Shown piece by piece: positions 1 to 63,072 of a stretch of DNA of 63,072 nucleotides; position 1 is the stretch's first letter, and every line of letters starts with the position of its first letter. Made by a program: the position numbers and the translations under genes. This stretch comes from Acidobacteriota bacterium (GTDB lineage Bacteria > Acidobacteriota > Terriglobia > Acidiferrales > UBA7541). Where the stretch lies: NCBI GenBank assembly GCA_003223295.1, contig QHYM01000129.1, positions 1 through 63,072 on the forward strand, given 5' to 3'. Below the pieces are notes generated by a model. That model searched no databases. It saw only the letters and a program-made list of their open reading frames with translations, and was not told the origin of the DNA.

Positions 1-103
1 CCTCGACTTCGCCTTGAGGTTTGGGGGTTTGCTTGCGGATGGTAATGGTTGCGGACCGAGGAAGTTCTCTTTCTTTTGCGCGTGCAGTGCCGGGTGTAGC
101 CAC
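1..103 (-). CDS. Partial hypothetical protein, N-terminus only
   Basis: A GTG codon at 101-103 (read on the minus strand) is preceded by an AAAGGAGA ribosome site about 7 bases upstream. An open frame then runs off the left edge of the window. The visible 34 residues begin VATPGTARAKERELP and are rich in Arg, Lys, Pro and Thr. The gap to the end of the upstream kinase gene is only 21 bases, so the two genes are probably co-transcribed. I do not recognise the family. The start is supported by the ribosome site and spacing only; function is unknown. Confidence 0.5.
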   Translation of the reverse strand, partial: MATPGTARAKERELPRSATITIRKQTPKPQGEVE

Positions 104-124
104 GATGATTCTCCTTTCGAAGCT

Positions 125-2737
125 TTACCGCATTCCGCGGGGAGTGAAATTCGGGTCAGCGAGGAGCCCCAAAAGGGCGGGGCGGCGCTGAAGGTCGGAC
201 AGAGTATATCCGTTCTTGAGGCTCTGCTGCGCATATTGGATGGCGCGGCGGCGATCGCCAAGACGGTCATAGGTCTCGGCAATGTCCGCGAGGACCCAGG
301 GGTCTTTGGGCGCGATGTGGAGGGCCGCGTTCGCTGTGGCGACGGCCTTTTCGCGAAGTTTGTCTTCCGCGTAGTAGGTGCTGAGCATGGACAGAACGGG
401 CGCTTCCTGGGAATTCAACGCGGTGTATTGCTCGAGAAGGTTGAGCGTCCTGGCGCGTGCCGGGCGCATCTTTTCGTCATCCTTGAGCCAAATGTAGGCC
501 TGCTGCAGATTGGACCAAACGCGCCAATCTTTGTCGTTGAGCTCCAGGGCTTTGCGAGTGGCCGCGGCGGATTCGGCGTAGCGCTTTTGATTCATGTACA
601 ACCAGCCCAAGTTGGCGTAAGCCTGATAATTCGGCGCGAGTTGAAGGGATTTCTGAAAAGCGGCCTCGGCAGCAGCATCGGATTTGGAATCGCTGAGCTC
701 CATATACTCGATGCCGAGATTGTTGTATGCGCTGGTATTGTCGGGGGTCAGTTTGATGACTTCCTGAAATTGCGCGATGGAATCTTGTACGCGCTTCTGA
801 CGGTCGTAGAAGTCGCCGAGGGCGTTGTAGCCTTCCCAGTAGTCGGGTCGAAGCGCAATGGCACGCTTGTAATTGGCTTCGGCGTCGGCAATTTTGCCGG
901 TGCTCTCGTAGACTCCGGCCATGCCGGTCAGGGCGGCGGCATCTCGCGGATTGATGTCGAGGGCCTTTTGGAATCCCTGCAGCGCCAAGTCGTTCTTTCC
1001 GAGCGTCGTGTTGAGCAGCCCCATTGTCACGTGAACCGCAGGCAGGTGAGCATCGATCGCGATGGCGGTTCGGCAATTTGACAGAGCTTGATCAATCCAT
1101 GCGGGATGGTGATCGGTCTGGAATTTCAGGCGATAGGCATCCCCGAGTGTCGCGTAACCCAACGCAAAACGCGGGTCCTTTTCTACTGCCGAATTGAGCG
1201 CAGCAATGGCCAGGTCGAGATTGCCGGGCTTGTCATAGCGCTGCATATATCCCAAGGCTTTGAGGTACGCCTCATAGACGCTTGGCGTTACGCTGCCGGA
1301 AGGCGAGGGGGCGGTCTCGGACGCATTGACTTTCATTAAGCGGGCGAGACGAGTGACGGCCTGATCTTGAAGAGCGCCGAGGTCGCCACGGTCGTCCTCG
1401 AGCTGTATCGAACCGATCTGCCGGAGGCGCTTCGCGTCAATCAGGACCACGGTCAGCCGCAAATTCTGGCCTTTGCGCTCAACCGTTCCCTGCACGACCA
1501 TGGTGGCGCCGAGCTCGTGAAAGGCTGACGTAGGATCGCTCACTTTCCTCTCGCGCACCACGCTCGCGGGCACAACCCAAAGCGATTTCTGCGCGGCCTC
1601 CAAGTTCGACAGCTCGTTGGTCATCGAGTCCATCAGGCCTTCGGCGACCGGCTGATAGTCGGGATCGTTTCCCGTGCTGGCAAACGGAAGAACCGCAATG
1701 TGTTTCTCGCTGCCCGCATAGGCAAGCCCCACGAAGCGCTCGCGAATTGATGGAAGAAAGAAAACCAGCACGGCAACCAAGACGATGCCAAGCGAAGCGG
1801 CCCACAGCCGTCGGGTTTTCTTCGGCGTGCCCGTGGTCCACCGCGGGCTGGACGCGTTCTCGGCATACTGTTTTAGGTTTCTTGCGCCGATCGAGCGGAG
1901 TGTCGTTTCCTCAGGCCAGGACGGGGTCGAGGTAATCTGAGCACGCGCCGCTTCCAGAGCGCGGAGCATTTCGTCTGACGTGGGATACCGGCTCTCCGGC
2001 TTTTTGGAAAGAGCTCGGTAAATGACTGGTTGCAAGACAGCCGGAGCCAGGTCCACTGCCGCCGGCGCCTGATTCAGAATGGCGAAGGTCATTGCTCCTG
2101 TATTCGGCCGCATGAACGGATGGCTCCCGGCGAGCATCTGCACAAGAATTACGCCCAGAGACCAAATGTCGGAGCGCTGATCAATCGTTTCGCCGAGAAT
2201 TTGCTCGGGAGCCATGTAGGGGAGGGTCCCGGTCGACGAGAGACTTTGCGTGGCGCTAGCGCTGGCCACCACGCGGGCGAGCCCAAAGTCCACAATTTTA
2301 GCTACATTGTCTTTTGTGATGATGATGTTGGACGGTTTAACATCGCGGTGGACGATGTGCTTCGCGTGAGCCGCGCTCAGGCCACGGGCAATTTGGATGG
2401 CAAGGTCCAGCGAGTCGCGGACAGGAGTCGGCCCGCGTGACAATTTTTGGGCCAGGGTTTCTCCCTCGTAATAGGCCATGACCATGAAAAGCCGGTGATC
2501 TTCGGTCTCCTCGATACCGTGGATGACGCCAATATTGGGATGATCGAGAGCGGAAGCTGCTCGTGCTTCGCGGAGGAGAGTCTCTTTGTCCCGCGAGCTG
2601 AGGACCAGGTCAGAGGAAAGAAATTTCAAAGCAACTGCACGCTCGAGCTTCAGGTCGAGCGCTTTGTACACCACACCCATCCCGCCGGCACCGAGCTTCT
2701 CGGTGATGCAGTAATGCGCAATGGTTTGACCGATCAT
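125..2737 (-). CDS. Membrane Ser/Thr protein kinase with TolB-like and TPR modules
   Basis: This is an 870-residue Hanks-type kinase. The ATP loop is GAGGMGVVY (residues 16-24), the likely ATP-binding Lys is K38, the catalytic loop is HRDVKPSN (130-137), DFG is at 150-152 and APE at 176-178. One membrane segment lies near 312-330. It is followed by a TolB/adenylate-cyclase-associated-like domain (about 346-465, starting HIAVLPFAS) and roughly eight to ten TPR repeats to the C-terminus. The predicted topology is a cytoplasmic kinase with an extracytoplasmic sensor and TPR part. This architecture is common in Acidobacteriota. The frame is open for another 109 codons upstream, but that extension is low-complexity Arg-rich and antisense to the next gene. 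I start at the ATG that begins MIGQTIAHY, which opens the kinase fold. The substrate cannot be read from the sequence. Confidence 0.92.
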   Translation of the reverse strand: MIGQTIAHYCITEKLGAGGMGVVYKALDLKLERAVALKFLSSDLVLSSRDKETLLREARAASALDHPNIGVIHGIEETEDHRLFMVMAYYEGETLAQKLSRGPTPVRDSLDLAIQIARGLSAAHAKHIVHRDVKPSNIIITKDNVAKIVDFGLARVVASASATQSLSSTGTLPYMAPEQILGETIDQRSDIWSLGVILVQMLAGSHPFMRPNTGAMTFAILNQAPAAVDLAPAVLQPVIYRALSKKPESRYPTSDEMLRALEAARAQITSTPSWPEETTLRSIGARNLKQYAENASSPRWTTGTPKKTRRLWAASLGIVLVAVLVFFLPSIRERFVGLAYAGSEKHIAVLPFASTGNDPDYQPVAEGLMDSMTNELSNLEAAQKSLWVVPASVVRERKVSDPTSAFHELGATMVVQGTVERKGQNLRLTVVLIDAKRLRQIGSIQLEDDRGDLGALQDQAVTRLARLMKVNASETAPSPSGSVTPSVYEAYLKALGYMQRYDKPGNLDLAIAALNSAVEKDPRFALGYATLGDAYRLKFQTDHHPAWIDQALSNCRTAIAIDAHLPAVHVTMGLLNTTLGKNDLALQGFQKALDINPRDAAALTGMAGVYESTGKIADAEANYKRAIALRPDYWEGYNALGDFYDRQKRVQDSIAQFQEVIKLTPDNTSAYNNLGIEYMELSDSKSDAAAEAAFQKSLQLAPNYQAYANLGWLYMNQKRYAESAAATRKALELNDKDWRVWSNLQQAYIWLKDDEKMRPARARTLNLLEQYTALNSQEAPVLSMLSTYYAEDKLREKAVATANAALHIAPKDPWVLADIAETYDRLGDRRRAIQYAQQSLKNGYTLSDLQRRPALLGLLADPNFTPRGMR

Positions 2738-2829
2738 ACGGCTGGGGAGAGAAGATGAGTCAATTCTAGGTGTACATGCAGGGCAAGTCAACGAACGCGA
2801 ATCGTCGCGAGGCAGCGCTGCCCGCAGCG

Positions 2830-3612
2830 TCAGTAGAAAGCCACGCCGCCGTCGACGTTGATAGATTGCCCTGTCATTGCGGTCGATTGCTCCGAGCAAA
2901 GGAACAAAGCAGCGCGCGCGATTTCGTCTGCGGTTTGCGCACGGCCCTGCAACAAACCATTCAGAAAGCCCGCCAGTTGCTCTTCCGCGCTGACGCCCAT
3001 TTTCTTTGCCAGGACCGCGCCGAGCTCCTTCGACATTTGCGTTTCCGTGACTGGCCCCGGGCAAATCGCGTTCACGCGCACGCCTTTTCGCGCGCCTTCT
3101 GCCGCCGTCACCCGTGTTAAGCCCAGCATTCCCGCCTTGGCCGCGGCGTAGGCTGAACCCCAGGCGTAGGCCGCCTTCGCGGAAAGGCTGGAAATGTTCA
3201 GGATCACTCCGGAGCCGCGCTCATACATTTCAGGCAGCGCCAGTTTCGACAGCAAGAAAGCCGCGCGCAGATGCACAGCGATGACTTTGTCGAATTCCGC
3301 GAGGGGATACTCTTCCACAGGAACCACGGGACCGTAGTGCCCCGCATTGTTCACCAGGATGTCGATCCTGCCGAATTTTTCGCGAGTTGTAGCGACTACA
3401 TGCGCGCACGCAGCCTCCTGCGTCAAATCCGCGGTTGCGTATTCCGGGCGGCCGCCGCCGTCCGATATTTCCTTTGCGACCGCGGCAAGCTCCTTCTCTG
3501 TGCGCGCGGTAAGAAACACCGCTGCGCCTTCTTTGGCGAACAGATGAGCGATAGCCCGGCCGATTCCTCGGCCGGAGCCGGTAATGAGCGCAACTTGATT
3601 TTTCAGTAGCAT
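2830..3612 (-). CDS. SDR family NAD(P)-dependent oxidoreductase
   Basis: A 260-residue classical short-chain dehydrogenase/reductase. The nucleotide-binding motif TGSGRGIG is at residues 11-18, followed by the NNAG motif, a catalytic Ser in NISSLS and the YxxxK pair in YAAAK. The C-terminus has the usual SDR ending MTGQSINVDGG. It probably carries out an NAD(P)(H)-dependent oxidation or reduction of an alcohol, ketone or acyl substrate in the cytoplasm; the substrate is unknown. The frame extends 13 codons upstream to a TTG, but neither start has a clear ribosome site. The ATG at 3612 puts the Rossmann strand at the family's usual position. It lies 92 bases upstream of the kinase gene on the same strand. 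Confidence 0.9.
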   Translation of the reverse strand: MLLKNQVALITGSGRGIGRAIAHLFAKEGAAVFLTARTEKELAAVAKEISDGGGRPEYATADLTQEAACAHVVATTREKFGRIDILVNNAGHYGPVVPVEEYPLAEFDKVIAVHLRAAFLLSKLALPEMYERGSGVILNISSLSAKAAYAWGSAYAAAKAGMLGLTRVTAAEGARKGVRVNAICPGPVTETQMSKELGAVLAKKMGVSAEEQLAGFLNGLLQGRAQTADEIARAALFLCSEQSTAMTGQSINVDGGVAFY

Positions 3613-3874
3613 GGGGATAATGAGGATAGAAGGGAAGGACCGTCGAGGCAAGGAGTGAAGCGAGCCACAACAATGAAAAGAAAAGCCCTATCCACCCCAA
3701 AGAACAGGAGGAGGCAGTACTGCCGTACCCGGGCGTTTGCCTGATTGCGCATGCAATCGGCGTGGGGGACAATTCAAGAGTGCTGCAGAACATTGACGTT
3801 CGCGTAGAATCATCTGTTGGGCCAATGTAGGTCCTTTTCCCTCCAGCCCTAGATTTGACTCAAAGGTAGAATGC

Positions 3875-5497
3875 ATGTCTCGATTCCGCCCACATTCTTG
3901 GGCCACACTCCCGTTCGCTGCCATTCTGTTCGCCGGATGTGCAAACACATCCGGCCCTGTCCTCAGCGGAGGGCCACCAGGGCCGCCTTCCAGCACGGAC
4001 GTGATCACCTATCATTACGACAACCAGCGTACGGGACAGAACCTGAACGAAGTGACCCTAACACCCGCGAACGTCAACTCGACAAAGTTTGGCAAGCTGG
4101 GCGAATTTACCGTGGACGGCAAAGTGGACGCGCAGCCGTTGTACCTCTCCAATGTGTCGATCAGCGGAAACAAGAAAAACATTCTTTACGTGGTCACCGA
4201 GCACGGCTCCGTTTACGCCTTTGACGCTGACTCCATCAACGGCATGACCGCGGCATCTTTGTGGAAAACTTCAACATTAGGCAGCGGTGAAACCACGAGC
4301 GACAATCGTGGCTGTGGGCAGGTTTCGCCGGAGATTGGCATCACCGCTACGCCGGTTATCGATCGTACCCGCAACGCCATTTATGTCATCGCCATGTCAA
4401 AGAATTCCGCTGGCAATTATTTTCAGCGCCTCCATGCCCTGGATCTTGCGACGGGGGCAGAGCTTTTCGGCGGGCCAAAGAACATCACGGCAACCTACCC
4501 GGGCTCGGGCGACAATAGCTCGGGCGGAAACGTGGTATTTGACCCGAAACAGTACAAAGAGCGGCCGGGCCTGCTCGAAATCAATGGAACAATTTACACC
4601 ACGTGGGCCTCGCACTGCGACATCCGCCCTTACACTTCCTGGATTATGGCTTTCAGCGCCAGCAGCCTGGCGCAGACCAGCGTCTTGAACCTGGTTCCCA
4701 ACGGCAGTGACGGCGGAATTTGGATGTCAGGCGCAGCTCCGGCTGCAGATGTGGCGGGAAATATTTTTTTCCTCGAGGGGAACGGCACTTTTGAAACCAC
4801 GTTGACCGCTCAGGGGTTTCCTTCCAACCAGGATTGCGGAAACTGCTTTGTGAAACTCTCAACCAGCGGCGGCCTGGCGCTTGTTGACTATTTCACGCCG
4901 CACAATACGATTGCCGCATCCAATGCTGATCTCGATCTCGGTTCGGGCGGCGCGATTGTGCTTCCGGATATGAAAGACGCCACCGGAGCGACGCGGCGTC
5001 TCGCCGTCGGAGGGGGTAAGGACTCCACTATTTATGTCGCCGACCGCGACAATATGGGAAAGTTCAATGCCAACACGGATCAAATCTATCAGGCGATTCC
5101 GATGGGCGGACAGGTGTTTTCGATGCCGGCTTATTTCAATGGGACGGTTTACATCGGGGTGGTCGGCAACGCCCTGAAGGCTTTTCCGGTTACCAATGCG
5201 AAGCTTGCAAGCGTCCCCTCTTCGCAGTCCACGCACGTGTTCAGTTACCCCGGCGTTACGCCCAGTGTCTCCGCAAGCGGCGCAAGCAATGGCATCGTCT
5301 GGGCCATCGAAAACAGCGGCGCCATTCTTTTTGCCTACGATGCCACCGACCTGACCAAGGAACTCTACAACTCCAATCAGGCTGCCAACAGCCGCGATCA
5401 TTTCAGCGGCAATAAATTCATTACGCCCATAGTGGTCAACGGGAAAGTGTACGTTGGCACGCCGAACAGCGTGGCTGTGTTTGGCCTGCTGCCTTAG
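3875..5497 (+). CDS. PQQ-like beta-propeller lipoprotein
   Basis: A 540-residue exported protein. The N-terminus has a lipoprotein signal (hydrophobic stretch followed by FAGC, with Cys near residue 22). The mature part looks like an eight-bladed quinoprotein-type propeller. It has repeated blade motifs such as ILYVVTEHGSVYAFDA, AIYVIAMS and KVYVGTPNSVAVFG. Such proteins resemble PQQ-dependent dehydrogenase or BamB propellers, but no dehydrogenase active site can be assigned, so it is more likely a surface or periplasmic scaffold. It is convergent with the DUF4442 remnant, whose ancestral stop overlaps this gene's stop codon. It has no operon partner. Confidence 0.8.
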   Translation: MSRFRPHSWATLPFAAILFAGCANTSGPVLSGGPPGPPSSTDVITYHYDNQRTGQNLNEVTLTPANVNSTKFGKLGEFTVDGKVDAQPLYLSNVSISGNKKNILYVVTEHGSVYAFDADSINGMTAASLWKTSTLGSGETTSDNRGCGQVSPEIGITATPVIDRTRNAIYVIAMSKNSAGNYFQRLHALDLATGAELFGGPKNITATYPGSGDNSSGGNVVFDPKQYKERPGLLEINGTIYTTWASHCDIRPYTSWIMAFSASSLAQTSVLNLVPNGSDGGIWMSGAAPAADVAGNIFFLEGNGTFETTLTAQGFPSNQDCGNCFVKLSTSGGLALVDYFTPHNTIAASNADLDLGSGGAIVLPDMKDATGATRRLAVGGGKDSTIYVADRDNMGKFNANTDQIYQAIPMGGQVFSMPAYFNGTVYIGVVGNALKAFPVTNAKLASVPSSQSTHVFSYPGVTPSVSASGASNGIVWAIENSGAILFAYDATDLTKELYNSNQAANSRDHFSGNKFITPIVVNGKVYVGTPNSVAVFGLLP

Positions 5498-5986
5498 CTT
5501 CTTGTTAAGGATAATTCGCGGCGACGGATGTAGATGATTTTTTCTACTCCCGCGCGCACCGTTCGAGAAGCATCCGTCAATTCCACGACCTAGTTACGAT
5601 CCACCGACCGCTGTGTGTCTAAGGCCGTGCGAATGGCCGCCAGTTCCGCGCCGTTAATCACAAACCGAGCGTGCAAAGTTTCCCGGCCGGGTTTCAGAAA
5701 TTCGATCCTGGCTGCTTTGTCCCACACGATGAAATCCGGTGCCAGCCGGCGAATCAGCATGAGCATGTAAATGGGGTCGACCGCCGAATAGATGCTGCCG
5801 CCAAAAATCGTTCCCACATAGTTGCGGGTGCGCCAGGAGAGTGGCAGCTCCAGCCGCACGTCGCTCCAATCCTCGGCAATATATTTTCAGCTTGCCGCCT
5901 GTCCCGCGGTAACAGCCAAAAAGATAAAAGGACCAGCAGCATAGCTTGTTGGCAATGGCCGGAGGTAAAAGCATGGCACGCGCCAT
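5494..5986 (-). pseudogene. DUF4442 (thioesterase-like) gene, frameshifted and with a nonsense codon
   Basis: Three blocks match the DUF4442 hotdog-fold family (YiiD C-terminal-like). The first is CYRGTGGKL in one frame. The second runs from YIAEDWSDV through RNYVGTIFGGS and FIVWDKAARIEFLKPGR in a second frame. The third block, VVELTDASRTVRAGVEKI then IYIRRR, is in the same frame as the second. The first two blocks are separated by a 1-base shift at an AAAA run near 5886-5889. The second and third are separated by an in-frame TAG at 5590-5592, after which homology continues for 31 codons to a TAA at 5494-5496. An intact gene would encode roughly 160 residues. It looks inactivated by two lesions; the A-run indel could be a sequencing error, whereas the TAG is a substitution. 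Confidence 0.75.
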
Positions 5987-6043
5987 CCTAGCGCACAGGC
6001 AGGGAGCTTCGAAGTAGAAGGCCAGCGCACGTGACAGCGGAAA

Positions 6044-6946
6044 TCAATCCCTTTCCCCGCGCGTGTCCGGCACTTTGAATTTCGCCGCTGCACTAATCCC
6101 AAAGGCTTCCAGAAGCTGCGCTTGAACCTCATCGGTCAGCGTATTGATGCGCTCAACTCCCGGCCCGCCCGGCCCCACACGATACCGAAGTTTTCGTTGT
6201 CCGGCGGGCGTTTCGATGATTTGCAGCACCTTATCCGCAATTTCCTGCGGGTTGGCTCGTGAGCTACGGATCATTTGCAAGATTCTCTCGGGAACCTGCG
6301 CCATTTCTCCGTACCCGGCTCGGCGACCAGCATCTTCTCCTGCCTCAAGTTTGTCGGCAATCGGCGTTGCGTAAGCGCCCGGCTCGAGGATAACGGAATC
6401 AATTCCTTGCGAGGCAAGCTCGTAACGATAGGTCTCGGCAAGCGCTTCCATCGCAAATTTGCTGGCGCAGTACATCCCCATCCCGGGAATCGCCAGGCGT
6501 CCCGCGCCGCTGCTCACGTGCAGCAGCAAACCGCTCCCCTGCCGCTTCATCGCGGGGAGCACCGCGCGGTTCATGCGCTGCACTCCGAAGAAGTTCACGT
6601 CCAATTGCCGTTGTGCTTGCGCGAGGGTGACGGTCTCGGACAAATCCATGATGCCGGAGCCTGCGTTGTTGAGCAGCACATCGATGCGCCCGGTTTGCGC
6701 GAGTATTTCTGCGACAGCCTGCTCAACGGAAGCATCCTGGGTGACGTCCAACTCGAGCACCTGCAGATTCAGGGCTTCTCGTCGCGCAAGCTGTTCCAAT
6801 TCGCGCGCTGAGGCCGCGTTGCGCGTTTTCGTATTCCGCATGGTTGCAAAGGCATGGAATTTCTTGCGCGCCAATGTTTCCGCAATCAGCCGCCCGAAGC
6901 CGCTGCTCGTTCCCGTGATCAGTGCAACTTGTGCCTTGCCGGACAT
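6044..6946 (-). CDS. SDR family oxidoreductase
   Basis: A 300-residue classical SDR. It has TGTSSGFGR near the N-terminus, the NNAGSGIMD motif, a catalytic Ser (HVSSGAG) and YCASK as the YxxxK motif. The C-terminal extension after the Rossmann core is longer than in the 260-residue SDR at 2830-3612, and the substrate-loop sequence differs, so the two are not recent duplicates. It is probably a cytoplasmic NADP(H)-dependent reductase with unknown substrate. The start ATG at 6946 gives MSGKAQVALITG; no good ribosome site is visible upstream. It stands alone between the DUF4442 remnant and the DUF4136 gene. Confidence 0.88.
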   Translation of the reverse strand: MSGKAQVALITGTSSGFGRLIAETLARKKFHAFATMRNTKTRNAASARELEQLARREALNLQVLELDVTQDASVEQAVAEILAQTGRIDVLLNNAGSGIMDLSETVTLAQAQRQLDVNFFGVQRMNRAVLPAMKRQGSGLLLHVSSGAGRLAIPGMGMYCASKFAMEALAETYRYELASQGIDSVILEPGAYATPIADKLEAGEDAGRRAGYGEMAQVPERILQMIRSSRANPQEIADKVLQIIETPAGQRKLRYRVGPGGPGVERINTLTDEVQAQLLEAFGISAAAKFKVPDTRGERD

Positions 6947-7069
6947 GAACTAGGAGGATAGAGAGGAACGGTCAGAACGTAAATAGGAGTGATTTTCTCC
7001 GCGCGCCCTGTGGCCTTTGACGACCTGACATGTTCAGCGGTGCCTACGAAAAAAACTCAAAACGGAGCC

Positions 7070-7729
7070 TTACTTGGTGGTTCTTAGGTCTTTCAGCAGA
7101 TGATTGACCAGGCCAACGATATCTTCCTGGGTTAAAGTGAAGGTGTTGTAGTGCACGCGTTTCGCGCCAACGGCGCGATAGACGAGGTGCTTCGTCGATT
7201 GTTCGACGAAATCGAATACGATGGTTCCTTCGCGGAAGCGGATGTGTTCGTAACCGACAGCCGTAGGCCCCCAGCCCCAGGATTCCCAGCAGCCAAACGG
7301 GCCGCACACCAAGCCCGGATAACCACCGTAGGCGACTGGAACCCTAACGTTGCGGCGCTCGACGGCGAAATGATAGTCCACCAGGAAATCGGCAGCCTGA
7401 GGGTCGCTGATCCGATTTAGGCCTTTGGAAGCAAGCGTTTTTTCGATGGCCGTCTTCACGCGCTGGCGGACCGCGTCGCTATCGGCATCGTTATCGCGCA
7501 CCAGGGTTTCGCCGCGCGAAGCCACATCGCGTGAGACGACCGGGCGCGAATCGCGGGCCTTGGTCTGCTCCGTTGCCGGGCGCCATGCCCAGGTGGCGAG
7601 CTTGTGAATGGGGACGTCGGGGTCATGTGTGATTTGGACATAGTCGTCGCAGCCCGCGAGCAGGACTCCGCAAAATAATGCTGAAACCGCGAGCAGGGGT
7701 GATTTTCTGAAACCCATCGTCCACGCCAT
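7070..7729 (-). CDS. DUF4136 domain lipoprotein
   Basis: A 219-residue exported lipoprotein: a basic start (MGFRK), a hydrophobic stretch and the lipobox LLAGC. The mature part has the DUF4136 pattern: an early TWAWRP motif (family T-Y/W-W-x-P), a central region of IxxxLxxKGL type and a two-stranded end HYNTFTLTQEDIVGLV. A Gly/Trp-rich patch (GPFGCWESWGWG) sits in the middle. The ATG at 7729 is chosen because GGAGG lies 8 bases upstream; a longer frame to 7774 has no ribosome site. Members of this family are small envelope lipoproteins of unknown function. Confidence 0.82.
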   Translation of the reverse strand: MAWTMGFRKSPLLAVSALFCGVLLAGCDDYVQITHDPDVPIHKLATWAWRPATEQTKARDSRPVVSRDVASRGETLVRDNDADSDAVRQRVKTAIEKTLASKGLNRISDPQAADFLVDYHFAVERRNVRVPVAYGGYPGLVCGPFGCWESWGWGPTAVGYEHIRFREGTIVFDFVEQSTKHLVYRAVGAKRVHYNTFTLTQEDIVGLVNHLLKDLRTTK

Positions 7730-7819
7730 GAGAGCGTCCTCCAAGTCCGACACCATTTCCACTCTGTTTAACACGGCGGATGGAAAGGAGTTGCGCTGCT
7801 AAGAAGTAGGTACCCCGTT

Positions 7820-8170
7820 TCAAACGGGTACGGCGACCCAATCCTCAGGCGGGAAAACCACTGGCCAAAACTTGGGATTGGGCCGGTCAAACTCAAAGGC
7901 CACGGCAAAATCCCCGTCTGGCGTGTCTTCGATCCGTACAACGCGGCAGCTCTGCTCCACCTTGTTCTGAGGGTTGACGAGCAGCATGGGTTGCCCCACG
8001 TGCAGCTCCATCTGCATTTTCAGGAGTCCGCCGTGCGCATTGACGACTTGTGTCAGGGACTCGACTTGGTGGCGTTTGTGTTTGGTGTCTTCCGCGATCA
8101 CCGTGACGCGCATGCGCAACATGACGCGTTCGCTGCGCCGCCGGTTTATCGGGTTGGAGGTACTCGCCAT
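7820..8170 (-). CDS. PilZ-domain protein
   Basis: A 116-residue single-domain protein. RRRSER near residues 10-15 fits the PilZ RxxxR motif that contacts cyclic di-GMP. The remainder is beta-rich, and the second motif, normally D/NxSxxG, appears weakened to NAHGG. The end (VAFEFDRPNPKFW) is the typical hydrophobic last strand. Acidobacteria carry many such short PilZ-like proteins, and not all bind c-di-GMP. The HD-GYP gene about 850 bases away would be a c-di-GMP phosphodiesterase, a weak contextual link. The degenerate second motif makes binding uncertain. Confidence 0.75.
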   Translation of the reverse strand: MASTSNPINRRRSERVMLRMRVTVIAEDTKHKRHQVESLTQVVNAHGGLLKMQMELHVGQPMLLVNPQNKVEQSCRVVRIEDTPDGDFAVAFEFDRPNPKFWPVVFPPEDWVAVPV

Positions 8171-8303
8171 GGATCTCTCGAAACTGCCTTTTATTGGTTC
8201 GGAACTAATTTTACTCTGGGGAAGGGCCTTGAAGAGCGGGCGGAATCAGCAGGCGTTGCGTAAGAGGACAGAGCCGAAACTTTGCGTGTCCGGCCGGGTG
8301 GCC

Positions 8304-8915
8304 TCAACGCCTCGCAGAATGCAGCATCGTCTTGAGGCGAGCCTTCACGCCGGGCCATTCCGAGTCGACAATGCTGAAGTAAACGGTATGACGGATTCGC
8401 CCGCTCGCGGTAATCATGTGGTTCCGGAACGTGCCTTCTTCGCGTGCTCCAATCCGCAGAATCGCCGCGCGCGAGCGCTCGTTTAACGAATCTGTTTTCA
8501 ATTCCACGCGAATGCAGCCAAGCGTTTCGAACGCGTGCTTCAGCAACAGATACTTGGCTTCCGTGTTTGCCGCCGTTCGCTGCCATTCGCGCGTCACCCA
8601 GGTCCAGCCGATTTCCACGCGCCGGTTTATGCGCTCGATGTTGCCGTAGCGCGTACTTCCGATCGGCCGCCCTGTCTGCCGTTCCACGAGCGCAAACGGC
8701 AGAGACGCGCCTTGTTCTTTTTCGCGAAGCGCGGTCTCAATGTAGCCGGCCATTTCGTCGATCGTTCGAACTGGCCTGGGGATCCAGCGCCACAATTCCG
8801 GGTCCAGGCCCACGGCTGCCAGTCCCGCGAGATGATTTTTCTGCAGCGGCTCCAGACGGATGTGCTGGCCTTCCAGGACCACGGGCGCAACGACCATTTC
8901 CCTGATCATGGGCAC
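8304..8915 (-). CDS. GNAT family N-acetyltransferase, RimJ/RimL-like
   Basis: A 203-residue acetyltransferase. It starts with the RimJ/L-type sequence VVLEGQHIRLEPL. It has IGSTRYGNI followed by RRVEIGWTWV, then an acetyl-CoA-binding region around RTAANTEAKYLLLKHAFE and the late motif CIRVELKTDSLNERSRAA. It resembles the YjgM/RimL-like group that acetylates protein N-termini or small amines; the substrate is unknown. The frame opens with GTG at 8915. In-frame ATGs at 8909 and 8897 are possible alternatives, and none has a strong ribosome site. Confidence 0.85.
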   Translation of the reverse strand: MPMIREMVVAPVVLEGQHIRLEPLQKNHLAGLAAVGLDPELWRWIPRPVRTIDEMAGYIETALREKEQGASLPFALVERQTGRPIGSTRYGNIERINRRVEIGWTWVTREWQRTAANTEAKYLLLKHAFETLGCIRVELKTDSLNERSRAAILRIGAREEGTFRNHMITASGRIRHTVYFSIVDSEWPGVKARLKTMLHSARR

Positions 8916-9014
8916 GGAGTCTTACGGATGCGAGCGAAAACGGACAGCACCAATTTGGATATTTCTTCTGATTGTTATTGGATGTGAAGAAGGCCTTGTA
9001 GGTGCCAAGCTTCG

Positions 9015-10004
9015 CTATGCGTAGTAAGAAGCCAGCATGGACCGGCCTCGCACCGGCATGTAGTCGCCGGACTGGCAGATTCGCGATAACTTCCAAACCA
9101 GGGGAGCGTCGAGCCACCCATACATGGCTTCCTGGTGGAGGATTCCCAGCGCTTCATGGCACGACAGCGCCTCCCGGTAAGGGCGGTCGTTAATCAGTGC
9201 GTCAAACACATCCGCAACCTGCAAAATGCGCGCCTTGAGGGGGATTTCCTCGCCGCACAGGCCATCAGGATATCCCGTGCCGTCCAGCCACTCATGATGA
9301 TGGCGAATAATTGGAAGGATGGAACGGAGGGACTTGAGTGGCGCGCAGATTTGCTCTCCGGTGATGGGATGCTGCCGCATGATTTCCCTCTCCTCCGCAT
9401 TCAAGCGTCCCGGCTTGAGCAGGATGCTGTCCGGCACCGCCAGTTTCCCAATGTCATGAAGCAGGCATGCGAGCCGCAATTCCTCCAAATCTTGCTCGGT
9501 TAGGCCCATGCTCTCTCCCAGTTGCAGGGCACAGTCCGCAAGACGGTCGGAATGCCCATCTGTCAAGGAATGTTTCGCTTCGATGCTACGCGCCAGGGAA
9601 AGAACCACGCACTTTGCCTGTTCGTCAATGTAGCTCTTGAGCCGCAGGAGGGATTGGATGCGGTTGAGCCCATCCGACAGCGAGGATGGCATGCCCCAGA
9701 GGTCCGCCGCTCCCGCTTCGCGCCCCTGTTCCACTTCGATCGGGGTCGGCGCGGGGGACACCAGGACCACCGGAGTTAGTTGATTGAGAGGGTCCTGTTT
9801 CAGGCGACGGCAAAGCTCGAAACCACGAACTTGAGGGAGATGATCGTGCAGCAGGACCAGATCAGGCTGCAGCTGAAGGCAAAGTTGCCTGGCGGATTCC
9901 GCGTTTTCTGCTGTGAAGACGTCGTACTTTTGATTTTCCAGGAACGCCTTCCAGTTTTCGCGTTCCGCTGAAGCTACGTCCACAAGCAAGATCGTTGGGT
10001 TCAT
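9015..10004 (-). CDS. Response regulator with HD-GYP phosphodiesterase domain
   Basis: A 329-residue protein with an N-terminal receiver domain (1-120) and a C-terminal HD-GYP domain (about 135-310). The HD pair is at residues 183-184 (LLHDIGK) and the signature HHEWLDGTGYP ends with GYP at 244-246. HD-GYP domains hydrolyse cyclic di-GMP. The receiver keeps the phospho-acceptor Asp (D54, in LLHDHLP), but the second residue of the acidic pair is Val (VDV at 8-10), and the conserved Lys before Pro is Met (GMP at 104-106). Normal phosphorylation is therefore doubtful. The start ATG has a good ribosome site (GTAGGAG). It is divergent from ispH across a 480-base gap. Confidence 0.9.
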   Translation of the reverse strand: MNPTILLVDVASAERENWKAFLENQKYDVFTAENAESARQLCLQLQPDLVLLHDHLPQVRGFELCRRLKQDPLNQLTPVVLVSPAPTPIEVEQGREAGAADLWGMPSSLSDGLNRIQSLLRLKSYIDEQAKCVVLSLARSIEAKHSLTDGHSDRLADCALQLGESMGLTEQDLEELRLACLLHDIGKLAVPDSILLKPGRLNAEEREIMRQHPITGEQICAPLKSLRSILPIIRHHHEWLDGTGYPDGLCGEEIPLKARILQVADVFDALINDRPYREALSCHEALGILHQEAMYGWLDAPLVWKLSRICQSGDYMPVRGRSMLASYYA

Positions 10005-10484
10005 GAGCTCCTACTTCTTACTCATTTGTGATGTCTTGCCAGAGGTTGGACTTGCGACGAACTCCGCCCGCGCCCTGCGCGCAGCGCCGTATGACCTCCG
10101 ATTATTGGGGACTCGGAGACTTGAGGTAGCTAGGCTCTGTTAGGGTGTGCTTTTGAAAGGCCAAAAGTTGATGGCTTGTAAGTGTCAGAGAATTCGTGCG
10201 TTGCGAGGGGGCACGTGAAATGAAGGCGCTTGCAAGGGAGAGTAATTTTCACAGAGTTTGTAAACTTTACTTGAAACGAGGCGCGCTTTCGCCCTTTTTC
10301 GACGCCCCTTCGCTCATTGCTGCGGGAATTGTTAGCAAGATCATAATCTTTTTTCCGGAGTAGCGCACTTCAGTCAACCGTAATGTTCCTCTTGTGCAAT
10401 CAAAACACGCGGAATCGGGATGCTCTCCGGCAAACTGCCAAGGTATGATAGAGTCCTTGGGGTTAAGCTAAAATCAGGGTGACA
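10005..10484. other. Intergenic region between divergent HD-GYP and ispH genes
   Basis: I see no convincing gene in these 480 bases. The stretch 10240-10345 is AT-richer than its surroundings and contains a small palindrome AGTTT-gt-AAACT at 10255-10266. It probably holds the two divergent promoters. One sequence at 10221-10234 (TGAAGGCGCTTGCA) resembles the LacI-type operators described further right, with two mismatches to consensus; I treat this as chance. Confidence 0.4.
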
Positions 10485-11450
10485 ATGCAGAACAAAAACA
10501 ATGGAAAGGTCCTGCTCCGCGTGAGGCCCCGCGGCTTTTGTGCCGGCGTGGTGCGCGCCGTGGATATTGTGGAACTGGCTCTGGAAGCCTACGGCTCGCC
10601 CGTCTATGTGCACCATGAAATCGTTCATAACACCTACGTTGTCGAGCAGTTGCGCCGGCGCGGCGCTATCTTCGTCGAAACCATTGAGGAGGTTCCGCAC
10701 GGCGCGGTGCTTGTTTTTAGCGCCCACGGCGTGCCCCCGACCGTCCGCGACGAAGCCAAAGCGCGGGCCCTTAAAGTCATTGACGCCACCTGCCCCCTGG
10801 TTACCAAGGTTCATCTCGAGGCCCTGAAGTTCGCCCGCGAGAAGCGCACCATTATTCTGATCGGTCACAGAGACCATCAGGAAATTGTCGGCACTTCCGG
10901 CGAAGCTCCAGACCGCACCATGGTGGTCGATTCCGTGGCTGCCGTGGACGCGCTCGAAGTGGAGGATCCGCGAAGGCTCTCCTTCCTGACGCAAACCACT
11001 TTGAGCCTTTACGACACTCAGGAAATCGTGGCCCGGCTGCGCCAGAAATTTCCCGCCATCCAGGGCCCGGCCAGCGACGACATCTGCTACGCCACGCAAA
11101 ACCGGCAGGAAGCCGTCGAACAAGTGGCCAAGGACGTGGACCTCATCCTGGTGGTCGGCTCGCCGAACAGCTCGAACTCCAACCGCCTTGTGGAAGTGGC
11201 GCAGCGCAGCGGAGTCCAGGCAAAACTGATCGATTCGGCCTCTGATATTGATGTGCACTGGCTCGAGGGCGTCGCGCGGGTAGGCCTGACGGCAGGCGCT
11301 TCCGCGCCGGAAGTCCTCGTTGAACAGGTCAGCCAGCGCTTGGCCGATTTCGGCTTTACCGATCAACGCGATTTGGACTTGATCCGCGAGGACGTTCGCT
11401 TCACTTTGCCTCCGGAATTGGCGACCATCGCGCCCGCGCCACGCCGCTAA
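10485..11450 (+). CDS. ispH: 4-hydroxy-3-methylbut-2-enyl diphosphate reductase
   Basis: IspH (LytB) catalyses the last step of the MEP isoprenoid pathway, converting HMBPP to IPP and DMAPP with a [4Fe-4S] cluster. The 321-residue protein has the family's three cluster cysteines in RGFCAGV, DATCPLVTKVH and DDICYATQNRQ. It also has the substrate motifs VHHEIVHN, FSAHGV and VVGSPNSSNSNRL. The ATG at 10485 is preceded by CAGGGTG at good spacing; an in-frame GTG two codons earlier is less likely. Isoprenoid supply is needed for the hopanoids implied by hpnJ and hpnI about 30 kb away, though the genes are not linked in an operon. Confidence 0.96.
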   Translation: MQNKNNGKVLLRVRPRGFCAGVVRAVDIVELALEAYGSPVYVHHEIVHNTYVVEQLRRRGAIFVETIEEVPHGAVLVFSAHGVPPTVRDEAKARALKVIDATCPLVTKVHLEALKFAREKRTIILIGHRDHQEIVGTSGEAPDRTMVVDSVAAVDALEVEDPRRLSFLTQTTLSLYDTQEIVARLRQKFPAIQGPASDDICYATQNRQEAVEQVAKDVDLILVVGSPNSSNSNRLVEVAQRSGVQAKLIDSASDIDVHWLEGVARVGLTAGASAPEVLVEQVSQRLADFGFTDQRDLDLIREDVRFTLPPELATIAPAPRR

Positions 11451-11577
11451 AGAGTTTGTTGTCGGCCGTTCCCGGCAGGGAAACGCCGCGCAGAAGTCGG
11501 ATGGCTCATACGGTGAGCGCGTCCGTTCATCGAGTAACCCGCGCGGCAGCCGGAAAATTCAGGACAAGGAGTCGCAC

Positions 11578-12564
11578 TTGGCGGTCAAAATCGTCCGTCA
11601 ACCGAAGAAGATTGCCTTGATTGGCGCGCCTTCCAGCGCCGCCGCGTTTTCCCTCGGTAGTGAAAAAGCACCCGCCGCCTTGCGTGCCGCGGGACTCGTC
11701 GAGCGCCTTCAGGCCGCCGGTTACGAGGTTATCGATCACGGCGATTGCGCCCCGCGCCTCTTCGCCGATGATGAAGAGCACCGCCGCGCCCGCAATCTTT
11801 CGGAAATCGTCGCCGGCCTCAACGATCTAAAGCTGCGCGCGGAATTGGCGGTGAAGAGTGGAACCTTGGTGCTGGTCCTTGGCGGCGATTGCGCGCAGGT
11901 GATTGGTCTCCTTGCCGCGGCGCGCCGCTACCATCACCACTTGAATCTTCTATGGTTCGATCGCGATGCCGACCTGAATACTCCTGCTTCCACGCCCTCC
12001 GGCCGCATTGACGGCATGGTCGTTGCGCACATTCTTGGCAAGGGCGCGCCCGAACTGGTTCGCTTCTGGGGAGAGCCGCCCCTGGTGCGCGAACCGGACG
12101 TGACGCTCTTTGGCCTCGAAAGGCTCGATCCTCCGGAGCAAGAATTCCTGGCGAAGTCTCCCATGCGGCACAACTATGCACGCGACATTCAATTCAAGGG
12201 TGGCGCCCGCGGGGCTCAGGATGCGCTCTCGCACATGCACGCCGACGCCCACGAGTTTGTCCTTCATTTGGATACCGATGTCATCGCGCAGGAGGATTTC
12301 CCCCCGGTCAACGTTCCCGGGAGCGGCGGATTGCGCTTCGAAGACGTTCGCCTGGCGCTCGTGGAATTTGCCAAACACAAAAATCTCCTGGGGCTCGACG
12401 TCGCTCAGTACAACCCGGACAAAGATCCCGATGGCACTGGTGCAAAGAAACTTGTCGACCTCCTGGAGGAAATTCTGGCCGCCCGCCTGCAAGCCCTGGA
12501 AGCCCCCGCTCCCGAACCTTCCGGCGGCGCCACCGAAGTTTCTTCATCGGGGTCAACCAGCTAA
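11578..12564 (+). CDS. Arginase/ureohydrolase-fold protein with substituted metal ligands
   Basis: A 328-residue ureohydrolase-fold protein. The TTG start is supported by AAGGAG seven bases upstream. The three family metal-site regions are present but changed. GGDHS is GGDCA (102-106, His to Cys at 105). DAHxD is DRDAD (128-132, His to Asp at 130). The last region, LDTDVIAQEDFP, keeps both Asp residues (232, 234). Arginase and agmatinase use both His residues as manganese ligands, so this protein may bind a different metal, hydrolyse another C-N bond, or be inactive. The C-terminal 20 residues are low-complexity (Pro, Ser, Gly). It follows ispH by 127 bases, possibly in one transcript. Confidence 0.82.
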   Translation: MAVKIVRQPKKIALIGAPSSAAAFSLGSEKAPAALRAAGLVERLQAAGYEVIDHGDCAPRLFADDEEHRRARNLSEIVAGLNDLKLRAELAVKSGTLVLVLGGDCAQVIGLLAAARRYHHHLNLLWFDRDADLNTPASTPSGRIDGMVVAHILGKGAPELVRFWGEPPLVREPDVTLFGLERLDPPEQEFLAKSPMRHNYARDIQFKGGARGAQDALSHMHADAHEFVLHLDTDVIAQEDFPPVNVPGSGGLRFEDVRLALVEFAKHKNLLGLDVAQYNPDKDPDGTGAKKLVDLLEEILAARLQALEAPAPEPSGGATEVSSSGSTS

Positions 12565-12648
12565 TCGCATCGTTCCTCTTCCCGAAAACCGGAGCGTCAC
12601 CCCGGAGGTCCGCAACTCTTCTCCTTGCCAGAAACATTTTTTGTGGAA

Positions 12649-13560
12649 TTAGGACGCCGCCTGCGCGCGCTTGCGTGCGTGGCGTGCCAGTCCGAGAAAC
12701 GAAAGATTGAGTCCCGCGGTCAAGGCATAGTGCTCGCTTTCGTTTGCCCCCACATGCTCCCTGATTTCCCGGAGCATGGTGGTCATGAACGATTCCATCG
12801 CTTCCGCATCGTTCTTCGCCGTCTGAAGAATGTTCTCGGTCGTCTCCATCCAGCGGTGCAGCCGTTCGCGAAATTGCGTGATATGCTCGGAGGGATTCTC
12901 CGAAAACCCGAAATGCGTCAGGAACAGCCGTTTGGGCTTGCGCTCGAGGACTGCGGCGAAGGAGGAATCCCAAATCTCCAGGTCAATATCAGGCGGTGGA
13001 GTCGCCGGCATCACGTAGGAATGTCCCTCGATGCGTATGCCTGCGGTGTCGCCCACGAAGGCCACTCGTTCCATATTCTCGAAATAGCTGACGTGGTGCG
13101 AAGCGTGCCCGGGCGTGTAAGCGACCTCGATCTTGCGTGAGCCGAGGGTGAGCATTTCTCCGCCATCAAGGATGCGCAGATTCTCTGCCGGGACCGGCTG
13201 CGCTTCCCCGAAGAGCTGCTGCAAATTATCCGGCCATAGCCGAGCCGCGCTGGCCAGCAGCTTCGATGGATCAATCATGTGCGGCGCGCCGCGTCTGTGA
13301 ACGTAGACCGCGAGCCTGGGATTCTCCCGCACCAGCGCTCCGGTGGCGCCGGCATGGTCCAGGTGAATGTGGGTCAGCAGAATCGCGTCCAGATCGCTCA
13401 CCGAAACGCCGTGCGCGCCAAGTTCCTTCCGCAGCGTGTCCAGCGTCGATCCGGGGCCTGGGTCCACAATCGCGCGGTGGCCATCCGATTCCACCAGGGC
13501 GGTTGCAATCGATCGTGCCCGGCCTGTCCAGTTGTCGTCGAGTGTTGTGATCGTATTCAT
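12649..13560 (-). CDS. MBL-fold metallo-hydrolase
   Basis: A 303-residue metallo-beta-lactamase-fold hydrolase. The metal motif is THIHLDH (HxHxDH), preceded by AIVDPGPGSTLDTL. The later ligands are in YTPGHASHHVSYF (His) and VGDTAG (Asp). The C-terminal helical region (about 210-303) resembles the LACTB2/RNase Z-like group without clear specificity. The frame stays open 77 codons upstream, but that extension is Arg/Ser-rich and overlaps the start of the divergent gene. The ATG at 13560 follows GGCGGA and begins the fold. The substrate is unknown. Confidence 0.88.
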   Translation of the reverse strand: MNTITTLDDNWTGRARSIATALVESDGHRAIVDPGPGSTLDTLRKELGAHGVSVSDLDAILLTHIHLDHAGATGALVRENPRLAVYVHRRGAPHMIDPSKLLASAARLWPDNLQQLFGEAQPVPAENLRILDGGEMLTLGSRKIEVAYTPGHASHHVSYFENMERVAFVGDTAGIRIEGHSYVMPATPPPDIDLEIWDSSFAAVLERKPKRLFLTHFGFSENPSEHITQFRERLHRWMETTENILQTAKNDAEAMESFMTTMLREIREHVGANESEHYALTAGLNLSFLGLARHARKRAQAAS

Positions 13561-13699
13561 CGATTCCGCCGAAGTAGTGTACCGCAGGACCCTCCAATTG
13601 CATTGTCGGCGCCACGTCAGCGCAGATGATTTACTCCGTCGTTCGAATCGGCGATCATGCTTCCTCCCTCGAAAGTAGGGACTCAAGGAGAAGCGCCTT

Positions 13700-15004
13700 A
13701 TGTCCAAGCTCGCCATGGTTGCGGTCACAGTCCTCCTTATGGTTTCTTGCGGCGAATCTCTGTCTGCGCAAGAGCGCGCCGGCGCTCCCACGCTTCAAAC
13801 GGAAGCCGACGAATACACCCAGTACGAACTGCTCGCTCCGGACACCGCAAGTTTCAAGATCTTCTATGAAGTTTCCGCCACCGCGCCGGGCGCTAAAGTC
13901 TTTTTCAATCCCATTCGCAAGGGCAGCATCGCCAGCGACGAAGCCGTTTATGACGCCATGACCGGCGAACCGCTTCACTTCGAAGTGGTGTCCGGCGCGG
14001 AAGCCCGCAAGGATCCGCTGATGGCGGACGCCGATGCCGCGGGAAGCTACATCAGAATCCAGCTCGCGCGCGCGGTCCCCCCGGAAGGGCGCGGCCGTCT
14101 GCTGATCGTGAAAACCTACAAAGACGCGAAAAGCTACTACCGCGATGGCGACGCTATCGTTTTCAATCGGGGCCTCGGCATCAAGCGCAACAGCGTGGTC
14201 TTGCCTCAGGGATATGAACTGATTGGCTGCAGCGTTCCGTCGCAGGTTTTGCCGGAGCCCGATGGACGCATTGCCATCAGCTTTATGAATCCCGGAGCGG
14301 GCGAAGCTCCCCTGATGCTCCGCGCGAAGTTGGGTGCGCAGACCGGCCCCACGGCGGCGCCGCGTCCGTTAACGGGATCACGCAGCTGGGAAGCGCCCTT
14401 CCCCGGAGAGACCGAGCGGCACCGGCTCGCCGAACGCGCACATCAGGATCGCGACATCGTGTACTTCCTGCAGCAGCCGGAAACGCACGCGTTTAGTCTC
14501 TATCACGACTACACCGAGTCGCGGCCGGGCATGGATAAATACCTGAACGTGGTTCGCGAAGGCAGCACCGTTTCCGGTCCATCGGCCTACGTCCTCGATA
14601 CGGGCGAAAAACTGGCCACCCAGCTGATGACCGGCGCTGAACTTTCCGCCGCGAAAATCGAAGCGGACGAACCGGTGAAACCAGCAACGCAAATTGTCGT
14701 GATTTCTTTTCCACCGGTGAAAAAGGGCCAGTCGCTGCGCCTGCGGATTTCCGAGACTTATGCGGCTCCCGCAAGTTACCGGTTGGAAGGCGAGGAACTG
14801 GTTTTCGATCGCAGTTTGGGCCGGCCGCGTAACGCGGTCGTGCTCCCTGCCGGCTGGTATTTGACCGCCAGCGCCATCCCCGCCACGGTCACGCAACTTC
14901 CCGATGGCCGCGTCCGCCTGGACTTTTGGAATGGCCGTCCGGATTCCGTGGACGTCCTGATCAAAGCCAAACGGCGCAACGCTCCCTCCGGCAAGCCACT
15001 TTAG
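13700..15004 (+). CDS. Secreted protein of unknown function with internal duplication
   Basis: A 434-residue exported protein with a signal peptide (MSKLAMVAVTVLLMVSC, likely cut near SAQ at 22-24; the Cys at 17 makes a lipoprotein possible). I do not recognise the family. Residues about 40-210 and 255-424 are repeats of one another. The clearest paired blocks are FNRGLGIKRNSVVLPQGYEL (155-174) with FDRSLGRPRNAVVLPAGWYL (369-388), and EPDGRIAISF with LPDGRVRLDF. Each repeat also contains a D/TGE sequence (AMTGEPL, LDTGEKL). The two halves therefore form a tandem beta-rich domain pair, probably acting outside the cytoplasm. The start is the only Met before the signal peptide. The gene lies divergent to the MBL hydrolase. 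Confidence 0.7.
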   Translation: MSKLAMVAVTVLLMVSCGESLSAQERAGAPTLQTEADEYTQYELLAPDTASFKIFYEVSATAPGAKVFFNPIRKGSIASDEAVYDAMTGEPLHFEVVSGAEARKDPLMADADAAGSYIRIQLARAVPPEGRGRLLIVKTYKDAKSYYRDGDAIVFNRGLGIKRNSVVLPQGYELIGCSVPSQVLPEPDGRIAISFMNPGAGEAPLMLRAKLGAQTGPTAAPRPLTGSRSWEAPFPGETERHRLAERAHQDRDIVYFLQQPETHAFSLYHDYTESRPGMDKYLNVVREGSTVSGPSAYVLDTGEKLATQLMTGAELSAAKIEADEPVKPATQIVVISFPPVKKGQSLRLRISETYAAPASYRLEGEELVFDRSLGRPRNAVVLPAGWYLTASAIPATVTQLPDGRVRLDFWNGRPDSVDVLIKAKRRNAPSGKPL

Positions 15005-15087
15005 ACTTCCAAGGACTCTCGCGCTGAGCTCGTGGTTTGATCCTCAGTTTATGACTTTATGTTCATACGAAATTGTTTGCATAAAAT

Positions 15088-15105
15088 GGTTATTCTGGAA
15101 TAACC
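15088..15105. promoter_or_regulatory. 18-bp palindrome, operator candidate
   Basis: GGTTATTC-tg-GAATAACC has two perfect 8-base arms separated by two bases. It lies in the AT-rich promoter-like region upstream of the OmpA-family gene, overlapping where a -10 element would be expected relative to the TTGCAT at 15077-15082. The form is that of a dimeric regulator site; the regulator is unknown. Confidence 0.4.
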
Positions 15106-15206
15106 TGTTGCCCGGTGTGCCCTGTCAATTCTTGAGTTTTCTCCCATGTCAACGGGAGATACGTGTGCAAAAGCGCCTATGGGGTTGGAGTTGACGGGTG
15201 GAAAAA

Positions 15207-15241
15207 GCTGCATCGGTCCAAGAGTGTCCGCCCGATGTAGC
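15207..15241 (+). other. Hairpin in 5' leader of the OmpA-family gene
   Basis: GCTGCATCGG (15207-15216) pairs with CCGATGTAGC (15232-15241) over 10 bases with one G-U pair, around a 15-base loop. It lies 62 bases before the start codon, well short of the ribosome site. It has no T-run, so it is not a terminator. It may stabilise the mRNA or be a regulated leader structure. Confidence 0.35.
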
Positions 15242-15303
15242 GCCGGTTCCAAGGCGGGCACGCGAATCAAACGGGATCCCAGAATAGCTTTGAGGAGGAG
15301 CAG

Positions 15304-17265
15304 ATGCGCAATTGGTGTCTAGCAGCAGCATTGGGCGTTTTTCTGGCGTCGCCTCTCTGCGCGCAAGAAAAAGCCGCCGGATTCCCTGACAATTCCTCTT
15401 GCGGTACCACCACCGCCGCAGAGAAAGCCTCCGGGGGAGCGAGCAACGCCGTGGCGAGCGGTAAGCGTGTTTTCTCCGGAAACATCTTCGCGCTTCCCGC
15501 GGCTCCTCGCCCAAAGCCATTCCCCAAGCCTCAGGCGGCCAAGTCTCAGGCTACCGCGAATGACACGCGTGCTCCCGGACAACTTGTGCCGCGCTACGAA
15601 ACTGCCGCAATGTATGACTACGTTGACTTCCGTCCGGGCAGTCCTTTTACAGATTTTAACAACCATGGTGCCAGCGGCTCCTTCACTTATAACGCCTCGC
15701 GGGCACTTGGCCTGACGATGGAGCTGGGGGGATACCGCTTCAAGGATCGGAACCTTAATGGAATCCCCGTTAACGGATCGATCGTCAGTTATTTGTTTGG
15801 TCCACGCCTGAATTGGCGCAAGTTTGATTACTTTGTTCCGTTTGCCGAGTTCCTCCTGGGTGGGGCGCATGGCAACGCCTCTGTGGTTGGCGTCGGGTCC
15901 CAGAACAGCTTTACCGTAGCCGTGGGCGGCGGCGTCGATATGGTTCTCAGGAAGAACCTTGCTTGGCGTGTCGCACAACTGGATTACTTTATGACTAACT
16001 TCTCCGGCCCCGCCCTCGGTGGCAATGCCCGCCAGGACAATTTTCGTGCGGGCACGGGGCTGGTGGTCCGCTTTGGAATTCCTAATCCGCCTCCTCCTCC
16101 GAATCATCCTCCTGCGGCGGCTTGCTCCGTAAACCCCGCTTCAGTGTACGCGGGCTCGGGAGACGCAGTGGCAGTCCACGTCAACGCCAGCGACCCCGAC
16201 AACGATCCGCTCACCTACAGCTATTCAGCCACGGGGGGCGCGGTCGAAGGCACTGGCGCGGATGCGCGCTGGAACCATAGCGGCGCGGGCGCCGGCTCCT
16301 ACACGGTTAACGTGAAAGTCGATGACGGAAAGGGCGGCACGGCCTCTTGCAGCGCGGACATCAAAGTGGAAGAGAAGCCGAACCGTCCTCCGACGGCCAG
16401 CCTCTCGGTCGAGCACACCCCGATCCTTCCGGGCGAACACAGCGGAATCACCTGCAACGGGAACGACCCGGACAACGATCCGTTGACCTATAGCTACACC
16501 GCCACGGGCGGCGCGGTCTCCGGCACCGGCTCGAACGCGCAATATGATTCCACCGGCCTCCAGCCCGGCCATTACACCGTGAAGTGCACCGTCAATGACG
16601 GCCGCGGTGGCACCGCCGACGCATCCGGAAATGTCGAGGTCAAGGAGCCTCCCCAGATTAAGCAGCTCGAAGCCCAGCTGGCTTTGCACAGCATCTACTT
16701 CCCGACGGCCCAGCCCACCGAGGCCAAGCCCACGGGCGGTTTGCTGGCCAGCCAGGCGGCCACGCTTGACGCCCTGGCCAGCGATTACCAGCAGTATTTG
16801 AAGTACCGCCCGGCGGCTCATCTGATTCTGGAAGGGCACGCCGACTCTCGCGGAGCCAAGGACTACAACACGAAGCTATCCGAACGCCGCGTTGAACGCG
16901 CCAGAAGTTATCTCGTCGAGAAAGGCGTCCCTGCTGATCACCTCGAGGTCAAAGCTTTCGGCTTCGAGAAGAACATGACCTCCGACGAAGTCAAGAAGCT
17001 CCTCGACGAGGATCCAGACTTGGCTCCGGCGGAAAAGCAGAAGCTCATTAAGAATCTCGTGACCGTCCGCATGGCCAACAATCGCCGCGTGGATGTGACT
17101 CTCAGCACTACCGGAGAACAGTCCGTTCGCCGCTTCCCGTTTAGCGCCAAGGATGCTTTGACTCTTCTCAGCAGAGGCGGCGCGGAGAAAGGCACCGCCA
17201 AGGCGCCTGCGCCCAAAGCTGCAGCGCCCAAGACAGCGGCACCCAAGAAACCGGCTACGCCGTAG
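15304..17265 (+). CDS. OmpA-family outer-membrane protein with two PKD-like domains
   Basis: A 653-residue protein. It has a signal peptide (1-21, ending LCAQ), a Pro/Ala linker, and an N-terminal OmpA-like eight-stranded barrel (about 95-260, with MYDYVDFRPG and SFTVAVGGGVDMVL). Two tandem PKD/Ig-like domains follow (about 275-450), sharing DPDNDPLTYSY and GTG-N/D-A-Q/R motifs. Then comes a peptidoglycan-binding OmpA C domain (about 480-610, with LEGHADSRGAKDYN and LSERRVERARSYL) and an Ala/Lys/Pro-rich tail. It probably anchors the outer membrane to peptidoglycan, with the PKD domains as a periplasmic spacer. The ribosome site GAGGAGGAG directly precedes the ATG. Two intrinsic terminators follow the gene. 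Confidence 0.9.
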   Translation: MRNWCLAAALGVFLASPLCAQEKAAGFPDNSSCGTTTAAEKASGGASNAVASGKRVFSGNIFALPAAPRPKPFPKPQAAKSQATANDTRAPGQLVPRYETAAMYDYVDFRPGSPFTDFNNHGASGSFTYNASRALGLTMELGGYRFKDRNLNGIPVNGSIVSYLFGPRLNWRKFDYFVPFAEFLLGGAHGNASVVGVGSQNSFTVAVGGGVDMVLRKNLAWRVAQLDYFMTNFSGPALGGNARQDNFRAGTGLVVRFGIPNPPPPPNHPPAAACSVNPASVYAGSGDAVAVHVNASDPDNDPLTYSYSATGGAVEGTGADARWNHSGAGAGSYTVNVKVDDGKGGTASCSADIKVEEKPNRPPTASLSVEHTPILPGEHSGITCNGNDPDNDPLTYSYTATGGAVSGTGSNAQYDSTGLQPGHYTVKCTVNDGRGGTADASGNVEVKEPPQIKQLEAQLALHSIYFPTAQPTEAKPTGGLLASQAATLDALASDYQQYLKYRPAAHLILEGHADSRGAKDYNTKLSERRVERARSYLVEKGVPADHLEVKAFGFEKNMTSDEVKKLLDEDPDLAPAEKQKLIKNLVTVRMANNRRVDVTLSTTGEQSVRRFPFSAKDALTLLSRGGAEKGTAKAPAPKAAAPKTAAPKKPATP

Positions 17266-17334
17266 CAGAGGCAAAAATCAGCTGCCGTCGGCCCGCTTTC
17301 GTGGGTTGCGGGTGCCTCAGATTCAATAAGACAC

Positions 17335-17380
17335 GGCCAACGGGTTCTTTGAGAGGTTTCAAAGGGCCCGTTGGCCTTTT
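17335..17380 (+). terminator. Rho-independent terminator after the OmpA-family gene
   Basis: GGCCAACGGG (17335-17344) pairs perfectly with CCCGTTGGCC (17367-17376), with an additional inner CTTTGA/TCAAAG stem. TTTT follows at 17377-17380. The orientation fits the plus-strand OmpA-family gene ending at 17265. Confidence 0.85.
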
Positions 17381-17417
17381 CCGACCTCCCAAACGCGCGA
17401 GCCTTGCAAGTCCAGTC

Positions 17418-17444
17418 GGGCCGCGCTCACGCGCGGCCCTTTTT
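17418..17444 (+). terminator. Second Rho-independent terminator
   Basis: GGGCCGCGC (17418-17426) pairs perfectly with GCGCGGCCC (17431-17439) around a 4-base loop, followed by TTTTT at 17440-17444. With the previous hairpin it makes a tandem terminator that shields the convergent selenoprotein operon from readthrough. Confidence 0.85.
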
Positions 17445-17524
17445 CTGAAACGCACGCCACTTTGCTCAAAGCGGGTCAGTTAGTTAGCTGTCCAGCGTTA
17501 TCCATACCCGGCTGTGTTTGGCAC

Positions 17525-18055
17525 TCACAGAAGTCCCTTTAAGGCAGACTCAAAAGCATCGGTATATTCAAAGCCGATAATCTTCTTGCGGAGTGCCCCT
17601 TGTCTGTCATAGAGCATCGTGGTCGGTAATCCCTCGATGCCGCCAAACTTCTGTTTCAGTTCATCCGACGCCACGGCCAACGGATAGCGGACTCCGATTC
17701 TCTTGGCAAACAAGAGCGGATCTTCGGTATCCGTCATCGTGTCAAATTTGAATCCGACGACCGCAAGCCCTCGTGAGCCATACCGGTCTAGGAGTCTCTG
17801 GTAGCCAGGCATTTCCTTTTTGCACGGCTGACACCATGTCGCCCAGAAATCGATGAGCACAACCTTGCCTCGCAGGTCGCCCGCGGAAATCTCTCGTCCC
17901 TGCAAATCCTTCATCGAGAAATCAGGCAACCGTGAACCGATCTCACCCGCCGCGATTACAGCCTCTTTCGGCTGTGGAGAACTCGCCGAGTTTTGACTGC
18001 ATCCGGCAAGTCCTGTCGCAGCGAGGCTCAGAACACATAGACGTTTTCTTAGCAT
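17525..18055 (-). CDS. TlpA-like thioredoxin-fold lipoprotein
   Basis: A 176-residue thiol-disulfide oxidoreductase of the TlpA/ResA group. It has a lipoprotein signal ending in the lipobox LAGC (Cys19). The thioredoxin fold contains IDFWATWCQPCKKEMP, with active-site W-C-Q-P-C at residues 74-78, and the cis-Pro loop GLPTTMLYD. Anchored in the periplasm, it would reduce protein disulfides or an oxidised CxxC/UxxU partner. Its ATG directly follows the TAG stop of the HMA selenoprotein gene (TAGATG), with AGAAGGAA as ribosome site inside the upstream gene. Tight coupling makes the HMA protein a likely functional partner. It is the last gene of the four-gene operon. Confidence 0.93.
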   Translation of the reverse strand: MLRKRLCVLSLAATGLAGCSQNSASSPQPKEAVIAAGEIGSRLPDFSMKDLQGREISAGDLRGKVVLIDFWATWCQPCKKEMPGYQRLLDRYGSRGLAVVGFKFDTMTDTEDPLLFAKRIGVRYPLAVASDELKQKFGGIEGLPTTMLYDRQGALRKKIIGFEYTDAFESALKGLL

Positions 18056-18580
18056 CTATTCCTTCTTTTGCACTTCGAGAACCAGCAGCTTGAGGGGTGC
18101 CGAAGGGTCTGCTTTCTTTTTCCCTGCTGGCTTTTTGAACAACTGGCCACCAACTGTGACCATCGTTTGCGTATCCGCGAGGGTTTCAAGCCCTTTCGAC
18201 AACTCATTGGGTGTAAGCACGAAAGACTGATTCGGTGCAACTTGTAAGGCAAGGCCACCCGACGAGTCCTTCACGATTTTTCCGCGTGCGGTCACATCCA
18301 TCTCCGCAGCAGTCACACCACTGTCGTAAGTCGCTTTTAGAAGCTGGGCCGGGTCAATCTGCCCACCTTCTTTGGGCGTGACCTCAACCTTTCCATCGAT
18401 CAGGTTTACATCTACTTTTTGAACGCCAGACTGGCGCCCGAGGTGTTGCTTCACCCCGTATGCTCAAAAGTTTCAAGTCATGCCTTCGACGCGCATTTCA
18501 ATATGCTTGATTTGCGCTTGACTCACCGGCACAACCATCGAACCGAGCAGCGCAAGCAGCGCGAGCTTTTTCGTGTTCAT
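18056..18580 (-). CDS. HMA-domain selenoprotein candidate with UxxU motif (two in-frame TGA)
   Basis: The frame starts at an ATG with strong ribosome site AAGGAG and encodes a signal peptide (MNTKKLALLALLG to about residue 22). A heavy-metal-associated domain follows: MRVEGMT-U36-N-F-U39-AYGVKQHLG, then GVQKVDVNLIDGKVEV. Codons 36 and 39 are TGA (18473-18475 and 18464-18466) exactly where HMA proteins have the metal-binding Cys of GMxCxxC. The rest is open to the TAG at 18056, giving 174 residues counting both TGAs as selenocysteine. A C-terminal extension (about 100-174, Lys/Pro-rich end) is not a known domain to me. Gene callers would start at the GTG at 18454 and lose the motif. Alternatives are decay or sequencing error, but two exact Cys-to-TGA changes with everything else intact favour selenocysteine. 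Confidence 0.82.
18421..18439 (-). other. SECIS-like hairpin candidate
   Basis: In the mRNA, GGGCGCCA-GUC-UGGCGUUC forms an 8-base stem (two G-U pairs) with a GUC loop. The loop G lies 33 bases after the second UGA, within the usual bacterial SECIS range, and the AGUCU apex resembles the GGUCU apex of the E. coli fdhF SECIS. A second hairpin, GGGGUG-AAGCAA-CACCUC, lies between the UGA and this one. The function is inferred. Confidence 0.5.
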
Positions 18581-18598
18581 CTTTTCTCCTTTCTTTTC

Positions 18599-19552
18599 TT
18601 AACGATGCATCCGAAACTGCTGTGTAATTCCGAAGCTGATGTGCCGGCGAACCGGCATGAACATTGCGCCAGTGGAATGCGCCGCGTCCCAGTCCATCCC
18701 GAGCCAGACATGCATTCCGGGACGCACCCCCACATAGGAAGTGATTCCAACCAGCAGCACATCGCCGCCGCTCCCGCTCTGCGTGATGCCTCCTAGGCGC
18801 TCATCCAGGGAATGCAGCCAGGTCAGCGCCGGGCCAATGAACCATTCACGGGCCACGTTCTTCGATTCATAAGGCCTGTACGACAGCCAGAAACGTGATT
18901 CGATGTCGCTGCCGAGGCGTGTTGCCTGCGTTCCCTGTGACCGGATAAGGGCATGGAAATCCTCATCAGCAACAAGACGCTTTAGATTGAACAGCCCGGT
19001 ATAGGTCCAATTTGCCGCCAGAAAAAGATCAGTAGAACCCGAGCCCAGTTGCAAACTCGCAGGCAGTCGTTTCCCGATTGTGTCCGTCAAGCCTGTTCGC
19101 CCTGTCGGGATCTTGGGACCGAATGCGACAGATGCCTGCGTGGTGCCGCGTTCCGAATCACGCCGATAAAACCTGTACTTCACCAGCACCATGGCATCGC
19201 CAAGCCCCGTTCCACCAAGGGTTGGTGCGCTCCCGGTATCAAAGTGAATCGTCACTACCGGAACGAGCACGGTCAAATCAAAATTGCGGTAAAAACCCCA
19301 GGTGAAATTGAAATCGCCTTCATGCGAAAAGGTAGGATGGGCTGTTGCAGGAATGCCGCCCGGGATTCCAAGCATGGGACTTCGAGTCGTGAAAATGGAA
19401 TTGTAGGAAATGAGTCCGCCTCCGGGGAACAGGGGCGGGGCTGTTTCGGGGGCAGGGCCCTGCGCCTTTGCCGGGGCAGCGCAGAGCAGCGGGAGGACCA
19501 CTAGGAATACACCCGCAAATCGCCCAACAGAATATGTATTTCGCATTTTCAC
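18599..19552 (-). CDS. Outer-membrane beta-barrel-type protein of unknown substrate
   Basis: An exported protein of about 317 residues with a signal peptide (VFLVVLPLLCAAPAKAQG). The mature part is rich in alternating aromatic/polar strands and Gly turns (WGFYRNFDLTVLVPVV, GLGDAMVLVKYRFYRR, VWLGMDWDAAHSTG) and ends ISFGITQQFRMHR. This fits an outer-membrane barrel of the type annotated as MetA-pathway-of-phenol-degradation or transporter-like. GTG at 19552 has GGAGGA seven bases upstream and is preferred; an ATG two codons later is possible. The stop is 18 bases before the HMA selenoprotein start, so it is in the same operon. The substrate is unknown. Confidence 0.75.
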   Translation of the reverse strand: MKMRNTYSVGRFAGVFLVVLPLLCAAPAKAQGPAPETAPPLFPGGGLISYNSIFTTRSPMLGIPGGIPATAHPTFSHEGDFNFTWGFYRNFDLTVLVPVVTIHFDTGSAPTLGGTGLGDAMVLVKYRFYRRDSERGTTQASVAFGPKIPTGRTGLTDTIGKRLPASLQLGSGSTDLFLAANWTYTGLFNLKRLVADEDFHALIRSQGTQATRLGSDIESRFWLSYRPYESKNVAREWFIGPALTWLHSLDERLGGITQSGSGGDVLLVGITSYVGVRPGMHVWLGMDWDAAHSTGAMFMPVRRHISFGITQQFRMHR

Positions 19553-19627
19553 AAATGCTTCCTCCGGTGGAAACGGGTATGCCGAAGCACACGAGTGCTT
19601 CAAGTCGCGGGACGACTCGAGGATGGA

Positions 19628-19981
19628 CTAGATGCGAAGTGGCCGTGGGGCTGGAATGTAACGGATTGGCGGCGCATGACAATGCGCCGTAATCACAGCG
19701 TCGGGGGAATCTAGGCCGGGAGATTTGCCAGCCGCAGGCACCACGCCCAGTGCAACGAAACAGTAGGAAACGCCTTTCACAGAGGCGGGCTGCACAAAAG
19801 GAGCGTGGATCGCTTGCATGGTCTTGCAACAATCCTGCGCGTGATGCCCATGCGACGAGCACGACATCGAGTTGCAGCAGTGCATCGCCTGTTCGGGCGT
19901 TGTTGCCGCGCCACAGTCGAACGCATACGCCGCGAGAGCGACCACCAACAGTGCCAGCAGCATTGGTTTTGCGAAGCTCAC
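19628..19981 (-). CDS. Small secreted Cys/His-rich protein
   Basis: A protein of about 117 residues: a hydrophobic export signal (KPMLLALLVVALAAYAF) and a mature region with clustered soft-metal-type ligands, CCNSMSC-SSHGHHAQDCC-KTM (eight Cys in total after the signal, plus His and Met). A Pro-rich C-terminus follows (AHCHAPPIRYIPAPRPLRI). I do not recognise a named family. The Cys/His/Met composition and its place as first gene of the operon suggest binding of a soft metal such as copper or mercury, or a redox substrate of TlpA. The start is uncertain: GTG at 19981 gives a good signal peptide, but an ATG at 19963 fits better if the predicted promoter just upstream is real. Confidence 0.68.
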   Translation of the reverse strand: MSFAKPMLLALLVVALAAYAFDCGAATTPEQAMHCCNSMSCSSHGHHAQDCCKTMQAIHAPFVQPASVKGVSYCFVALGVVPAAGKSPGLDSPDAVITAHCHAPPIRYIPAPRPLRI

Positions 19982-19988
19982 TTCTCTC

Positions 19989-20017
19989 AAGTTAGACGCA
20001 TTCAGCGTCCCGGTCAA
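19989..20017 (-). promoter_or_regulatory. Candidate promoter with operator for the selenoprotein operon
   Basis: On the minus strand, TTGACC (20012-20017) and TAACTT (19989-19994) are separated by 17 bases. The spacer contains a perfect inverted repeat GACGC-tgaat-GCGTC (19995-20009), where a repressor or MerR-like activator would bind. The predicted transcription start falls about 7 bases past the -10 element, close to the first gene's start codon. Confidence 0.4.
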
Positions 20018-20251
20018 GCCAAGCTACTTGTCTTCCTTCTCGTTTGTTACAGCCGTGGTCCATTTTCGCCCTACTCGGCTTCCTTCGTGACTTTCACTGG
20101 AGATTCACTCGGGGAAGAACCGCAGGCAGTAGTTTCGACATGGAATTATTCACAGCTTTTCCGCATCCTCATTTCTTCCTAAGTGCTTGATTTATAAGCC
20201 GCTTGTCTCTCCCCTCGATGGGCCTGCTAGTGCGAAGAGGTTTTTGGGGAA

Positions 20252-20461
20252 GTGCTGCGACACGAGCTGAACAATCCCTTGACGGGAATTCTGGGGAACG
20301 CGGAGTTGCTGCTGGTGGAGATTCGCCGGAAAAAAGACGGCAAAGTCCCCGGCGGAGGGGAACAGCGACTCGAAACGATCGCGACGCTGGCGGTGCGCCT
20401 GCGGGAAACTATGCGCCGGCTGAGCGAAGAATGGGAAGCGCGCAAGCACCCGGTGGTGTGA
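20252..20461 (+). pseudogene. Histidine-kinase dimerisation-domain fragment
   Basis: 69 residues containing a clear kinase H-box, VLRHELNNPLTGILGNAELL, and a second DHp helix (IATLAVRLRETMRRLSEEWE). The ATP-binding domain is absent: a stop follows directly, 14 bases before the end of the next (convergent) gene. Upstream the frame is open only six more codons (CEEVFG) before a TAG. It is either a remnant of a sensor kinase whose N- and C-terminal parts are gone, or a free-standing DHp protein that could phosphotransfer or interfere with a kinase. No signal or membrane segment is present. I favour a remnant. Confidence 0.5.
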
Positions 20462-20474
20462 GGAAAAAGGAAGT

Positions 20475-21488
20475 TCACCTTTTCGCTCCGGCCTGGGCTG
20501 CGGGAACCGGCGCAGGAGATTTAGCGTACGTGTCGAAGAGGGAGAGCACGCGGCGCTTGAATTCTTCGGGATGAAAGCCTAGGGCGGCGGTGTGGTACGC
20601 ACCGGGCACGACCCAGAGCTGCTTCGGCCCGCGCGCGGCGTCGTAAATCATCTGCGTGTGGCGGCACGGGAGCGCCACGTCTTTTTCATCACAAATGAGA
20701 AGGACGGGGAGAGCGCGCGAGGCGACCGCCTTCACCGGGGAAACTTCCCCGACGGGAAGGCCGCTGAGTTTTTCTCCGCGACTGAGCAGCGTCCACGCGA
20801 ACGGCGACAGCAGCGTCTTGCCCAGCCAGGGATATTTGCGGAGCCCGGCGTAGTCGTAGGCCGCTTCGCGAAGATTGGCAAAAGACGATTCGGCGACCAC
20901 CGCCTCGATGCGCGGATCGGCCGCGCCGGATTGCAGGGCGATGCCCGCGCCCATAGACTCCCCGAGCGCGAAAATATGGCTCGGCGCGCAAACCGGCCCG
21001 CCGAGGCCGTGCCATTGGATCGAAAGGCAGCGCTGCTCGGCGTCATGAAACAGCGCGTCGATGACGGCGCGCGTGTCGTTGCGTTCGAGCCAGCCGTATG
21101 TGGCGATGGAGCCGTCGCTCGCGCCATGGCCGCGCGCGTCCATCATCACCACGCCGTAGCCGGCACCAAGCAGGAATTCGGACTGGCCGATGACGCCGAC
21201 GCGGTTGTCGGCCACGCCGTGGAAGAGCAGTACCCAGGAGCCGTTTGGATTCAGGGGAGCGACCTTCCAGCCGCGGAGCAGGACGCCATCCGGGGCGCGC
21301 ACGTCGAATTCCTCGCGGTCGGCATGCGTGAGGGCGAAAGAGGCGTCGGCTTCGCGGATGAGGTCGGGCGTCAGTTCGCGGCGGATGGGATGAAGGTACG
21401 CAGGCGCGACCAGCCAGCCCGCCACCGCCGCGAGGAGCGGTGGCAAGAGCAGCAGGATCAGCGCGATGCGAAGCAGTCTTCTATACAT
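20475..21488 (-). CDS. Alpha/beta hydrolase with N-terminal membrane anchor
   Basis: A 337-residue hydrolase. It starts MYRRLLRIALILLLLPPL, an uncleaved anchor or signal sequence. The alpha/beta-hydrolase fold includes the oxyanion motif LLFHGVADNR, the nucleophile elbow ALGESMGAG, and later acid (DEKD) and His (GAYHTA) residues. It resembles the BAAT/serine-aminopeptidase-like group (family of YfhR/Bem46). It probably hydrolyses an ester, amide or thioester at the membrane; the substrate is unknown. The frame is open a further 43 codons upstream, but the ATG at 21488 is where the signal-anchor begins. It ends 14 bases from the DHp fragment, convergent with it. Confidence 0.88.
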   Translation of the reverse strand: MYRRLLRIALILLLLPPLLAAVAGWLVAPAYLHPIRRELTPDLIREADASFALTHADREEFDVRAPDGVLLRGWKVAPLNPNGSWVLLFHGVADNRVGVIGQSEFLLGAGYGVVMMDARGHGASDGSIATYGWLERNDTRAVIDALFHDAEQRCLSIQWHGLGGPVCAPSHIFALGESMGAGIALQSGAADPRIEAVVAESSFANLREAAYDYAGLRKYPWLGKTLLSPFAWTLLSRGEKLSGLPVGEVSPVKAVASRALPVLLICDEKDVALPCRHTQMIYDAARGPKQLWVVPGAYHTAALGFHPEEFKRRVLSLFDTYAKSPAPVPAAQAGAKR

Positions 21489-22049
21489 GGTAGAAATGGG
21501 AAGGCGGGCAGCGGCGCCCGGATAACCTCCTCTTGAGGATACGTGTAGAACGGCCGGCGTGTTCTGGCTTGCGGGGTACAGAATTGACGAGCAAGGGGCC
21601 CCGAGTCCGTGTGGCAACTAGGCTTGACGCTGGTCCTCTACTGCCGGTACCGCGCGGCGGGGCCATAGAACGAGGCTCAAGCTTGGCACGTCGAGGTTCA
21701 ATGCAAGCGCGCATGGGAAGGATAGCAGGTCATTAGCGATTGGTTAAGTATTATGTGGGGAACGGGAGAAATAAGGGGTCGAACGGTAGCGGAGGGGATT
21801 GAACGGTTTCGGCGGGGCGGGACGTGCTAGAAAAAGGCACAGTCAAAAGCCGCGCCCCGAGAGCCCGAGGGTTGGGCAGCAGTAAATAGCAGCCCTAGGG
21901 AGAAAGGCCAAAGGTTGGGAGTCGGACAAAAGACAGGGGTCTCAAGACCCGCCACTACATAAGGGAGAGAGAATGACGCTGCGTGAGGAGGAATCCCTCG
22001 CTGTGCCTGCCTGTCGTAAGCAGGCCCGGGATGACCGAGTGATAGAACG
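21489..22049. other. 561-bp spacer without recognisable gene
   Basis: No reading frame here looks protein-like. The middle contains a loose direct repeat (GAACGGTAGCGGAGGGGATT followed by GAACGGTTTCGGCGG, about 21780-21816) and purine-rich sequence. I see no tRNA, hairpin terminator or repeat array. It lies between a gene starting leftward and a gene ending at its right edge, so it should hold the promoter of the alpha/beta hydrolase. Confidence 0.4.
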
Positions 22050-23933
22050 CTAGCGCTTGGGGATGACGGGCAGGACGATGTGCGAGGGATGTTCGGCGTC
22101 GTGATAGATGGTGTTGGCGGCGACAGCGGTGCGACGGTTCTGGTTGAGCGGCTCGCCGGTGTTGGGGTTCACATCGAAGCGAGGGAAATTGCTGCTGGAG
22201 ATGTCCAGGCGGATGCGGTGTCCTTTCGGAAAAAGAATCGAGGTGGGGTACAGCTCAATGCGGAATTTGTAGACCTGTCCAGGTTTCATCAGCGTGGCTT
22301 TCTCGAGGGAATCGCGGTAGCGCGCCCGCACAATGCTGTCACCGATATTGAGCTCGACGCCCAAGGGGAAATCGCGATGGGGAGGATAAACATCAACGAG
22401 CTTGGCGGTGAAGTCCGTGTCCACCGCGCTCGAAGAAGCCCAGAGATTGACGACGAGCGGTCCGGTAACCTCCATATCTTCGCGCAGTGGCGGAGTCTCG
22501 AAAACCAGGATATCGTTCCGCGATGCCAGGCGGCGGGTATTGTTGCAGCCGAGGACATTCGGGCGGCAGCGCTGATCGTAGGCTCCGGCCTCCATCATTC
22601 CGATTTGCGAAGAGACGTTTCCTCCGATTGAGGGCACGGGATCCCTGGGATCAAATTCGTATTGCGTGGGTGCTGAGGACTGCGGCCTTTCCAGTCCGAG
22701 CGTTCCATCGCCGTGCAGGTAATAGGGACTGGCGACGGCGCGCGAAAGAGGCCATTCCTTTTCTGTGCGCCAGTGCCCGCCGACATGGATGCGGCCTTCG
22801 GGCGTTTTATGAGCGTCGCCACCGCCCATGATGAAAATGCGCACCGGGCCTTCCTGGTCCACACCGTTTTGAACGCCCTTGAGCCAGCGGTCCATCCACG
22901 CGAGTTCAAGCGCATGGAGTGAGATGGCTGCGTCGGGTCCAAACTCCGCCTCGCCCGCGTAGGAATTATCCTGGCCGCCATGGGTCCACGGGCCCATGGT
23001 CAAGCGTTGCAGACTTTTCTTGGTTTTGGCCAAGCCGGCATAGTTCAGATTCGCCACATTGAGCGCCCAGGAGTCGTACCAGCCGCTGACGTGGAAGGCC
23101 GGAACGTCTTTGTGTTCATCGAGGTGGCTTATGACATCGATGCCCATGTCTTTCCAGTAGGAGTCGTAGTCTCCGTGCGACATGAGTTCGACGAGCGTGG
23201 ACTCATAGTCCGGCGCCATGCGCAGAGGCGTCGCGCCTGCGCGAAACGGTAGCGCGGTGATGTAATCTCGATATTGTTTGGCGCTCTCGGCGAGCGCCTT
23301 GCTAGTGGCAGCATCGCCTGGAAAATAGGACGGATAATCGGGCGAATCCACGGGATTTCCGACGCTGAACATCCACGTGAACATCCGCAACTCGAAGGCG
23401 CCGTTGTGCCGAATACCGTAGCGCCCCGGATTTGTTGCCGCCACGTTCGGCACCATGGCCTTCAGAGCGGGCGGCTGGGCGAGGGCCATGGCATGCTGCG
23501 TGCCGCCTTCGTAAGAACCGCCAAGCGTGCCGATGGAGCCATCGCTCCACGGCTGTGCGGCAATCCACGCGGCGGTGTCAAATCCATCGGCAGGGTCGTC
23601 TTTGAAGAACCGCCAGCGTCCTTCGGAGCCATAACGGCCACGGACGCTCTGAACGACGAAGACATAGCCGCGCTGGACAAAAGGTGCGGCGCCTTCTTCT
23701 CGCCACGTTCTGGTATAGGGTGTGCGCACAAGCAGTGTGGGAAAGCGCTCGCCCACGGGCATGCCGTTCAGCGCGGGGCGATAGACGTCGGTGGCCAGCC
23801 GGACACCGTCGCGCATGGGCACCATCACGTGTTTTGTAGCCAGGAGTTCGTAAGACTTTGGTTGCGATTGCGCGCTCGCGAGCAAAATTATCACGTAAGT
23901 CGGAAGACGGAGCAAAAAAAAGGCGGCCCTCAC
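22050..23933 (-). CDS. CocE/NonD family hydrolase
   Basis: A 627-residue exported hydrolase of the CocE/X-Pro dipeptidyl-peptidase (S15) group. It has a signal peptide (MRAAFFLLRLPTYVIILLA, ending ASAQ) followed by the typical start VMVPMRDGVRLATDVYRP. The nucleophile elbow is LGGSYEGGTQ (Gly-Gly-Ser-Tyr-x-Gly). The acid is in HVSGWYDSW and the His in GPWTHGG. A C-terminal jelly-roll domain follows (about 440-627, with DTDFTAKLVDVYP and GHRIRLDISSSNFPRF). Relatives cleave acyl esters or X-Pro amides; the natural substrate is unknown. The start is GTG, with a divergent propeller gene just upstream. Confidence 0.93.
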   Translation of the reverse strand: MRAAFFLLRLPTYVIILLASAQSQPKSYELLATKHVMVPMRDGVRLATDVYRPALNGMPVGERFPTLLVRTPYTRTWREEGAAPFVQRGYVFVVQSVRGRYGSEGRWRFFKDDPADGFDTAAWIAAQPWSDGSIGTLGGSYEGGTQHAMALAQPPALKAMVPNVAATNPGRYGIRHNGAFELRMFTWMFSVGNPVDSPDYPSYFPGDAATSKALAESAKQYRDYITALPFRAGATPLRMAPDYESTLVELMSHGDYDSYWKDMGIDVISHLDEHKDVPAFHVSGWYDSWALNVANLNYAGLAKTKKSLQRLTMGPWTHGGQDNSYAGEAEFGPDAAISLHALELAWMDRWLKGVQNGVDQEGPVRIFIMGGGDAHKTPEGRIHVGGHWRTEKEWPLSRAVASPYYLHGDGTLGLERPQSSAPTQYEFDPRDPVPSIGGNVSSQIGMMEAGAYDQRCRPNVLGCNNTRRLASRNDILVFETPPLREDMEVTGPLVVNLWASSSAVDTDFTAKLVDVYPPHRDFPLGVELNIGDSIVRARYRDSLEKATLMKPGQVYKFRIELYPTSILFPKGHRIRLDISSSNFPRFDVNPNTGEPLNQNRRTAVAANTIYHDAEHPSHIVLPVIPKR

Positions 23934-24052
23934 GCAACAGGCGATGGGGATGGCGCGTGGGAGGTGATGTTTATGAGGGGTTTATCTTTGCTGTTGTAGG
24001 GTTGCCCTGTTGTAGGTTTGCGAGACGAGATTTGCGAGTGGAGGAGATGACT

Positions 24053-25162
24053 ATGGAATTTTTTGGTGCGAGGAATTCGAGCTTAGGACGACAGGTGTTG
24101 AGCGGGACGAAGATTTGGAGGCCTGGTGTGGGTGCAGTGCTGGGCGTGGCGGTGATTGTGCTTGGCGGGCTGGCGGCGGCGCGGGCCGCGGAGAGCTATC
24201 ACCTGCTGAAGAAATACTCGATCGGGCAGGCGGAGGGCAGTACGCGGGAGTATTTCGACTACATCACGGTGGATTCGGCGGCGCGGCGGGTATATTTGTC
24301 GCACGGCACGGAGATCAAAGTGATCAGCGCGGATGACGGCAGCGTGGTAGGCACGATTGGGGGCTTGAAGCAGACGCACGGCGTGGCGGTGGCGAGCGAG
24401 TTTGGGCGCGGGTTCATCACCGACGGGGCGCAAGGGAAGGTGATCATTTTCGATTTGAAGACGCTGAAGGTGACCGGAGAAGCGAAGGCGGACAAGGACG
24501 CGGACAGCGTGGCGTACGATCCGGCGTCGAAGCGAATTTTCGTGATGAATGGCGATCCACACAGCTCGACGGTGATCGATGCGAAAAGCGGGGATGTGGT
24601 GGGGACGATCGAACTGGGCGGCGGGCCGGAGTTTGCGGTGGCGGACGGCAAAGGGACGGTGTTCGTCAACATGGAGGACAAGAACGAAGTGGTGGCGATT
24701 GATTCGAGCACGTTGAAAATCAAATCGCGCTGGCCGCTGGCGCCTGCGGGAACGCCCACGGCGCTGGCGATGGACACGGCGCACCGGCGGTTGTTCAGCG
24801 CGGGGCGCAATCCGCAGAATCTGGTGGTGCTGGATGCGGACAGTGGGAAGGTGATCCAGTCGTTCCCGATCAGCGTGGGCGTGGATGCGGCTGTGTTCGA
24901 GCCGGAGACGGGGATGCTGTACGTCTCGACGCGCGAAGGATTTGTGCACATTTTCCACCAGGACACGCTGGACAAGTACAGCGAGGTGGAGAAGGTGAAG
25001 ACGGAGTTTGGCGCGAAAACCATGGGGCTGGACACGAAGACGCACACTATCTTCGTGGATACGGCGGATTTTGGGCCGGCTCCCGCGCCCACGGCGGAGC
25101 GGCCGCATCCGCAGCCTGCGCCGGTTCTGGGGACGCTTCACGTGCTGGTGTACGGAAAATGA
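24053..25162 (+). CDS. YncE-like beta-propeller protein
   Basis: A protein of about 369 residues. The N-terminal hydrophobic segment (VGAVLGVAVIVLGGLAAARA) is an export signal. The rest is a seven-bladed propeller of the YncE/40-residue-repeat type: ARRVYLSHGTEIKVI, RGFITDGAQGKVIIFD, KRIFVMNGDPHSSTVID, HRRLFSAGRNPQNLVVLD and MLYVSTREGFVHIF. Such periplasmic propellers serve as scaffolds or ligand-binding proteins, with no enzymatic residues apparent. GGAGG eight bases before the ATG at 24053 sets the start; the frame is open 65 codons further upstream but overlaps the divergent CocE gene. Confidence 0.85.
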   Translation: MEFFGARNSSLGRQVLSGTKIWRPGVGAVLGVAVIVLGGLAAARAAESYHLLKKYSIGQAEGSTREYFDYITVDSAARRVYLSHGTEIKVISADDGSVVGTIGGLKQTHGVAVASEFGRGFITDGAQGKVIIFDLKTLKVTGEAKADKDADSVAYDPASKRIFVMNGDPHSSTVIDAKSGDVVGTIELGGGPEFAVADGKGTVFVNMEDKNEVVAIDSSTLKIKSRWPLAPAGTPTALAMDTAHRRLFSAGRNPQNLVVLDADSGKVIQSFPISVGVDAAVFEPETGMLYVSTREGFVHIFHQDTLDKYSEVEKVKTEFGAKTMGLDTKTHTIFVDTADFGPAPAPTAERPHPQPAPVLGTLHVLVYGK

Positions 25163-25206
25163 CTGAAAATCGAAAGTAGAAATTCGAAAATGGAAATTCG
25201 AAGCGT

Positions 25207-25812
25207 CTATTGAGAGGGGTTTGCGTAGGCAGCCAATCTTTTCTTTGCGGCTCTTCGCTTTACGGATACCAGAATTATGATGAGCACGCCTAAACCTACG
25301 CCGCCAAACATCGAGACCAAGCTTCTTAGTATGGTCTGAATGATCTTCTCGCCGACGCCTGAGCCGACAGCAAGAACTGTTTGCGGACCCTTTGTATCCT
25401 CGGGATAGTTGCAGGACAAGTCGTATTGGCCGGCGACCTTGACGGGAAATTCCAGCACGGATCGACCCGAACGGCTGCCCAAGTTATAGGTTGTCGACAT
25501 CCCCGGTCGTCGCAGCGGAATTTTCTGACTTCCCGAAAGCATCGTGACGGTACAGCTCAGGCCATCGACGGACTGGGTAGTTGAGTAGATTCGGCCATCC
25601 ACGACGGACTGCTCTTCGAGGAAAACTGTATAGGTCGCTGGAGTGCCCAGCGACAGTTCCGCGTGGCCGGGAACGACTAGCTGCGTAAGGGAATCCGTGA
25701 GGTGGGAAAGTCCGTTGAAAAGAAAGTATACGAACAGGGCGCCGCCCGCGAAGATTAGCACCCAGCCAATCGAGGCGTACCACCAACTAGGCTTGATTTC
25801 GGGCGCTTGCAT
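25207..25812 (-). CDS. Membrane protein of unknown function, two TM helices
   Basis: A 201-residue protein with two predicted membrane helices: near the N-terminus (WYASIGWVLIFAGGALFVYF) and near the C-terminus (GGVGLGVLIIILVSVKRR). Between them is a soluble beta-rich domain of about 110 residues containing two Cys (GLSCTVTM and YDLSCNYPED), which could pair if it faces the periplasm. A basic tail (RRAAKKRL) indicates a cytoplasmic C-terminus. I recognise no family. The ATG at 25812 has AAAGAGG directly upstream and GGAG 12 bases upstream; the open frame beyond it is antisense to the amidase gene and is not used. Confidence 0.65.
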   Translation of the reverse strand: MQAPEIKPSWWYASIGWVLIFAGGALFVYFLFNGLSHLTDSLTQLVVPGHAELSLGTPATYTVFLEEQSVVDGRIYSTTQSVDGLSCTVTMLSGSQKIPLRRPGMSTTYNLGSRSGRSVLEFPVKVAGQYDLSCNYPEDTKGPQTVLAVGSGVGEKIIQTILRSLVSMFGGVGLGVLIIILVSVKRRAAKKRLAAYANPSQ

Positions 25813-25906
25813 CCTCTTTGGATCTCCGCCATGGCTTCGCCCCGACAACCTGACCCCTTTAAGCCTACATGTGGAGCTGAAGGCAACCAAGAAAGATGAG
25901 AATCTG

Positions 25907-27700
25907 TCAGAAGCCGGGGGGATGGTAGGAGGCGACGGCGAAGGCGCGTTCGAGGGCGATGCCCGCGCGGCAGAGTGTGCCTTCGTCGAAGAGGCGGCCG
26001 ATGAGCGTGACGCCGTGGGGAACGCGGCGGGGCGGGGAAAATTTGGGCAGGGGATGCTGCGGGTCGGGCGCCCAGTCGGAGCGCGCCTCGCCGACTTCGA
26101 CGAAACCGGCGCGCAGCGTGAGCGACGGATGGCCGGTGTTGTTGCTGATGGTGAGCATTTCGTCGCGGAGTGAAGGGACGAGAAGCAGGTCGACGTCGGA
26201 GAAAATACGCGCCATCTCCTGGCAGACTTTGCGGCGGAAGCGGTCAGTCTGAACGAAATCCACAGCGGAAAGAAAACGGGCCTGCCGGAAAAGATTGGGC
26301 CAGGAGTCGTGTGTCTGCATCTTGAGCTGATCGGTGGCATGAGAGAGCGTGAGCTCCTCGAAGGCGGCGGCGCCTTCCGCGAAGAGATTGAGATTGAGCG
26401 TGCCGTACGGCCAATCAGGGAGAAAAACTTCGACGGGGCGCATGCCGAGCTTTTCGATAGTTTCGAGAGCGGCGCGGTCGACGTCGGTGGCGGGAGGCTG
26501 CTTCATCCAGGAGGGGAAGTAGCCGACGCGGAGGCCCTTGACTGGGGCGGAATCGAAGTCGAGATGGCTGGGGACGCTGGAGACGTCGCCGGGGTCAGGG
26601 CCGGAGATGGCTTGCAGGACGAGAATGGCGTCTTCGACGGAGCGGGTCATGGGGCCGAGCTTGTCGAGCGACCAGCAGAGCGTCATCGCGCCCGTGCGAG
26701 GGACGCGGCCGTAGGTGGGGCGAAGTCCGGTGACGCCGCAGCGCATGCTGGGACTGACAATGCTGCCGCCGGTTTCGCTGCCGATGGAGAAGCCGACAAG
26801 TCCGGCGGCGGTGGCGGCCCCGGGGCCGGCGCTGGAGCCGGACGCGCCTTCATCGAGCAGCCAGGGGTTCATGGTCTGACCGCCAAACCAAATGTCGTTG
26901 AGCGCGAGCGCGCCGAGGCTGAGCTTGGCGATAAGAACGGCGCCGGCGTCGTGGAGACGCTGGACGACGGTGGCGTCTTGCGTGGGGATGCGATTGCGAA
27001 AAGGCTCCGCACCGTAAGTGGTGGCGATGCCGGCGGTGTCGAGAAGATCCTTGCCGCCCCAGGGGATGCCCTGGAGAGGGCCGCGGTATTTTCCAGCGGC
27101 GATTTCGGCGTCGGCTTTTTTGGCTTGCGTAAGAGCAAGATCGCGCGTGAGGGTGATGATGCACCGGAGTTTCGAATCGAATTGCTCGATGCGATTGAGA
27201 TAAATGTGCGTGAGGCGCTCGGACGTGAGTTTGCGCTGCTCGACCCAGCGCGAGAGCTTGGTGACAGGCGCGAAGGCGATATCGGCGTCGTCCGAAGGGA
27301 GCGGGCCGGGATCGGAGTTGGTGCGGACGAAGCGCTCGCGCTGCGCGGCAGGATGCTGGCCGGGGAGCACGGAATCGTAACGCGAAAAGGGCGCGAGCGA
27401 GGATGCGAGCGCGACGTTGCGCGGGCCGGTGCGGCGTTCGAGAAGAGCGGCCATGTTGACGCGCCAGAAGGAAGCGGCTTGGGTCAGCTCGGCGGGAGTG
27501 AGTTCAACGCGGGCGAGTTTTTCGGCTTCGGCGAAAGTAGCGGGAGAGACTTCGGGGCCCACGGCCGGGCCGGTGCCGAAGGCAGAGGGCGCGCCGGGAG
27601 GGAGTTGCGAGGGTTCCTGCGTCTCGGCGTTCAGAGAAACTGCGGCGCCGAGAAAGCCAAGAGACATTTGTGCGAGAAACTGCCTGCGGGGATTTGGCAT
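25907..27700 (-). CDS. Exported amidase (amidase-signature family)
   Basis: A 597-residue amidase-signature enzyme. The catalytic triad is Lys in WGGKDLLDTA, the cis-Ser in GASGSSAGPGAA and the nucleophile Ser in GSETGGSIVSPS. An N-terminal extension of about 140 residues precedes the domain. The protein starts MPNPRRQFLAQMSLGFLGAA, a twin-arginine-like signal, so it is probably exported folded. These enzymes hydrolyse amides (GatA relatives), but export and a lone gene argue against tRNA transamidation. GGAGGG before the ATG at 27700 sets the start; an ATG seven codons upstream is weaker. Confidence 0.92.
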   Translation of the reverse strand: MPNPRRQFLAQMSLGFLGAAVSLNAETQEPSQLPPGAPSAFGTGPAVGPEVSPATFAEAEKLARVELTPAELTQAASFWRVNMAALLERRTGPRNVALASSLAPFSRYDSVLPGQHPAAQRERFVRTNSDPGPLPSDDADIAFAPVTKLSRWVEQRKLTSERLTHIYLNRIEQFDSKLRCIITLTRDLALTQAKKADAEIAAGKYRGPLQGIPWGGKDLLDTAGIATTYGAEPFRNRIPTQDATVVQRLHDAGAVLIAKLSLGALALNDIWFGGQTMNPWLLDEGASGSSAGPGAATAAGLVGFSIGSETGGSIVSPSMRCGVTGLRPTYGRVPRTGAMTLCWSLDKLGPMTRSVEDAILVLQAISGPDPGDVSSVPSHLDFDSAPVKGLRVGYFPSWMKQPPATDVDRAALETIEKLGMRPVEVFLPDWPYGTLNLNLFAEGAAAFEELTLSHATDQLKMQTHDSWPNLFRQARFLSAVDFVQTDRFRRKVCQEMARIFSDVDLLLVPSLRDEMLTISNNTGHPSLTLRAGFVEVGEARSDWAPDPQHPLPKFSPPRRVPHGVTLIGRLFDEGTLCRAGIALERAFAVASYHPPGF

Positions 27701-27784
27701 GAGCCCTCCGAGGGGAAGCATTGTATCTGAGTCTCGAAGAGCGCGCAGGGTTAGAACAATTCCTGTGGGGAAGGAAAAGGACAG

Positions 27785-29348
27785 TTAGGAGGGCTTGGTG
27801 CCCTGGGCGGTGGGCGCTGCGATTTGTTGTTTGTGGTCCACGGAGAAGAGCAAGTAGTTCTTGAAACTATGGCGGCGATGCGTGCGGCGGCCTCGCCAAT
27901 CGTAAAAGACTTCGGCTATTTGAGGCAGCCACATGTCGAGATTGCGAGACTGGAAATGCACTGGACCATATTCGATGGCCGCGTGGTCAGCGGCGAGGCG
28001 GATTTGCGGCAGGGAGGCGACGAGATCCGTTTCCAACCGGACGATTTGAAAGCTATCCGCGGCGATCCAGGCGCGCCCTTTGAGGGGGACTGAGTAAACC
28101 GGGCCTTGAGCGCCAATTTGATAGGTGCGAATGGTATTCGGCTTATCGGCCCTTTGGCGGAAATGGATTTGCCAAGCTGGCGCACCGCGCGACATCGCCA
28201 GTCCCTCGCAGGAAAGCGCAAAGTTTTGCACGTTCGAAGGATGAAAAATGAGGACAAGTGCGGGCAACCCGGTGGTCGCCATACCATCGGGAAATTGGGC
28301 TGCCGAATAATGAGAGTCTCTGTATTCCTCCACGTTGCGCAGGCCAAGGCGATTTTTCTTGATGGAAACCACATAGTTGAAGTCGAACTTGGCGGGACGC
28401 GAGGCGAGCCCCCACTTGTTGATTGACACGTGGGTCACAGCTTCGGTCGCCGTGAACTGATCCACATTGGCGAGGAATTCCTGAATGCGGCTGCCGGACT
28501 TTGCGATGATTTCCTCCAGGTTGCATGCCACGCCGGAGTCCACCGGCGGAACTTTTTCGTCAATGTCGGCGGGGAGCCAGTTCGAAGGCAAGAGGGTCGA
28601 GGTTGCTAGCATAGGCACGGGTGGGGAGTTTGATGCCGTGCTGGACTCGCGTTCCGTTGCTGATTCGAAGGGAGCCTGCAAATCCGCGAGCTGTTTCACG
28701 GCGGCAGCGTCCGAAGCATTTTCGCGGAGGTAGGCTTGTAGAACTTGGATGGCTCGCTCCTGTTCACCGCGCAGGCGCAAAGCGCGCCAGGAGCGGCTGA
28801 ACAATTCCGGCCTGGCCGTGACCCAATTCGAGTGCGCGCTCGGCTTGATGGATGGATTCGTCCAGCAGGCCCTGCCGGAGGTAAGCGTCCGCAAGAGCCG
28901 CATGGGGGCGCCAGGAAGTGGGCTCGGCTTCGACAGCTCGGTTGAGGTATTGAGCTGCTTCATTCGGCTTGCTTTCCCGCATGAGCGCGCTGGCCAGGGA
29001 CAACAGGGCGCCAGGATGGTTTGGAGAGAGGGTCAAGACTTTTTCCCAATAATTCCTCGCGTGCACCCAGTCATTCATCTGAGAGGAATAAACGCCAAAA
29101 AGGAAGTTCGTGTCCGCGTCACTAGGAGAAGACCGGTAGACGGTATCCAAGTGGTTGCGCGCATCGGCAGGTTTGTCGGCCCGCAACGCTTCCAGAGCTT
29201 TTCCCAGTTCCTTCTGTAACTTGAAACCCAGGATCGGATGGTCTTCGCCGGGCGGGAGAGATGAGTATTGGGCGCGCAGGCAGGGAGCAAGGAGGAGGGA
29301 GTAGAGAATGAGAGTAGGAAAGGTGCAACGCGGCACGCGCAAAGACAT
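27785..29348 (-). pseudogene. TPR protein gene interrupted by a frameshift
   Basis: The N-terminal part (from ATG 29348, with GGGAG five bases upstream) encodes a signal peptide (LILYSLLLAPCLRAQ) and about four TPR repeats, reaching VQPLLARF near 28780. The TPR pattern then continues in the next frame as LRLRGEQERAIQVLQAYLRE, followed by a domain of about 280 residues ending near 27785. Removing one T from the TTT near 28779 restores one frame of about 520 residues. The C-terminal domain (FNYVVSIKKNRLGLR, WLPQIAEVFYDWRGRR) is of a type often seen after TPRs in Acidobacteria, with no known function. It is a real +1 lesion or a homopolymer sequencing error; the absence of other damage favours the latter. 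Confidence 0.7.
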
Positions 29349-29569
29349 GCGGACTCCCACCAGCGAATTTACCGAAGGGAAGGACCCAAACTTCGAGATA
29401 TCTTATACCCATGCCGCGGAAAACGTAACAAGGAGAGCATGGATCTTGTCACGGGGGGCCGCGGCTGGCATTGTGCTGGAATTAGGATCGGCGGGGCTGC
29501 CAATCCCTGGTGATCAGGAAGTCCGGAACAGGACGGCCTTTCCATAACCACGAAAGGCAGGAGTCTGCC

Positions 29570-30337
29570 ATGACATGGAATTGTCTGGCGCTTAGGGCGG
29601 TGCAGACATTTGCCTTCATATTCTTTTTTGCACACCCGTGCCTGTGCCAGCAGAAGATTTCCGACGCGGAGAAACTGCTTTTTGATTCCGTTAACCGCGA
29701 ACGCGTGGAGAGAAAGCTGACGCCTTTGAAATGGGACGAGGGTCTGGCGCGCGCGGCGCGCAAGCATGCCGAACAGATGGCGGAGCACGATTTGCTTGAG
29801 CACCAAGTGCCCGGCGAAGCTGATCTGGCGACGCGGGCCCAAGAGGAAGGGGCGAGCTTCAGCCATATTACAGAAAATATTGCGATGGGAGTGTCCGCCG
29901 ACAAGTTCCACGACGGCTGGATGCACTCGCCCGGGCACCGGGCAAATATTCTTGATGCGGAGAGCGATTCCATCGGGATTGCGATCGCCGAGAACGAGAC
30001 GGAGTTGTACGCCGTGGAGGACTTCGCTCATGCCGTCAAGGTCCTCTCGATCGAGGAGCAGGAGAAGCGCGTCGAGGGACTCCTTATTGCGCGCGGGTTA
30101 CGCCTGCTCAAGATTGGCGATGACGCGCGGAAGAGCTGCGAAGTGGACCAAGACTATGTGGGAAACAGCAAGGCAAAGTACATCGCGCACTATGAAACGC
30201 CCAACATCTCGCAATTGCCAGAAGCTTTAGAAAAGGAGATTCTGTCCCGGCGCTACAAATCTGCAGCAGTGGGCGCTTGCCCCCAAAAAGGGCCGGCGCG
30301 GTTTACGCGCTTCCGCATCGTGGTGCTCTTCTACTAG
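29570..30337 (+). CDS. Secreted CAP-domain (SCP/PR-1) protein
   Basis: A 255-residue exported protein with a signal peptide (FAFIFFFAHPCLCQQ). A CAP domain follows (about 30-150) with the conserved elements LLFDSVNRER, RKHAEQMAEHDLLEH, HITENIAMG and HDGWMHSPGHRANIL, which supply the His/Glu cavity residues. The C-terminal half (about 150-255) has no known domain and includes three Cys. Bacterial CAP proteins are extracellular and of mostly unknown role. CAGGAG six bases before the ATG at 29570 sets the start. It converges with the ABC permease gene; both stop codons lie in one palindrome, CTAGCGCTAG. Confidence 0.88.
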   Translation: MTWNCLALRAVQTFAFIFFFAHPCLCQQKISDAEKLLFDSVNRERVERKLTPLKWDEGLARAARKHAEQMAEHDLLEHQVPGEADLATRAQEEGASFSHITENIAMGVSADKFHDGWMHSPGHRANILDAESDSIGIAIAENETELYAVEDFAHAVKVLSIEEQEKRVEGLLIARGLRLLKIGDDARKSCEVDQDYVGNSKAKYIAHYETPNISQLPEALEKEILSRRYKSAAVGACPQKGPARFTRFRIVVLFY

Positions 30338-30339
30338 CG

Positions 30340-31551
30340 CTAGGAGCGAAAGAGGACGGATTCGCGCTGGAACATCTTGACGGCCAAGAAGAGCGCGGCG
30401 ACGGCGTAGACGCACGTAGACGCAAAAATGATTGCGATGTAGTTCCAGTGATACGTGCCGATGACGAGCTCCTTGCAGAGAAGGCTGACGTTGAGGACGG
30501 GGATGAGGGCGAGCTTCAGGTTGAGTTCGACGCCAGGGAGCATAGCGGCGATGGCAGGAAGGATGACGATAAACAAGAGTGGCGTGATGTAACTTTGCGC
30601 TTCCTTGTAGCTTTTCGCGAAAGAGGAGATGGTGAGGAGGACGGAAGCGAAAAGAACCGCCAGCGGAAGGGCCATGATGAAAACGGAGAGCGCAGCGCCG
30701 AATCCAATGTGAAGAGTGACGTCAGACTCACCCGCCTGAACAGGCTTGGTATGCAGGGCATTGACGATGCTGAAGGAAATGGCCATGGAGACGACGGAAA
30801 GCGCGGCCGTGGTGAGAGCAGTGGTGAGGACAAGAAGGAATTTACCGAGGACGAGATGCGTGCGGGAGATGGGGCTGGAGAGGATGGTTTCCATGGTGCC
30901 GCGCTCTTTTTCCCCGGCGGTCAGGTCCATTGCCGGGTGCATCCCCCCGTTCAGGCACAGAAACACGACGATGTAGGCGATGAAACCGCCAAAGAAGAGC
31001 GCGCCACCGGACTTTTCGGGCGGAGCGACATTGTGAGGCTTGACTTCGAATGGTTTCAGGACGGTAACCGGTAGATTCCTGGCGGCGAGACGGTCTTTTA
31101 CGACGGAGTCGCGATAGTCGTTGAAATATTTCTCGATTTTGCCCCTGGCCGTATCCGATTTGAGATCGCCGTCGTAATCGTGAATGAGGACGGTTTGTTC
31201 TTTTTGCTCGGCGAGACTGCGCTCGAAGCCTTCGGGAATCTCGACAACAACGGGGATCTGCTTGTTGACGACTTGATCTTTCCAATTGGCCTCGAGCGGA
31301 ACGACCTGAATTTTCGGTACTTTGTTCAAGCCGGAGAGAACCGAAGGCGAGTCTTGCCCGCCGATGACCATGACTTTAGGTGTTTCTTCTCTGGCCTTTC
31401 CGATCAGGGCGGCGATCGCGGCGCCGAAGCCCACGCTGACGAGCGGAAAAAGGACCAGAGGCACGATAAACATAACAATGAGGGTGCGTCGGTCGCGGAG
31501 GGCCTCGGTCAGCTCTTTTTTATAGACAATGCCAATGTTGCGTGCAGACAT
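30340..31551 (-). CDS. ABC-2 type permease, NatB-like
   Basis: A 403-residue membrane protein. It starts MSARNIGIVYKKELTEALRDRR, typical for NatB-type permeases (sodium or peptide export). The first helix is at about 24-46, then a large extracytoplasmic loop to about 190. Five more helices lie in the C-terminal half, with the conserved ABC-2 motif KERGTMETILSSPISR. It pairs with the ATPase gene upstream (stop TGA one base before this ATG), so the two are translationally coupled. Because that ATPase lacks Walker A, this permease may lack a functional partner unless another ATPase substitutes. Confidence 0.88.
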   Translation of the reverse strand: MSARNIGIVYKKELTEALRDRRTLIVMFIVPLVLFPLVSVGFGAAIAALIGKAREETPKVMVIGGQDSPSVLSGLNKVPKIQVVPLEANWKDQVVNKQIPVVVEIPEGFERSLAEQKEQTVLIHDYDGDLKSDTARGKIEKYFNDYRDSVVKDRLAARNLPVTVLKPFEVKPHNVAPPEKSGGALFFGGFIAYIVVFLCLNGGMHPAMDLTAGEKERGTMETILSSPISRTHLVLGKFLLVLTTALTTAALSVVSMAISFSIVNALHTKPVQAGESDVTLHIGFGAALSVFIMALPLAVLFASVLLTISSFAKSYKEAQSYITPLLFIVILPAIAAMLPGVELNLKLALIPVLNVSLLCKELVIGTYHWNYIAIIFASTCVYAVAALFLAVKMFQRESVLFRS

Positions 31552-31552
31552 G

Positions 31553-32228
31553 TCAGTGGGCCTCCGCAGGGACGTAATGAGGGGCGACAATCTTGACGAA
31601 GATTTCCTCGAGATCGTTCTCGGAATATTTTTGGCGAAGCTGGGCGAGCGTGCCTTCGGCAAGGAGCTTGCCCGACTGGATGATACCGATGGTGTCGCAG
31701 AGCTTCTCGACTTCGCTCATGACGTGGGTAGAGAAGATGACCGTCTTGCCGCGATCGCGGCATTCGCGAATGAAGGCGGTGATGGTGCGGGCAGTCATGA
31801 CGTCGAGGCCGATCGTGGGCTCATCGAAGATCATGACAGGTGGATCGTGGACGAGGGTGCGGGCAATGGAGGTTTTCTGCTTCATGCCGGTGGAAAGCTT
31901 GTCGCAGCGTCGGTCGCGGAAGCCGTTCATGTCCAGGCGGTTGAAGATGTCGTCGATGCGCTTTTTGAGCGTGGCCTCGTCGAGTCCGTTGAGGCGACCG
32001 AAGTATTCGACGAGCTCCTGGGCCGTGAGGCGGGGATAGAGGGCCGTGGCGGTTGAGAGAAAACCGACGTTGGCGCGAACCTTTTCGGGCTGCTCGATGA
32101 CGTCGTGCCCGCAGGAGCAGGCCATAGATCTTGCCGGGTAGGCAAGTAAAACTGACGTTGTCCACAGCGCGAATTTCACCGCGCTTCTTATCATGGAATC
32201 GCTTAGACAGGCTTCGAGCTTCGATCAT
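31553..32228 (-). pseudogene. ABC transporter ATPase (NatA-like), Walker A segment deleted
   Basis: The N-terminus reads MIEARSLSKRFHDKKRGEI then VDNVSF and PGKIYGLL in one frame. In the family, GPNGAGKTTTLR (Walker A) and about 15 more residues follow. Here the sequence jumps at about 32115 straight to CGHDVIEQPEKVRANVGFLS in another frame. The rest is normal: LSTGMKQKTSIARTLVHDPP (signature region), MIFDEPTIGLD (Walker B) and STHVMSEVEKL. About 65-75 bases including the nucleotide-binding loop are missing and the frame is shifted, so no working ATPase can be made. A misassembled deletion is possible because CTCCTG-like repeats flank the junction. Confidence 0.8.
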
Positions 32229-32340
32229 CAGCAAATCCCCAATAGAAAGTTGGTAAAGCAGGACGCAGAGCTTTCAGAGTGTACTACGTTGGCGATGCGG
32301 GAATATTACAGAAAGACATCGACAAGCGGGGAAGAGCGCT

Positions 32341-32517
32341 TCAGCCTTTGTGACAGGCGGGGCACTGCTTTGCATCGAACTTATCGGGGGTAACGCGAAA
32401 CATGTTGTTGCACTGGATGCACACGCGATGCAGAACCGTGCTGGAGACAGGCGCAAGTTTTGGCGAGCTCTTTGAAGCCGGCGAACTGGTTTTGGCGCTA
32501 GTGGTGTCTGTAGCCAT
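32341..32517 (-). CDS. Small zinc-ribbon protein
   Basis: A 58-residue protein. The first 28 residues are Ser/Thr/Lys/Pro-rich (MATDTTSAKTSSPASKSSP). The second half is a zinc ribbon with two CxxC knuckles: C33-I-Q-C36 and C52-P-A-C55, separated by 15 residues. It ends CHKG. Similar short zinc-ribbon proteins are widespread and of unknown function; possible roles include nucleic-acid or protein binding. The ATG at 32517 is the only start before the ribbon. It lies just upstream of the NatA-like gene on the same strand. Confidence 0.7.
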   Translation of the reverse strand: MATDTTSAKTSSPASKSSPKLAPVSSTVLHRVCIQCNNMFRVTPDKFDAKQCPACHKG

Positions 32518-32803
32518 GGGCCGATCGTAGCACGCAGAGGGCCGTCAGCCAAACCACCGGCATCTTAATTCAGGGCCGGGGCATCTTCCCTAGGTAGGCT
32601 TTTAGCGGTTCCACAATGTGTTTACGTTAGGCATGGAGCATAGAGAAAGCCGCGCGGGCCTTGCTAGAATGAAGTATCTTGGAGCCTTCCGGGCAAGCGC
32701 CAGGATAGCCACAGACAAATGGGCGGGAAGTGCGCGGGGGAGAAGTATTTCTACGCCTGTGGAGCGCCAAGGCTGAGGACGTACGGAATAGAATTAGGAA
32801 TTC

Positions 32804-34072
32804 ATGGATCGAAAACTGCGAAACCGGATTGTGCTTTACCTGTTCCTGGCAGTGGTGTTGGCGTTCGTTCTCATCAAGCTGAGCGGGCGAAAACCGGCGC
32901 CGAAGATTTCCGCGGTGACGCCGGTGCGGGAGAACCTGACTTCCTCCATCAGCAGCAATGGAAAAGTTGAGCCTATTTCGCCTTACGTGATGCGGGCGGA
33001 GCTGAACACATTCGTCGAAAAGGTCTACCCCAGCGAAGGGCAGCAGGTGAAAAGGGGCCAACAGCTCCTGGAATTGGATGTAAAGGACGCCGCGGCGCAG
33101 CTCGCCGAAACGCGATCGAAACTGCTGCAGGCGCAGGATGATTTGCGAGCGGCGAGGGCGGGTGGCAGAGCAGACGCGGCTGCGAAGGCCGCGGGCGATC
33201 TGGCAAACGCGCAAAAAGAGCGCGACCGGCTGCAGAAAAATCACGAGGCGTTGCTCCACTTGATTGCCCAGGAGGCGGCGACCCAGGACGAACTGGCGAC
33301 CAACGACCTGGCACTGACCAGGGCGCAGGCGGAAGTAACGAGGCTCACCGCGGCGAAACAGGAATTTGAGCGCGGCGTCAAGCTGGACCGCGATCGCGCA
33401 GTGTTGCAGGTAGAACAATTGAAGAACGAAGCTGCCGCACTCGAAGACAAAGTGCGGCAAGGACGCATCACAGCGCCAGCGGATGGAACGCTGTATTCCC
33501 TTCCGGTGAAGGCCGGGGATTTTGTAAAAGTGGGCGACTCCCTGGCGGAGATGGCGGACTTGCACAAGGTGCGCGTGCGGGCGTTTATCGATGAGCCGGA
33601 TCTGGGCGGGCTGGAAGAGAATGAGCCCGTAAAAATCACCTGGGACGCGCTGCCGAACAAGACGTGGTCCGGCAAAACCGAAATCATTCCAAAACAGGTG
33701 GTGCAACGAAATACGCGGAGCGTTGGCGAATTGCTGTGTTCGGTGAAAAACGACAAACTGGAACTGCTGCCGAATATCAACGTAAACGTGCGCATCAATT
33801 CGAGGGAGCGCCTCGGGGTGCTGTCCGTGCCTCGGGGAGCCGTGGAAGTCGAAGGCGGGCGGCGCTATGTGTACGTGGTGAAATCGAACCAGCTTGGCGT
33901 AGGGAAGTCCACGCTGGAGAAGCGAGAGATCCACGTAGGCATCGCGGACGCCACGAACTATGAAGTGGTGAGCGGCCTGGAGGAGGGCGAATTGGTGGCG
34001 TTGCCGGGCGACGTGGATCTGCGCGACGGAATGAACGTGATTGTGGTGAGCACATCCGTGGAGAATTCTTAG
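32804..34072 (+). CDS. Efflux periplasmic adaptor (HlyD/MacA-like membrane fusion protein)
   Basis: A 422-residue membrane fusion protein: an inner-membrane anchor (IVLYLFLAVVLAFVLIKL, about 9-26), then a lipoyl/barrel-sandwich half-motif (VEKVYPSEGQQVKRGQQLLE). A long coiled-coil hairpin runs from about 85 to 205, the second half-motif is ITAPADGTLYSLPVKAGDFV, and beta-barrel and membrane-proximal domains follow. It would link an inner-membrane transporter to a TolC channel. The ribosome site is AGGA before ATTC-ATG. Downstream, on the same strand, are a TPR protein, a MacB-like permease and a TolC-like protein. No ATPase is in the set. Confidence 0.92.
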   Translation: MDRKLRNRIVLYLFLAVVLAFVLIKLSGRKPAPKISAVTPVRENLTSSISSNGKVEPISPYVMRAELNTFVEKVYPSEGQQVKRGQQLLELDVKDAAAQLAETRSKLLQAQDDLRAARAGGRADAAAKAAGDLANAQKERDRLQKNHEALLHLIAQEAATQDELATNDLALTRAQAEVTRLTAAKQEFERGVKLDRDRAVLQVEQLKNEAAALEDKVRQGRITAPADGTLYSLPVKAGDFVKVGDSLAEMADLHKVRVRAFIDEPDLGGLEENEPVKITWDALPNKTWSGKTEIIPKQVVQRNTRSVGELLCSVKNDKLELLPNINVNVRINSRERLGVLSVPRGAVEVEGGRRYVYVVKSNQLGVGKSTLEKREIHVGIADATNYEVVSGLEEGELVALPGDVDLRDGMNVIVVSTSVENS

Positions 34073-34082
34073 GGAACAACGA

Positions 34083-35078
34083 ATGGTTCGATGGAGCAAG
34101 CTGGCGTTTGCAATTGCATTTCTGGCGAGCACGGCGCTCGCGGCGACAAAAGTAAAATTCGATGCAAGTTTGGCCGAAGCACGCAGGGCTTACGAAGCAA
34201 GCGACTACACGAGGGCCATCCAAGTCCTGCAGGAAGCTGCGGCTAAAGAGCCGCAAAACGGGGACATCCAGTTGCTACTGGCGAAAAGTTACCTGGAACT
34301 CCAGGAACTTGATGCGGCCATCCGCAGCGCGGAGAAGGCCGTGGCGATCGATCCGCAGAATTCCGTGTATCACGAGTGGCTGGGAAGAGCCTATGGCGAA
34401 AAGGCTGATAAGGTTGTCTGGCCCCCCACGAGGATCGCTCTGGCCAAGAAAACCGGGAAGGAATTTGAAAGTGCGGTCGTGTTGGATGGGAAGAATTTCT
34501 CGGCCCGCCAGGTGCTGATCGAATTTGATTGCAGCGCTCCGGGCATGGTGGGCGGAGGGGAAGATAAGGCGCAGCCGCACATCAAGGAATTGATGGAGTT
34601 GGACACCGCAGAAGGCCACTATGCCGCCGGGAATTGCCGCAGGCAAAAAAAAGAATTCGCCGCTGCGGATGAACAGTTCACCAAAGCCCTGGAGAGCAAG
34701 CCGAAATCGGCGGAGCTAATCTACGACATTGGCGACTATGCAGTGAAGCGCGAGCAGGCGGAGCGGTTGATTGCCGTGGCGGATGTTGGGGAGCGCGCGG
34801 CACCGACTGATCCCCGGGGCAGGTTTTACCGTGGCGTGGGGCTGGTTTTGCAAAAAGAGAAATTGGAAGAAGCCGAGCGCTTGTTGCAGGAGTATGCGAG
34901 GAGAGCTCCGAAAAGGAACGGATACCCGTCTCCAGCGGCGGCGCACGCTTGGCTGGGCCGTTTGTATGAAGGCAAAGGCGACACGGAGAATGCGAAGAAA
35001 GAATTCGAGAACGCACTCAGGTTGGATCCCAAGAATAAAATCGCGCAGGAAGAGTTGAAGAAACTCAAGAAGCGTTAA
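34083..35078 (+). CDS. Periplasmic TPR protein in the export cluster
   Basis: A 331-residue protein with a signal peptide (LAFAIAFLASTALAATK), followed by TPR repeats: ARRAYEASDYTRAIQVLQEA, LAKSYLELQELDAAIRSAEK, ADEQFTKALESKPKSAELIY, AHAWLGRLYEGKGDTENAKK. A central insertion (about 110-190) with DCSAPGMVGGGEDKA breaks the repeat pattern. TPRs mediate protein contacts; here it could assemble or gate the tripartite pump. It starts 10 bases after the adaptor gene and occupies the position where the MacB-type ATPase is expected. Confidence 0.83.
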   Translation: MVRWSKLAFAIAFLASTALAATKVKFDASLAEARRAYEASDYTRAIQVLQEAAAKEPQNGDIQLLLAKSYLELQELDAAIRSAEKAVAIDPQNSVYHEWLGRAYGEKADKVVWPPTRIALAKKTGKEFESAVVLDGKNFSARQVLIEFDCSAPGMVGGGEDKAQPHIKELMELDTAEGHYAAGNCRRQKKEFAAADEQFTKALESKPKSAELIYDIGDYAVKREQAERLIAVADVGERAAPTDPRGRFYRGVGLVLQKEKLEEAERLLQEYARRAPKRNGYPSPAAAHAWLGRLYEGKGDTENAKKEFENALRLDPKNKIAQEELKKLKKR

Positions 35079-35139
35079 GCATTTTCTCCGAGCTACTGCT
35101 CTGGCTAGCGCTCTAAAGTTCTTGCGGCAATAGAAGACG

Positions 35140-36342
35140 ATGCATATCCGAGAGACCGTAACGGTGGCCATCGACGCGCTGCGCTCGAATAAACTGCGCG
35201 CGGCGCTGACCTCTCTCGGAGTCATCATTGGAAGTGCCTCCATCGTTCTGGTTGTGACGGTGGCGCTGACCAGCAAGAAATATGTTCTTTCACAGATCGA
35301 GGCGGTGGGGTCAAACCTTTTGTGGGTGGAATTGGTCAGAAGCTCGGACAAGCCCCAGCCGCTGAGCTATGAGCTGACCATCGACGATATGAACACACTG
35401 AAGGCGGGAATTCCCAATGTGGCCGAAGCCGCGGGGATTCGTGAACTGCCGATGGCAGTAGTAGTTCCCGGGGGAACTTCACGAGCAGTGAACTTGATTG
35501 GCGTGACGGAAGGGTATCAAGCCATCCGGCGGCTCGTGATTTCGCGGGGACGGTATTTTGACTCCGTTGACATGCAGATGCGCAGCAAGTTTTGTCTGAT
35601 CACGGGACCGCTAGCGGAGCGCGTCTTCGGGACCGAGAATCCTGTCGGCAAAAACATTCGCATGGGGGAACTGACGTTCACAGTTATTGGGGTATTCCGG
35701 GAACGTGCTTCGACCTTTGGGCAATCGGAGGTTCACGACTATTCAGTGATTATCCCTTTTACGCTCATGAAATACTATACCGGGACCGACGTGCTGAGGA
35801 CGATGTACGTGCAAGCGGCGAGGCCGGAGAGCGTGGAGAGCGTACAGCGGCAAATGGCGCAATTGCTGCGCAGCCGCCATCCTGCCGAGGCGGAGTATGA
35901 CGTACAAACGCTGACGGCAATTTTGGATGTAGCGAGAAAGATTTCTCTGGGGCTGACGGTTGTGCTGGTGATTATCGCGGCGATTGCGCTGCTTGTCAGC
36001 GGAATCGGGATCATGAACATCATGCTGGTGACGGTGACGGAGCGGACGCGCGAAATCGGGATCCGCAAGGCGATTGGCGCGGCGCAGCGGGAGATCCTGT
36101 ATCAATTCCTGGTGGAATCCTTTTTGATCAGCGGCGGAGGAGCTGTGATTGGGATCTTGATTGGGCTCGCTATGCCCGTCGTGGCGCAGTACTTTTTGCC
36201 TGGGAATTTGCGGGTGCCGGTGTCACCTCTGAGCGTGGTGATCGCCTTTGTGGTGTCCTGCTCGACGGGCTTGTTCTTTGGGTATTTGCCGGCCAACCAG
36301 GCGGCGAGCCTGCAGCCCGTGGAGTCCCTGCGGTATGAGTAA
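35140..36342 (+). CDS. MacB/FtsX-like ABC transporter permease (no ATPase domain)
   Basis: A 400-residue permease: the MacB periplasmic core type, with a first helix (TSLGVIIGSASIVLVVTVAL), a large extracytoplasmic domain (about 50-270) and three C-terminal FtsX helices. These carry SGIGIMNIMLVTVTERTREIGIRKAIG, here cited as separate parts: GIGIMNIMLV and ERTREIGIRKAIGA. The protein ends LQPVESLRYE. True MacB has the ATPase fused at the N-terminus; here there is only the permease part. Such permeases need a separate ATPase subunit, and none is encoded in the cluster. Confidence 0.9.
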   Translation: MHIRETVTVAIDALRSNKLRAALTSLGVIIGSASIVLVVTVALTSKKYVLSQIEAVGSNLLWVELVRSSDKPQPLSYELTIDDMNTLKAGIPNVAEAAGIRELPMAVVVPGGTSRAVNLIGVTEGYQAIRRLVISRGRYFDSVDMQMRSKFCLITGPLAERVFGTENPVGKNIRMGELTFTVIGVFRERASTFGQSEVHDYSVIIPFTLMKYYTGTDVLRTMYVQAARPESVESVQRQMAQLLRSRHPAEAEYDVQTLTAILDVARKISLGLTVVLVIIAAIALLVSGIGIMNIMLVTVTERTREIGIRKAIGAAQREILYQFLVESFLISGGGAVIGILIGLAMPVVAQYFLPGNLRVPVSPLSVVIAFVVSCSTGLFFGYLPANQAASLQPVESLRYE

Positions 36343-36401
36343 TGAAAAGCATTACGAGTTAGGGGTCAGAGATTCTTGAGTTGCGGCCAAGGAGCTTGAA
36401 G

Positions 36402-37745
36402 ATGCAATTGCTTCGAACCGTTGTGAGCGTTGCGACCTTGACGACTTTGTGTGGTGGTGCGCGGGCGCAAGAGAGCCCCACGCCGAAACCAGCGGAGCCG
36501 AGCGCGCAAACCGGGGGCGCTGCGCCGGTCGCCGTAACGTTGAAGCGCGCGATCGAGCTGGCGCTGCAGAACAGCAAAGAAATTCAGGTGGCGAAGATAC
36601 AAGCAAACGTGGCGAATCATGCGGCACAAATCACGAAGGCGCAATTCATGCCTAATCTCTATGCCGGTTCCGGAGCAGGTTATACCAACGGCATACCGGA
36701 AACGCCGGGCGGGCGAGCGCCCTCGGTGTTTAACGTGACGTATACGGAACAGGTCTTCAACGAGCCGCTGCGCGGCCAGGCCAAAGAGATGCAAGAGCAG
36801 GCCAAGGCACAGAAGATCGCACTGGAGGAAGCGAAGAGCAGCGTCATTACCCGGACGGCGATGGCGTACCTCGAACTTGGAAAAGTGCGGCATTCGCTGG
36901 AGCTGTTGCGGGCAGAGCAGGAAAGCGCGGAGAAGATTCTCCAGGTAACCCAGGAGCGGCAAGGCGAAGGACTCGAATTGCCGGTGGAAGTGACGAAGGC
37001 GCAATTGACCAAGGCGCGGGTGGTGCAGCGCGTTCTGCAGTTGGAAGAGCGAGAAGATGAATTAGAAGTTTTTTTGGCGTACCAGTTGGGATTGCCGGAG
37101 GCGCAAGCCATCGAAGTCACGCCGGAAGATCTTCCTGGTGAGGCGGAGCAGGCGGGCGACAACCTGATCGCGGCGGCGCTGGCGAACAACACCGGATTGC
37201 GGCTGGCGGAGTCCGACGTGCGCGCCAAGGAATTCCGGCTGAAAGGGGAACGCCGCGGCTATTTCCCTACGCTCGAGCTGGTGAGCGTGTACAGTGTCCT
37301 GGCGAAATTCAATAATTATTCGCAATTCTTCAACAGCTTCCAACGGAACAATTTCAATGCTGGAATCGATATGCGCGTGCCGATCTTTAGCGCGCAAACG
37401 AGAGCGAACATCGGACTGGCTCAGGTGAATCTGGATGCGGCAAAAGCCAGCCTATCCAATAAGAGAAGTGAAGTGACTGCCGATGTAAGACAGAAGACGC
37501 GGCGCGTGCGCGAAACCGACGCGGCCAAAGAGGTGGCACGGCTGGAGTTGCAGCTTGCCCAGCAAAATGTAGCGGTGTTGCAGGCCCAGTTTGGCGAAGG
37601 AAAGTTGAACCTGCGGGACATGGAAAAGGCTCGATTGGAAGAAAACGACAAGTGGATGGCCTACCTGGATGCAAACTTTCAGAAGCAGCAGGCGCAGTTG
37701 GATCTACTCAAGACGGCTGGGCAACTGGATAAGGTTTGGCAGTAA
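36402..37745 (+). CDS. TolC family outer-membrane efflux protein
   Basis: A 447-residue outer-membrane factor with a signal peptide (VVSVATLTTLCGGARAQ). Two OEP domains form the alpha-helical/beta-barrel tunnel, with typical repeats AIELALQNSKEIQVAKIQAN and a second half with LRLAESDVRAKEFRLKGER and FNAGIDMRVPIFSAQTRANI. The start ATG at 36402 has AAGGAG seven bases upstream; a TTG seven codons earlier is not needed. It is the last component of the adaptor-TPR-permease-TolC cluster and would complete a tripartite export path across the envelope. Confidence 0.92.
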   Translation: MQLLRTVVSVATLTTLCGGARAQESPTPKPAEPSAQTGGAAPVAVTLKRAIELALQNSKEIQVAKIQANVANHAAQITKAQFMPNLYAGSGAGYTNGIPETPGGRAPSVFNVTYTEQVFNEPLRGQAKEMQEQAKAQKIALEEAKSSVITRTAMAYLELGKVRHSLELLRAEQESAEKILQVTQERQGEGLELPVEVTKAQLTKARVVQRVLQLEEREDELEVFLAYQLGLPEAQAIEVTPEDLPGEAEQAGDNLIAAALANNTGLRLAESDVRAKEFRLKGERRGYFPTLELVSVYSVLAKFNNYSQFFNSFQRNNFNAGIDMRVPIFSAQTRANIGLAQVNLDAAKASLSNKRSEVTADVRQKTRRVRETDAAKEVARLELQLAQQNVAVLQAQFGEGKLNLRDMEKARLEENDKWMAYLDANFQKQQAQLDLLKTAGQLDKVWQ

Positions 37746-37780
37746 GCAGGCGACGGGCGATCGGTGGCTGGTGACGGAGA

Positions 37781-39163
37781 ATGCTCGACCAGAAAGAGTT
37801 TGCCGCGCTTCTGGAAGCCGCGAAATTATTGGATTGTGGTTTTGCCAATTTACCGAAACTCGATGGGGAAACTCCTGGAATTGAGCGGCTTGGAGAAGTG
37901 CTGAATGCAACGGCGGAGCGGCTGAAGGACAATTATCCGTATTTTCATCCGCTCTATGCAGGACAAATGCTGAAGCCGCCACACCCCGTGGCGAGGCTGG
38001 CCTACGCGCTGGCCATGTGGATCAATCCCAACAACCATGCACTAGATGGCGGGCGTGCGACGTCGGCAATGGAAAAGGAAGCCGTCGCGGAAATTGCTGG
38101 CATGTTCGGGTGGACAAGTTTTCTGGGGCACCTGTGCGGCGGCGGAACGATGGCAAATCTCGAGGCGCTGTGGGTTGCCGGGCAACTCCATCCCGGGAAG
38201 AAAATTCTGGCAAGCGAACAGGCGCATTACACGCACCGAAGAATCAGCGGCGTACTGCAAGTGCCATTCGAATCGATGCCTGCGGACGCTCTTGGGCGCA
38301 TGGATATGAACGCGCTTGCAAAACGGCTGGAGCGCGGAGATGTGGGGACAGTGGTTGCGACGATGGGAACCACGGCCACGGGTTCCGTGGATCCGCTGCC
38401 GGAGATTCTCACGTTGCGCGCGAAGCACGAATTCCGAATTCATGCTGATGCTGCGTATGGCGGATATTTTGTTTTGGCGGAAAATCTTGCCGAAGAAGCG
38501 AAGAAAACATTTGCACGGATTGGAGAAGCGGATTCCATCGTGATTGATCCACACAAACATGGATTGCAGCCATATGGGTGTGGATGCGCTCTGTTTCGGG
38601 ATCTGGGCGTGGGTCGCCTTTACAAGCACGATTCGCCGTACACCTATTTCAGTTCGGCGGAATTGCATCTTGGGGAAATTAGCTTGGAATGCTCGAGGCC
38701 CGGTGCGGCGGCAGCGGCGCTTTGGGCCACGCAGAAGTTGCTGCCGCTTAAGAAGCGGGGAGAGTTTGCGCAAGGATTAGAGCGGGGCAGAAAAGCAGCT
38801 ATGGCGGTCTACGAAAAACTCAACCGGGATTCGCGGTTTGTGATGGCGTTTGTGCCAGAGCTGGATATCTTGGTCTTTGCCCCGCGCGGGAATAGCGTAA
38901 GCGAATCGTCTGCTCTGAGCCGCAAAGTCTTTGAAGCCGCGGCCAGGCGTGAGCTGCATCTCGCGGTGGCAGAATTGCCTATCCATTTCTGGGAGAAAAA
39001 CTTCGGGAAGATGAAACGCGACCGCGAGGCGATTACCTGTTTACGTTCTGTGCTGATGAAGCCGGAACACCTCGAGTGGGAGGGGCGCATCTGGGAGTTG
39101 CTGTCGGAATCCACTGAGGAAGTTCTCTCCGGCCGAGATTCAAGCGGAAAAATGGAAAATTAA
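37781..39163 (+). CDS. Group II PLP-dependent decarboxylase
   Basis: A 460-residue pyridoxal-phosphate decarboxylase of the glutamate/aromatic-L-amino-acid group (PF00282-type). The PLP Lys is K259 in VIDPHKHGLQPYGCG. The PLP-binding Asp is in FRIHADAAYGGYF, and the glycine region is FLGHLCGGGTMAN. These enzymes decarboxylate amino acids such as tyrosine, tryptophan, glutamate or aspartate to amines; the substrate cannot be fixed from sequence alone. The ATG is preceded by GGAGA. It lies 35 bases after the TolC-like gene on the same strand, so it may be co-transcribed with the exporter. Confidence 0.88.
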   Translation: MLDQKEFAALLEAAKLLDCGFANLPKLDGETPGIERLGEVLNATAERLKDNYPYFHPLYAGQMLKPPHPVARLAYALAMWINPNNHALDGGRATSAMEKEAVAEIAGMFGWTSFLGHLCGGGTMANLEALWVAGQLHPGKKILASEQAHYTHRRISGVLQVPFESMPADALGRMDMNALAKRLERGDVGTVVATMGTTATGSVDPLPEILTLRAKHEFRIHADAAYGGYFVLAENLAEEAKKTFARIGEADSIVIDPHKHGLQPYGCGCALFRDLGVGRLYKHDSPYTYFSSAELHLGEISLECSRPGAAAAALWATQKLLPLKKRGEFAQGLERGRKAAMAVYEKLNRDSRFVMAFVPELDILVFAPRGNSVSESSALSRKVFEAAARRELHLAVAELPIHFWEKNFGKMKRDREAITCLRSVLMKPEHLEWEGRIWELLSESTEEVLSGRDSSGKMEN

Positions 39164-39443
39164 GGAGTGAAAATGGACTTATCCCAGGGTAGACCGTGAA
39201 CGATGCTCCTTTGGGCTTTGATTCAAGTCTGTAACTCCCACTTAATGCAGGATCGGCTGGGTTCACAGCCCGATAACACCCGTTCGCAGAAAGGTTTGAG
39301 GCGATGCAACAAAGTCGGGTACACTGTAATCTAAGCATGGGCTCGAGGTTGTGTGTCATCGAAGCCCAGGTGGGCCGTTGCCTTGATGCCAGCCCAGAAG
39401 AACTGCACATACAAACTGTCTTTGGGAACACTGAGGGTGATGA

Positions 39444-40949
39444 ATGCCGGAAGTGATGAGAACTCTGTTATTGAACCCGCCGAGTTTCGAGAACTTTGAC
39501 GGTGGGGCCAGCTCGCGGTGGCCCGCGACGCGCGAGATTGAATCTTATTGGTATCCCGTTTGGCTGACCTACCCGGCCGGAATGATTCCGGGAAGCCGGT
39601 TGCTGGATGCCTCACCGCACAAAGTGAACTGGCGGCAGACCGTAGAAATCTGCAAAGACTACGAGTTCCTGGTTCTCTTCACCTCAACTGTGGGGCTACA
39701 AAGCGACATCAAGCTCATTCGCAAGATCAAAGAAGCCAATCCAGGGATGAAGATTGCCTTTGTCGGCCCGACCGGGCACATCAAACCGGATGAGACACTG
39801 AACGCCGGCGAAGACATCGACTTCGTCACGCGCGGAGAATTCGACCATTCGGTGACGGAGTACGCGCACGGAAAGCCGTTGAGCGAGATTCAAGGCGTGA
39901 GCTATCGCAAGGACGGCAGGATTGTTCACAACCCGGAGCGGCCGCAATTGCACACGGAAGAGCTGGACGCTCTGCCGTTTGCATCGGACATCTACAAGCG
40001 GGACCTGGAAATTGAGCGGTACAACGTGCCGTTCCTATTGCATCCTTTCATTTCGTTTTACACCACCCGAGGATGTCCGGCCCTTTGCACGTTTTGCATG
40101 TGGCCGCAGACAATTTCCGGGCACGCCTGGCGGACGCGCTCGACAGACAACGTGGCGCGGGAAGTGAAGCAGGCGCTTGAGTACTTCCCGCGGATGAAGG
40201 AAATTTTTTTCGACGATGACACCTTCAATATCCGCAAGGACCGCGTGCTGGAGTTGTGCACAAAGTTCAAGCCGCTGAAGTTTCAATGGTCGTCGACCGC
40301 GCGCGTGCACAGCGACGAGGAAACGGTCAGAGGAATGGCCGAAGCCGGAGCGCGGCTGTTCATCGTCGGATTCGAATCCGGCGACGCGCAAATCCTGAAG
40401 AACATCAAGAAGGGTGCGACGCTGGAGATGGCGCGCAACTTCCGCAAGCATTGCCGCAAGTATGGAGTCAAAGTGCACGGCGACTTCATCATCGGCCTGC
40501 CGGGCGAGACGAAAGAAACCATCCAGAAAACGATTGACTTTGCCAAGGAGCTGGACTGCGAAACGATTCAGGTTTCCCTGGCGCATGCGATGCCCGGCAC
40601 GGAACTTTACGACACCATGGCGGCGCAGGGTTTCTTGAAGGTCGAAGCCCTGGCGGATTCCGGTGGCCACCAGCTCCCGCACATCGAGTATCCGCATCTC
40701 TCGAAGGCCGAGATGATGGCGGGAGTGAACCGTTTCTATGATGAATACTATTTCCGGCCGAGAGTGGTTTGGCGCATCGTGAAAGACGCGCTTTGGGACA
40801 GCCACGAGAGGAAACGGCTGTACGCCGAAGCTACGGAGTTCTTGAAGCTGCGCGCAGAGCGCCTGAAATGGGTGCGCAAGGGCGGCGAGGAATACAATAA
40901 GCCCATGGTTTCGGTCCCCGGACCAAGTTCGGCCTCCGGAAACGATTAG
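39444..40949 (+). CDS. hpnJ: Hopanoid biosynthesis B12-binding radical SAM protein HpnJ
   Basis: A 501-residue radical SAM enzyme. HpnJ acts in bacteriohopanepolyol side-chain synthesis, where it is implicated in forming the cyclitol ether from bacteriohopanetetrol glucosamine. The N-terminal B12-binding-like domain has LLLNPPSFENFDGGASSR, characteristic of HpnJ. The cluster motif is CPALCTFC (C211, C215, C218) in FYTTRGCPALCTFCMWPQT, followed by DDDTFNIRKDR and GFESGDAQILKNIKKG. The downstream gene order (two EamA proteins, then hpnI) supports the assignment. An ATG four codons in is an alternative start. Confidence 0.92.
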   Translation: MPEVMRTLLLNPPSFENFDGGASSRWPATREIESYWYPVWLTYPAGMIPGSRLLDASPHKVNWRQTVEICKDYEFLVLFTSTVGLQSDIKLIRKIKEANPGMKIAFVGPTGHIKPDETLNAGEDIDFVTRGEFDHSVTEYAHGKPLSEIQGVSYRKDGRIVHNPERPQLHTEELDALPFASDIYKRDLEIERYNVPFLLHPFISFYTTRGCPALCTFCMWPQTISGHAWRTRSTDNVAREVKQALEYFPRMKEIFFDDDTFNIRKDRVLELCTKFKPLKFQWSSTARVHSDEETVRGMAEAGARLFIVGFESGDAQILKNIKKGATLEMARNFRKHCRKYGVKVHGDFIIGLPGETKETIQKTIDFAKELDCETIQVSLAHAMPGTELYDTMAAQGFLKVEALADSGGHQLPHIEYPHLSKAEMMAGVNRFYDEYYFRPRVVWRIVKDALWDSHERKRLYAEATEFLKLRAERLKWVRKGGEEYNKPMVSVPGPSSASGND

Positions 40950-40959
40950 CTCTCCCAAA

Positions 40960-41388
40960 ATGCCAAGCGAGAAAAGGCTGCGATTCAAGACGCTGGTCAT
41001 GGTCTTGGCCATGGTAGTGTGCGCGAACGCAGGAGACTTGTTGCTGAAGCGCGGGATGGCGCAGATCGGCGCCGTGGAGCTGACGGCGCACGGAATCTCG
41101 CAAGCTTTCCGGCAAACGATGACGAGCGGGACTATTTGGGTGGCCATTTTTTTCCTTATTGGATTTATGGTGAGCTACATGACCGTGCTGAGCTGGGCGG
41201 ACTACAGTTACGTCATGCCCACTGGAGCGTTTGGATACACCGTACTAACTCTCCTCGCGGTCGTTTTTCTGCACGAGTCTGTTTCGCCGCGACGCTGGGT
41301 TGGCGTCGTACTCATCTGTGTTGGAGTTCTGCTGGTGGGCCAGACGAAGCCGCGAACAACCGAAGTGCCCAGCGAGGCGGTGGCCTGA
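40960..41388 (+). CDS. EamA/DMT-type small membrane transporter, half-size
   Basis: A 142-residue protein with four predicted helices (MVLAMVVCANAGDLLLKRGM, IWVAIFFLIGFMVSYMTVL, a short helix around YVMPTGAFGYTVLTLLAVVF and WVGVVLICVGVLLVG). It has the EamA/SMR-like pattern, including ALT-VL, PTGAFGY and the final GV-IC-GV-LLVG helix. It is half the size of a normal EamA exporter and overlaps the next, similar gene by one base (TGATG), so the two may form a heterodimer. Between hpnJ and hpnI it could flip or move hopanoid lipids or sugar intermediates across the membrane. Confidence 0.83.
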   Translation: MPSEKRLRFKTLVMVLAMVVCANAGDLLLKRGMAQIGAVELTAHGISQAFRQTMTSGTIWVAIFFLIGFMVSYMTVLSWADYSYVMPTGAFGYTVLTLLAVVFLHESVSPRRWVGVVLICVGVLLVGQTKPRTTEVPSEAVA

Positions 41389-41756
41389 TGCGGGTTATTG
41401 TGGGGCTCGCGATTCTGATCCTGGGAAGCACGGGGGGCGAAATCGCCATTACCCACGGAATGAAGTCCGCCGGGGAGCCAGCGCGGCTGCGACCTCGAGA
41501 AGTATTGCAGTTTTTGGGGCGTGCCGTGCGTAACGGCTGGTTTTGGACCGGCGTTCCGCTGATGGCACTGTCGTTCTATGCGCTGCTCCTTTTGCTTTCC
41601 TGGGAGCCGATCAGCCTGGTGATTCCAGCATCCGCGCTCAGCTATGTCGCGGGAACGTTTGGCGCAAAGTTCATTCTGGGCGAAGACGTAAACACCGTGC
41701 GGTGGGCAGGAGTTATCCTCGTTTGCGTGGGTGTTGCACTCGTAGCGGCGGGTTAA
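41388..41756 (+). CDS. EamA/DMT-type small membrane transporter, second half-size subunit
   Basis: A 122-residue four-helix protein, starting MRVIVGLAILILGSTGGEIA. It resembles its upstream neighbour in length and in the ending VRWAGVILVCVGVALVAAG, but is not a close copy. The middle motif PISLVIPASALSYVAGTF matches the EamA PTGAFGYTVLTLL region of the first protein. The start ATG overlaps the upstream stop, giving translational coupling and fitting a two-subunit transporter. The longer frame from 41019 is a shadow of the first gene. Confidence 0.83.
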   Translation: MRVIVGLAILILGSTGGEIAITHGMKSAGEPARLRPREVLQFLGRAVRNGWFWTGVPLMALSFYALLLLLSWEPISLVIPASALSYVAGTFGAKFILGEDVNTVRWAGVILVCVGVALVAAG

Positions 41757-41798
41757 GCGGAAATCCTGAGAACTCTCCATGATGGCGGTCCGGCTTTC

Positions 41799-42974
41799 AT
41801 GATCTGGCACTACGCTCTTTGGCGTGAAGTCGTACTGCTTGCGGCCGCGGCTCCGTTCGTTTATTACCTTCTGGCGATTTTTGCGGCATTGCGCTTCTTC
41901 GGACGGAAGCAGGGACCGACCCTTGCGGAGTACAACCCTCCGGCGAGCTTGCTCAAGCCCGTGCGGGGCGTGGACTTTGGCTCTTACGAGAACTTCACGA
42001 GTTTCTGCAGGCTGGACTATCCGGAGTACGAAATTCTGTTTGCTGTGAATGATGAGAGTGATCCCGCCGTGCCGCTAATCCACCAAATCATGGGCGAATT
42101 TCCTCAGCGGCGAATTCGCTTGTTCACCAGCGCGGACGACCTGGGCGCGAATCGCAAGGTGAATAAGCTGGCGATGCTGACCCAGGAGGCGCGGCACGAC
42201 GTGCTCGTACTGACGGACGGAGATGTTCGCGTCGGGCGCAACTATCTCCGCGAGATCATCGCGCCGTTACGCGAGAAAAGAATTGGAGCAGTGACTTCGT
42301 TCTATCGCGCGGTTGCTCAAGACAACTTTGGCGCCAAGCTCGAAGCCGTGGGCGCTGCCAGCGATTTTTTTGCCGGAGTGCTGATGGCCCGATGGAAGGA
42401 AGGAATCCGCTTCACTTTGGGGGGCTCCGTCGCCACGAGGAAAGAATGGGTGCAGAAAATGGGAGGTTTCAAATCCATCGCTGATGTGCTGGCGGATGAT
42501 TATGAACTCGGCATGGGGATCAGCAAGGCGGGTGGAGAAATCGTTCTCTCGCAAGACCCTGTTTCGACCATGTATCCGGCGCAGACTCTTCGGAGCTTTT
42601 GGGAGCATCAATTACGCTGGGCCCGCACCGTGCGGTCGTGCAGGCCATTTTCGTATTTGGGACTGCTCTTTACGCAAGGGCTGCCATGGACTTTGCTTGC
42701 GGCTGCGTGCGCACCAACGACATGGATCGGTGGCGCATATTTCGCAGCCTATGTGGTCCTGCGATTGGCGATGGCCTGGACGGTAGGCGTGTGGGGCGTG
42801 GGTGACGAAGTTCTGAAGCGGAATCTGTGGCTCGTGCCGGCTCGCGATGCGATTTACTTGGTGGTTTGGTTGGCAAGTTTTGGTTCAAACCGCATCCGCT
42901 GGGGCTCCGTGGAATACGCCATCCGAAAAGGACGCATGATACCGATGGCCAGGCGCGAACAAACAGCAAGCTGA
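41799..42974 (+). CDS. hpnI: Hopanoid biosynthesis glycosyltransferase HpnI
   Basis: A 391-residue membrane GT2/GT21-type glycosyltransferase related to ceramide glucosyltransferases. HpnI adds N-acetylglucosamine to bacteriohopanetetrol. It has an N-terminal helix (EVVLLAAAAPFVYYLLAIFA), SLLKPVRGVDFGSYENF, the D-motif FAVNDESDPAV, LVLTDGDVRVG, ADDYELGMGIS and EHQLRWARTVR ((H/Q)xxRW motif), then C-terminal helices. It closes the hpnJ-EamA-EamA-hpnI cluster, 42 bases downstream of the second EamA gene. hpnK (deacetylase) and the squalene-hopene cyclase gene are not in the window. Confidence 0.92.
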   Translation: MIWHYALWREVVLLAAAAPFVYYLLAIFAALRFFGRKQGPTLAEYNPPASLLKPVRGVDFGSYENFTSFCRLDYPEYEILFAVNDESDPAVPLIHQIMGEFPQRRIRLFTSADDLGANRKVNKLAMLTQEARHDVLVLTDGDVRVGRNYLREIIAPLREKRIGAVTSFYRAVAQDNFGAKLEAVGAASDFFAGVLMARWKEGIRFTLGGSVATRKEWVQKMGGFKSIADVLADDYELGMGISKAGGEIVLSQDPVSTMYPAQTLRSFWEHQLRWARTVRSCRPFSYLGLLFTQGLPWTLLAAACAPTTWIGGAYFAAYVVLRLAMAWTVGVWGVGDEVLKRNLWLVPARDAIYLVVWLASFGSNRIRWGSVEYAIRKGRMIPMARREQTAS

Positions 42975-43087
42975 CTGGATCCGTCGGGCCCATGAGGAGC
43001 TCGCTTGTCGAGCACCTGCGTTCGCATGGCTAACTCCCACTGCTTGTCCTGCTAAGCCAAGACCGTGCGATACCCCGCCACTCTTGA

Positions 43088-43117
43088 TTGACAAGTAGAA
43101 AGCAGTAATGCTATACC
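43088..43117 (+). promoter_or_regulatory. Candidate sigma-70 promoter of araA
   Basis: TTGACA (43088-43093) is followed after 18 bases by TATACC (43112-43117). The predicted start of transcription lies about 43124, next to the first operator at 43127, a classic repressor position. Confidence 0.55.
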
Positions 43118-43126
43118 AGCGCCAAA

Positions 43127-43140
43127 TGAAAGCGTTTGCA
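43127..43140. promoter_or_regulatory. LacI-type operator O1 of araA
   Basis: TGAAAGCGTTTGCA, a near-palindrome matching the TGCAAGCGNTTGCA consensus with one mismatch. It lies immediately downstream of the -10 element, so a bound repressor would block transcription. Confidence 0.65.
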
Positions 43141-43206
43141 GAAATGGCTTGCATGCGCGACTCCTTACTTCGGTGGCATAGCTGCGCGGAGGTATTCGTC
43201 AGGAAG

Positions 43207-43220
43207 TGCAAGCGATTGCA
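43207..43220. promoter_or_regulatory. LacI-type operator O2 of araA
   Basis: TGCAAGCGATTGCA, a match to the consensus, 80 bases downstream of O1 and 74 bases before the araA start. Paired operators at this spacing would allow looping. Confidence 0.65.
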
Positions 43221-43293
43221 TTCTTGCCCGTTGTCTCCGACTGGCATGTCTAAGCATGCAGGCAGCACCTCGGGCAGTGGTGAAGGCTAGAGT

Positions 43294-44799
43294 ATGACTG
43301 ATGTTCCGGGTCTGGAGGCTTGGTTTGTCACCGGCAGCCAGCACCTCTATGGGCAAGACGCGCTGAAATTGGTCGAACTGCACTCGGCGAGCATGGGTGC
43401 CGCACTGTCCGCGTCGTCCCGTATTCCTGTAAAGATCGTTACGAAACCAGTGGTAACAGACGGCGAGTCCATTGAGCGGCTCTGCCTGGATGCGAACAGT
43501 TCGCCGAATTGTGTAGGGCTGATCACCTGGATGCATACTTTTTCGCCTGCCCGCATGTGGATCGGCGGCCTCCGATCGCTCGCGAAGCCCTACCTCCACC
43601 TGCACACACAATTCAACGAAGAGCTGCCTTGGGCGACCATTGACATGGATTTCATGAACCTGAATCAGTCAGCTCATGGCGACAGGGAATTCGGGTTCAT
43701 TGCTTCCCGAATGCGTCTTTCGCGCAAGGTTGTCGTCGGTTCCTGGCGCGATGCAAATGTTCACTCGGAAATTGAGGCGTGGACGCGGGCGGCCTGCGCC
43801 TGGCATGACGCTCAGCAGTTGAAGATTGCTCGCCTCGGCGACAACATGCGCAACGTGGCAGTGACCGAAGGTGACAAAGTCGATGCGCAGATCAAACTGC
43901 GCTACTCCGTTAACGGATATGGCATCGGTGAGTTGATGGAACGCATGCACCAGGTAACCGAGGGGGAAGTCGAGAAGCTGACGGCTGAATATGATGAAAC
44001 ATACACCGTCGCGGAACCGCTGCGCCCTAATGGCTGCCAGCGAAAGGCGCTACAGGAGGCGGCAAGGATTGAGATTGGTTTGCGACACTTTCTCGCCGAT
44101 ACAGGGGCAAGGGCCTTTACGGATACATTTGAAGACCTGCACGGTCTGACGCAACTTCCAGGAATCGCCGTCCAGCGCCTGATGGCGGATGGATATGGGT
44201 TCGCCGCAGAGGGTGATTGGAAGACTGCCGCTCTTGTAAGAGCGATGAAAGTCATGAGTCACGGTTTGAAGGGCGGCACATCTTTCATGGAAGATTACAC
44301 CTATCACCTGAAAGACGGCGGCCAAGTTTTAGGCGCGCACATGCTGGAAATATGTCCCTCAATCACCGGCGACAAGCCTTCCGCCGAAATTCATCCTCTC
44401 TCCATCGGCGGCAAAGGGGACCCGGTCCGGCTCGTGTTTACCGCTTCTGTTGGGCGCGCCGTGAATGCTTCCATCATTGACATGGGCAACCGGTTTCGTC
44501 TTGTCGCGAATCAAGTGAGCCTGGTGCAACCTAGGGAACCTCTGCCTAAGCTACCGGTCGCCAGAGCCATCTGGACACCCGAGCCCAACCTCAAGACAGC
44601 AGCTACGGCGTGGATCCTTGCGGGAGGGTCGCATCACACAGGCCTCAGCCAGACTTTGACGATTGAACATCTTCGAGATTTCGCAGAGATCTCGGGAATG
44701 GAATGCTTGGTCATCGACCGTGATACCAAGATCACAAATTTCATCAATGAGCTGAAATGGAACGATGTCTATTATCATTTGGCGAGAGGAGTAAGCTGA
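43294..44799 (+). CDS. araA: L-arabinose isomerase
   Basis: AraA interconverts L-arabinose and L-ribulose, the first step of bacterial arabinose catabolism. The 501-residue length matches E. coli AraA. Family motifs include [34 protein letters not shown], the metal/active-site regions [12 protein letters not shown] and [11 protein letters not shown], the His in [11 protein letters not shown] and the second His pair in [14 protein letters not shown] lies seven bases before the ATG. It is the first gene of an arabinose-polysaccharide operon with GH127 directly after. araB and araD are not in the window. Confidence 0.97.
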
Positions 44800-44881
44800 G
44801 CACCATTAGCTGAAAAGGATCGGGCATTGGTTTGATTCGCTCAGATTCTTACAAAGTCCATAGCGCCGCCGGGAGGTTGTT

Positions 44882-46957
44882 ATGACAAAGCGCCCTGAGA
44901 TTTCACGCCGGGAATTTGTGAGTTCCGCTGTTTCCGCCGCAACGGTGACCTCGTTACCGTTCGGGAAATTGGCAGGATTCTCCGGAAATAATCCGACGCC
45001 CCTCTCTACCGCTCCGAGTTCCGCCATGAGCAGTGAATGGAAGGATCAAGGTGTATTGAACCTTGCTAAGTCTCCTTACGCAAAGTTGCGAAACGTTCCG
45101 GTACACGCCGTCACCATCGCATCCGGGTTCTGGGGAGCGCGACGCCAGACCAACGTAGAGAAGAGCGTCCCGTCGATGGAAAAATTGCTCGAAGCCAATG
45201 GCCGTATGGATAATTTCCTGCGATTGGCAGGCAAGAGCAACGCTCCTCAGCGTGGACCGGTCTTTTCGGATTCCGATGTTTACAAATGGACGGAAGCGGC
45301 GGGCTTTGCCCTTCAGTCTGGTGACCGTCCTGATCTGCGCGCGAACACGGACAAACTCATCAACGAAATCGTCGCCGTCCAAGAGCCCAGCGGATATCTG
45401 AACACTTATTACGTGGGAGATCGTGCCAAGGACCGCATGACACCCGAAGTTCAACGATGGGGCCACGAGTTGTACAACATGGGCCATTTTCTACAGGGTG
45501 CCATTGCCTATTACCGCGCCACAGGCGATCGCGCTCTGATGGACGCCGGGATTCACTTTGTCGATGGTTTTCTGCTTCCCAACTTTGGTCCTGGACCGGA
45601 GAAAAAACCGATCTTTTCTGGCCATCCCGAAATCGAACTCGCGCTTATTGAACTTTATCGAACAACTGGGGATAAGCGTCACCTCGAACTGGCCGGTTAT
45701 ATTCTTCAGGGCGATGAACGAATCAAAGTGCCGCGCCATGGGTACGTGTACCACTTTTGTGGAATACCGTTCACTTCTCGCACGCACCTTGAGGGACATG
45801 CCGTGCGTGCGATGTACGCATGCTGTGGCGCAACGGACTACTATCTCGAAACCGGCGATCAAGCGTACTGGAAAACGCTCAACACGCTTTGGGATGACCT
45901 AGTGAACCACCAAATGTACGTGACGGGCGGAGTTGGCGCGCGCAGCGATGGTGAAGCTTTTGGCGATGCGTATGAACTCCCGAACTTCACGGCCTACGGC
46001 GAGAGTTGCGCAGCCATAGGAAACATGATGTGGAACTGGCGCATGCTCGCGGCAACCGGAGAGGCAAAATATACCGATGTCATCGAGCGCGCCCTATACA
46101 ACGGGATCAACTCGGGAATGTCCCTGGATGGAACGCTCTATTGCTACCGAAATCCCCTGGCGTTCGATCCTTCGAGCGGTGATCATATCCGTAATCCCTG
46201 GTACGACGTAACCTGCTGCCCGCCGAACCTCGAACGTACGTTCGCTTCGTTACCTGGGTATTTCTACAGCACCAGCACTGACGGCCTTTACCTGCATCTG
46301 TACGACAATTCTCTGCTCGATTGGCACCTTGAAGACGGAACCAGGCTGAAAGTGCTGCAGAAGACGAACTACCCTTGGGGCGATACGGCAAGTATCACAG
46401 TCACGCCAGAAAAACCGTCGGAATTTGCTTTTTATCTGCGGATTCCGGGATGGTCCGACCGTACGCAGGTGACCGTCAATGGCAAAGCGATTTCTGGAGT
46501 CACAGCAGGCCAGTATCTTGCGCTGAGGCGGCGCTGGTTGCCGGGTGATGTCGTCAGTGTGAAATTCGATCTGACAACGCACGTGGTCGAGGCGAACCCA
46601 CGCGTCGTGGACGATTACGGCCGCGTGGCAATGCAGCGCGGACCGCTCGTTTACTGCTTGGAACAGCTTGATCAGCCGGAGGGGATAGCCCTCGCAGACG
46701 TGCGAATGAATGTGAGTCAAAAGCCTTCGTCGCAATTTCACGAAGAGTTCCGTGGCGACCTGCTGGGAGGTGTCGTCGTACTGAATTGCGTTGGCGCCGT
46801 CAACGACGATTCCAGGTCGCGCTCTGGGCTTTACTTCCGTTACAACCGGGAAACCTCCAAGAACCTTGCGGCCAAGCTAACGTTGATCCCCTACTATGCG
46901 TGGGCTAATCGTGCTGGTACACCCATGCAGGTCTGGACGCCGGTTGTAAACGGGTGA
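44882..46957 (+). CDS. GH127 beta-L-arabinofuranosidase, Tat-exported
   Basis: A 691-residue glycoside hydrolase of family 127 (HypBA1-type). It cleaves beta-L-arabinofuranosyl linkages as in hydroxyproline-linked arabinan. Catalytic and zinc residues are visible with the HypBA1 spacing: acid/base Glu E358 (GEAFG), Zn ligands E374 and C376 (GESC), and C445/C446 in CCPPNLE, one being the nucleophile. The N-terminus has a twin-arginine signal (SRREFVSSAVSAATV). It has a strong GGGAGG ribosome site. It lies 82 bases after araA and 3 bases before the GH51 remnant, in one operon. It supplies arabinose to AraA. Confidence 0.95.
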   Translation: MTKRPEISRREFVSSAVSAATVTSLPFGKLAGFSGNNPTPLSTAPSSAMSSEWKDQGVLNLAKSPYAKLRNVPVHAVTIASGFWGARRQTNVEKSVPSMEKLLEANGRMDNFLRLAGKSNAPQRGPVFSDSDVYKWTEAAGFALQSGDRPDLRANTDKLINEIVAVQEPSGYLNTYYVGDRAKDRMTPEVQRWGHELYNMGHFLQGAIAYYRATGDRALMDAGIHFVDGFLLPNFGPGPEKKPIFSGHPEIELALIELYRTTGDKRHLELAGYILQGDERIKVPRHGYVYHFCGIPFTSRTHLEGHAVRAMYACCGATDYYLETGDQAYWKTLNTLWDDLVNHQMYVTGGVGARSDGEAFGDAYELPNFTAYGESCAAIGNMMWNWRMLAATGEAKYTDVIERALYNGINSGMSLDGTLYCYRNPLAFDPSSGDHIRNPWYDVTCCPPNLERTFASLPGYFYSTSTDGLYLHLYDNSLLDWHLEDGTRLKVLQKTNYPWGDTASITVTPEKPSEFAFYLRIPGWSDRTQVTVNGKAISGVTAGQYLALRRRWLPGDVVSVKFDLTTHVVEANPRVVDDYGRVAMQRGPLVYCLEQLDQPEGIALADVRMNVSQKPSSQFHEEFRGDLLGGVVVLNCVGAVNDDSRSRSGLYFRYNRETSKNLAAKLTLIPYYAWANRAGTPMQVWTPVVNG

Positions 46958-46960
46958 CAG

Positions 46961-47613
46961 ATGGCCATGGTTCCCATCACAAGGCGCCGCTTCATGCAGC
47001 AGGCCACGACCGCAAGCACTGGCTGCTTCGGGAATCTCATCCTGGGTCAGTCCTTATTGGCCCAGGCACCGGCATCGAGCGCAACACGCGTGTATGTCGA
47101 TGCTCGGCGCGCTCTGACACCTCTGGACCGGAATCTCTTCGGATCCTTCCTTGAACATCTTGGCCGCGCCATTTATGGAGGCATCTACGATCCCACGTCA
47201 AAACTCTCTGATGCGAACGGCTTTCGCAAAGACGTCCTGGAAGAAGTAAAACATTTGGGCGTGCCGATTATTCGGTATCCGGGGGCAACTTTGTCTCCGG
47301 CTACCACTGGCTGGATGGGTGTTGGACCAAAGAAAGATCGTCCGCGCGTGCAGAGTCGAAAAAGATCACTGTGTTTGTGCTCAATCGCGACCTCTCGAAA
47401 GCGAGGGAGGTGGAACTACTATAGGGAGACAATGCTCCATCCCGCGTCATCGATTCCATAATCCTCACGGAGGATGATTTGCAAGCATTCAATAGCTTCG
47501 AAGCACCGCAGCGAGTGATGCCCCGACCATTCGAAAAACCTTCGACGGCGGGTATGCGGACACGATTTGAAGTGCCACCCCGTTCGTACTCTGTAATCCA
47601 GTGGTCGCTCTGA
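46961..47613 (+). pseudogene. GH51 alpha-L-arabinofuranosidase remnant, internally deleted
   Basis: The N-terminus is intact: a Tat signal (ITRRRFMQQATTAS), then LFGSFLEHLGRAIYGGIYDP and FRKDVLEEVKHLGVPIIRYP of GH51. Two compensating 1-base shifts (a G-run at 47281 and a GGG at 47317) surround GGNFVSGYHWLDG, and KKDRP restores the frame. The sequence then jumps to the C-terminal domain (KKITVFVLNRDLSKAREVEL, then IILTEDDLQAFNSFEAPQRV and a Pro-rich end reaching SYSVIQW), in a different frame. The catalytic barrel between, including both Glu residues, is missing. An in-frame TAG at 47421-47423 interrupts the end. No active enzyme can be made. Confidence 0.85.
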
Positions 47614-47659
47614 TGGTCGGTCTCATGGACGTTGCAGCCCCAGAGAAAACAGACTGGCA

Positions 47660-49417
47660 GTGGATATTGAATCAGTGAGATTGAGGACAATCATTCCCTT
47701 CAGGTTAGTTTCTAAGGGCATCGCGCCTCAGGTTCTTTCCACGTCCTTTTTGATCATTGCGTTGTTCCTCACGGGTCGAGCAGCGTGTCAATTACGGCCA
47801 ACCCCTGAGAAGGTAACCGTTCGTGTGTTCGCGGATCAGAAGGAAGGAACGCTCGCACCAATCTGGAATTATTTTGGTTATGACGAACCAAACTATACTT
47901 ATGCCCTAAACGGACAAAAACTTCTCCGCGAACTGGAAACTCTAAGCCCTGGGCCGGTGTACATTCGCACTCATAATTTGCTGACCTCTGGAGATGGCTC
48001 CGCATCGCTCAAATGGGGCTCGACAAATGTTTTCACCGAGGACGCAGCGGGGAACGCCATCTATGATTGGACAATTCTCGACCACATTTTTGACATTTTT
48101 TATCGAACGCGCGTCAAGCCACTGGTAGAGATTGGCTTCATGCCGAAAGCGCTATCGACGCACCCTGATCCATACCGTCATAACTTTCCAGAAGGATCGA
48201 TTTACACCGGCTGGGCATATCCGCCGAAGGATTATCAGAAGTGGTCCAATCTCGTTTTTCAATTTGTGGATCATCTCAAGGCTCGCTATGGCGACGCCGA
48301 GGTAAGCACCTGGCTGTGGGAGGTCTGGAACGAACCGGACATCGAGTACTGGAAGGGCACGCCTGAAGAGTTTTTCAAGCTCTATGACTTTAGTGTTGAC
48401 GCAATTCTGCGGGCCCTGCCGCAAGCGCGCATTGGTGGACCCGACAGCACGGGGCCGGCCAACCCCAAGGCAGCGGAATTCTTACGAATGTTTCTCGAGC
48501 ACTGCGCGCACCAGAAGAACCACGTGACGGGCAAGATTGGCTCCCGGCTGGATTTCATCAGCTTTCATCCCAAAGGATCCCCCAAGTGGAAGGGGGATCA
48601 TGTGCAGATGGGCATCAACCGGCAGCTTGCATCCATCCAGGAGGGCTTCAAAATCGTTTCTTCTTTCACGGAATGGCGCCACACTCCTATCATCCTCGGA
48701 GAATCGGATCCGGAAGGATGCGCGGCGTGCTCCGCGCGTAACAATCCTCAGAACTCTTACCGCAATGGACCGCTGTACGCCGCTTACGAGGCGGAGACTC
48801 TCAATCACACGCTTGCCCTGGCCCGCCTTGAGCACGCCAATCTCCTTGGCGCCGTAACTTGGGCGTTCGAATTCGAGGAGCAGCCCTACTTTGAGGGATT
48901 TCGTGAGCTGGCCACGAATGGACTGGACAAGCCCGTTTTGAATGCCTTTCGAATGTTTGGGCTACTGGCCGACGAGCGAGTACAAGTGACGTCGTCAGGC
49001 GCGCTGTCGACCGAAGACGTTGCGCGCGACGGAGTACGTGGTCGTTCCGAGATTAATGCGATCGCCACACGAAGAGAACACGAAATGGAGGTTTTGCTCT
49101 GGAATTACCACGATGATGATTTTCCTGCCGACGTTTCTCCGATCGACTTGATCATTAGTGGTTTGCCCGCAACCGCTCGCCAGGGACTGCTCGAGCATCT
49201 TCGCGTCGATTCCGATCACAGCAATTCATTCGCACTTTGGAATCGGATGGGGTCGCCCCAACCGCCTTCTGCTGAGCAATACGAAAAACTGCAATCCGCA
49301 GGACAACTGCAGCTTCTTGATTCGCCGGTGTGGATACCGATAGAACATGGCCATGCCCATTTGAATTTCCCGATGCCCCGGCAGGCCGTTTCGCTTGTGC
49401 GCATCCAGTGGCAATGA
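47660..49417 (+). CDS. GH39 family glycoside hydrolase, beta-xylosidase-like
   Basis: A 585-residue GH39 enzyme; most members are beta-xylosidases or alpha-L-iduronidases. The acid/base Glu is E225 in WLWEVWNEPD. The nucleophile Glu is E348 in IILGESDPEG. Other family blocks are IWNYFGYDEPNYTYA, ARIGGPDSTGPA and DFISFHPKG. The C-terminal beta-sandwich follows from about 470. An N-terminal hydrophobic stretch (STSFLIIALFLTGRAACQ) is an export signal. The GTG start at 47660 is the longest choice and lacks a good ribosome site; a GTG at 47675 is possible. It follows the GH51 remnant by 46 bases and ends the operon. Confidence 0.9.
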   Translation: MDIESVRLRTIIPFRLVSKGIAPQVLSTSFLIIALFLTGRAACQLRPTPEKVTVRVFADQKEGTLAPIWNYFGYDEPNYTYALNGQKLLRELETLSPGPVYIRTHNLLTSGDGSASLKWGSTNVFTEDAAGNAIYDWTILDHIFDIFYRTRVKPLVEIGFMPKALSTHPDPYRHNFPEGSIYTGWAYPPKDYQKWSNLVFQFVDHLKARYGDAEVSTWLWEVWNEPDIEYWKGTPEEFFKLYDFSVDAILRALPQARIGGPDSTGPANPKAAEFLRMFLEHCAHQKNHVTGKIGSRLDFISFHPKGSPKWKGDHVQMGINRQLASIQEGFKIVSSFTEWRHTPIILGESDPEGCAACSARNNPQNSYRNGPLYAAYEAETLNHTLALARLEHANLLGAVTWAFEFEEQPYFEGFRELATNGLDKPVLNAFRMFGLLADERVQVTSSGALSTEDVARDGVRGRSEINAIATRREHEMEVLLWNYHDDDFPADVSPIDLIISGLPATARQGLLEHLRVDSDHSNSFALWNRMGSPQPPSAEQYEKLQSAGQLQLLDSPVWIPIEHGHAHLNFPMPRQAVSLVRIQWQ

Positions 49418-49489
49418 GTCGGTTCAGGCGCAGTACTCTCTTGTGCGTTTTCGATTGCGAAGGTTTTATTTTCAACTCTGCTTAAGTCC

Positions 49490-51289
49490 TTACCGTTTCT
49501 TTTCCTGTTTTCCTTCTTTAATTGTCAGGATTTGGTTCGTGGAGACATTCTCAAGCTTCTCAGTAACGCCGCCAGGCCATCGGACTTCGATGATGTCCGC
49601 TTTGCTGGCTCCGGCTAGTCCGAAGTGCAACCGAAAATCACTCTGAGAAATATAGCCGCCCCCGCTTCTGACTTCCTGCGTCTGCTGGTGCCCGTTTGCG
49701 CGAACGGTCACACGTGTGCCAATTGCATCGCGATTTGACCGTGTTCCGATGAGCTTCAAGAGCAGCCAGTTTTGATGCGTCCCGTAATTTTTCAGCAAGC
49801 TTGGCGGGTCGTGGCTGTTGTTGACCAGGATTTCGACGGCCCCGTCATTGTCGAAATCTGATGCGGCTGATCCGTGGCTGTTGAAGAGCGCCGTGATCCC
49901 TTTCCCCGCACTTTGCGAGACATCCTTGAACCGCCCATTTCCTTGGTTCCAATAGAGCACCTTCCTCTCTCGAAAGCTCGTGCTGAAGCCCCTTCCATCA
50001 ACCTCCGGGTAAACGTGCCCGTTCGCAAGAAAAATGTCCGGCCATCCGTCGTTGTCGATGTCGACGAACAGTGCTCCCCACCCCAGGAACTGGGTGTTGG
50101 ATCCGAGCCCTGCCTGCTCGGTGGCATCCGTAAAGGTTCCATCTCGGTTATTACGATAAAGTGTCGCGGTGTCGTCGGAGAAATTCGTCTTGATGATGTC
50201 CAGCCAGCCGTCCCCATCGTAATCGACGGCATGTGCTCCCATCCCCGCTTGTTCGCGCCCGTCGCCGTTGAACGCCACTCCCGCTTCCGCGCCCATTTCC
50301 TTAAATGTGCCGTCCTGATTGTTATGAAACAGCAGGCTCGGCGTGGAATCACAAGACACAAAAATATCTGGCCATCCATCATTGTCGAAATCCCCGGTCA
50401 GGGCTGTGAAACAATAATAGGCATCCGTTTTTGCCACTCCCGATTTGTTGCTTACATCCGTGAAAATGCCGTTCCCATTGTTGTGGAACAGTTCACTGTG
50501 CGTTCCTTTCAGCCCCCGGGGCCCGCACATGACGGGAATCCCCTTCCAAATGCAATTGTTGCTGCTGCCCGGCACTGGTGTATTTGCGAGATCGAGGTCC
50601 ACGTACTGAGAGACAAACAGGTCCACTTTTCCGTCCCGATCGTAGTCCACAAAAGCGCAACCTGTTTCCCATCGCGCGTCGTCATGCCAAAGTCCCGCTT
50701 TCTTGGTTACATCCGTGAAGGTCCCGTCGCCGTTGTTGTGCAAGAGGACGCTGTGTCCCCAGAACGTCACGTACAAATCAGTCCAGCCGTCATTGTCATA
50801 GTCGCCCGCGCAAACGCCCTGGCCCCAACCCGTCAGCCCCAATCCCGCTTTGCTGGTGACATCGGTGAAAGTCCCGTCATGGTTGTTGTGAAACAAATGA
50901 CTGGTGGGCTCCTGGCCTTTTGGAAACCCTTCGAGCGTGGTTCCATTCACCAGAAAAATGTCCGGCCACCCATCGTTGTCATAGTCAATGAAGGCGGCGC
51001 CGCTTCCCGTCGTCTCTACAATGTACTTCTTTGCTTTTTCTCCCCCATCTTCCGTCTTTGCCGTCAATCCAGCACGCGCTGCAACATCAATAAAATCCAC
51101 TCGCGGCGCCGAGGCATTTGCGGCTGCTCGGCCGCTCGCGCCAGGCTTCTGCTGGCCTGAAACGGAGATACCAACTACGATCACACTCAGGGCTCCCGCA
51201 AGAATCGGAACCATCGCCGCGCAAGCGAATTGGCCAGTTCCTGCAGGTAACCTCGGCGACCTACGTTGGTCATCCCTCAATTCTTTCAT
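49490..51289 (-). CDS. CRTAC1-family FG-GAP/VCBS protein with ASPIC/UnbV domain
   Basis: A 599-residue exported protein. A membrane segment (MVPILAGALSVIVVGISV) precedes a propeller made of nine or so FG-GAP/VCBS repeats with calcium-type motifs such as DYDNDGWPDIFLVNG, VDYDRDGKVDLFVSQ and DFDNDGAVEILVNN. The C-terminus is an ASPIC/UnbV domain (about 500-599, with HFGLAGASKADIIEVRWPGG). Acidobacteria often encode these beside TonB receptors and TPR proteins for polymer uptake. The gene is divergent to the TonB receptor across a 374-base control region. Its role is probably surface carbohydrate binding or assembly. Confidence 0.88.
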   Translation of the reverse strand: MKELRDDQRRSPRLPAGTGQFACAAMVPILAGALSVIVVGISVSGQQKPGASGRAAANASAPRVDFIDVAARAGLTAKTEDGGEKAKKYIVETTGSGAAFIDYDNDGWPDIFLVNGTTLEGFPKGQEPTSHLFHNNHDGTFTDVTSKAGLGLTGWGQGVCAGDYDNDGWTDLYVTFWGHSVLLHNNGDGTFTDVTKKAGLWHDDARWETGCAFVDYDRDGKVDLFVSQYVDLDLANTPVPGSSNNCIWKGIPVMCGPRGLKGTHSELFHNNGNGIFTDVSNKSGVAKTDAYYCFTALTGDFDNDGWPDIFVSCDSTPSLLFHNNQDGTFKEMGAEAGVAFNGDGREQAGMGAHAVDYDGDGWLDIIKTNFSDDTATLYRNNRDGTFTDATEQAGLGSNTQFLGWGALFVDIDNDGWPDIFLANGHVYPEVDGRGFSTSFRERKVLYWNQGNGRFKDVSQSAGKGITALFNSHGSAASDFDNDGAVEILVNNSHDPPSLLKNYGTHQNWLLLKLIGTRSNRDAIGTRVTVRANGHQQTQEVRSGGGYISQSDFRLHFGLAGASKADIIEVRWPGGVTEKLENVSTNQILTIKEGKQEKKR

Positions 51290-51474
51290 CTCCTTGAGGT
51301 TACAGAATCCTGCTCCATCGGAGTCGCCCGAACTCGCGCCGTCAGAGTATGTTTCTTCACGAGATCAATCAAACGAAGCCTTGCCTCTGTGCGCCTAAGC
51401 AAGGCGCGCTCCTTCTGGCGTTCCTCGCTATTTGGCTGGCCCCATACCCCATGATTCGAATCCGTCAAATTCGC

Positions 51475-51503
51475 TTGACAGCATCTAGTCTGAATGTTAT
51501 ATC
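51475..51503 (+). promoter_or_regulatory. Candidate sigma-70 promoter of TonB receptor gene
   Basis: TTGACA (51475-51480) and TATATC (51498-51503) with a 17-base spacer. The expected transcription start is near 51510, just before the operator at 51512, as at araA. Confidence 0.6.
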
Positions 51504-51511
51504 CATCGCAT

Positions 51512-51525
51512 TGCAAGCGTTTGCG
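51512..51525. promoter_or_regulatory. LacI-type operator, TonB receptor promoter
   Basis: TGCAAGCGTTTGCG, one mismatch from the consensus. It overlaps the predicted transcription start. Confidence 0.65.
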
Positions 51526-51589
51526 GTTTGGGGTGTTCGCATTGAATCAGAATAGAGATGGCCGTAAAGGCCTGTTTTTGGCCTTTGAA

Positions 51590-51603
51590 TGCAAGCGTTT
51601 GCA
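51590..51603. promoter_or_regulatory. Second LacI-type operator before TonB receptor gene
   Basis: TGCAAGCGTTTGCA, an exact match to the consensus, 78 bases downstream of the first operator and 61 bases before the receptor start. The 78-80-base operator spacing repeats that at araA (80 bases). Confidence 0.7.
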
Positions 51604-51663
51604 GTCATCACTCCGCATTCGCCCCCCTTCGCATCCTTCAGGAGATATCACGCAGGAGGTATC

Positions 51664-54600
51664 ATGAAGATGTTCGTTCGCTTCGGCAAGCTTGCGGTTG
51701 TTGTGCTTCTCGGTCTGGTCTTCTCCGCCTCCGCTCTCGCGCAGTTCCGCAGCGCCATCGAAGGCACAGTTACCGACGCCTCTGGGGCTGTTGTACCGGA
51801 TGCAAAGGTTACGCTCACCAACATAGACACAGGTATCTCCCAGAGTGTGCAGAGCAACGAAGAGGGATTGTTTCGTTTTCCGAGCCTTGCGCCAGGCCGC
51901 TATAAGGTGACCGCAACGAAACAGGGTTTTGCTACGACGACGCAGGAAAACATCACGCTAACTGCCGAGGAAATCCGCACGGTGCCCCTGGCTCTAAAGG
52001 CTGGCTCGGTCACTGACATCGTGACGATCACAGCTGAGGCGAACCCCATTCAGTTGTCGGAGGTAAAGATTGCCTCAGACATCTCCGCGCAAGAACTCTC
52101 TCAACTGCCTCTGCCAGGCCGAAACCTCGGAAACTTAATTACTCAGGTGCCGGGGGTAACTGGCACCGGCCTCGCGTCCGGAAATAACACCGACAATGAC
52201 ATATTCGGCTTGGTGAGTGGCCCCCAGGCAAACGGAGGGGGCCAACGTGGTGACGGTAACGCATTTTACGTGGACAATACTTTGGCTAACAGTAACCCGG
52301 ATCCGGGCGTGTTCAACATCACTCCCAACCCTGACTCCGTTCAAGAGGTGCACGTCGCCGTGAACGATTACTCGGCCGAATATGGTCGTTCTAGTGGACT
52401 CGTGATCCAGTCGATCAGCAAGACCGGCACGAACGCGTTTCATGGTTCTCTCTTCGAGTATCATCAAGATAATCGGCTCTGGGCCCACAACGCCCTTTCG
52501 CAAGGGCAAGCTGTATCCGTGTTTCATCGGAACGAGTTCGGCGGATCTGTTGGTGGGCCAATCCTAAAGAACAAGATGTTCTTTTTCTTCAGTTGGGACC
52601 AGAAAAAATCAGGAACACCAACCGTCTTTCAAGACACCATTGAAGCAGCAGAGTTCGTGAACTACTTGAAGGCGAATTTCCCCAACAATCTTTCCACTAA
52701 GCTCTTGACAAGTTTCCCGGCGACGAATCATGGCTTTCTTTCAGGGACCGTCATTACCGTGCAGGATTTGGCCCCCAATTGTGCGACAACTCCACCACTC
52801 CCAGGAATCGCCTGCAACATGCCGCTTTTCGGGACTACTACGGAAAGCTTCGCAGGAACCGACAATGGAAAGCAGTGGAACGTCCGCATCGACCGCAACT
52901 TTACCAACGACCGCTTCTATGGAAACGTCTACCGGAAGGTCCATAACACTCAAGGCATAAACACCCGCCCTGCCTTTGCGTCGCCGGACAGCTTTGCGGG
53001 AATTACCAACTACGGCAATCTGGATTGGACACACACGTTCTCGCCGGCGATTGTGAACGATGCCGCGGTGGGCATTACGCGGATCTCCGGCCTGGGCACC
53101 TGCGCCAATTGCCAAGTGCCAGCCATCAACGGGATGGATTTCGCGGGCTTCGGCGTTGGTTTTGCGCCTGCTGAGTTCATTCAGAATGACTTTGAGTGGC
53201 GCGATCTGCTCTCTTGGAACCATGGCAAACACGCCATGAAGTTTGGCTTTGACATCTTCCGAGATCAGGAAAACGATCTTTTCGATGGCCCAACTCAACG
53301 GCCCGGGTTTAGCTTTGGTGTCAACACATTGACGTCAGCCTCTGATTTTGGCCAGGATCCCATTTTCGACTTCGCCCAAGACCTGCCGCTGACGCAAGGC
53401 GCTATCAATTACAATTTGAACACCGGAGCTCTCTCGCAGCAGAGCATCGGGTATCGCTCTACCAACTTTGGTTTCTTTGGACAGGACGATTGGAAAATAA
53501 GACCCAATTTTTCGATTAACCTTGGTCTTCGTTGGGATTTCAACACCAGTCCCAACGAAATCTCTGGGCGGACGTCGTCCATTATTCTTGGTTCCGGTTC
53601 CACCCTCATGCAGAAGATCGCCGGTGCCTCGGTTGGCCTCGTGAAGAGTGTGACGCCAAACCACAGCATTGCCTATTTCGCCCCCCGGGTGAGCTTCGCC
53701 TGGGATCCGACGAAGCAAGGGAAATTAAGCATTCGCGGCGGCGTGGGAATTTTCTATAGCCGTGCACCAAACATCTTTTGGTCGGATGCGATCCGCGGAA
53801 ATCCACCCCTCATCGGCAACATCACTGCAGACGCGAGCAATCCAAGTGCACCGCAGCCCGTCTATGCGCTCTGCCCGAACGCTACTACGCCTTTCAACTG
53901 CCCCATTCCTGCAGGGCTGCCCACGGGCACAAATCCTCGCGGGGGAGCGGTGAACAATACGTCAAGCATTGGAGGTGTCGATCCTGCGACGAAGCAGGCG
54001 TACGACATCGGACGGTTCCTCGGCGTCCAATACGCATTCACTCCGAACTGGGTTGTCGAAGCTAACTACATCGGCTCCCAGAGTGTGCATCTGTACGCGC
54101 GCACGGAACGCAACCGCTGCGTAGGATGTTTCGACCCTGCCAACGGCTCGGTGAATCCGGACGCCAACTTCCCCAATGGCACTCGCCCTAACCCGTTTTT
54201 CAGGAGCATCTCTTACGGCGACAACAGCGGCTGGGCTCATTACAACGGAGCCTCGTTTTCTGTTTTGCATCGGTTTAGCCGGTCGTTCTCCTTCCAGGCC
54301 GCGTACACGATTAGCAAGACCATCAGTATTGTTGATGCCCCTGGCCTCGGGCGTGACAGCCTCTTATCGCCCGTCTACAACCCGTATGACCTTAACGCCC
54401 AGCGTGGGCTATCCAGCTTTGACGTGCCGAGAGCTTTCACAGTTCATGGAATTTGGGAACTCCCGAAGCTCTCTCACCAAAACATGGTCGCCCGTGCTGT
54501 TCTTGGCGGATGGCAGTGGACAGGTACTGCATCGATGCAGGCGGGTTATCCGTTCACCATCGTTGACTGCAATCACAGCCCAACCGGGAATAGCGGAAGC

Positions 54601-55107
54601 TGCTTGATCCCTGATGTAACAGCTAACGTGAAAGGTCGCACATGCGGCCGTTCTGCCTGGGAGAACGGCGGATGCTTCTCTGCCAGCGAGTTCACGATCC
54701 CTTGCCCTCTCGTCCAAGCCCCGCAGGCCGGGTCTCCACCTGCCACCAACACCAATCCGTTCTTGCTAAGTTGTGGTTCGGGACCTTGGGAAGGCAACGC
54801 CGGGCGCAACTCGGTCCGTGGTCCCGGCTATGCCAACGTGGACTTCAGTACATCAAAGTATTTCCATATACCTTGGTTTGTGGGCAATGAAGGCGCCAAG
54901 CTCAAGATACTCGGCGAATTCTTTAACCTTTTCAATCGAACTAACTTAACCATGAGCGGCCCCAACGACCGCACTAACAACCTCGCGTTCACACGAAACA
55001 TCGCAATCAGCGATCCTAATTTCAAATCCACAAACGGTAACTTTGGCAAAGCCAACGGCGCACTTAACCCACGCCAGATTGAAGTGGGCCTGCGAATCGA
55101 GTTCTAG
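51664..55107 (+). CDS. TonB-dependent receptor with carboxypeptidase-regulatory-like domain
   Basis: A 1147-residue outer-membrane receptor: a signal peptide (VVVLLGLVFSASALAQ) and an N-terminal CarboxypepD_reg-like domain (about 28-115, with GTVTDASGAVVPDAKVTLTN). A plug domain with LGNLITQVPGVTG and QEVHVAVNDYSAEYGRSSG follows, then a 22-strand barrel ending in the outer-membrane Phe (EVGLRIEF). This Oar-like type is typical of Acidobacteriota and imports oligosaccharides or peptides with TonB energy. GGAGGTATC-ATG sets the start. Two LacI-type operators lie upstream, linking it to the pentose genes. A terminator follows. Confidence 0.95.
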   Translation: MKMFVRFGKLAVVVLLGLVFSASALAQFRSAIEGTVTDASGAVVPDAKVTLTNIDTGISQSVQSNEEGLFRFPSLAPGRYKVTATKQGFATTTQENITLTAEEIRTVPLALKAGSVTDIVTITAEANPIQLSEVKIASDISAQELSQLPLPGRNLGNLITQVPGVTGTGLASGNNTDNDIFGLVSGPQANGGGQRGDGNAFYVDNTLANSNPDPGVFNITPNPDSVQEVHVAVNDYSAEYGRSSGLVIQSISKTGTNAFHGSLFEYHQDNRLWAHNALSQGQAVSVFHRNEFGGSVGGPILKNKMFFFFSWDQKKSGTPTVFQDTIEAAEFVNYLKANFPNNLSTKLLTSFPATNHGFLSGTVITVQDLAPNCATTPPLPGIACNMPLFGTTTESFAGTDNGKQWNVRIDRNFTNDRFYGNVYRKVHNTQGINTRPAFASPDSFAGITNYGNLDWTHTFSPAIVNDAAVGITRISGLGTCANCQVPAINGMDFAGFGVGFAPAEFIQNDFEWRDLLSWNHGKHAMKFGFDIFRDQENDLFDGPTQRPGFSFGVNTLTSASDFGQDPIFDFAQDLPLTQGAINYNLNTGALSQQSIGYRSTNFGFFGQDDWKIRPNFSINLGLRWDFNTSPNEISGRTSSIILGSGSTLMQKIAGASVGLVKSVTPNHSIAYFAPRVSFAWDPTKQGKLSIRGGVGIFYSRAPNIFWSDAIRGNPPLIGNITADASNPSAPQPVYALCPNATTPFNCPIPAGLPTGTNPRGGAVNNTSSIGGVDPATKQAYDIGRFLGVQYAFTPNWVVEANYIGSQSVHLYARTERNRCVGCFDPANGSVNPDANFPNGTRPNPFFRSISYGDNSGWAHYNGASFSVLHRFSRSFSFQAAYTISKTISIVDAPGLGRDSLLSPVYNPYDLNAQRGLSSFDVPRAFTVHGIWELPKLSHQNMVARAVLGGWQWTGTASMQAGYPFTIVDCNHSPTGNSGSCLIPDVTANVKGRTCGRSAWENGGCFSASEFTIPCPLVQAPQAGSPPATNTNPFLLSCGSGPWEGNAGRNSVRGPGYANVDFSTSKYFHIPWFVGNEGAKLKILGEFFNLFNRTNLTMSGPNDRTNNLAFTRNIAISDPNFKSTNGNFGKANGALNPRQIEVGLRIEF

Positions 55108-55141
55108 GGGGAGATTTTCCTAATACGCCCCAGCCACCCCG

Positions 55142-55182
55142 CGCCCTCTCTTCCCCTCACCCCGGGAAGGGAGGGCGTTTTT
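55142..55182 (+). terminator. Rho-independent terminator after the TonB receptor gene
   Basis: CGCCCTCTCTTCCC (55142-55155) pairs with GGGAAGGGAGGGCG (55164-55177) over 14 bases with one T-G pair, followed by TTTTT. It separates the receptor from the TPR gene. Confidence 0.88.
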
Positions 55183-55267
55183 CAGCATCAACCTGCCATC
55201 GGCCCCTCGCTTACTGGTGGTAGCATGAAATTGGACCGGAAACCTTTCCGGTAACGAACGCATACCA

Positions 55268-56848
55268 ATGCCAAGATTCCCACGGCTATTTTTCTGCTTA
55301 ATCCTCTGGCTGCTCGCCATTCCTCAACGTTCGCCAGCACAGCAACTCCCGTCGTACGACCGGGCGGAAGCTCTGATTCGCCACGGCAAGGCCGACGAAG
55401 GCATCGCCATTCTTCGCTCGTTACTCGCCTCGGAGCCCCACAACCTCAAGGCCTTGAATCTCCTCGGCGTCGCGCTCACCCAAAAAAGAGACCTTGCAGC
55501 CGCCGATCGTGAGTTCTTGCGCGCGCTTCAGCTCGATCCGAAGTTCTATCCGGCCCTTGAAAATCTCGCGACCAACGAGTTCACCCTCAAAGACTACGCC
55601 GCCTCCGAAAAGCATTTCCTGGAAGCTGCCAAATTCACGCCAGACGATCCCGCGGTCAACTCCTTTCTCGGCAAAATCACCTTCAAGCGTGGCGAATATG
55701 CGCGAGCCGCGCAATATCTGCGCAAATCCGCATCGCTCTTCACGCGGGAACCCGCCCTCGCGGTGGCTCTGGTCCAAAGCGAGCTGGAAACCGGGAAAGA
55801 CGCCTCCGCACTCGAAAGACTTTCGCAAATCAGCGCCCAGTCGACTCCTCTCCGCGCACAGTTTCAACTTGCCCTGGCGCTTGCGACCCACAATCATTTT
55901 GCAGAAGCCATTCCCTACTTTGAAGCCGTCAAAAACCAATATCCCGATTCCTACGATGCGGGCTTCAACCTGGCGATATGCTATGTGGAGACCAGGCAGT
56001 TTACGCGGGCCATAGATTTGCTCCTCGCTCTCAAGTCTCATGGCTACAAGACCGCGGAACTCGATAATTTGCTTGCCGAGTCCTACCACGGTACGGGCCA
56101 GCTCCAACCGGAGATCGACGCCCTTCGCGAGGCTACGCAGCTCGCTCCCGAAGACGAAAACAATTACATCGACCTTGCTGCCCTTTGCATTGATCACGAT
56201 GGCTTCGATTTGGCTCTCGAAGTCCTCGATGTCGGGCTGCGCTACCGGCCTCAGTCTGATCGCCTGGTTTTCCAGCGCGGCATCGCTCATGCCATGAAAA
56301 ATGAATTCGCTCTCGCCGAGCGGGATTTTCAGCTTGCCAGCCAGCTCGCTCCCGATAAAAACCTCAGCTACGCGGGATTGGGCGTCGGCTATATGCAAAC
56401 CGGAAATGTGGCCGAGGCCATCCGCACTTTGCGCGAGCGCATAAAGGAAAAGCCCGCCGACGCGACGCTTCAGTATCTCCTCGGCAAAGCTCTGATCCGC
56501 TCGGGCGCTTCTTCCGGGGACGCCGAGTTTGCCGAAGTGCGCCGAGCCTTTGAGGCTTCCATTAAGCTAAGCCCCAGCTTCGTTCCCTCAAAGGTTGAGC
56601 TCGCCAAGATCGATCTGTTGGAGAACCGTGTTGACGAAGCGGTTTCGCTATTGGAGACGGCTCGCTCTCTGGACCCGGAGGACAACGCCGCCTGGTCACA
56701 GTTGGCCATTGCCTATCGCCGTCAGGGAAAGCTCGACGAAGCCAAAGAGGCGCTGGTGACCCTCTCAAAGCTCAACGCCGAACAGCGCGCTAAGGCCACT
56801 ACCGGCCGCGTTCGCTTGGTGAAGCAAGACCCTGCGCCCAGTCCCTAG
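55268..56848 (+). CDS. Exported TPR protein
   Basis: A 526-residue protein with a signal peptide (LFFCLILWLLAIPQRSPAQQ) and about 12 TPR repeats filling the remainder, for example AEALIRHGKADEGIAILRSL, DREFLRALQLDPKFYPALEN, LAICYVETRQFTRAIDLLLA and LAIAYRRQGKLDEAKEALVT. It probably works as a periplasmic scaffold. It follows the TonB receptor but a terminator lies between them, so it likely has its own promoter. CRTAC1-type, receptor and TPR genes recur together in this phylum. Confidence 0.85.
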   Translation: MPRFPRLFFCLILWLLAIPQRSPAQQLPSYDRAEALIRHGKADEGIAILRSLLASEPHNLKALNLLGVALTQKRDLAAADREFLRALQLDPKFYPALENLATNEFTLKDYAASEKHFLEAAKFTPDDPAVNSFLGKITFKRGEYARAAQYLRKSASLFTREPALAVALVQSELETGKDASALERLSQISAQSTPLRAQFQLALALATHNHFAEAIPYFEAVKNQYPDSYDAGFNLAICYVETRQFTRAIDLLLALKSHGYKTAELDNLLAESYHGTGQLQPEIDALREATQLAPEDENNYIDLAALCIDHDGFDLALEVLDVGLRYRPQSDRLVFQRGIAHAMKNEFALAERDFQLASQLAPDKNLSYAGLGVGYMQTGNVAEAIRTLRERIKEKPADATLQYLLGKALIRSGASSGDAEFAEVRRAFEASIKLSPSFVPSKVELAKIDLLENRVDEAVSLLETARSLDPEDNAAWSQLAIAYRRQGKLDEAKEALVTLSKLNAEQRAKATTGRVRLVKQDPAPSP

Positions 56849-57086
56849 AATTCCCGGACGTCCTATCCTCCCTCCTTTTTTTAGGTTTTCAGTCGAAAGT
56901 GGTATTAGGGGTTGCAATGAGGGCGTGAAATGGCACATTGTCTAACCCTTTTAGCATCAACACTTGCAGGGCTCCATGGAAGTGTTCATTCTAAAGGCCT
57001 TACAGAAAAGCTAACTCCTTTAGAATCCGCACTTACAAAAAACCGGGGGGGGTAGTCCAGTTGAGAAGAAAGGAAACAACCATCTC

Positions 57087-60000
57087 TCAACGTGCGATCC
57101 GCTCGATCGAAACGGGGGCACCTGAGGCGCCGATTGGAATTCGTAATTTCTGCTCATCGGTGTTTTTGACTGTTAGCTTCTGTGCCAGATGATTCTGTGC
57201 CGTTACCTTGTAATTTCCCGCAGGTAATCCCGCAATCCGAATGAGTACGTCGTGGCTTGCTTCGGCCCGATTCTCCAACGTGAAATGGACGACCGAAAGT
57301 GCGTCGTTGAACGATATTGCCTTATCCTTCGCAAAGCCGTCGCGGTCCAGCAGGATGTGAACTCGTTCCTTTCCTCTCACAATATGGAACCGCGCTCGCA
57401 ATCCGTCCCTCGGAATAACTTCCGTCAGGTTTTTCTCCCGGACAACGTCGCCGCCGTAGGCAAATGGCCCGAAAATCGGGTCATCTACAACAATCGTTGC
57501 AGCAGATCGCAGTGCCCCGCTATATCCCAAATCAATCTCGCCGGAATACCACCATGACCCCCGGCCCATCTCTTTGTTGCCCAGCCATGCGCGCCCCCAG
57601 GGCCGCGGCTCAAACCCTCCGCCGGCGCCGCCGTCGTTGTTCTTGCCCGGATACCAGTAACCGTAGTTGGACTCTGGAGTCCCCGAATTCAGCAAGGCCC
57701 AGGAGCTGAGGTACGAGGCGTAGCCCAGGCGGAGGTACGGAAAGGGATCTTGCGCGAAATACAAGCCGTAGTCGGAAATGGCCCATCCGCCCATCTGTGC
57801 CATATAACTTAGTGTGTAGTTGGAAGGTCCCGAGCCGCGATAGTCGCTGCCCAGATAGTAGTAGGCTGTCTCCAACCAGCCGCGGCACGCCAGGTTCAGT
57901 TTCATCTGCTCTTCCAGAAACGCAGCGGCATCTTCGTAATTGACAGCGCGGCGGAAATCGTCACTTGGAATTTCTGGAGAGAGGGCTTCACCGGGCTTGA
58001 GTACGTGGCTCATGGCATATTTGGCGAAAGCGTGGGTGGACTCGAATCCCGTTGAGTCAAATGGGTACTCCGAACCAAAAAGGTAGGGATGGTCGTTGAT
58101 GAAGTGCTTAACCTTCTTTTCCCAAGCAGTCCTCAACCAATCTGCCTGATCCTTGTGGCCATCTTCGTCGAGCGCATCGATCAGTTCCGGAATGACGAGT
58201 TCGTTGTAGGTGCCCGTTTCATACGCCGACCACTTCGCAATTTCGAGCGGGACCGTGAAAAACGCTTTTGCCGTGCCGAACGCCCGCTCCAGATACCCAT
58301 CCTTGTCGAGATACTTGGTCACGGTGGGATAGAGCTTCGCGAGCCGGTACATGTTGTAGTAAAGGAGAATTACGTGTGGGTAGTCGTAGATTCTCCAGAT
58401 GTGCTTTTTCCCCGAATTGTCGTCTTTGGGGCTGTCGCGATTCACTTTCCAGTTGGGAATCCCGTAAATTGCATAGGGATAAGGCTCTTTATCGGTTTGC
58501 TGCAAACCGCCCCAGACAAAATCCTTGATGTAGCTTTCCACAGCGTCAATTTCAGACTGTACAGGGAAGTAAATGTTTTTTCCTGCCACATAGGGCGCCT
58601 TTCCGAGCGCCGGATCGTCTGATGCAACTGCATAGGACTGCAAGCCGTCCAAGTCGTCAGGGCTCCGCAGAATTTCGTGTTTCAGGTCCCATTGGGAAAA
58701 CACGGTGTTGTACCACTTGGATGGATCGCGGATCTGCTCGTGCGTCACCAGAAAAGCCGCGCGCTTTTTGAAAAGCGTTTCCAGCGGCTCGGTAACAAAA
58801 AATTCGAGTGAAAGAAACTCTCCATCGCCGTATTCCATTTTCAACAGATTCTCACCCAACCGGGAGAAACGGACCTTGTAGACGTGAAGGTCTTTGCCGC
58901 GCGTACCAAGGTATTCGATTCTGGTTGCATCGGGATGCTCCGGCACGACAGCCTTGATTGCATTGTGCGTGCGGAGCGAAAACATCGCGGTTGAATCCGT
59001 GGGTACCGTCATCCCGGGAACCACGTTGATGTCGAACAAACCTTCTTCGTAGAGAACATCGCGCACCGCGTTGTAATCCTGAGCCCACCGGAAGCGAAAC
59101 TGGTATGTCGTTGAATCCCCAGATTGACCGTTCGGCTGAAGAACAAGCCTCGTGTTTGGCAACCGCCAAGTGCCGCCTTTTGCTCGCAGTTCCTCCCCGC
59201 TCGCCTCAGAATGGATGTAATACGCAACGCCTCGACCAAAGCCCGGCGGCTCGAAGTACTCCAGTTTGGAACGGCCCACTGGCGTCATCACCAGATACGG
59301 CCCCTCGGTATTTGTGCGCATCCAAAAAAGAAAAGAGCCGTTGCCGGCGATTAGCCAATGCGGGATTAGCCGCTTCGTATACGTTTCGGTTTTATCCCAC
59401 ACATACTGCGTGTTGAACGGGAGAGGCAGGCCGAGGTCGCCGATTTCGAGTTCGGCGCCGGACCTATTTTTCAAGGAAATTGTCCACAGCAGGGCATTGT
59501 CTTGAATCCGGAAGTTTTCCTGGGCCAGTAAGTCATGGATAGGTGAAACCTCTCTGCCTTCACCGTTGACGCCCCATTCGAAAAGACCAGCAGTGGCGCC
59601 TTCTTGCAATTGAACTTCGAGACGTATAGCGGAAGTGTTGACCGGAGTGAAGGCAGCTTCATTCATCTGATCTGCCTGCACCGGATAACCCGAAGAGGAA
59701 TGCACTTCTTCCCAGTTATCCCCATCGCGGTACAGAACTCGCCAGCTCTTGGGCAACTTGCCGGGGTTGTTAGGGTCTTCATGAACAGCCCAATAGGCCT
59801 CGACTGAATGGACTTGCTTAGGCCCGGGAAGATCGTATTGCACCCACTCGGTGGTGCCTTTTCGGCCAAGCCACATGAAGCGAGGGATAGCGGGGTCGCG
59901 CGAATTCCGAGGAAGAAGCTGGTCGTTCAGGGTAAAAATAGCCTGGGATCGGATGGAGGCAGAGGCGCGGGAAAGGAAAGCAAGCGTGGGGAGGAGCTCA

Positions 60001-60293
60001 CCAATCGTAAAGGACACTTCCTGTGGGTTTGCGGGTGCACTGGTGTTCAGAACTGCTGCCGTCGCCTTCTTCCAGTCTTTCCCGCCGATAGCGCGGTAGC
60101 GGATGATTACCTCGCCGACAGTGCGGCCACCGGCAATGTAGTCAGTGTCGTACTTGTCCTGAACGTGTTTCAGGCTGGTGATGCCAGAGGGCGAATAGGC
60201 CAGTTGAAACTGAGCATTCTGGAGAGACTGCGCCAAAATCGAAGGGCCAAGAGGGAATGCGGCAGAAAGAGCCAAAACCGGGATCCAGCGCAC
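57087..60293 (-). CDS. Large secreted DUF5695-like protein, probable polysaccharide-active
   Basis: A 1068-residue exported protein. GTG at 60293 has GGAGG seven bases upstream and is followed by a signal peptide (WIPVLALSAAFPLGPSILAQ). Residues about 60-250 look like a discoidin/F5-8-type domain (EWVQYDLPGPKQVHSVEAYW, DTDY/RYRAIGG). A large beta-sandwich plus alpha/alpha-barrel-like region follows, with FIWGGLQQTDKEPYP-type aromatic blocks, AYETGTYNELVIPELIDALD and GSDYRGSGPSNYTLSYMAQM, and a Gly-rich GGAGGGFEPRPWGR segment. I assign DUF5695 from overall layout, not from a search. Export, aromatic content, and a LacI-type operator 24 bases upstream suggest glycan degradation. No catalytic residues are known to me. 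Confidence 0.6.
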   Translation of the reverse strand: MRWIPVLALSAAFPLGPSILAQSLQNAQFQLAYSPSGITSLKHVQDKYDTDYIAGGRTVGEVIIRYRAIGGKDWKKATAAVLNTSAPANPQEVSFTIGELLPTLAFLSRASASIRSQAIFTLNDQLLPRNSRDPAIPRFMWLGRKGTTEWVQYDLPGPKQVHSVEAYWAVHEDPNNPGKLPKSWRVLYRDGDNWEEVHSSSGYPVQADQMNEAAFTPVNTSAIRLEVQLQEGATAGLFEWGVNGEGREVSPIHDLLAQENFRIQDNALLWTISLKNRSGAELEIGDLGLPLPFNTQYVWDKTETYTKRLIPHWLIAGNGSFLFWMRTNTEGPYLVMTPVGRSKLEYFEPPGFGRGVAYYIHSEASGEELRAKGGTWRLPNTRLVLQPNGQSGDSTTYQFRFRWAQDYNAVRDVLYEEGLFDINVVPGMTVPTDSTAMFSLRTHNAIKAVVPEHPDATRIEYLGTRGKDLHVYKVRFSRLGENLLKMEYGDGEFLSLEFFVTEPLETLFKKRAAFLVTHEQIRDPSKWYNTVFSQWDLKHEILRSPDDLDGLQSYAVASDDPALGKAPYVAGKNIYFPVQSEIDAVESYIKDFVWGGLQQTDKEPYPYAIYGIPNWKVNRDSPKDDNSGKKHIWRIYDYPHVILLYYNMYRLAKLYPTVTKYLDKDGYLERAFGTAKAFFTVPLEIAKWSAYETGTYNELVIPELIDALDEDGHKDQADWLRTAWEKKVKHFINDHPYLFGSEYPFDSTGFESTHAFAKYAMSHVLKPGEALSPEIPSDDFRRAVNYEDAAAFLEEQMKLNLACRGWLETAYYYLGSDYRGSGPSNYTLSYMAQMGGWAISDYGLYFAQDPFPYLRLGYASYLSSWALLNSGTPESNYGYWYPGKNNDGGAGGGFEPRPWGRAWLGNKEMGRGSWWYSGEIDLGYSGALRSAATIVVDDPIFGPFAYGGDVVREKNLTEVIPRDGLRARFHIVRGKERVHILLDRDGFAKDKAISFNDALSVVHFTLENRAEASHDVLIRIAGLPAGNYKVTAQNHLAQKLTVKNTDEQKLRIPIGASGAPVSIERIAR

Positions 60294-60316
60294 GGGACAT
60301 CCTCCGGTGACGGGGA

Positions 60317-60330
60317 GCAAGCGCTTGCAA
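60317..60330. promoter_or_regulatory. LacI-type operator before the left DUF5695-like gene
   Basis: AGCAAGCGCTTGCA, a near-perfect palindrome (core GCAAGCGCTTGC), 24 bases before the GTG start of the minus-strand gene. A longer upstream start would put it inside the coding sequence, which is one reason to prefer the GTG. Confidence 0.65.
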
Positions 60331-60404
60331 TCTAGCATAGTGCATGTATTATGCAATCGAAATAACAGCGCATCCATCTTAAGTCAAATACTATGCGCAG
60401 CTGA

Positions 60405-60418
60405 TGATAGCGCTTGCA
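60405..60418. promoter_or_regulatory. LacI-type operator before the right DUF5695-like gene
   Basis: TGATAGCGCTTGCA, two mismatches from the consensus and one half-site intact. It lies 58 bases before the plus-strand ATG. Together with the site at 60317 it spans the divergent promoter region. Confidence 0.5.
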
Positions 60419-60476
60419 GTAAATTGCTGATCATGGCTGGGCTAACCCGGGAAATGGCGTTAGTGAGGAGCGCGAA

Positions 60477-63072
60477 ATGAGCTACCCCAAGCGCACTACG
60501 CGGTCGAGATACCTGACGCTGGCTGTCGTTGCCCTTCTCGTCGGTTCAGCAGCCCTTTGGGTCATGCGGGCGCGCCAGCGACAGGAAAAAGAAGCGCCAA
60601 CACCCGGACCCATGCTGGAGCAAGGTTTCCTGGATCTGGAGACCCCTGCGTTTTCCTTGCGCTTGGTACGTTCTTCGCAGACGGTGGCCGCCCTTAAGCC
60701 AAAAGGAGCGGGAGACTTCGACTTTACGCCAGGAGATCTGCTTGTTGAGCGATCCAAAGACGGCTACTACCACGTGGGAGACATCGACCTGCGTCTGCGC
60801 AAAGGTTCTTCGGGGGAGTGGCATAACTATTCGACGGCGTTGGCCCGCAGGCCCGTCACCGCCCTCCCGACGGCACCTCAGATTCTGGCCGCGGCTGACC
60901 TCGCACCGACATTGCCCGCCGATATCCCGTTGCAAGTCACAAGAACCTGGGCGCTCGAAGGTGGAAAGCTCGTTCTGCAGTTCACGCTGAAAAACAAAGC
61001 AGCGGAGAATGTGCAGATTGGAGCGCTGGGCGTTCCCATGATTTTCAACAACGTGCTGAACGGGCGGTCGCTCGAGCAGGCTCACGCAATTTGTTCGTTT
61101 TACGATCCTTATATTGGTGAGGACGCAGGCTATTTGCAGGTCACACGATTGAGTGGGCAAGGGCCGGCGTTGCTGGTGCTACCAGAAGGAAAGACCCCCT
61201 TCGAGGCATACAGCCCGATCCTGGACGCGCGCCATTCCGCAGGCGTTTCGATTTTCCGCGACCTCACGCCGCGAGGCATTACGTTTGAAGGTTTCTACGA
61301 TTGGATGGTGCACAGCGCCGCCCTCGCCGAAAACGAATGGAAGAAGGCGAAGCCGTGGAACCCGCCGACCCAATTGACCTTGGCACCCGGCCAATCGAAG
61401 ATCTACGCCGTGAAGTTCGTCATTGCGGACTCGATCCGCCATATCGAGAAGACTCTAGAGGAGAATCGTCGCCCTGTTGCCGTCGGAATTCCCGGCTATA
61501 CCCTGCCGATGGACATCGGGGGCGAACTTTTCTTGAAGTATCCCGCGCCGGTGAAGTCTGTAACTGTGGAACCTGCGGGAGCGATGGCGATGAAGGGAGG
61601 TGCCGGCGCCGCGGGGAGTTGGAAGAAATATTCGCTGCAGGGAAAATTGGGGGGACGCGCGCGGTTAACGATTAACTACAACGATGGTTTGGTGCAGACC
61701 ATTCATTATTTTGTGACCAAGCCCGAAGTTCGGGCGCTGGCCAATGTAGGCCATTTTCTCGCGACCAAGCAATGGTTTGTCGATCCCCAGGATCCGTTTC
61801 ATCGAAGCCCGTCCTTCATGTCCTACGACCGCGAAGCGAATGAAATCGTCATGCAGGACAGCCGGGCGTGGATTGCAGGTCTCGGGGACGAAGGAGGCGG
61901 AGGCGCCTGGATATCGGCGATCATGAAGCAGCTGGGTGAGCCGAACAAAGAAGAGTTGGATAAGTTTCAGCAATTCGTGGACGGCGTGCTCTGGGGTGGC
62001 TTGCAATATAAGGACGGCCCGAAGAAGTTTGGCGTGCGCAAGAGCCTCTTCTATTATCAGCCGGATCAAATGCCGCCCGGCTTTTACCGGAAGGATTTCG
62101 ACTGGAGCACTTGGACGAGCTGGAACAGAACGCACGCAGAACGTGTAGACCGCTCGTTTGATTATCCTCACGTGGTAGCTGCGGATTGGGTTTTGTACCG
62201 CCTGACGCGCAACTACGACGGCCTGGTCACGAATCATCCGTGGGACTGGTATTTGACAAACGCGTATGAGACGTCAGTGGCCATGGTGAAGTTTGCGCCC
62301 GAATACGCCGTTTTCGGCCAAATGGAAGGGGACATTTTCCTTCAAGTTTTGGCGGATCTGCGGCGCGAAGGATGGAATGCCCAGGCGGATGACCTGGAGG
62401 CAAAAATGCGCGTGCGCGCCAATCGCTGGAAAGAGGAAGCGTATCCCTTTGGGAGCGAGATGCCGTGGGACTCGACCGGGCAGGAAGAGGTCTACGCCTG
62501 GATGAAATACTTTGGCTTCAAAGAGAAGGCGGACGTGACGCTGAACGCCATCCTTGGCTACGATCCGGCAATTCCGCACTGGGGATACAACGGCAGCGCA
62601 CGCCGGTACTGGGATTTTGTATTCGCGGGCAAGCTTCGGCAGATTGAACGTCAGTTGCACCATTACGGTTCGAGTTTGAACGCTATTCCGCTTCTCTCGG
62701 AATATCGGGAGCATCCCGACGATTTTTATCTTCTGCGAGTCGGATACGGAGGCACGATGGGCACCCTCACAGACATGGATGAAGAGGGCTTCTTGGCCCC
62801 TGCTTTCCACGCTTTTCCGGATTTGTTGCGACCTGATGCGCTCTCGGGCGACGATGGACCAAACCTTTTTGGGCATGCCTGGAACACCGCGACTTACATC
62901 GTGCACCATCCCGAATTCGGCTGGGTGGCATTTGGGGGCAACCTTCGTGTGGAAGGTCAAACCGTGAAGATCACGCCACTCGATTCTTTTCGCATGCGAG
63001 TGTACCTGGCCTCCGCGGGCTTGTGGCTTACTCTGGACTCAGGGCAGTTTGAGCTCATCGAATTGGACACGA
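60477..63072 (+). CDS. Partial large DUF5695-like protein, anchored or exported
   Basis: An open frame from ATG 60477 (GAGGAG seven bases upstream) runs off the right edge; 865 codons are visible. It begins MSYPKRTTRSRYLTLAVVALL, an N-terminal membrane anchor or signal. The extracytoplasmic part has a beta-sandwich (RTWALEGGKLVLQFTLKNKA), a helical-barrel-like region (NRTHAERVDRSFDYPHVVAA, EEVYAWMKYFGFKEKADVTL, AIPHWGYNGSARRYWDF) and a C-terminal beta domain (WVAFGGNLRVEGQTVKI). Its layout resembles the divergent neighbour at 57087-60293, so the two are likely distant paralogues. Function is inferred to be polysaccharide cleavage or binding. The C-terminus is not in the window. Confidence 0.65.
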   Translation, partial: MSYPKRTTRSRYLTLAVVALLVGSAALWVMRARQRQEKEAPTPGPMLEQGFLDLETPAFSLRLVRSSQTVAALKPKGAGDFDFTPGDLLVERSKDGYYHVGDIDLRLRKGSSGEWHNYSTALARRPVTALPTAPQILAAADLAPTLPADIPLQVTRTWALEGGKLVLQFTLKNKAAENVQIGALGVPMIFNNVLNGRSLEQAHAICSFYDPYIGEDAGYLQVTRLSGQGPALLVLPEGKTPFEAYSPILDARHSAGVSIFRDLTPRGITFEGFYDWMVHSAALAENEWKKAKPWNPPTQLTLAPGQSKIYAVKFVIADSIRHIEKTLEENRRPVAVGIPGYTLPMDIGGELFLKYPAPVKSVTVEPAGAMAMKGGAGAAGSWKKYSLQGKLGGRARLTINYNDGLVQTIHYFVTKPEVRALANVGHFLATKQWFVDPQDPFHRSPSFMSYDREANEIVMQDSRAWIAGLGDEGGGGAWISAIMKQLGEPNKEELDKFQQFVDGVLWGGLQYKDGPKKFGVRKSLFYYQPDQMPPGFYRKDFDWSTWTSWNRTHAERVDRSFDYPHVVAADWVLYRLTRNYDGLVTNHPWDWYLTNAYETSVAMVKFAPEYAVFGQMEGDIFLQVLADLRREGWNAQADDLEAKMRVRANRWKEEAYPFGSEMPWDSTGQEEVYAWMKYFGFKEKADVTLNAILGYDPAIPHWGYNGSARRYWDFVFAGKLRQIERQLHHYGSSLNAIPLLSEYREHPDDFYLLRVGYGGTMGTLTDMDEEGFLAPAFHAFPDLLRPDALSGDDGPNLFGHAWNTATYIVHHPEFGWVAFGGNLRVEGQTVKITPLDSFRMRVYLASAGLWLTLDSGQFELIELDT

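Follow-up and report, generated by a model that had tools for sequence, protein, structure and literature searches.

A probable HMA-domain selenoprotein with a Sec-x-x-Sec site and a conserved two-hairpin RNA in an Acidobacteriota genome

We describe a gene of an Acidobacteriota bacterium (GenBank assembly GCA_003223295.1) that very probably encodes a periplasmic HMA-domain selenoprotein, with a Sec-x-x-Sec site that would bind a soft metal (Hg or Cu) and a TlpA-like neighbour that would keep the selenocysteine pair reduced. It lies in a 63,072-nt stretch of contig QHYM01000129.1, analysed as a whole and called the window here. Comparison among homologues shows that UGA or Cys is retained at both in-frame TGA codons and that the RNA following them is conserved, and this comparative evidence strongly supports reading both codons as selenocysteine. 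The two-hairpin RNA downstream probably directs their recoding. In such a protein both sulfurs of the classic copper/mercury-type site would be replaced by selenium.

The gene and its signals lie on the minus strand:

18056..18580, minus strand: coding sequence of the predicted HMA (U36xxU39) selenoprotein, 174 aa, TAG stop; Sec assigned by comparison
18473..18475, minus strand: first putative Sec codon, TGA, residue 36; TGA in 17/17 close relatives
18464..18466, minus strand: second putative Sec codon, TGA, residue 39; TGA in 17/17 close relatives
18586..18592, minus strand: ribosome-binding site AAAGGAG, 5 nt ahead of the ATG

Read from 18580 to 18056, the frame is 174 codons long. Its sole internal stops are the TGAs at codons 36 and 39, and its closing TAG is directly abutted by the ATG of a tlpA-like gene. 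A first-pass annotation had described a frame behind a strong ribosome site, broken only by two TGAs at exactly the two Cys positions of the HMA motif and ending against tlpA. The frame itself, its match to PF00403, the AAAGGAG sequence and the TAG-ATG junction bear out this description. It had also predicted that an ordinary gene caller would start at the GTG at 18454, as the mechanical ORF list indeed does, giving a product of 132 aa from which the motif and the signal peptide of the selenoprotein are lost. The list thereby reads the TGAs as real stops, which would mean either gene decay or translation of a short peptide followed by a product restarted at GTG 18454, a reading that we consider very improbable in view of the relatives.

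A scan of genome contigs returned 17 close loci, all from Acidobacteria-type MAGs and on 17 different contigs. Each carries TGA AA[CT] TTT TGA (UNFU) at the same codons and has no other internal stop, so the random stops elsewhere in homologues that the first-pass annotation had named as counter-evidence are absent from 17/17 close relatives. No close relative with Cys was returned, although one scan pattern carried Cys at both sites. Because both TGAs are kept on 17 different contigs with no further internal stop, chance is a very unlikely explanation. Compared with the window, the 14 codons ahead of the TGAs have a median dN/dS of 0.00 (n = 15 comparisons); the remainder of the HMA domain has 0.08 (n = 17) and the C-terminal domain has 0.18 (n = 16). 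These low values on both sides of the TGAs argue against real stops, as do the identical double TGA of the close relatives, the Cys found at those columns in other homologues and the conserved RNA hairpins, both of which are described below.

The assembly from which the window comes totals 6.03 Mb in 481 contigs, is 95.2% complete and contains the whole Sec machinery. The first-pass annotation had pointed to selA, selB, selC (tRNA-Sec) and selD as the genes to look for, and their absence as grounds for giving up its reading; all four were found over their cut-offs, with 571 bits for SelA, 350 bits for SelB, 349 bits for SelD and 64.9 bits for tRNA-Sec (cut-off 47), the last in agreement with ARAGORN (anticodon TCA). 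Two identical tRNA-Sec copies (L009 6468-6825) lie on either side of an N run; two tandem genes were rejected as an explanation, the pair being probably a single gene that was copied during scaffolding. The SelD gene (L094, G000:C136:8380-9342, minus strand) has one in-frame TGA near its N-terminus, so SelD is probably a selenoprotein too.

The sequence gives only the codon, which leaves room for TGA being read as another amino acid, such as Trp or Cys, by a suppressor tRNA and with no selenium involved. We find this scarcely credible, given the complete Sec machinery of the genome and a conserved RNA that fits SECIS. Furthermore, TGA is the stop codon of the adjacent tlpA-like gene, and hence is not reassigned genome-wide.

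Across the phylum, among the matches listed, SelB was over its cut-off in 254 of 396 sampled genomes, and in 17 of 20 TGA-bearing genomes (presence read from E-values of 5.1e-90 or lower) against 237 of 376 others (p = 0.055). The enrichment is weak because SelB is already so widespread in the sample, and co-occurrence with SelB was dropped as proof. The three TGA-bearing genomes without SelB over cut-off, among the matches listed, were G290, G110 and G266; SelA is present in the first two, and G266 (72% complete) has neither SelA nor, among the matches listed, SelB over cut-off. Matches to tRNA-Sec near the cut-off were not telling, with 7 of 10 genomes tested passing. Genomes G147 and G382 pass this cut-off, yet have no SelB over cut-off among the matches listed; the tRNA-Sec-like gene of G147 (C50:91833-91917, 58.6 bits) is perhaps a relic.

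More distant relatives were sought in the 396 genomes drawn from the phylum. A match was found in 109 of them, many being ordinary HMA proteins, and 33 places held a TGA, the frames being inspected at all of these. At 23 the TGA falls at motif columns, with no further stop in the match (14 UxxU, 7 UxxC and 2 CxxU genes, in 20 genomes); the remaining 10 places belong to proteins with a CxxC motif, and here the TGA is found at the protein end or past it. The other homologues in the phylum sample have Cys at the motif columns. TGA and Cys are thus exchanged at both positions, the very comparison by which the first-pass annotation had proposed to judge its reading, and the in-frame UGA is aligned with Cys of homologues, the pattern by which a bacterial selenoprotein is recognised. 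Along with the Sec machinery and the conserved SECIS-like RNA, this exchange supports the original proposal that the TGAs stand for selenocysteine.

In a tree of 37 rows, which excludes L043, L045, L047, L076 and 14 of the 17 close relatives, the four motif states require 8 changes, where 3 would be the least possible; 4 of the 8 are for UxxU, with 2 of these 4 forced by well-supported branches; the deep branches of this tree are weak and some long branches meet. A single phylum offers a natural series (UxxU, UxxC, CxxU and CxxC) for testing the gain that selenium brings to metal binding. Genome G377 carries a UxxC copy and a CxxC copy side by side. At L066 two adjoining paralogues (2121-2564 and 3115-3639), with UPFC and CPFC and near a MerR-type regulator, form a natural Sec/Cys pair. 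A plasmid search gave 26 records, all of less than 60% identity and none covering 80% of the query; the best 20 of the 26 are annotated as MerP, P-type ATPase or HMA-domain proteins.

The protein has three predicted parts:

18515..18580, minus strand: probable signal peptide, residues 1-22, judged from sequence
18308..18511, minus strand: HMA domain, residues 24-91, from Pfam (29-71), the AF2 model and fold matches
18059..18307, minus strand: C-terminal beta domain, residues 92-174, possibly OB-like, from the AF2 model and weak matches to YgiW 1nnx and 3klw

Of the signal peptide and HMA domain claimed at first, the domain stands, with PF00403 above its gathering cut-off (34.1 bits vs 24.8), and the signal peptide is rated probable. 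The AlphaFold2 model (18 rows) has a mean pLDDT of 75, falling to about 60 around the HMA motif, and its HMA part gives fold matches to Atx1, CopZ and MerP structures (MerP: 1osd, 1afi). The C-terminal part, possibly a five-stranded OB barrel, has no Pfam match; in the whole-protein model it gives a weak Foldseek match to YgiW (1nnx, E 3.7e-3) and a weak OB-fold match to 3klw (Z 5.1 over 72 residues).

The first-pass annotation had left open whether a UxxU HMA protein had been described before. One has: a table in PMC13188914 catalogues NF041115 (UxxU_metal_bind), a family of UxxU metal-binding selenoproteins with two Sec, so that the UxxU motif itself is not new. On that description, both NF041115 and the window protein carry an HMA-type domain with a Sec-x-x-Sec motif. 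The NF041115 model, however, is a single 74-position domain with which the window protein reaches 35.6 of the 95 bits required, and the window protein adds the C-terminal beta domain and an operon with TlpA and a beta-rich protein. Ten distant relatives scanned score 27.0-52.8 bits with NF041115, likewise below the cut-off of 95, and fall below the MerP cut-off too. MerP (TIGR02052) resembles the window protein in its secreted HMA domain and CxxC-type site, and MerP structures are among the fold matches; the window protein differs in having two domains and scores 34.2 bits against a cut-off of 92.55, and no mer genes were seen beside its gene. A 'Mercuric transport protein MerP' appears as a selenoprotein in a GOS survey table (PMC2398784). 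The MerT/CopZ fusion-like heavy metal transport selenoprotein NF045683 shares an HMA-like part (model positions 159-229), but that family is fused to MerT and the window protein scores 32.7 bits against its cut-off of 375. A literature search, with subscription journals thinly covered, did not find the two-domain HMA/beta subfamily described among the papers listed.

Downstream of the tandem UGAs the transcript is predicted to form two hairpins:

18440..18457, minus strand: hairpin 1 of the putative SECIS region, GGGGUG-AAGCAA-CACCUC, with compensatory changes in homologues
18421..18439, minus strand: hairpin 2, probable SelB-binding hairpin, GGGCGCCA-GUC-UGGCGUUC, with its apical loop spaced 32 nt from the second UGA

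The bSECIS model, as set out in PMC13188914, has an apical loop of 3-9 nt with G in the first two positions, a stem of 4-16 bp, a UGA-loop spacing of 16-37 nt and an MFE of at most -7.5 kcal/mol. By these limits hairpin 2, with its 3-nt loop GUC, its 8 bp stem with G-U pairs and its energy of -9.8 kcal/mol, fits in loop, stem and energy, and its spacing is inside the range for the second UGA (32 nt) and outside it for the first (41 nt). Unlike that model, the window has an extra hairpin between the UGAs and the SECIS-like hairpin.

Conservation at the nucleotide level was examined in 18 close sequences (the 17 relatives and the window) and in 14 UxxU genes (the window and 13 distant ones). In the close set, a six-codon stretch, +13 to +18 counted from the first TGA (CGC CAG TCT GGC GTT CAA), is nearly frozen. 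Of its testable synonymous columns 5/5 show no variation, compared with 3/38 elsewhere (before the TGAs or beyond +18), giving a Fisher p of 5.8e-5 for a stretch that was picked after inspecting the columns. These frozen columns form the GUC-loop hairpin, hairpin 2. All 14 UxxU genes have a CGCC..GGCG hairpin at 31-32 nt, with energies of -7.9 to -11.0 kcal/mol that synonymous shuffles reach in 0-12% of cases. As controls 13 Cys homologues were run; L045, where the motif had been picked inside the signal peptide, was excluded, and 2 of the 12 usable ones (L032, L041) have a hairpin in range at -7.5 kcal/mol or lower. Five of the seven UxxC genes (L033, L036, L046, L072, L076) carry a hairpin spaced 17 nt downstream of the lone UGA, with three reaching -7.5 kcal/mol and the other two at -7.2 and -6.5; L066 has one of -5.0 kcal/mol at 23 nt and L071 none. 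The two CxxU (CGNU) genes, L040 and L069, show a hairpin of only -1.2 kcal/mol and do not fit the SECIS model.

RNAalifold, applied to the 14 UxxU genes in a gap-free alignment, returned both hairpins, with double changes in 5 of 12 pairs. Paired cells amount to 90.7%, against a shuffled mean of 80.9 and 35-50% in slid controls, and neither this value nor the covariation score was equalled in any of 500 shuffles. Two of the five measures in the shuffle test are weaker, namely doubly changed pairs (reached by 45/500 shuffles) and further pair types (42/500), and the pair counts lean towards structure, since the structure was chosen on these same sequences. In hairpin 2, four core pairs are invariant throughout the alignment. 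Hairpin 1 has AGCC..GGCU in place of GGGG..CCCU in L042, L044 and L068; all these flipped pairs come from three related genes and may thus represent one event. Its register is shifted in the window and in L067.

A covariance model, R1, was built from the 14 UxxU genes, which include the window, a near relative of the 17 close loci. It scores 55-68 bits on 17/17 of these, none of which was used in building it. On 22 loci whose homologues are of the Cys, UxxC or CxxU type its scores do not exceed 26 bits. Across the 396 genomes its hits are the 14 training genes plus a single other match (G254, E 3.6e-5), which was taken as probable chance, there being no tandem-UGA HMA frame at that place. Folding of single sequences is modestly better than that of shuffles (z -1.15 to -2.34; p < 0.05 in 10 of the 18 close sequences). 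On the 18 close sequences RNAalifold keeps hairpin 2 and gives a different consensus elsewhere, with no double changes. In the window UUUUGAGC can also pair with GUUCAAAA to give a third stem; it was dropped because, judged by eye, distant homologues do not keep it.

From the comparative evidence, SelB, the Sec-tRNA and a SECIS just downstream would recode both UGAs. We suggest more tentatively, as a possibility we lean somewhat against, that the RNA is a dedicated two-hairpin SECIS, with hairpin 2 as the SelB site and hairpin 1 as an adjustable spacer, and that its product is a diselenolate of very high affinity for soft metals. With the first UGA in the A site, a folded hairpin 1 would shorten the effective distance to hairpin 2; once the second UGA came up, the ribosome would melt hairpin 1 so that 32 nt remain, and a single SelB site could then serve two UGAs three codons apart. 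The layout is common to the 14 UxxU genes across the phylum and differs from that of 5/7 UxxC genes, whose hairpin is spaced 17 nt from the UGA. Among the papers listed by literature searches, in which subscription journals were thinly covered, there was no description of a two-hairpin SECIS for tandem UGAs and nothing on two UGA codons with a SECIS. With its compensatory changes, the RNA offers a test of one bacterial SECIS recoding two nearby UGAs.

The gene lies within an apparent operon, the other members being:

17525..18055, minus strand: TlpA/ResA-like protein with a WCQPC motif, lipobox LAGC by eye; directly downstream in 17/17 close relatives
18599..19546, minus strand: beta-strand-rich secreted protein, outer-membrane-barrel-like by eye, start approximate; upstream in 17/17 close relatives
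19628..19981, minus strand: small Cys/His/Met-rich secreted protein, probable GTG start; upstream in 14/17 close relatives

The trio of beta-rich protein, HMA selenoprotein and TlpA-like protein occurs in 17/17 close relatives, with the beta-rich protein cut by the contig end at L058. The beta-rich protein has no Pfam or NCBIfam match, and its predicted structure has a mean pLDDT of 35. The protein at 19628-19981 (minus strand) is rich in Cys, His and Met (HCCNSMSCSSHGHH..DCCKTM) and possibly metal-binding. Among 46 distant loci tested, relatives of the beta-rich protein were found in 16 and TlpA relatives in 8 (L020, L021, L032, L040, L041, L042, L044, L045).

The company of a TlpA-like gene, next downstream in 17/17 close relatives and present at 8/46 distant loci, would also suit a redox role, in which the UxxU pair of the same selenoprotein is a diselenide/diselenol partner of TlpA instead of a metal ligand; moreover, according to PMC9312934, a redox function is presumed for the majority of selenoproteins in prokaryotes. 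We regard a redox centre as rather unlikely, as the fold is of the metallochaperone type and MerR-like, MerT-like and CopZ-type genes adjoin some distant relatives. MerR-type regulators, below family cut-offs, stand beside L066 and L072; L034 has as neighbours a MerT-like gene and a CsoR-type repressor (below cut-offs) and a CopZ-type Fe-S metallochaperone (over cut-off); and L046 and L084 have similar metal-type neighbours, recognised by eye only. No MerR, MerT or ATPase gene lies beside the window operon, so the identity of the metal rests on these relatives.

In the preferred reading, that of a soft-metal site, the exported protein would bind a soft ion through two selenolates, and the fold together with the neighbours of relatives suggests Hg(II) or Cu(I) as the most likely ion. 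The adjacent TlpA-like lipoprotein would probably maintain the Se-Se pair in reduced form. As further members of the operon, the beta-rich protein and the one rich in Cys, His and Met may likewise serve metal handling in the envelope. Elsewhere in the window, at 32804-37745 on the plus strand, there is an apparent HlyD/TPR/MacB/outer-membrane-factor efflux operon.
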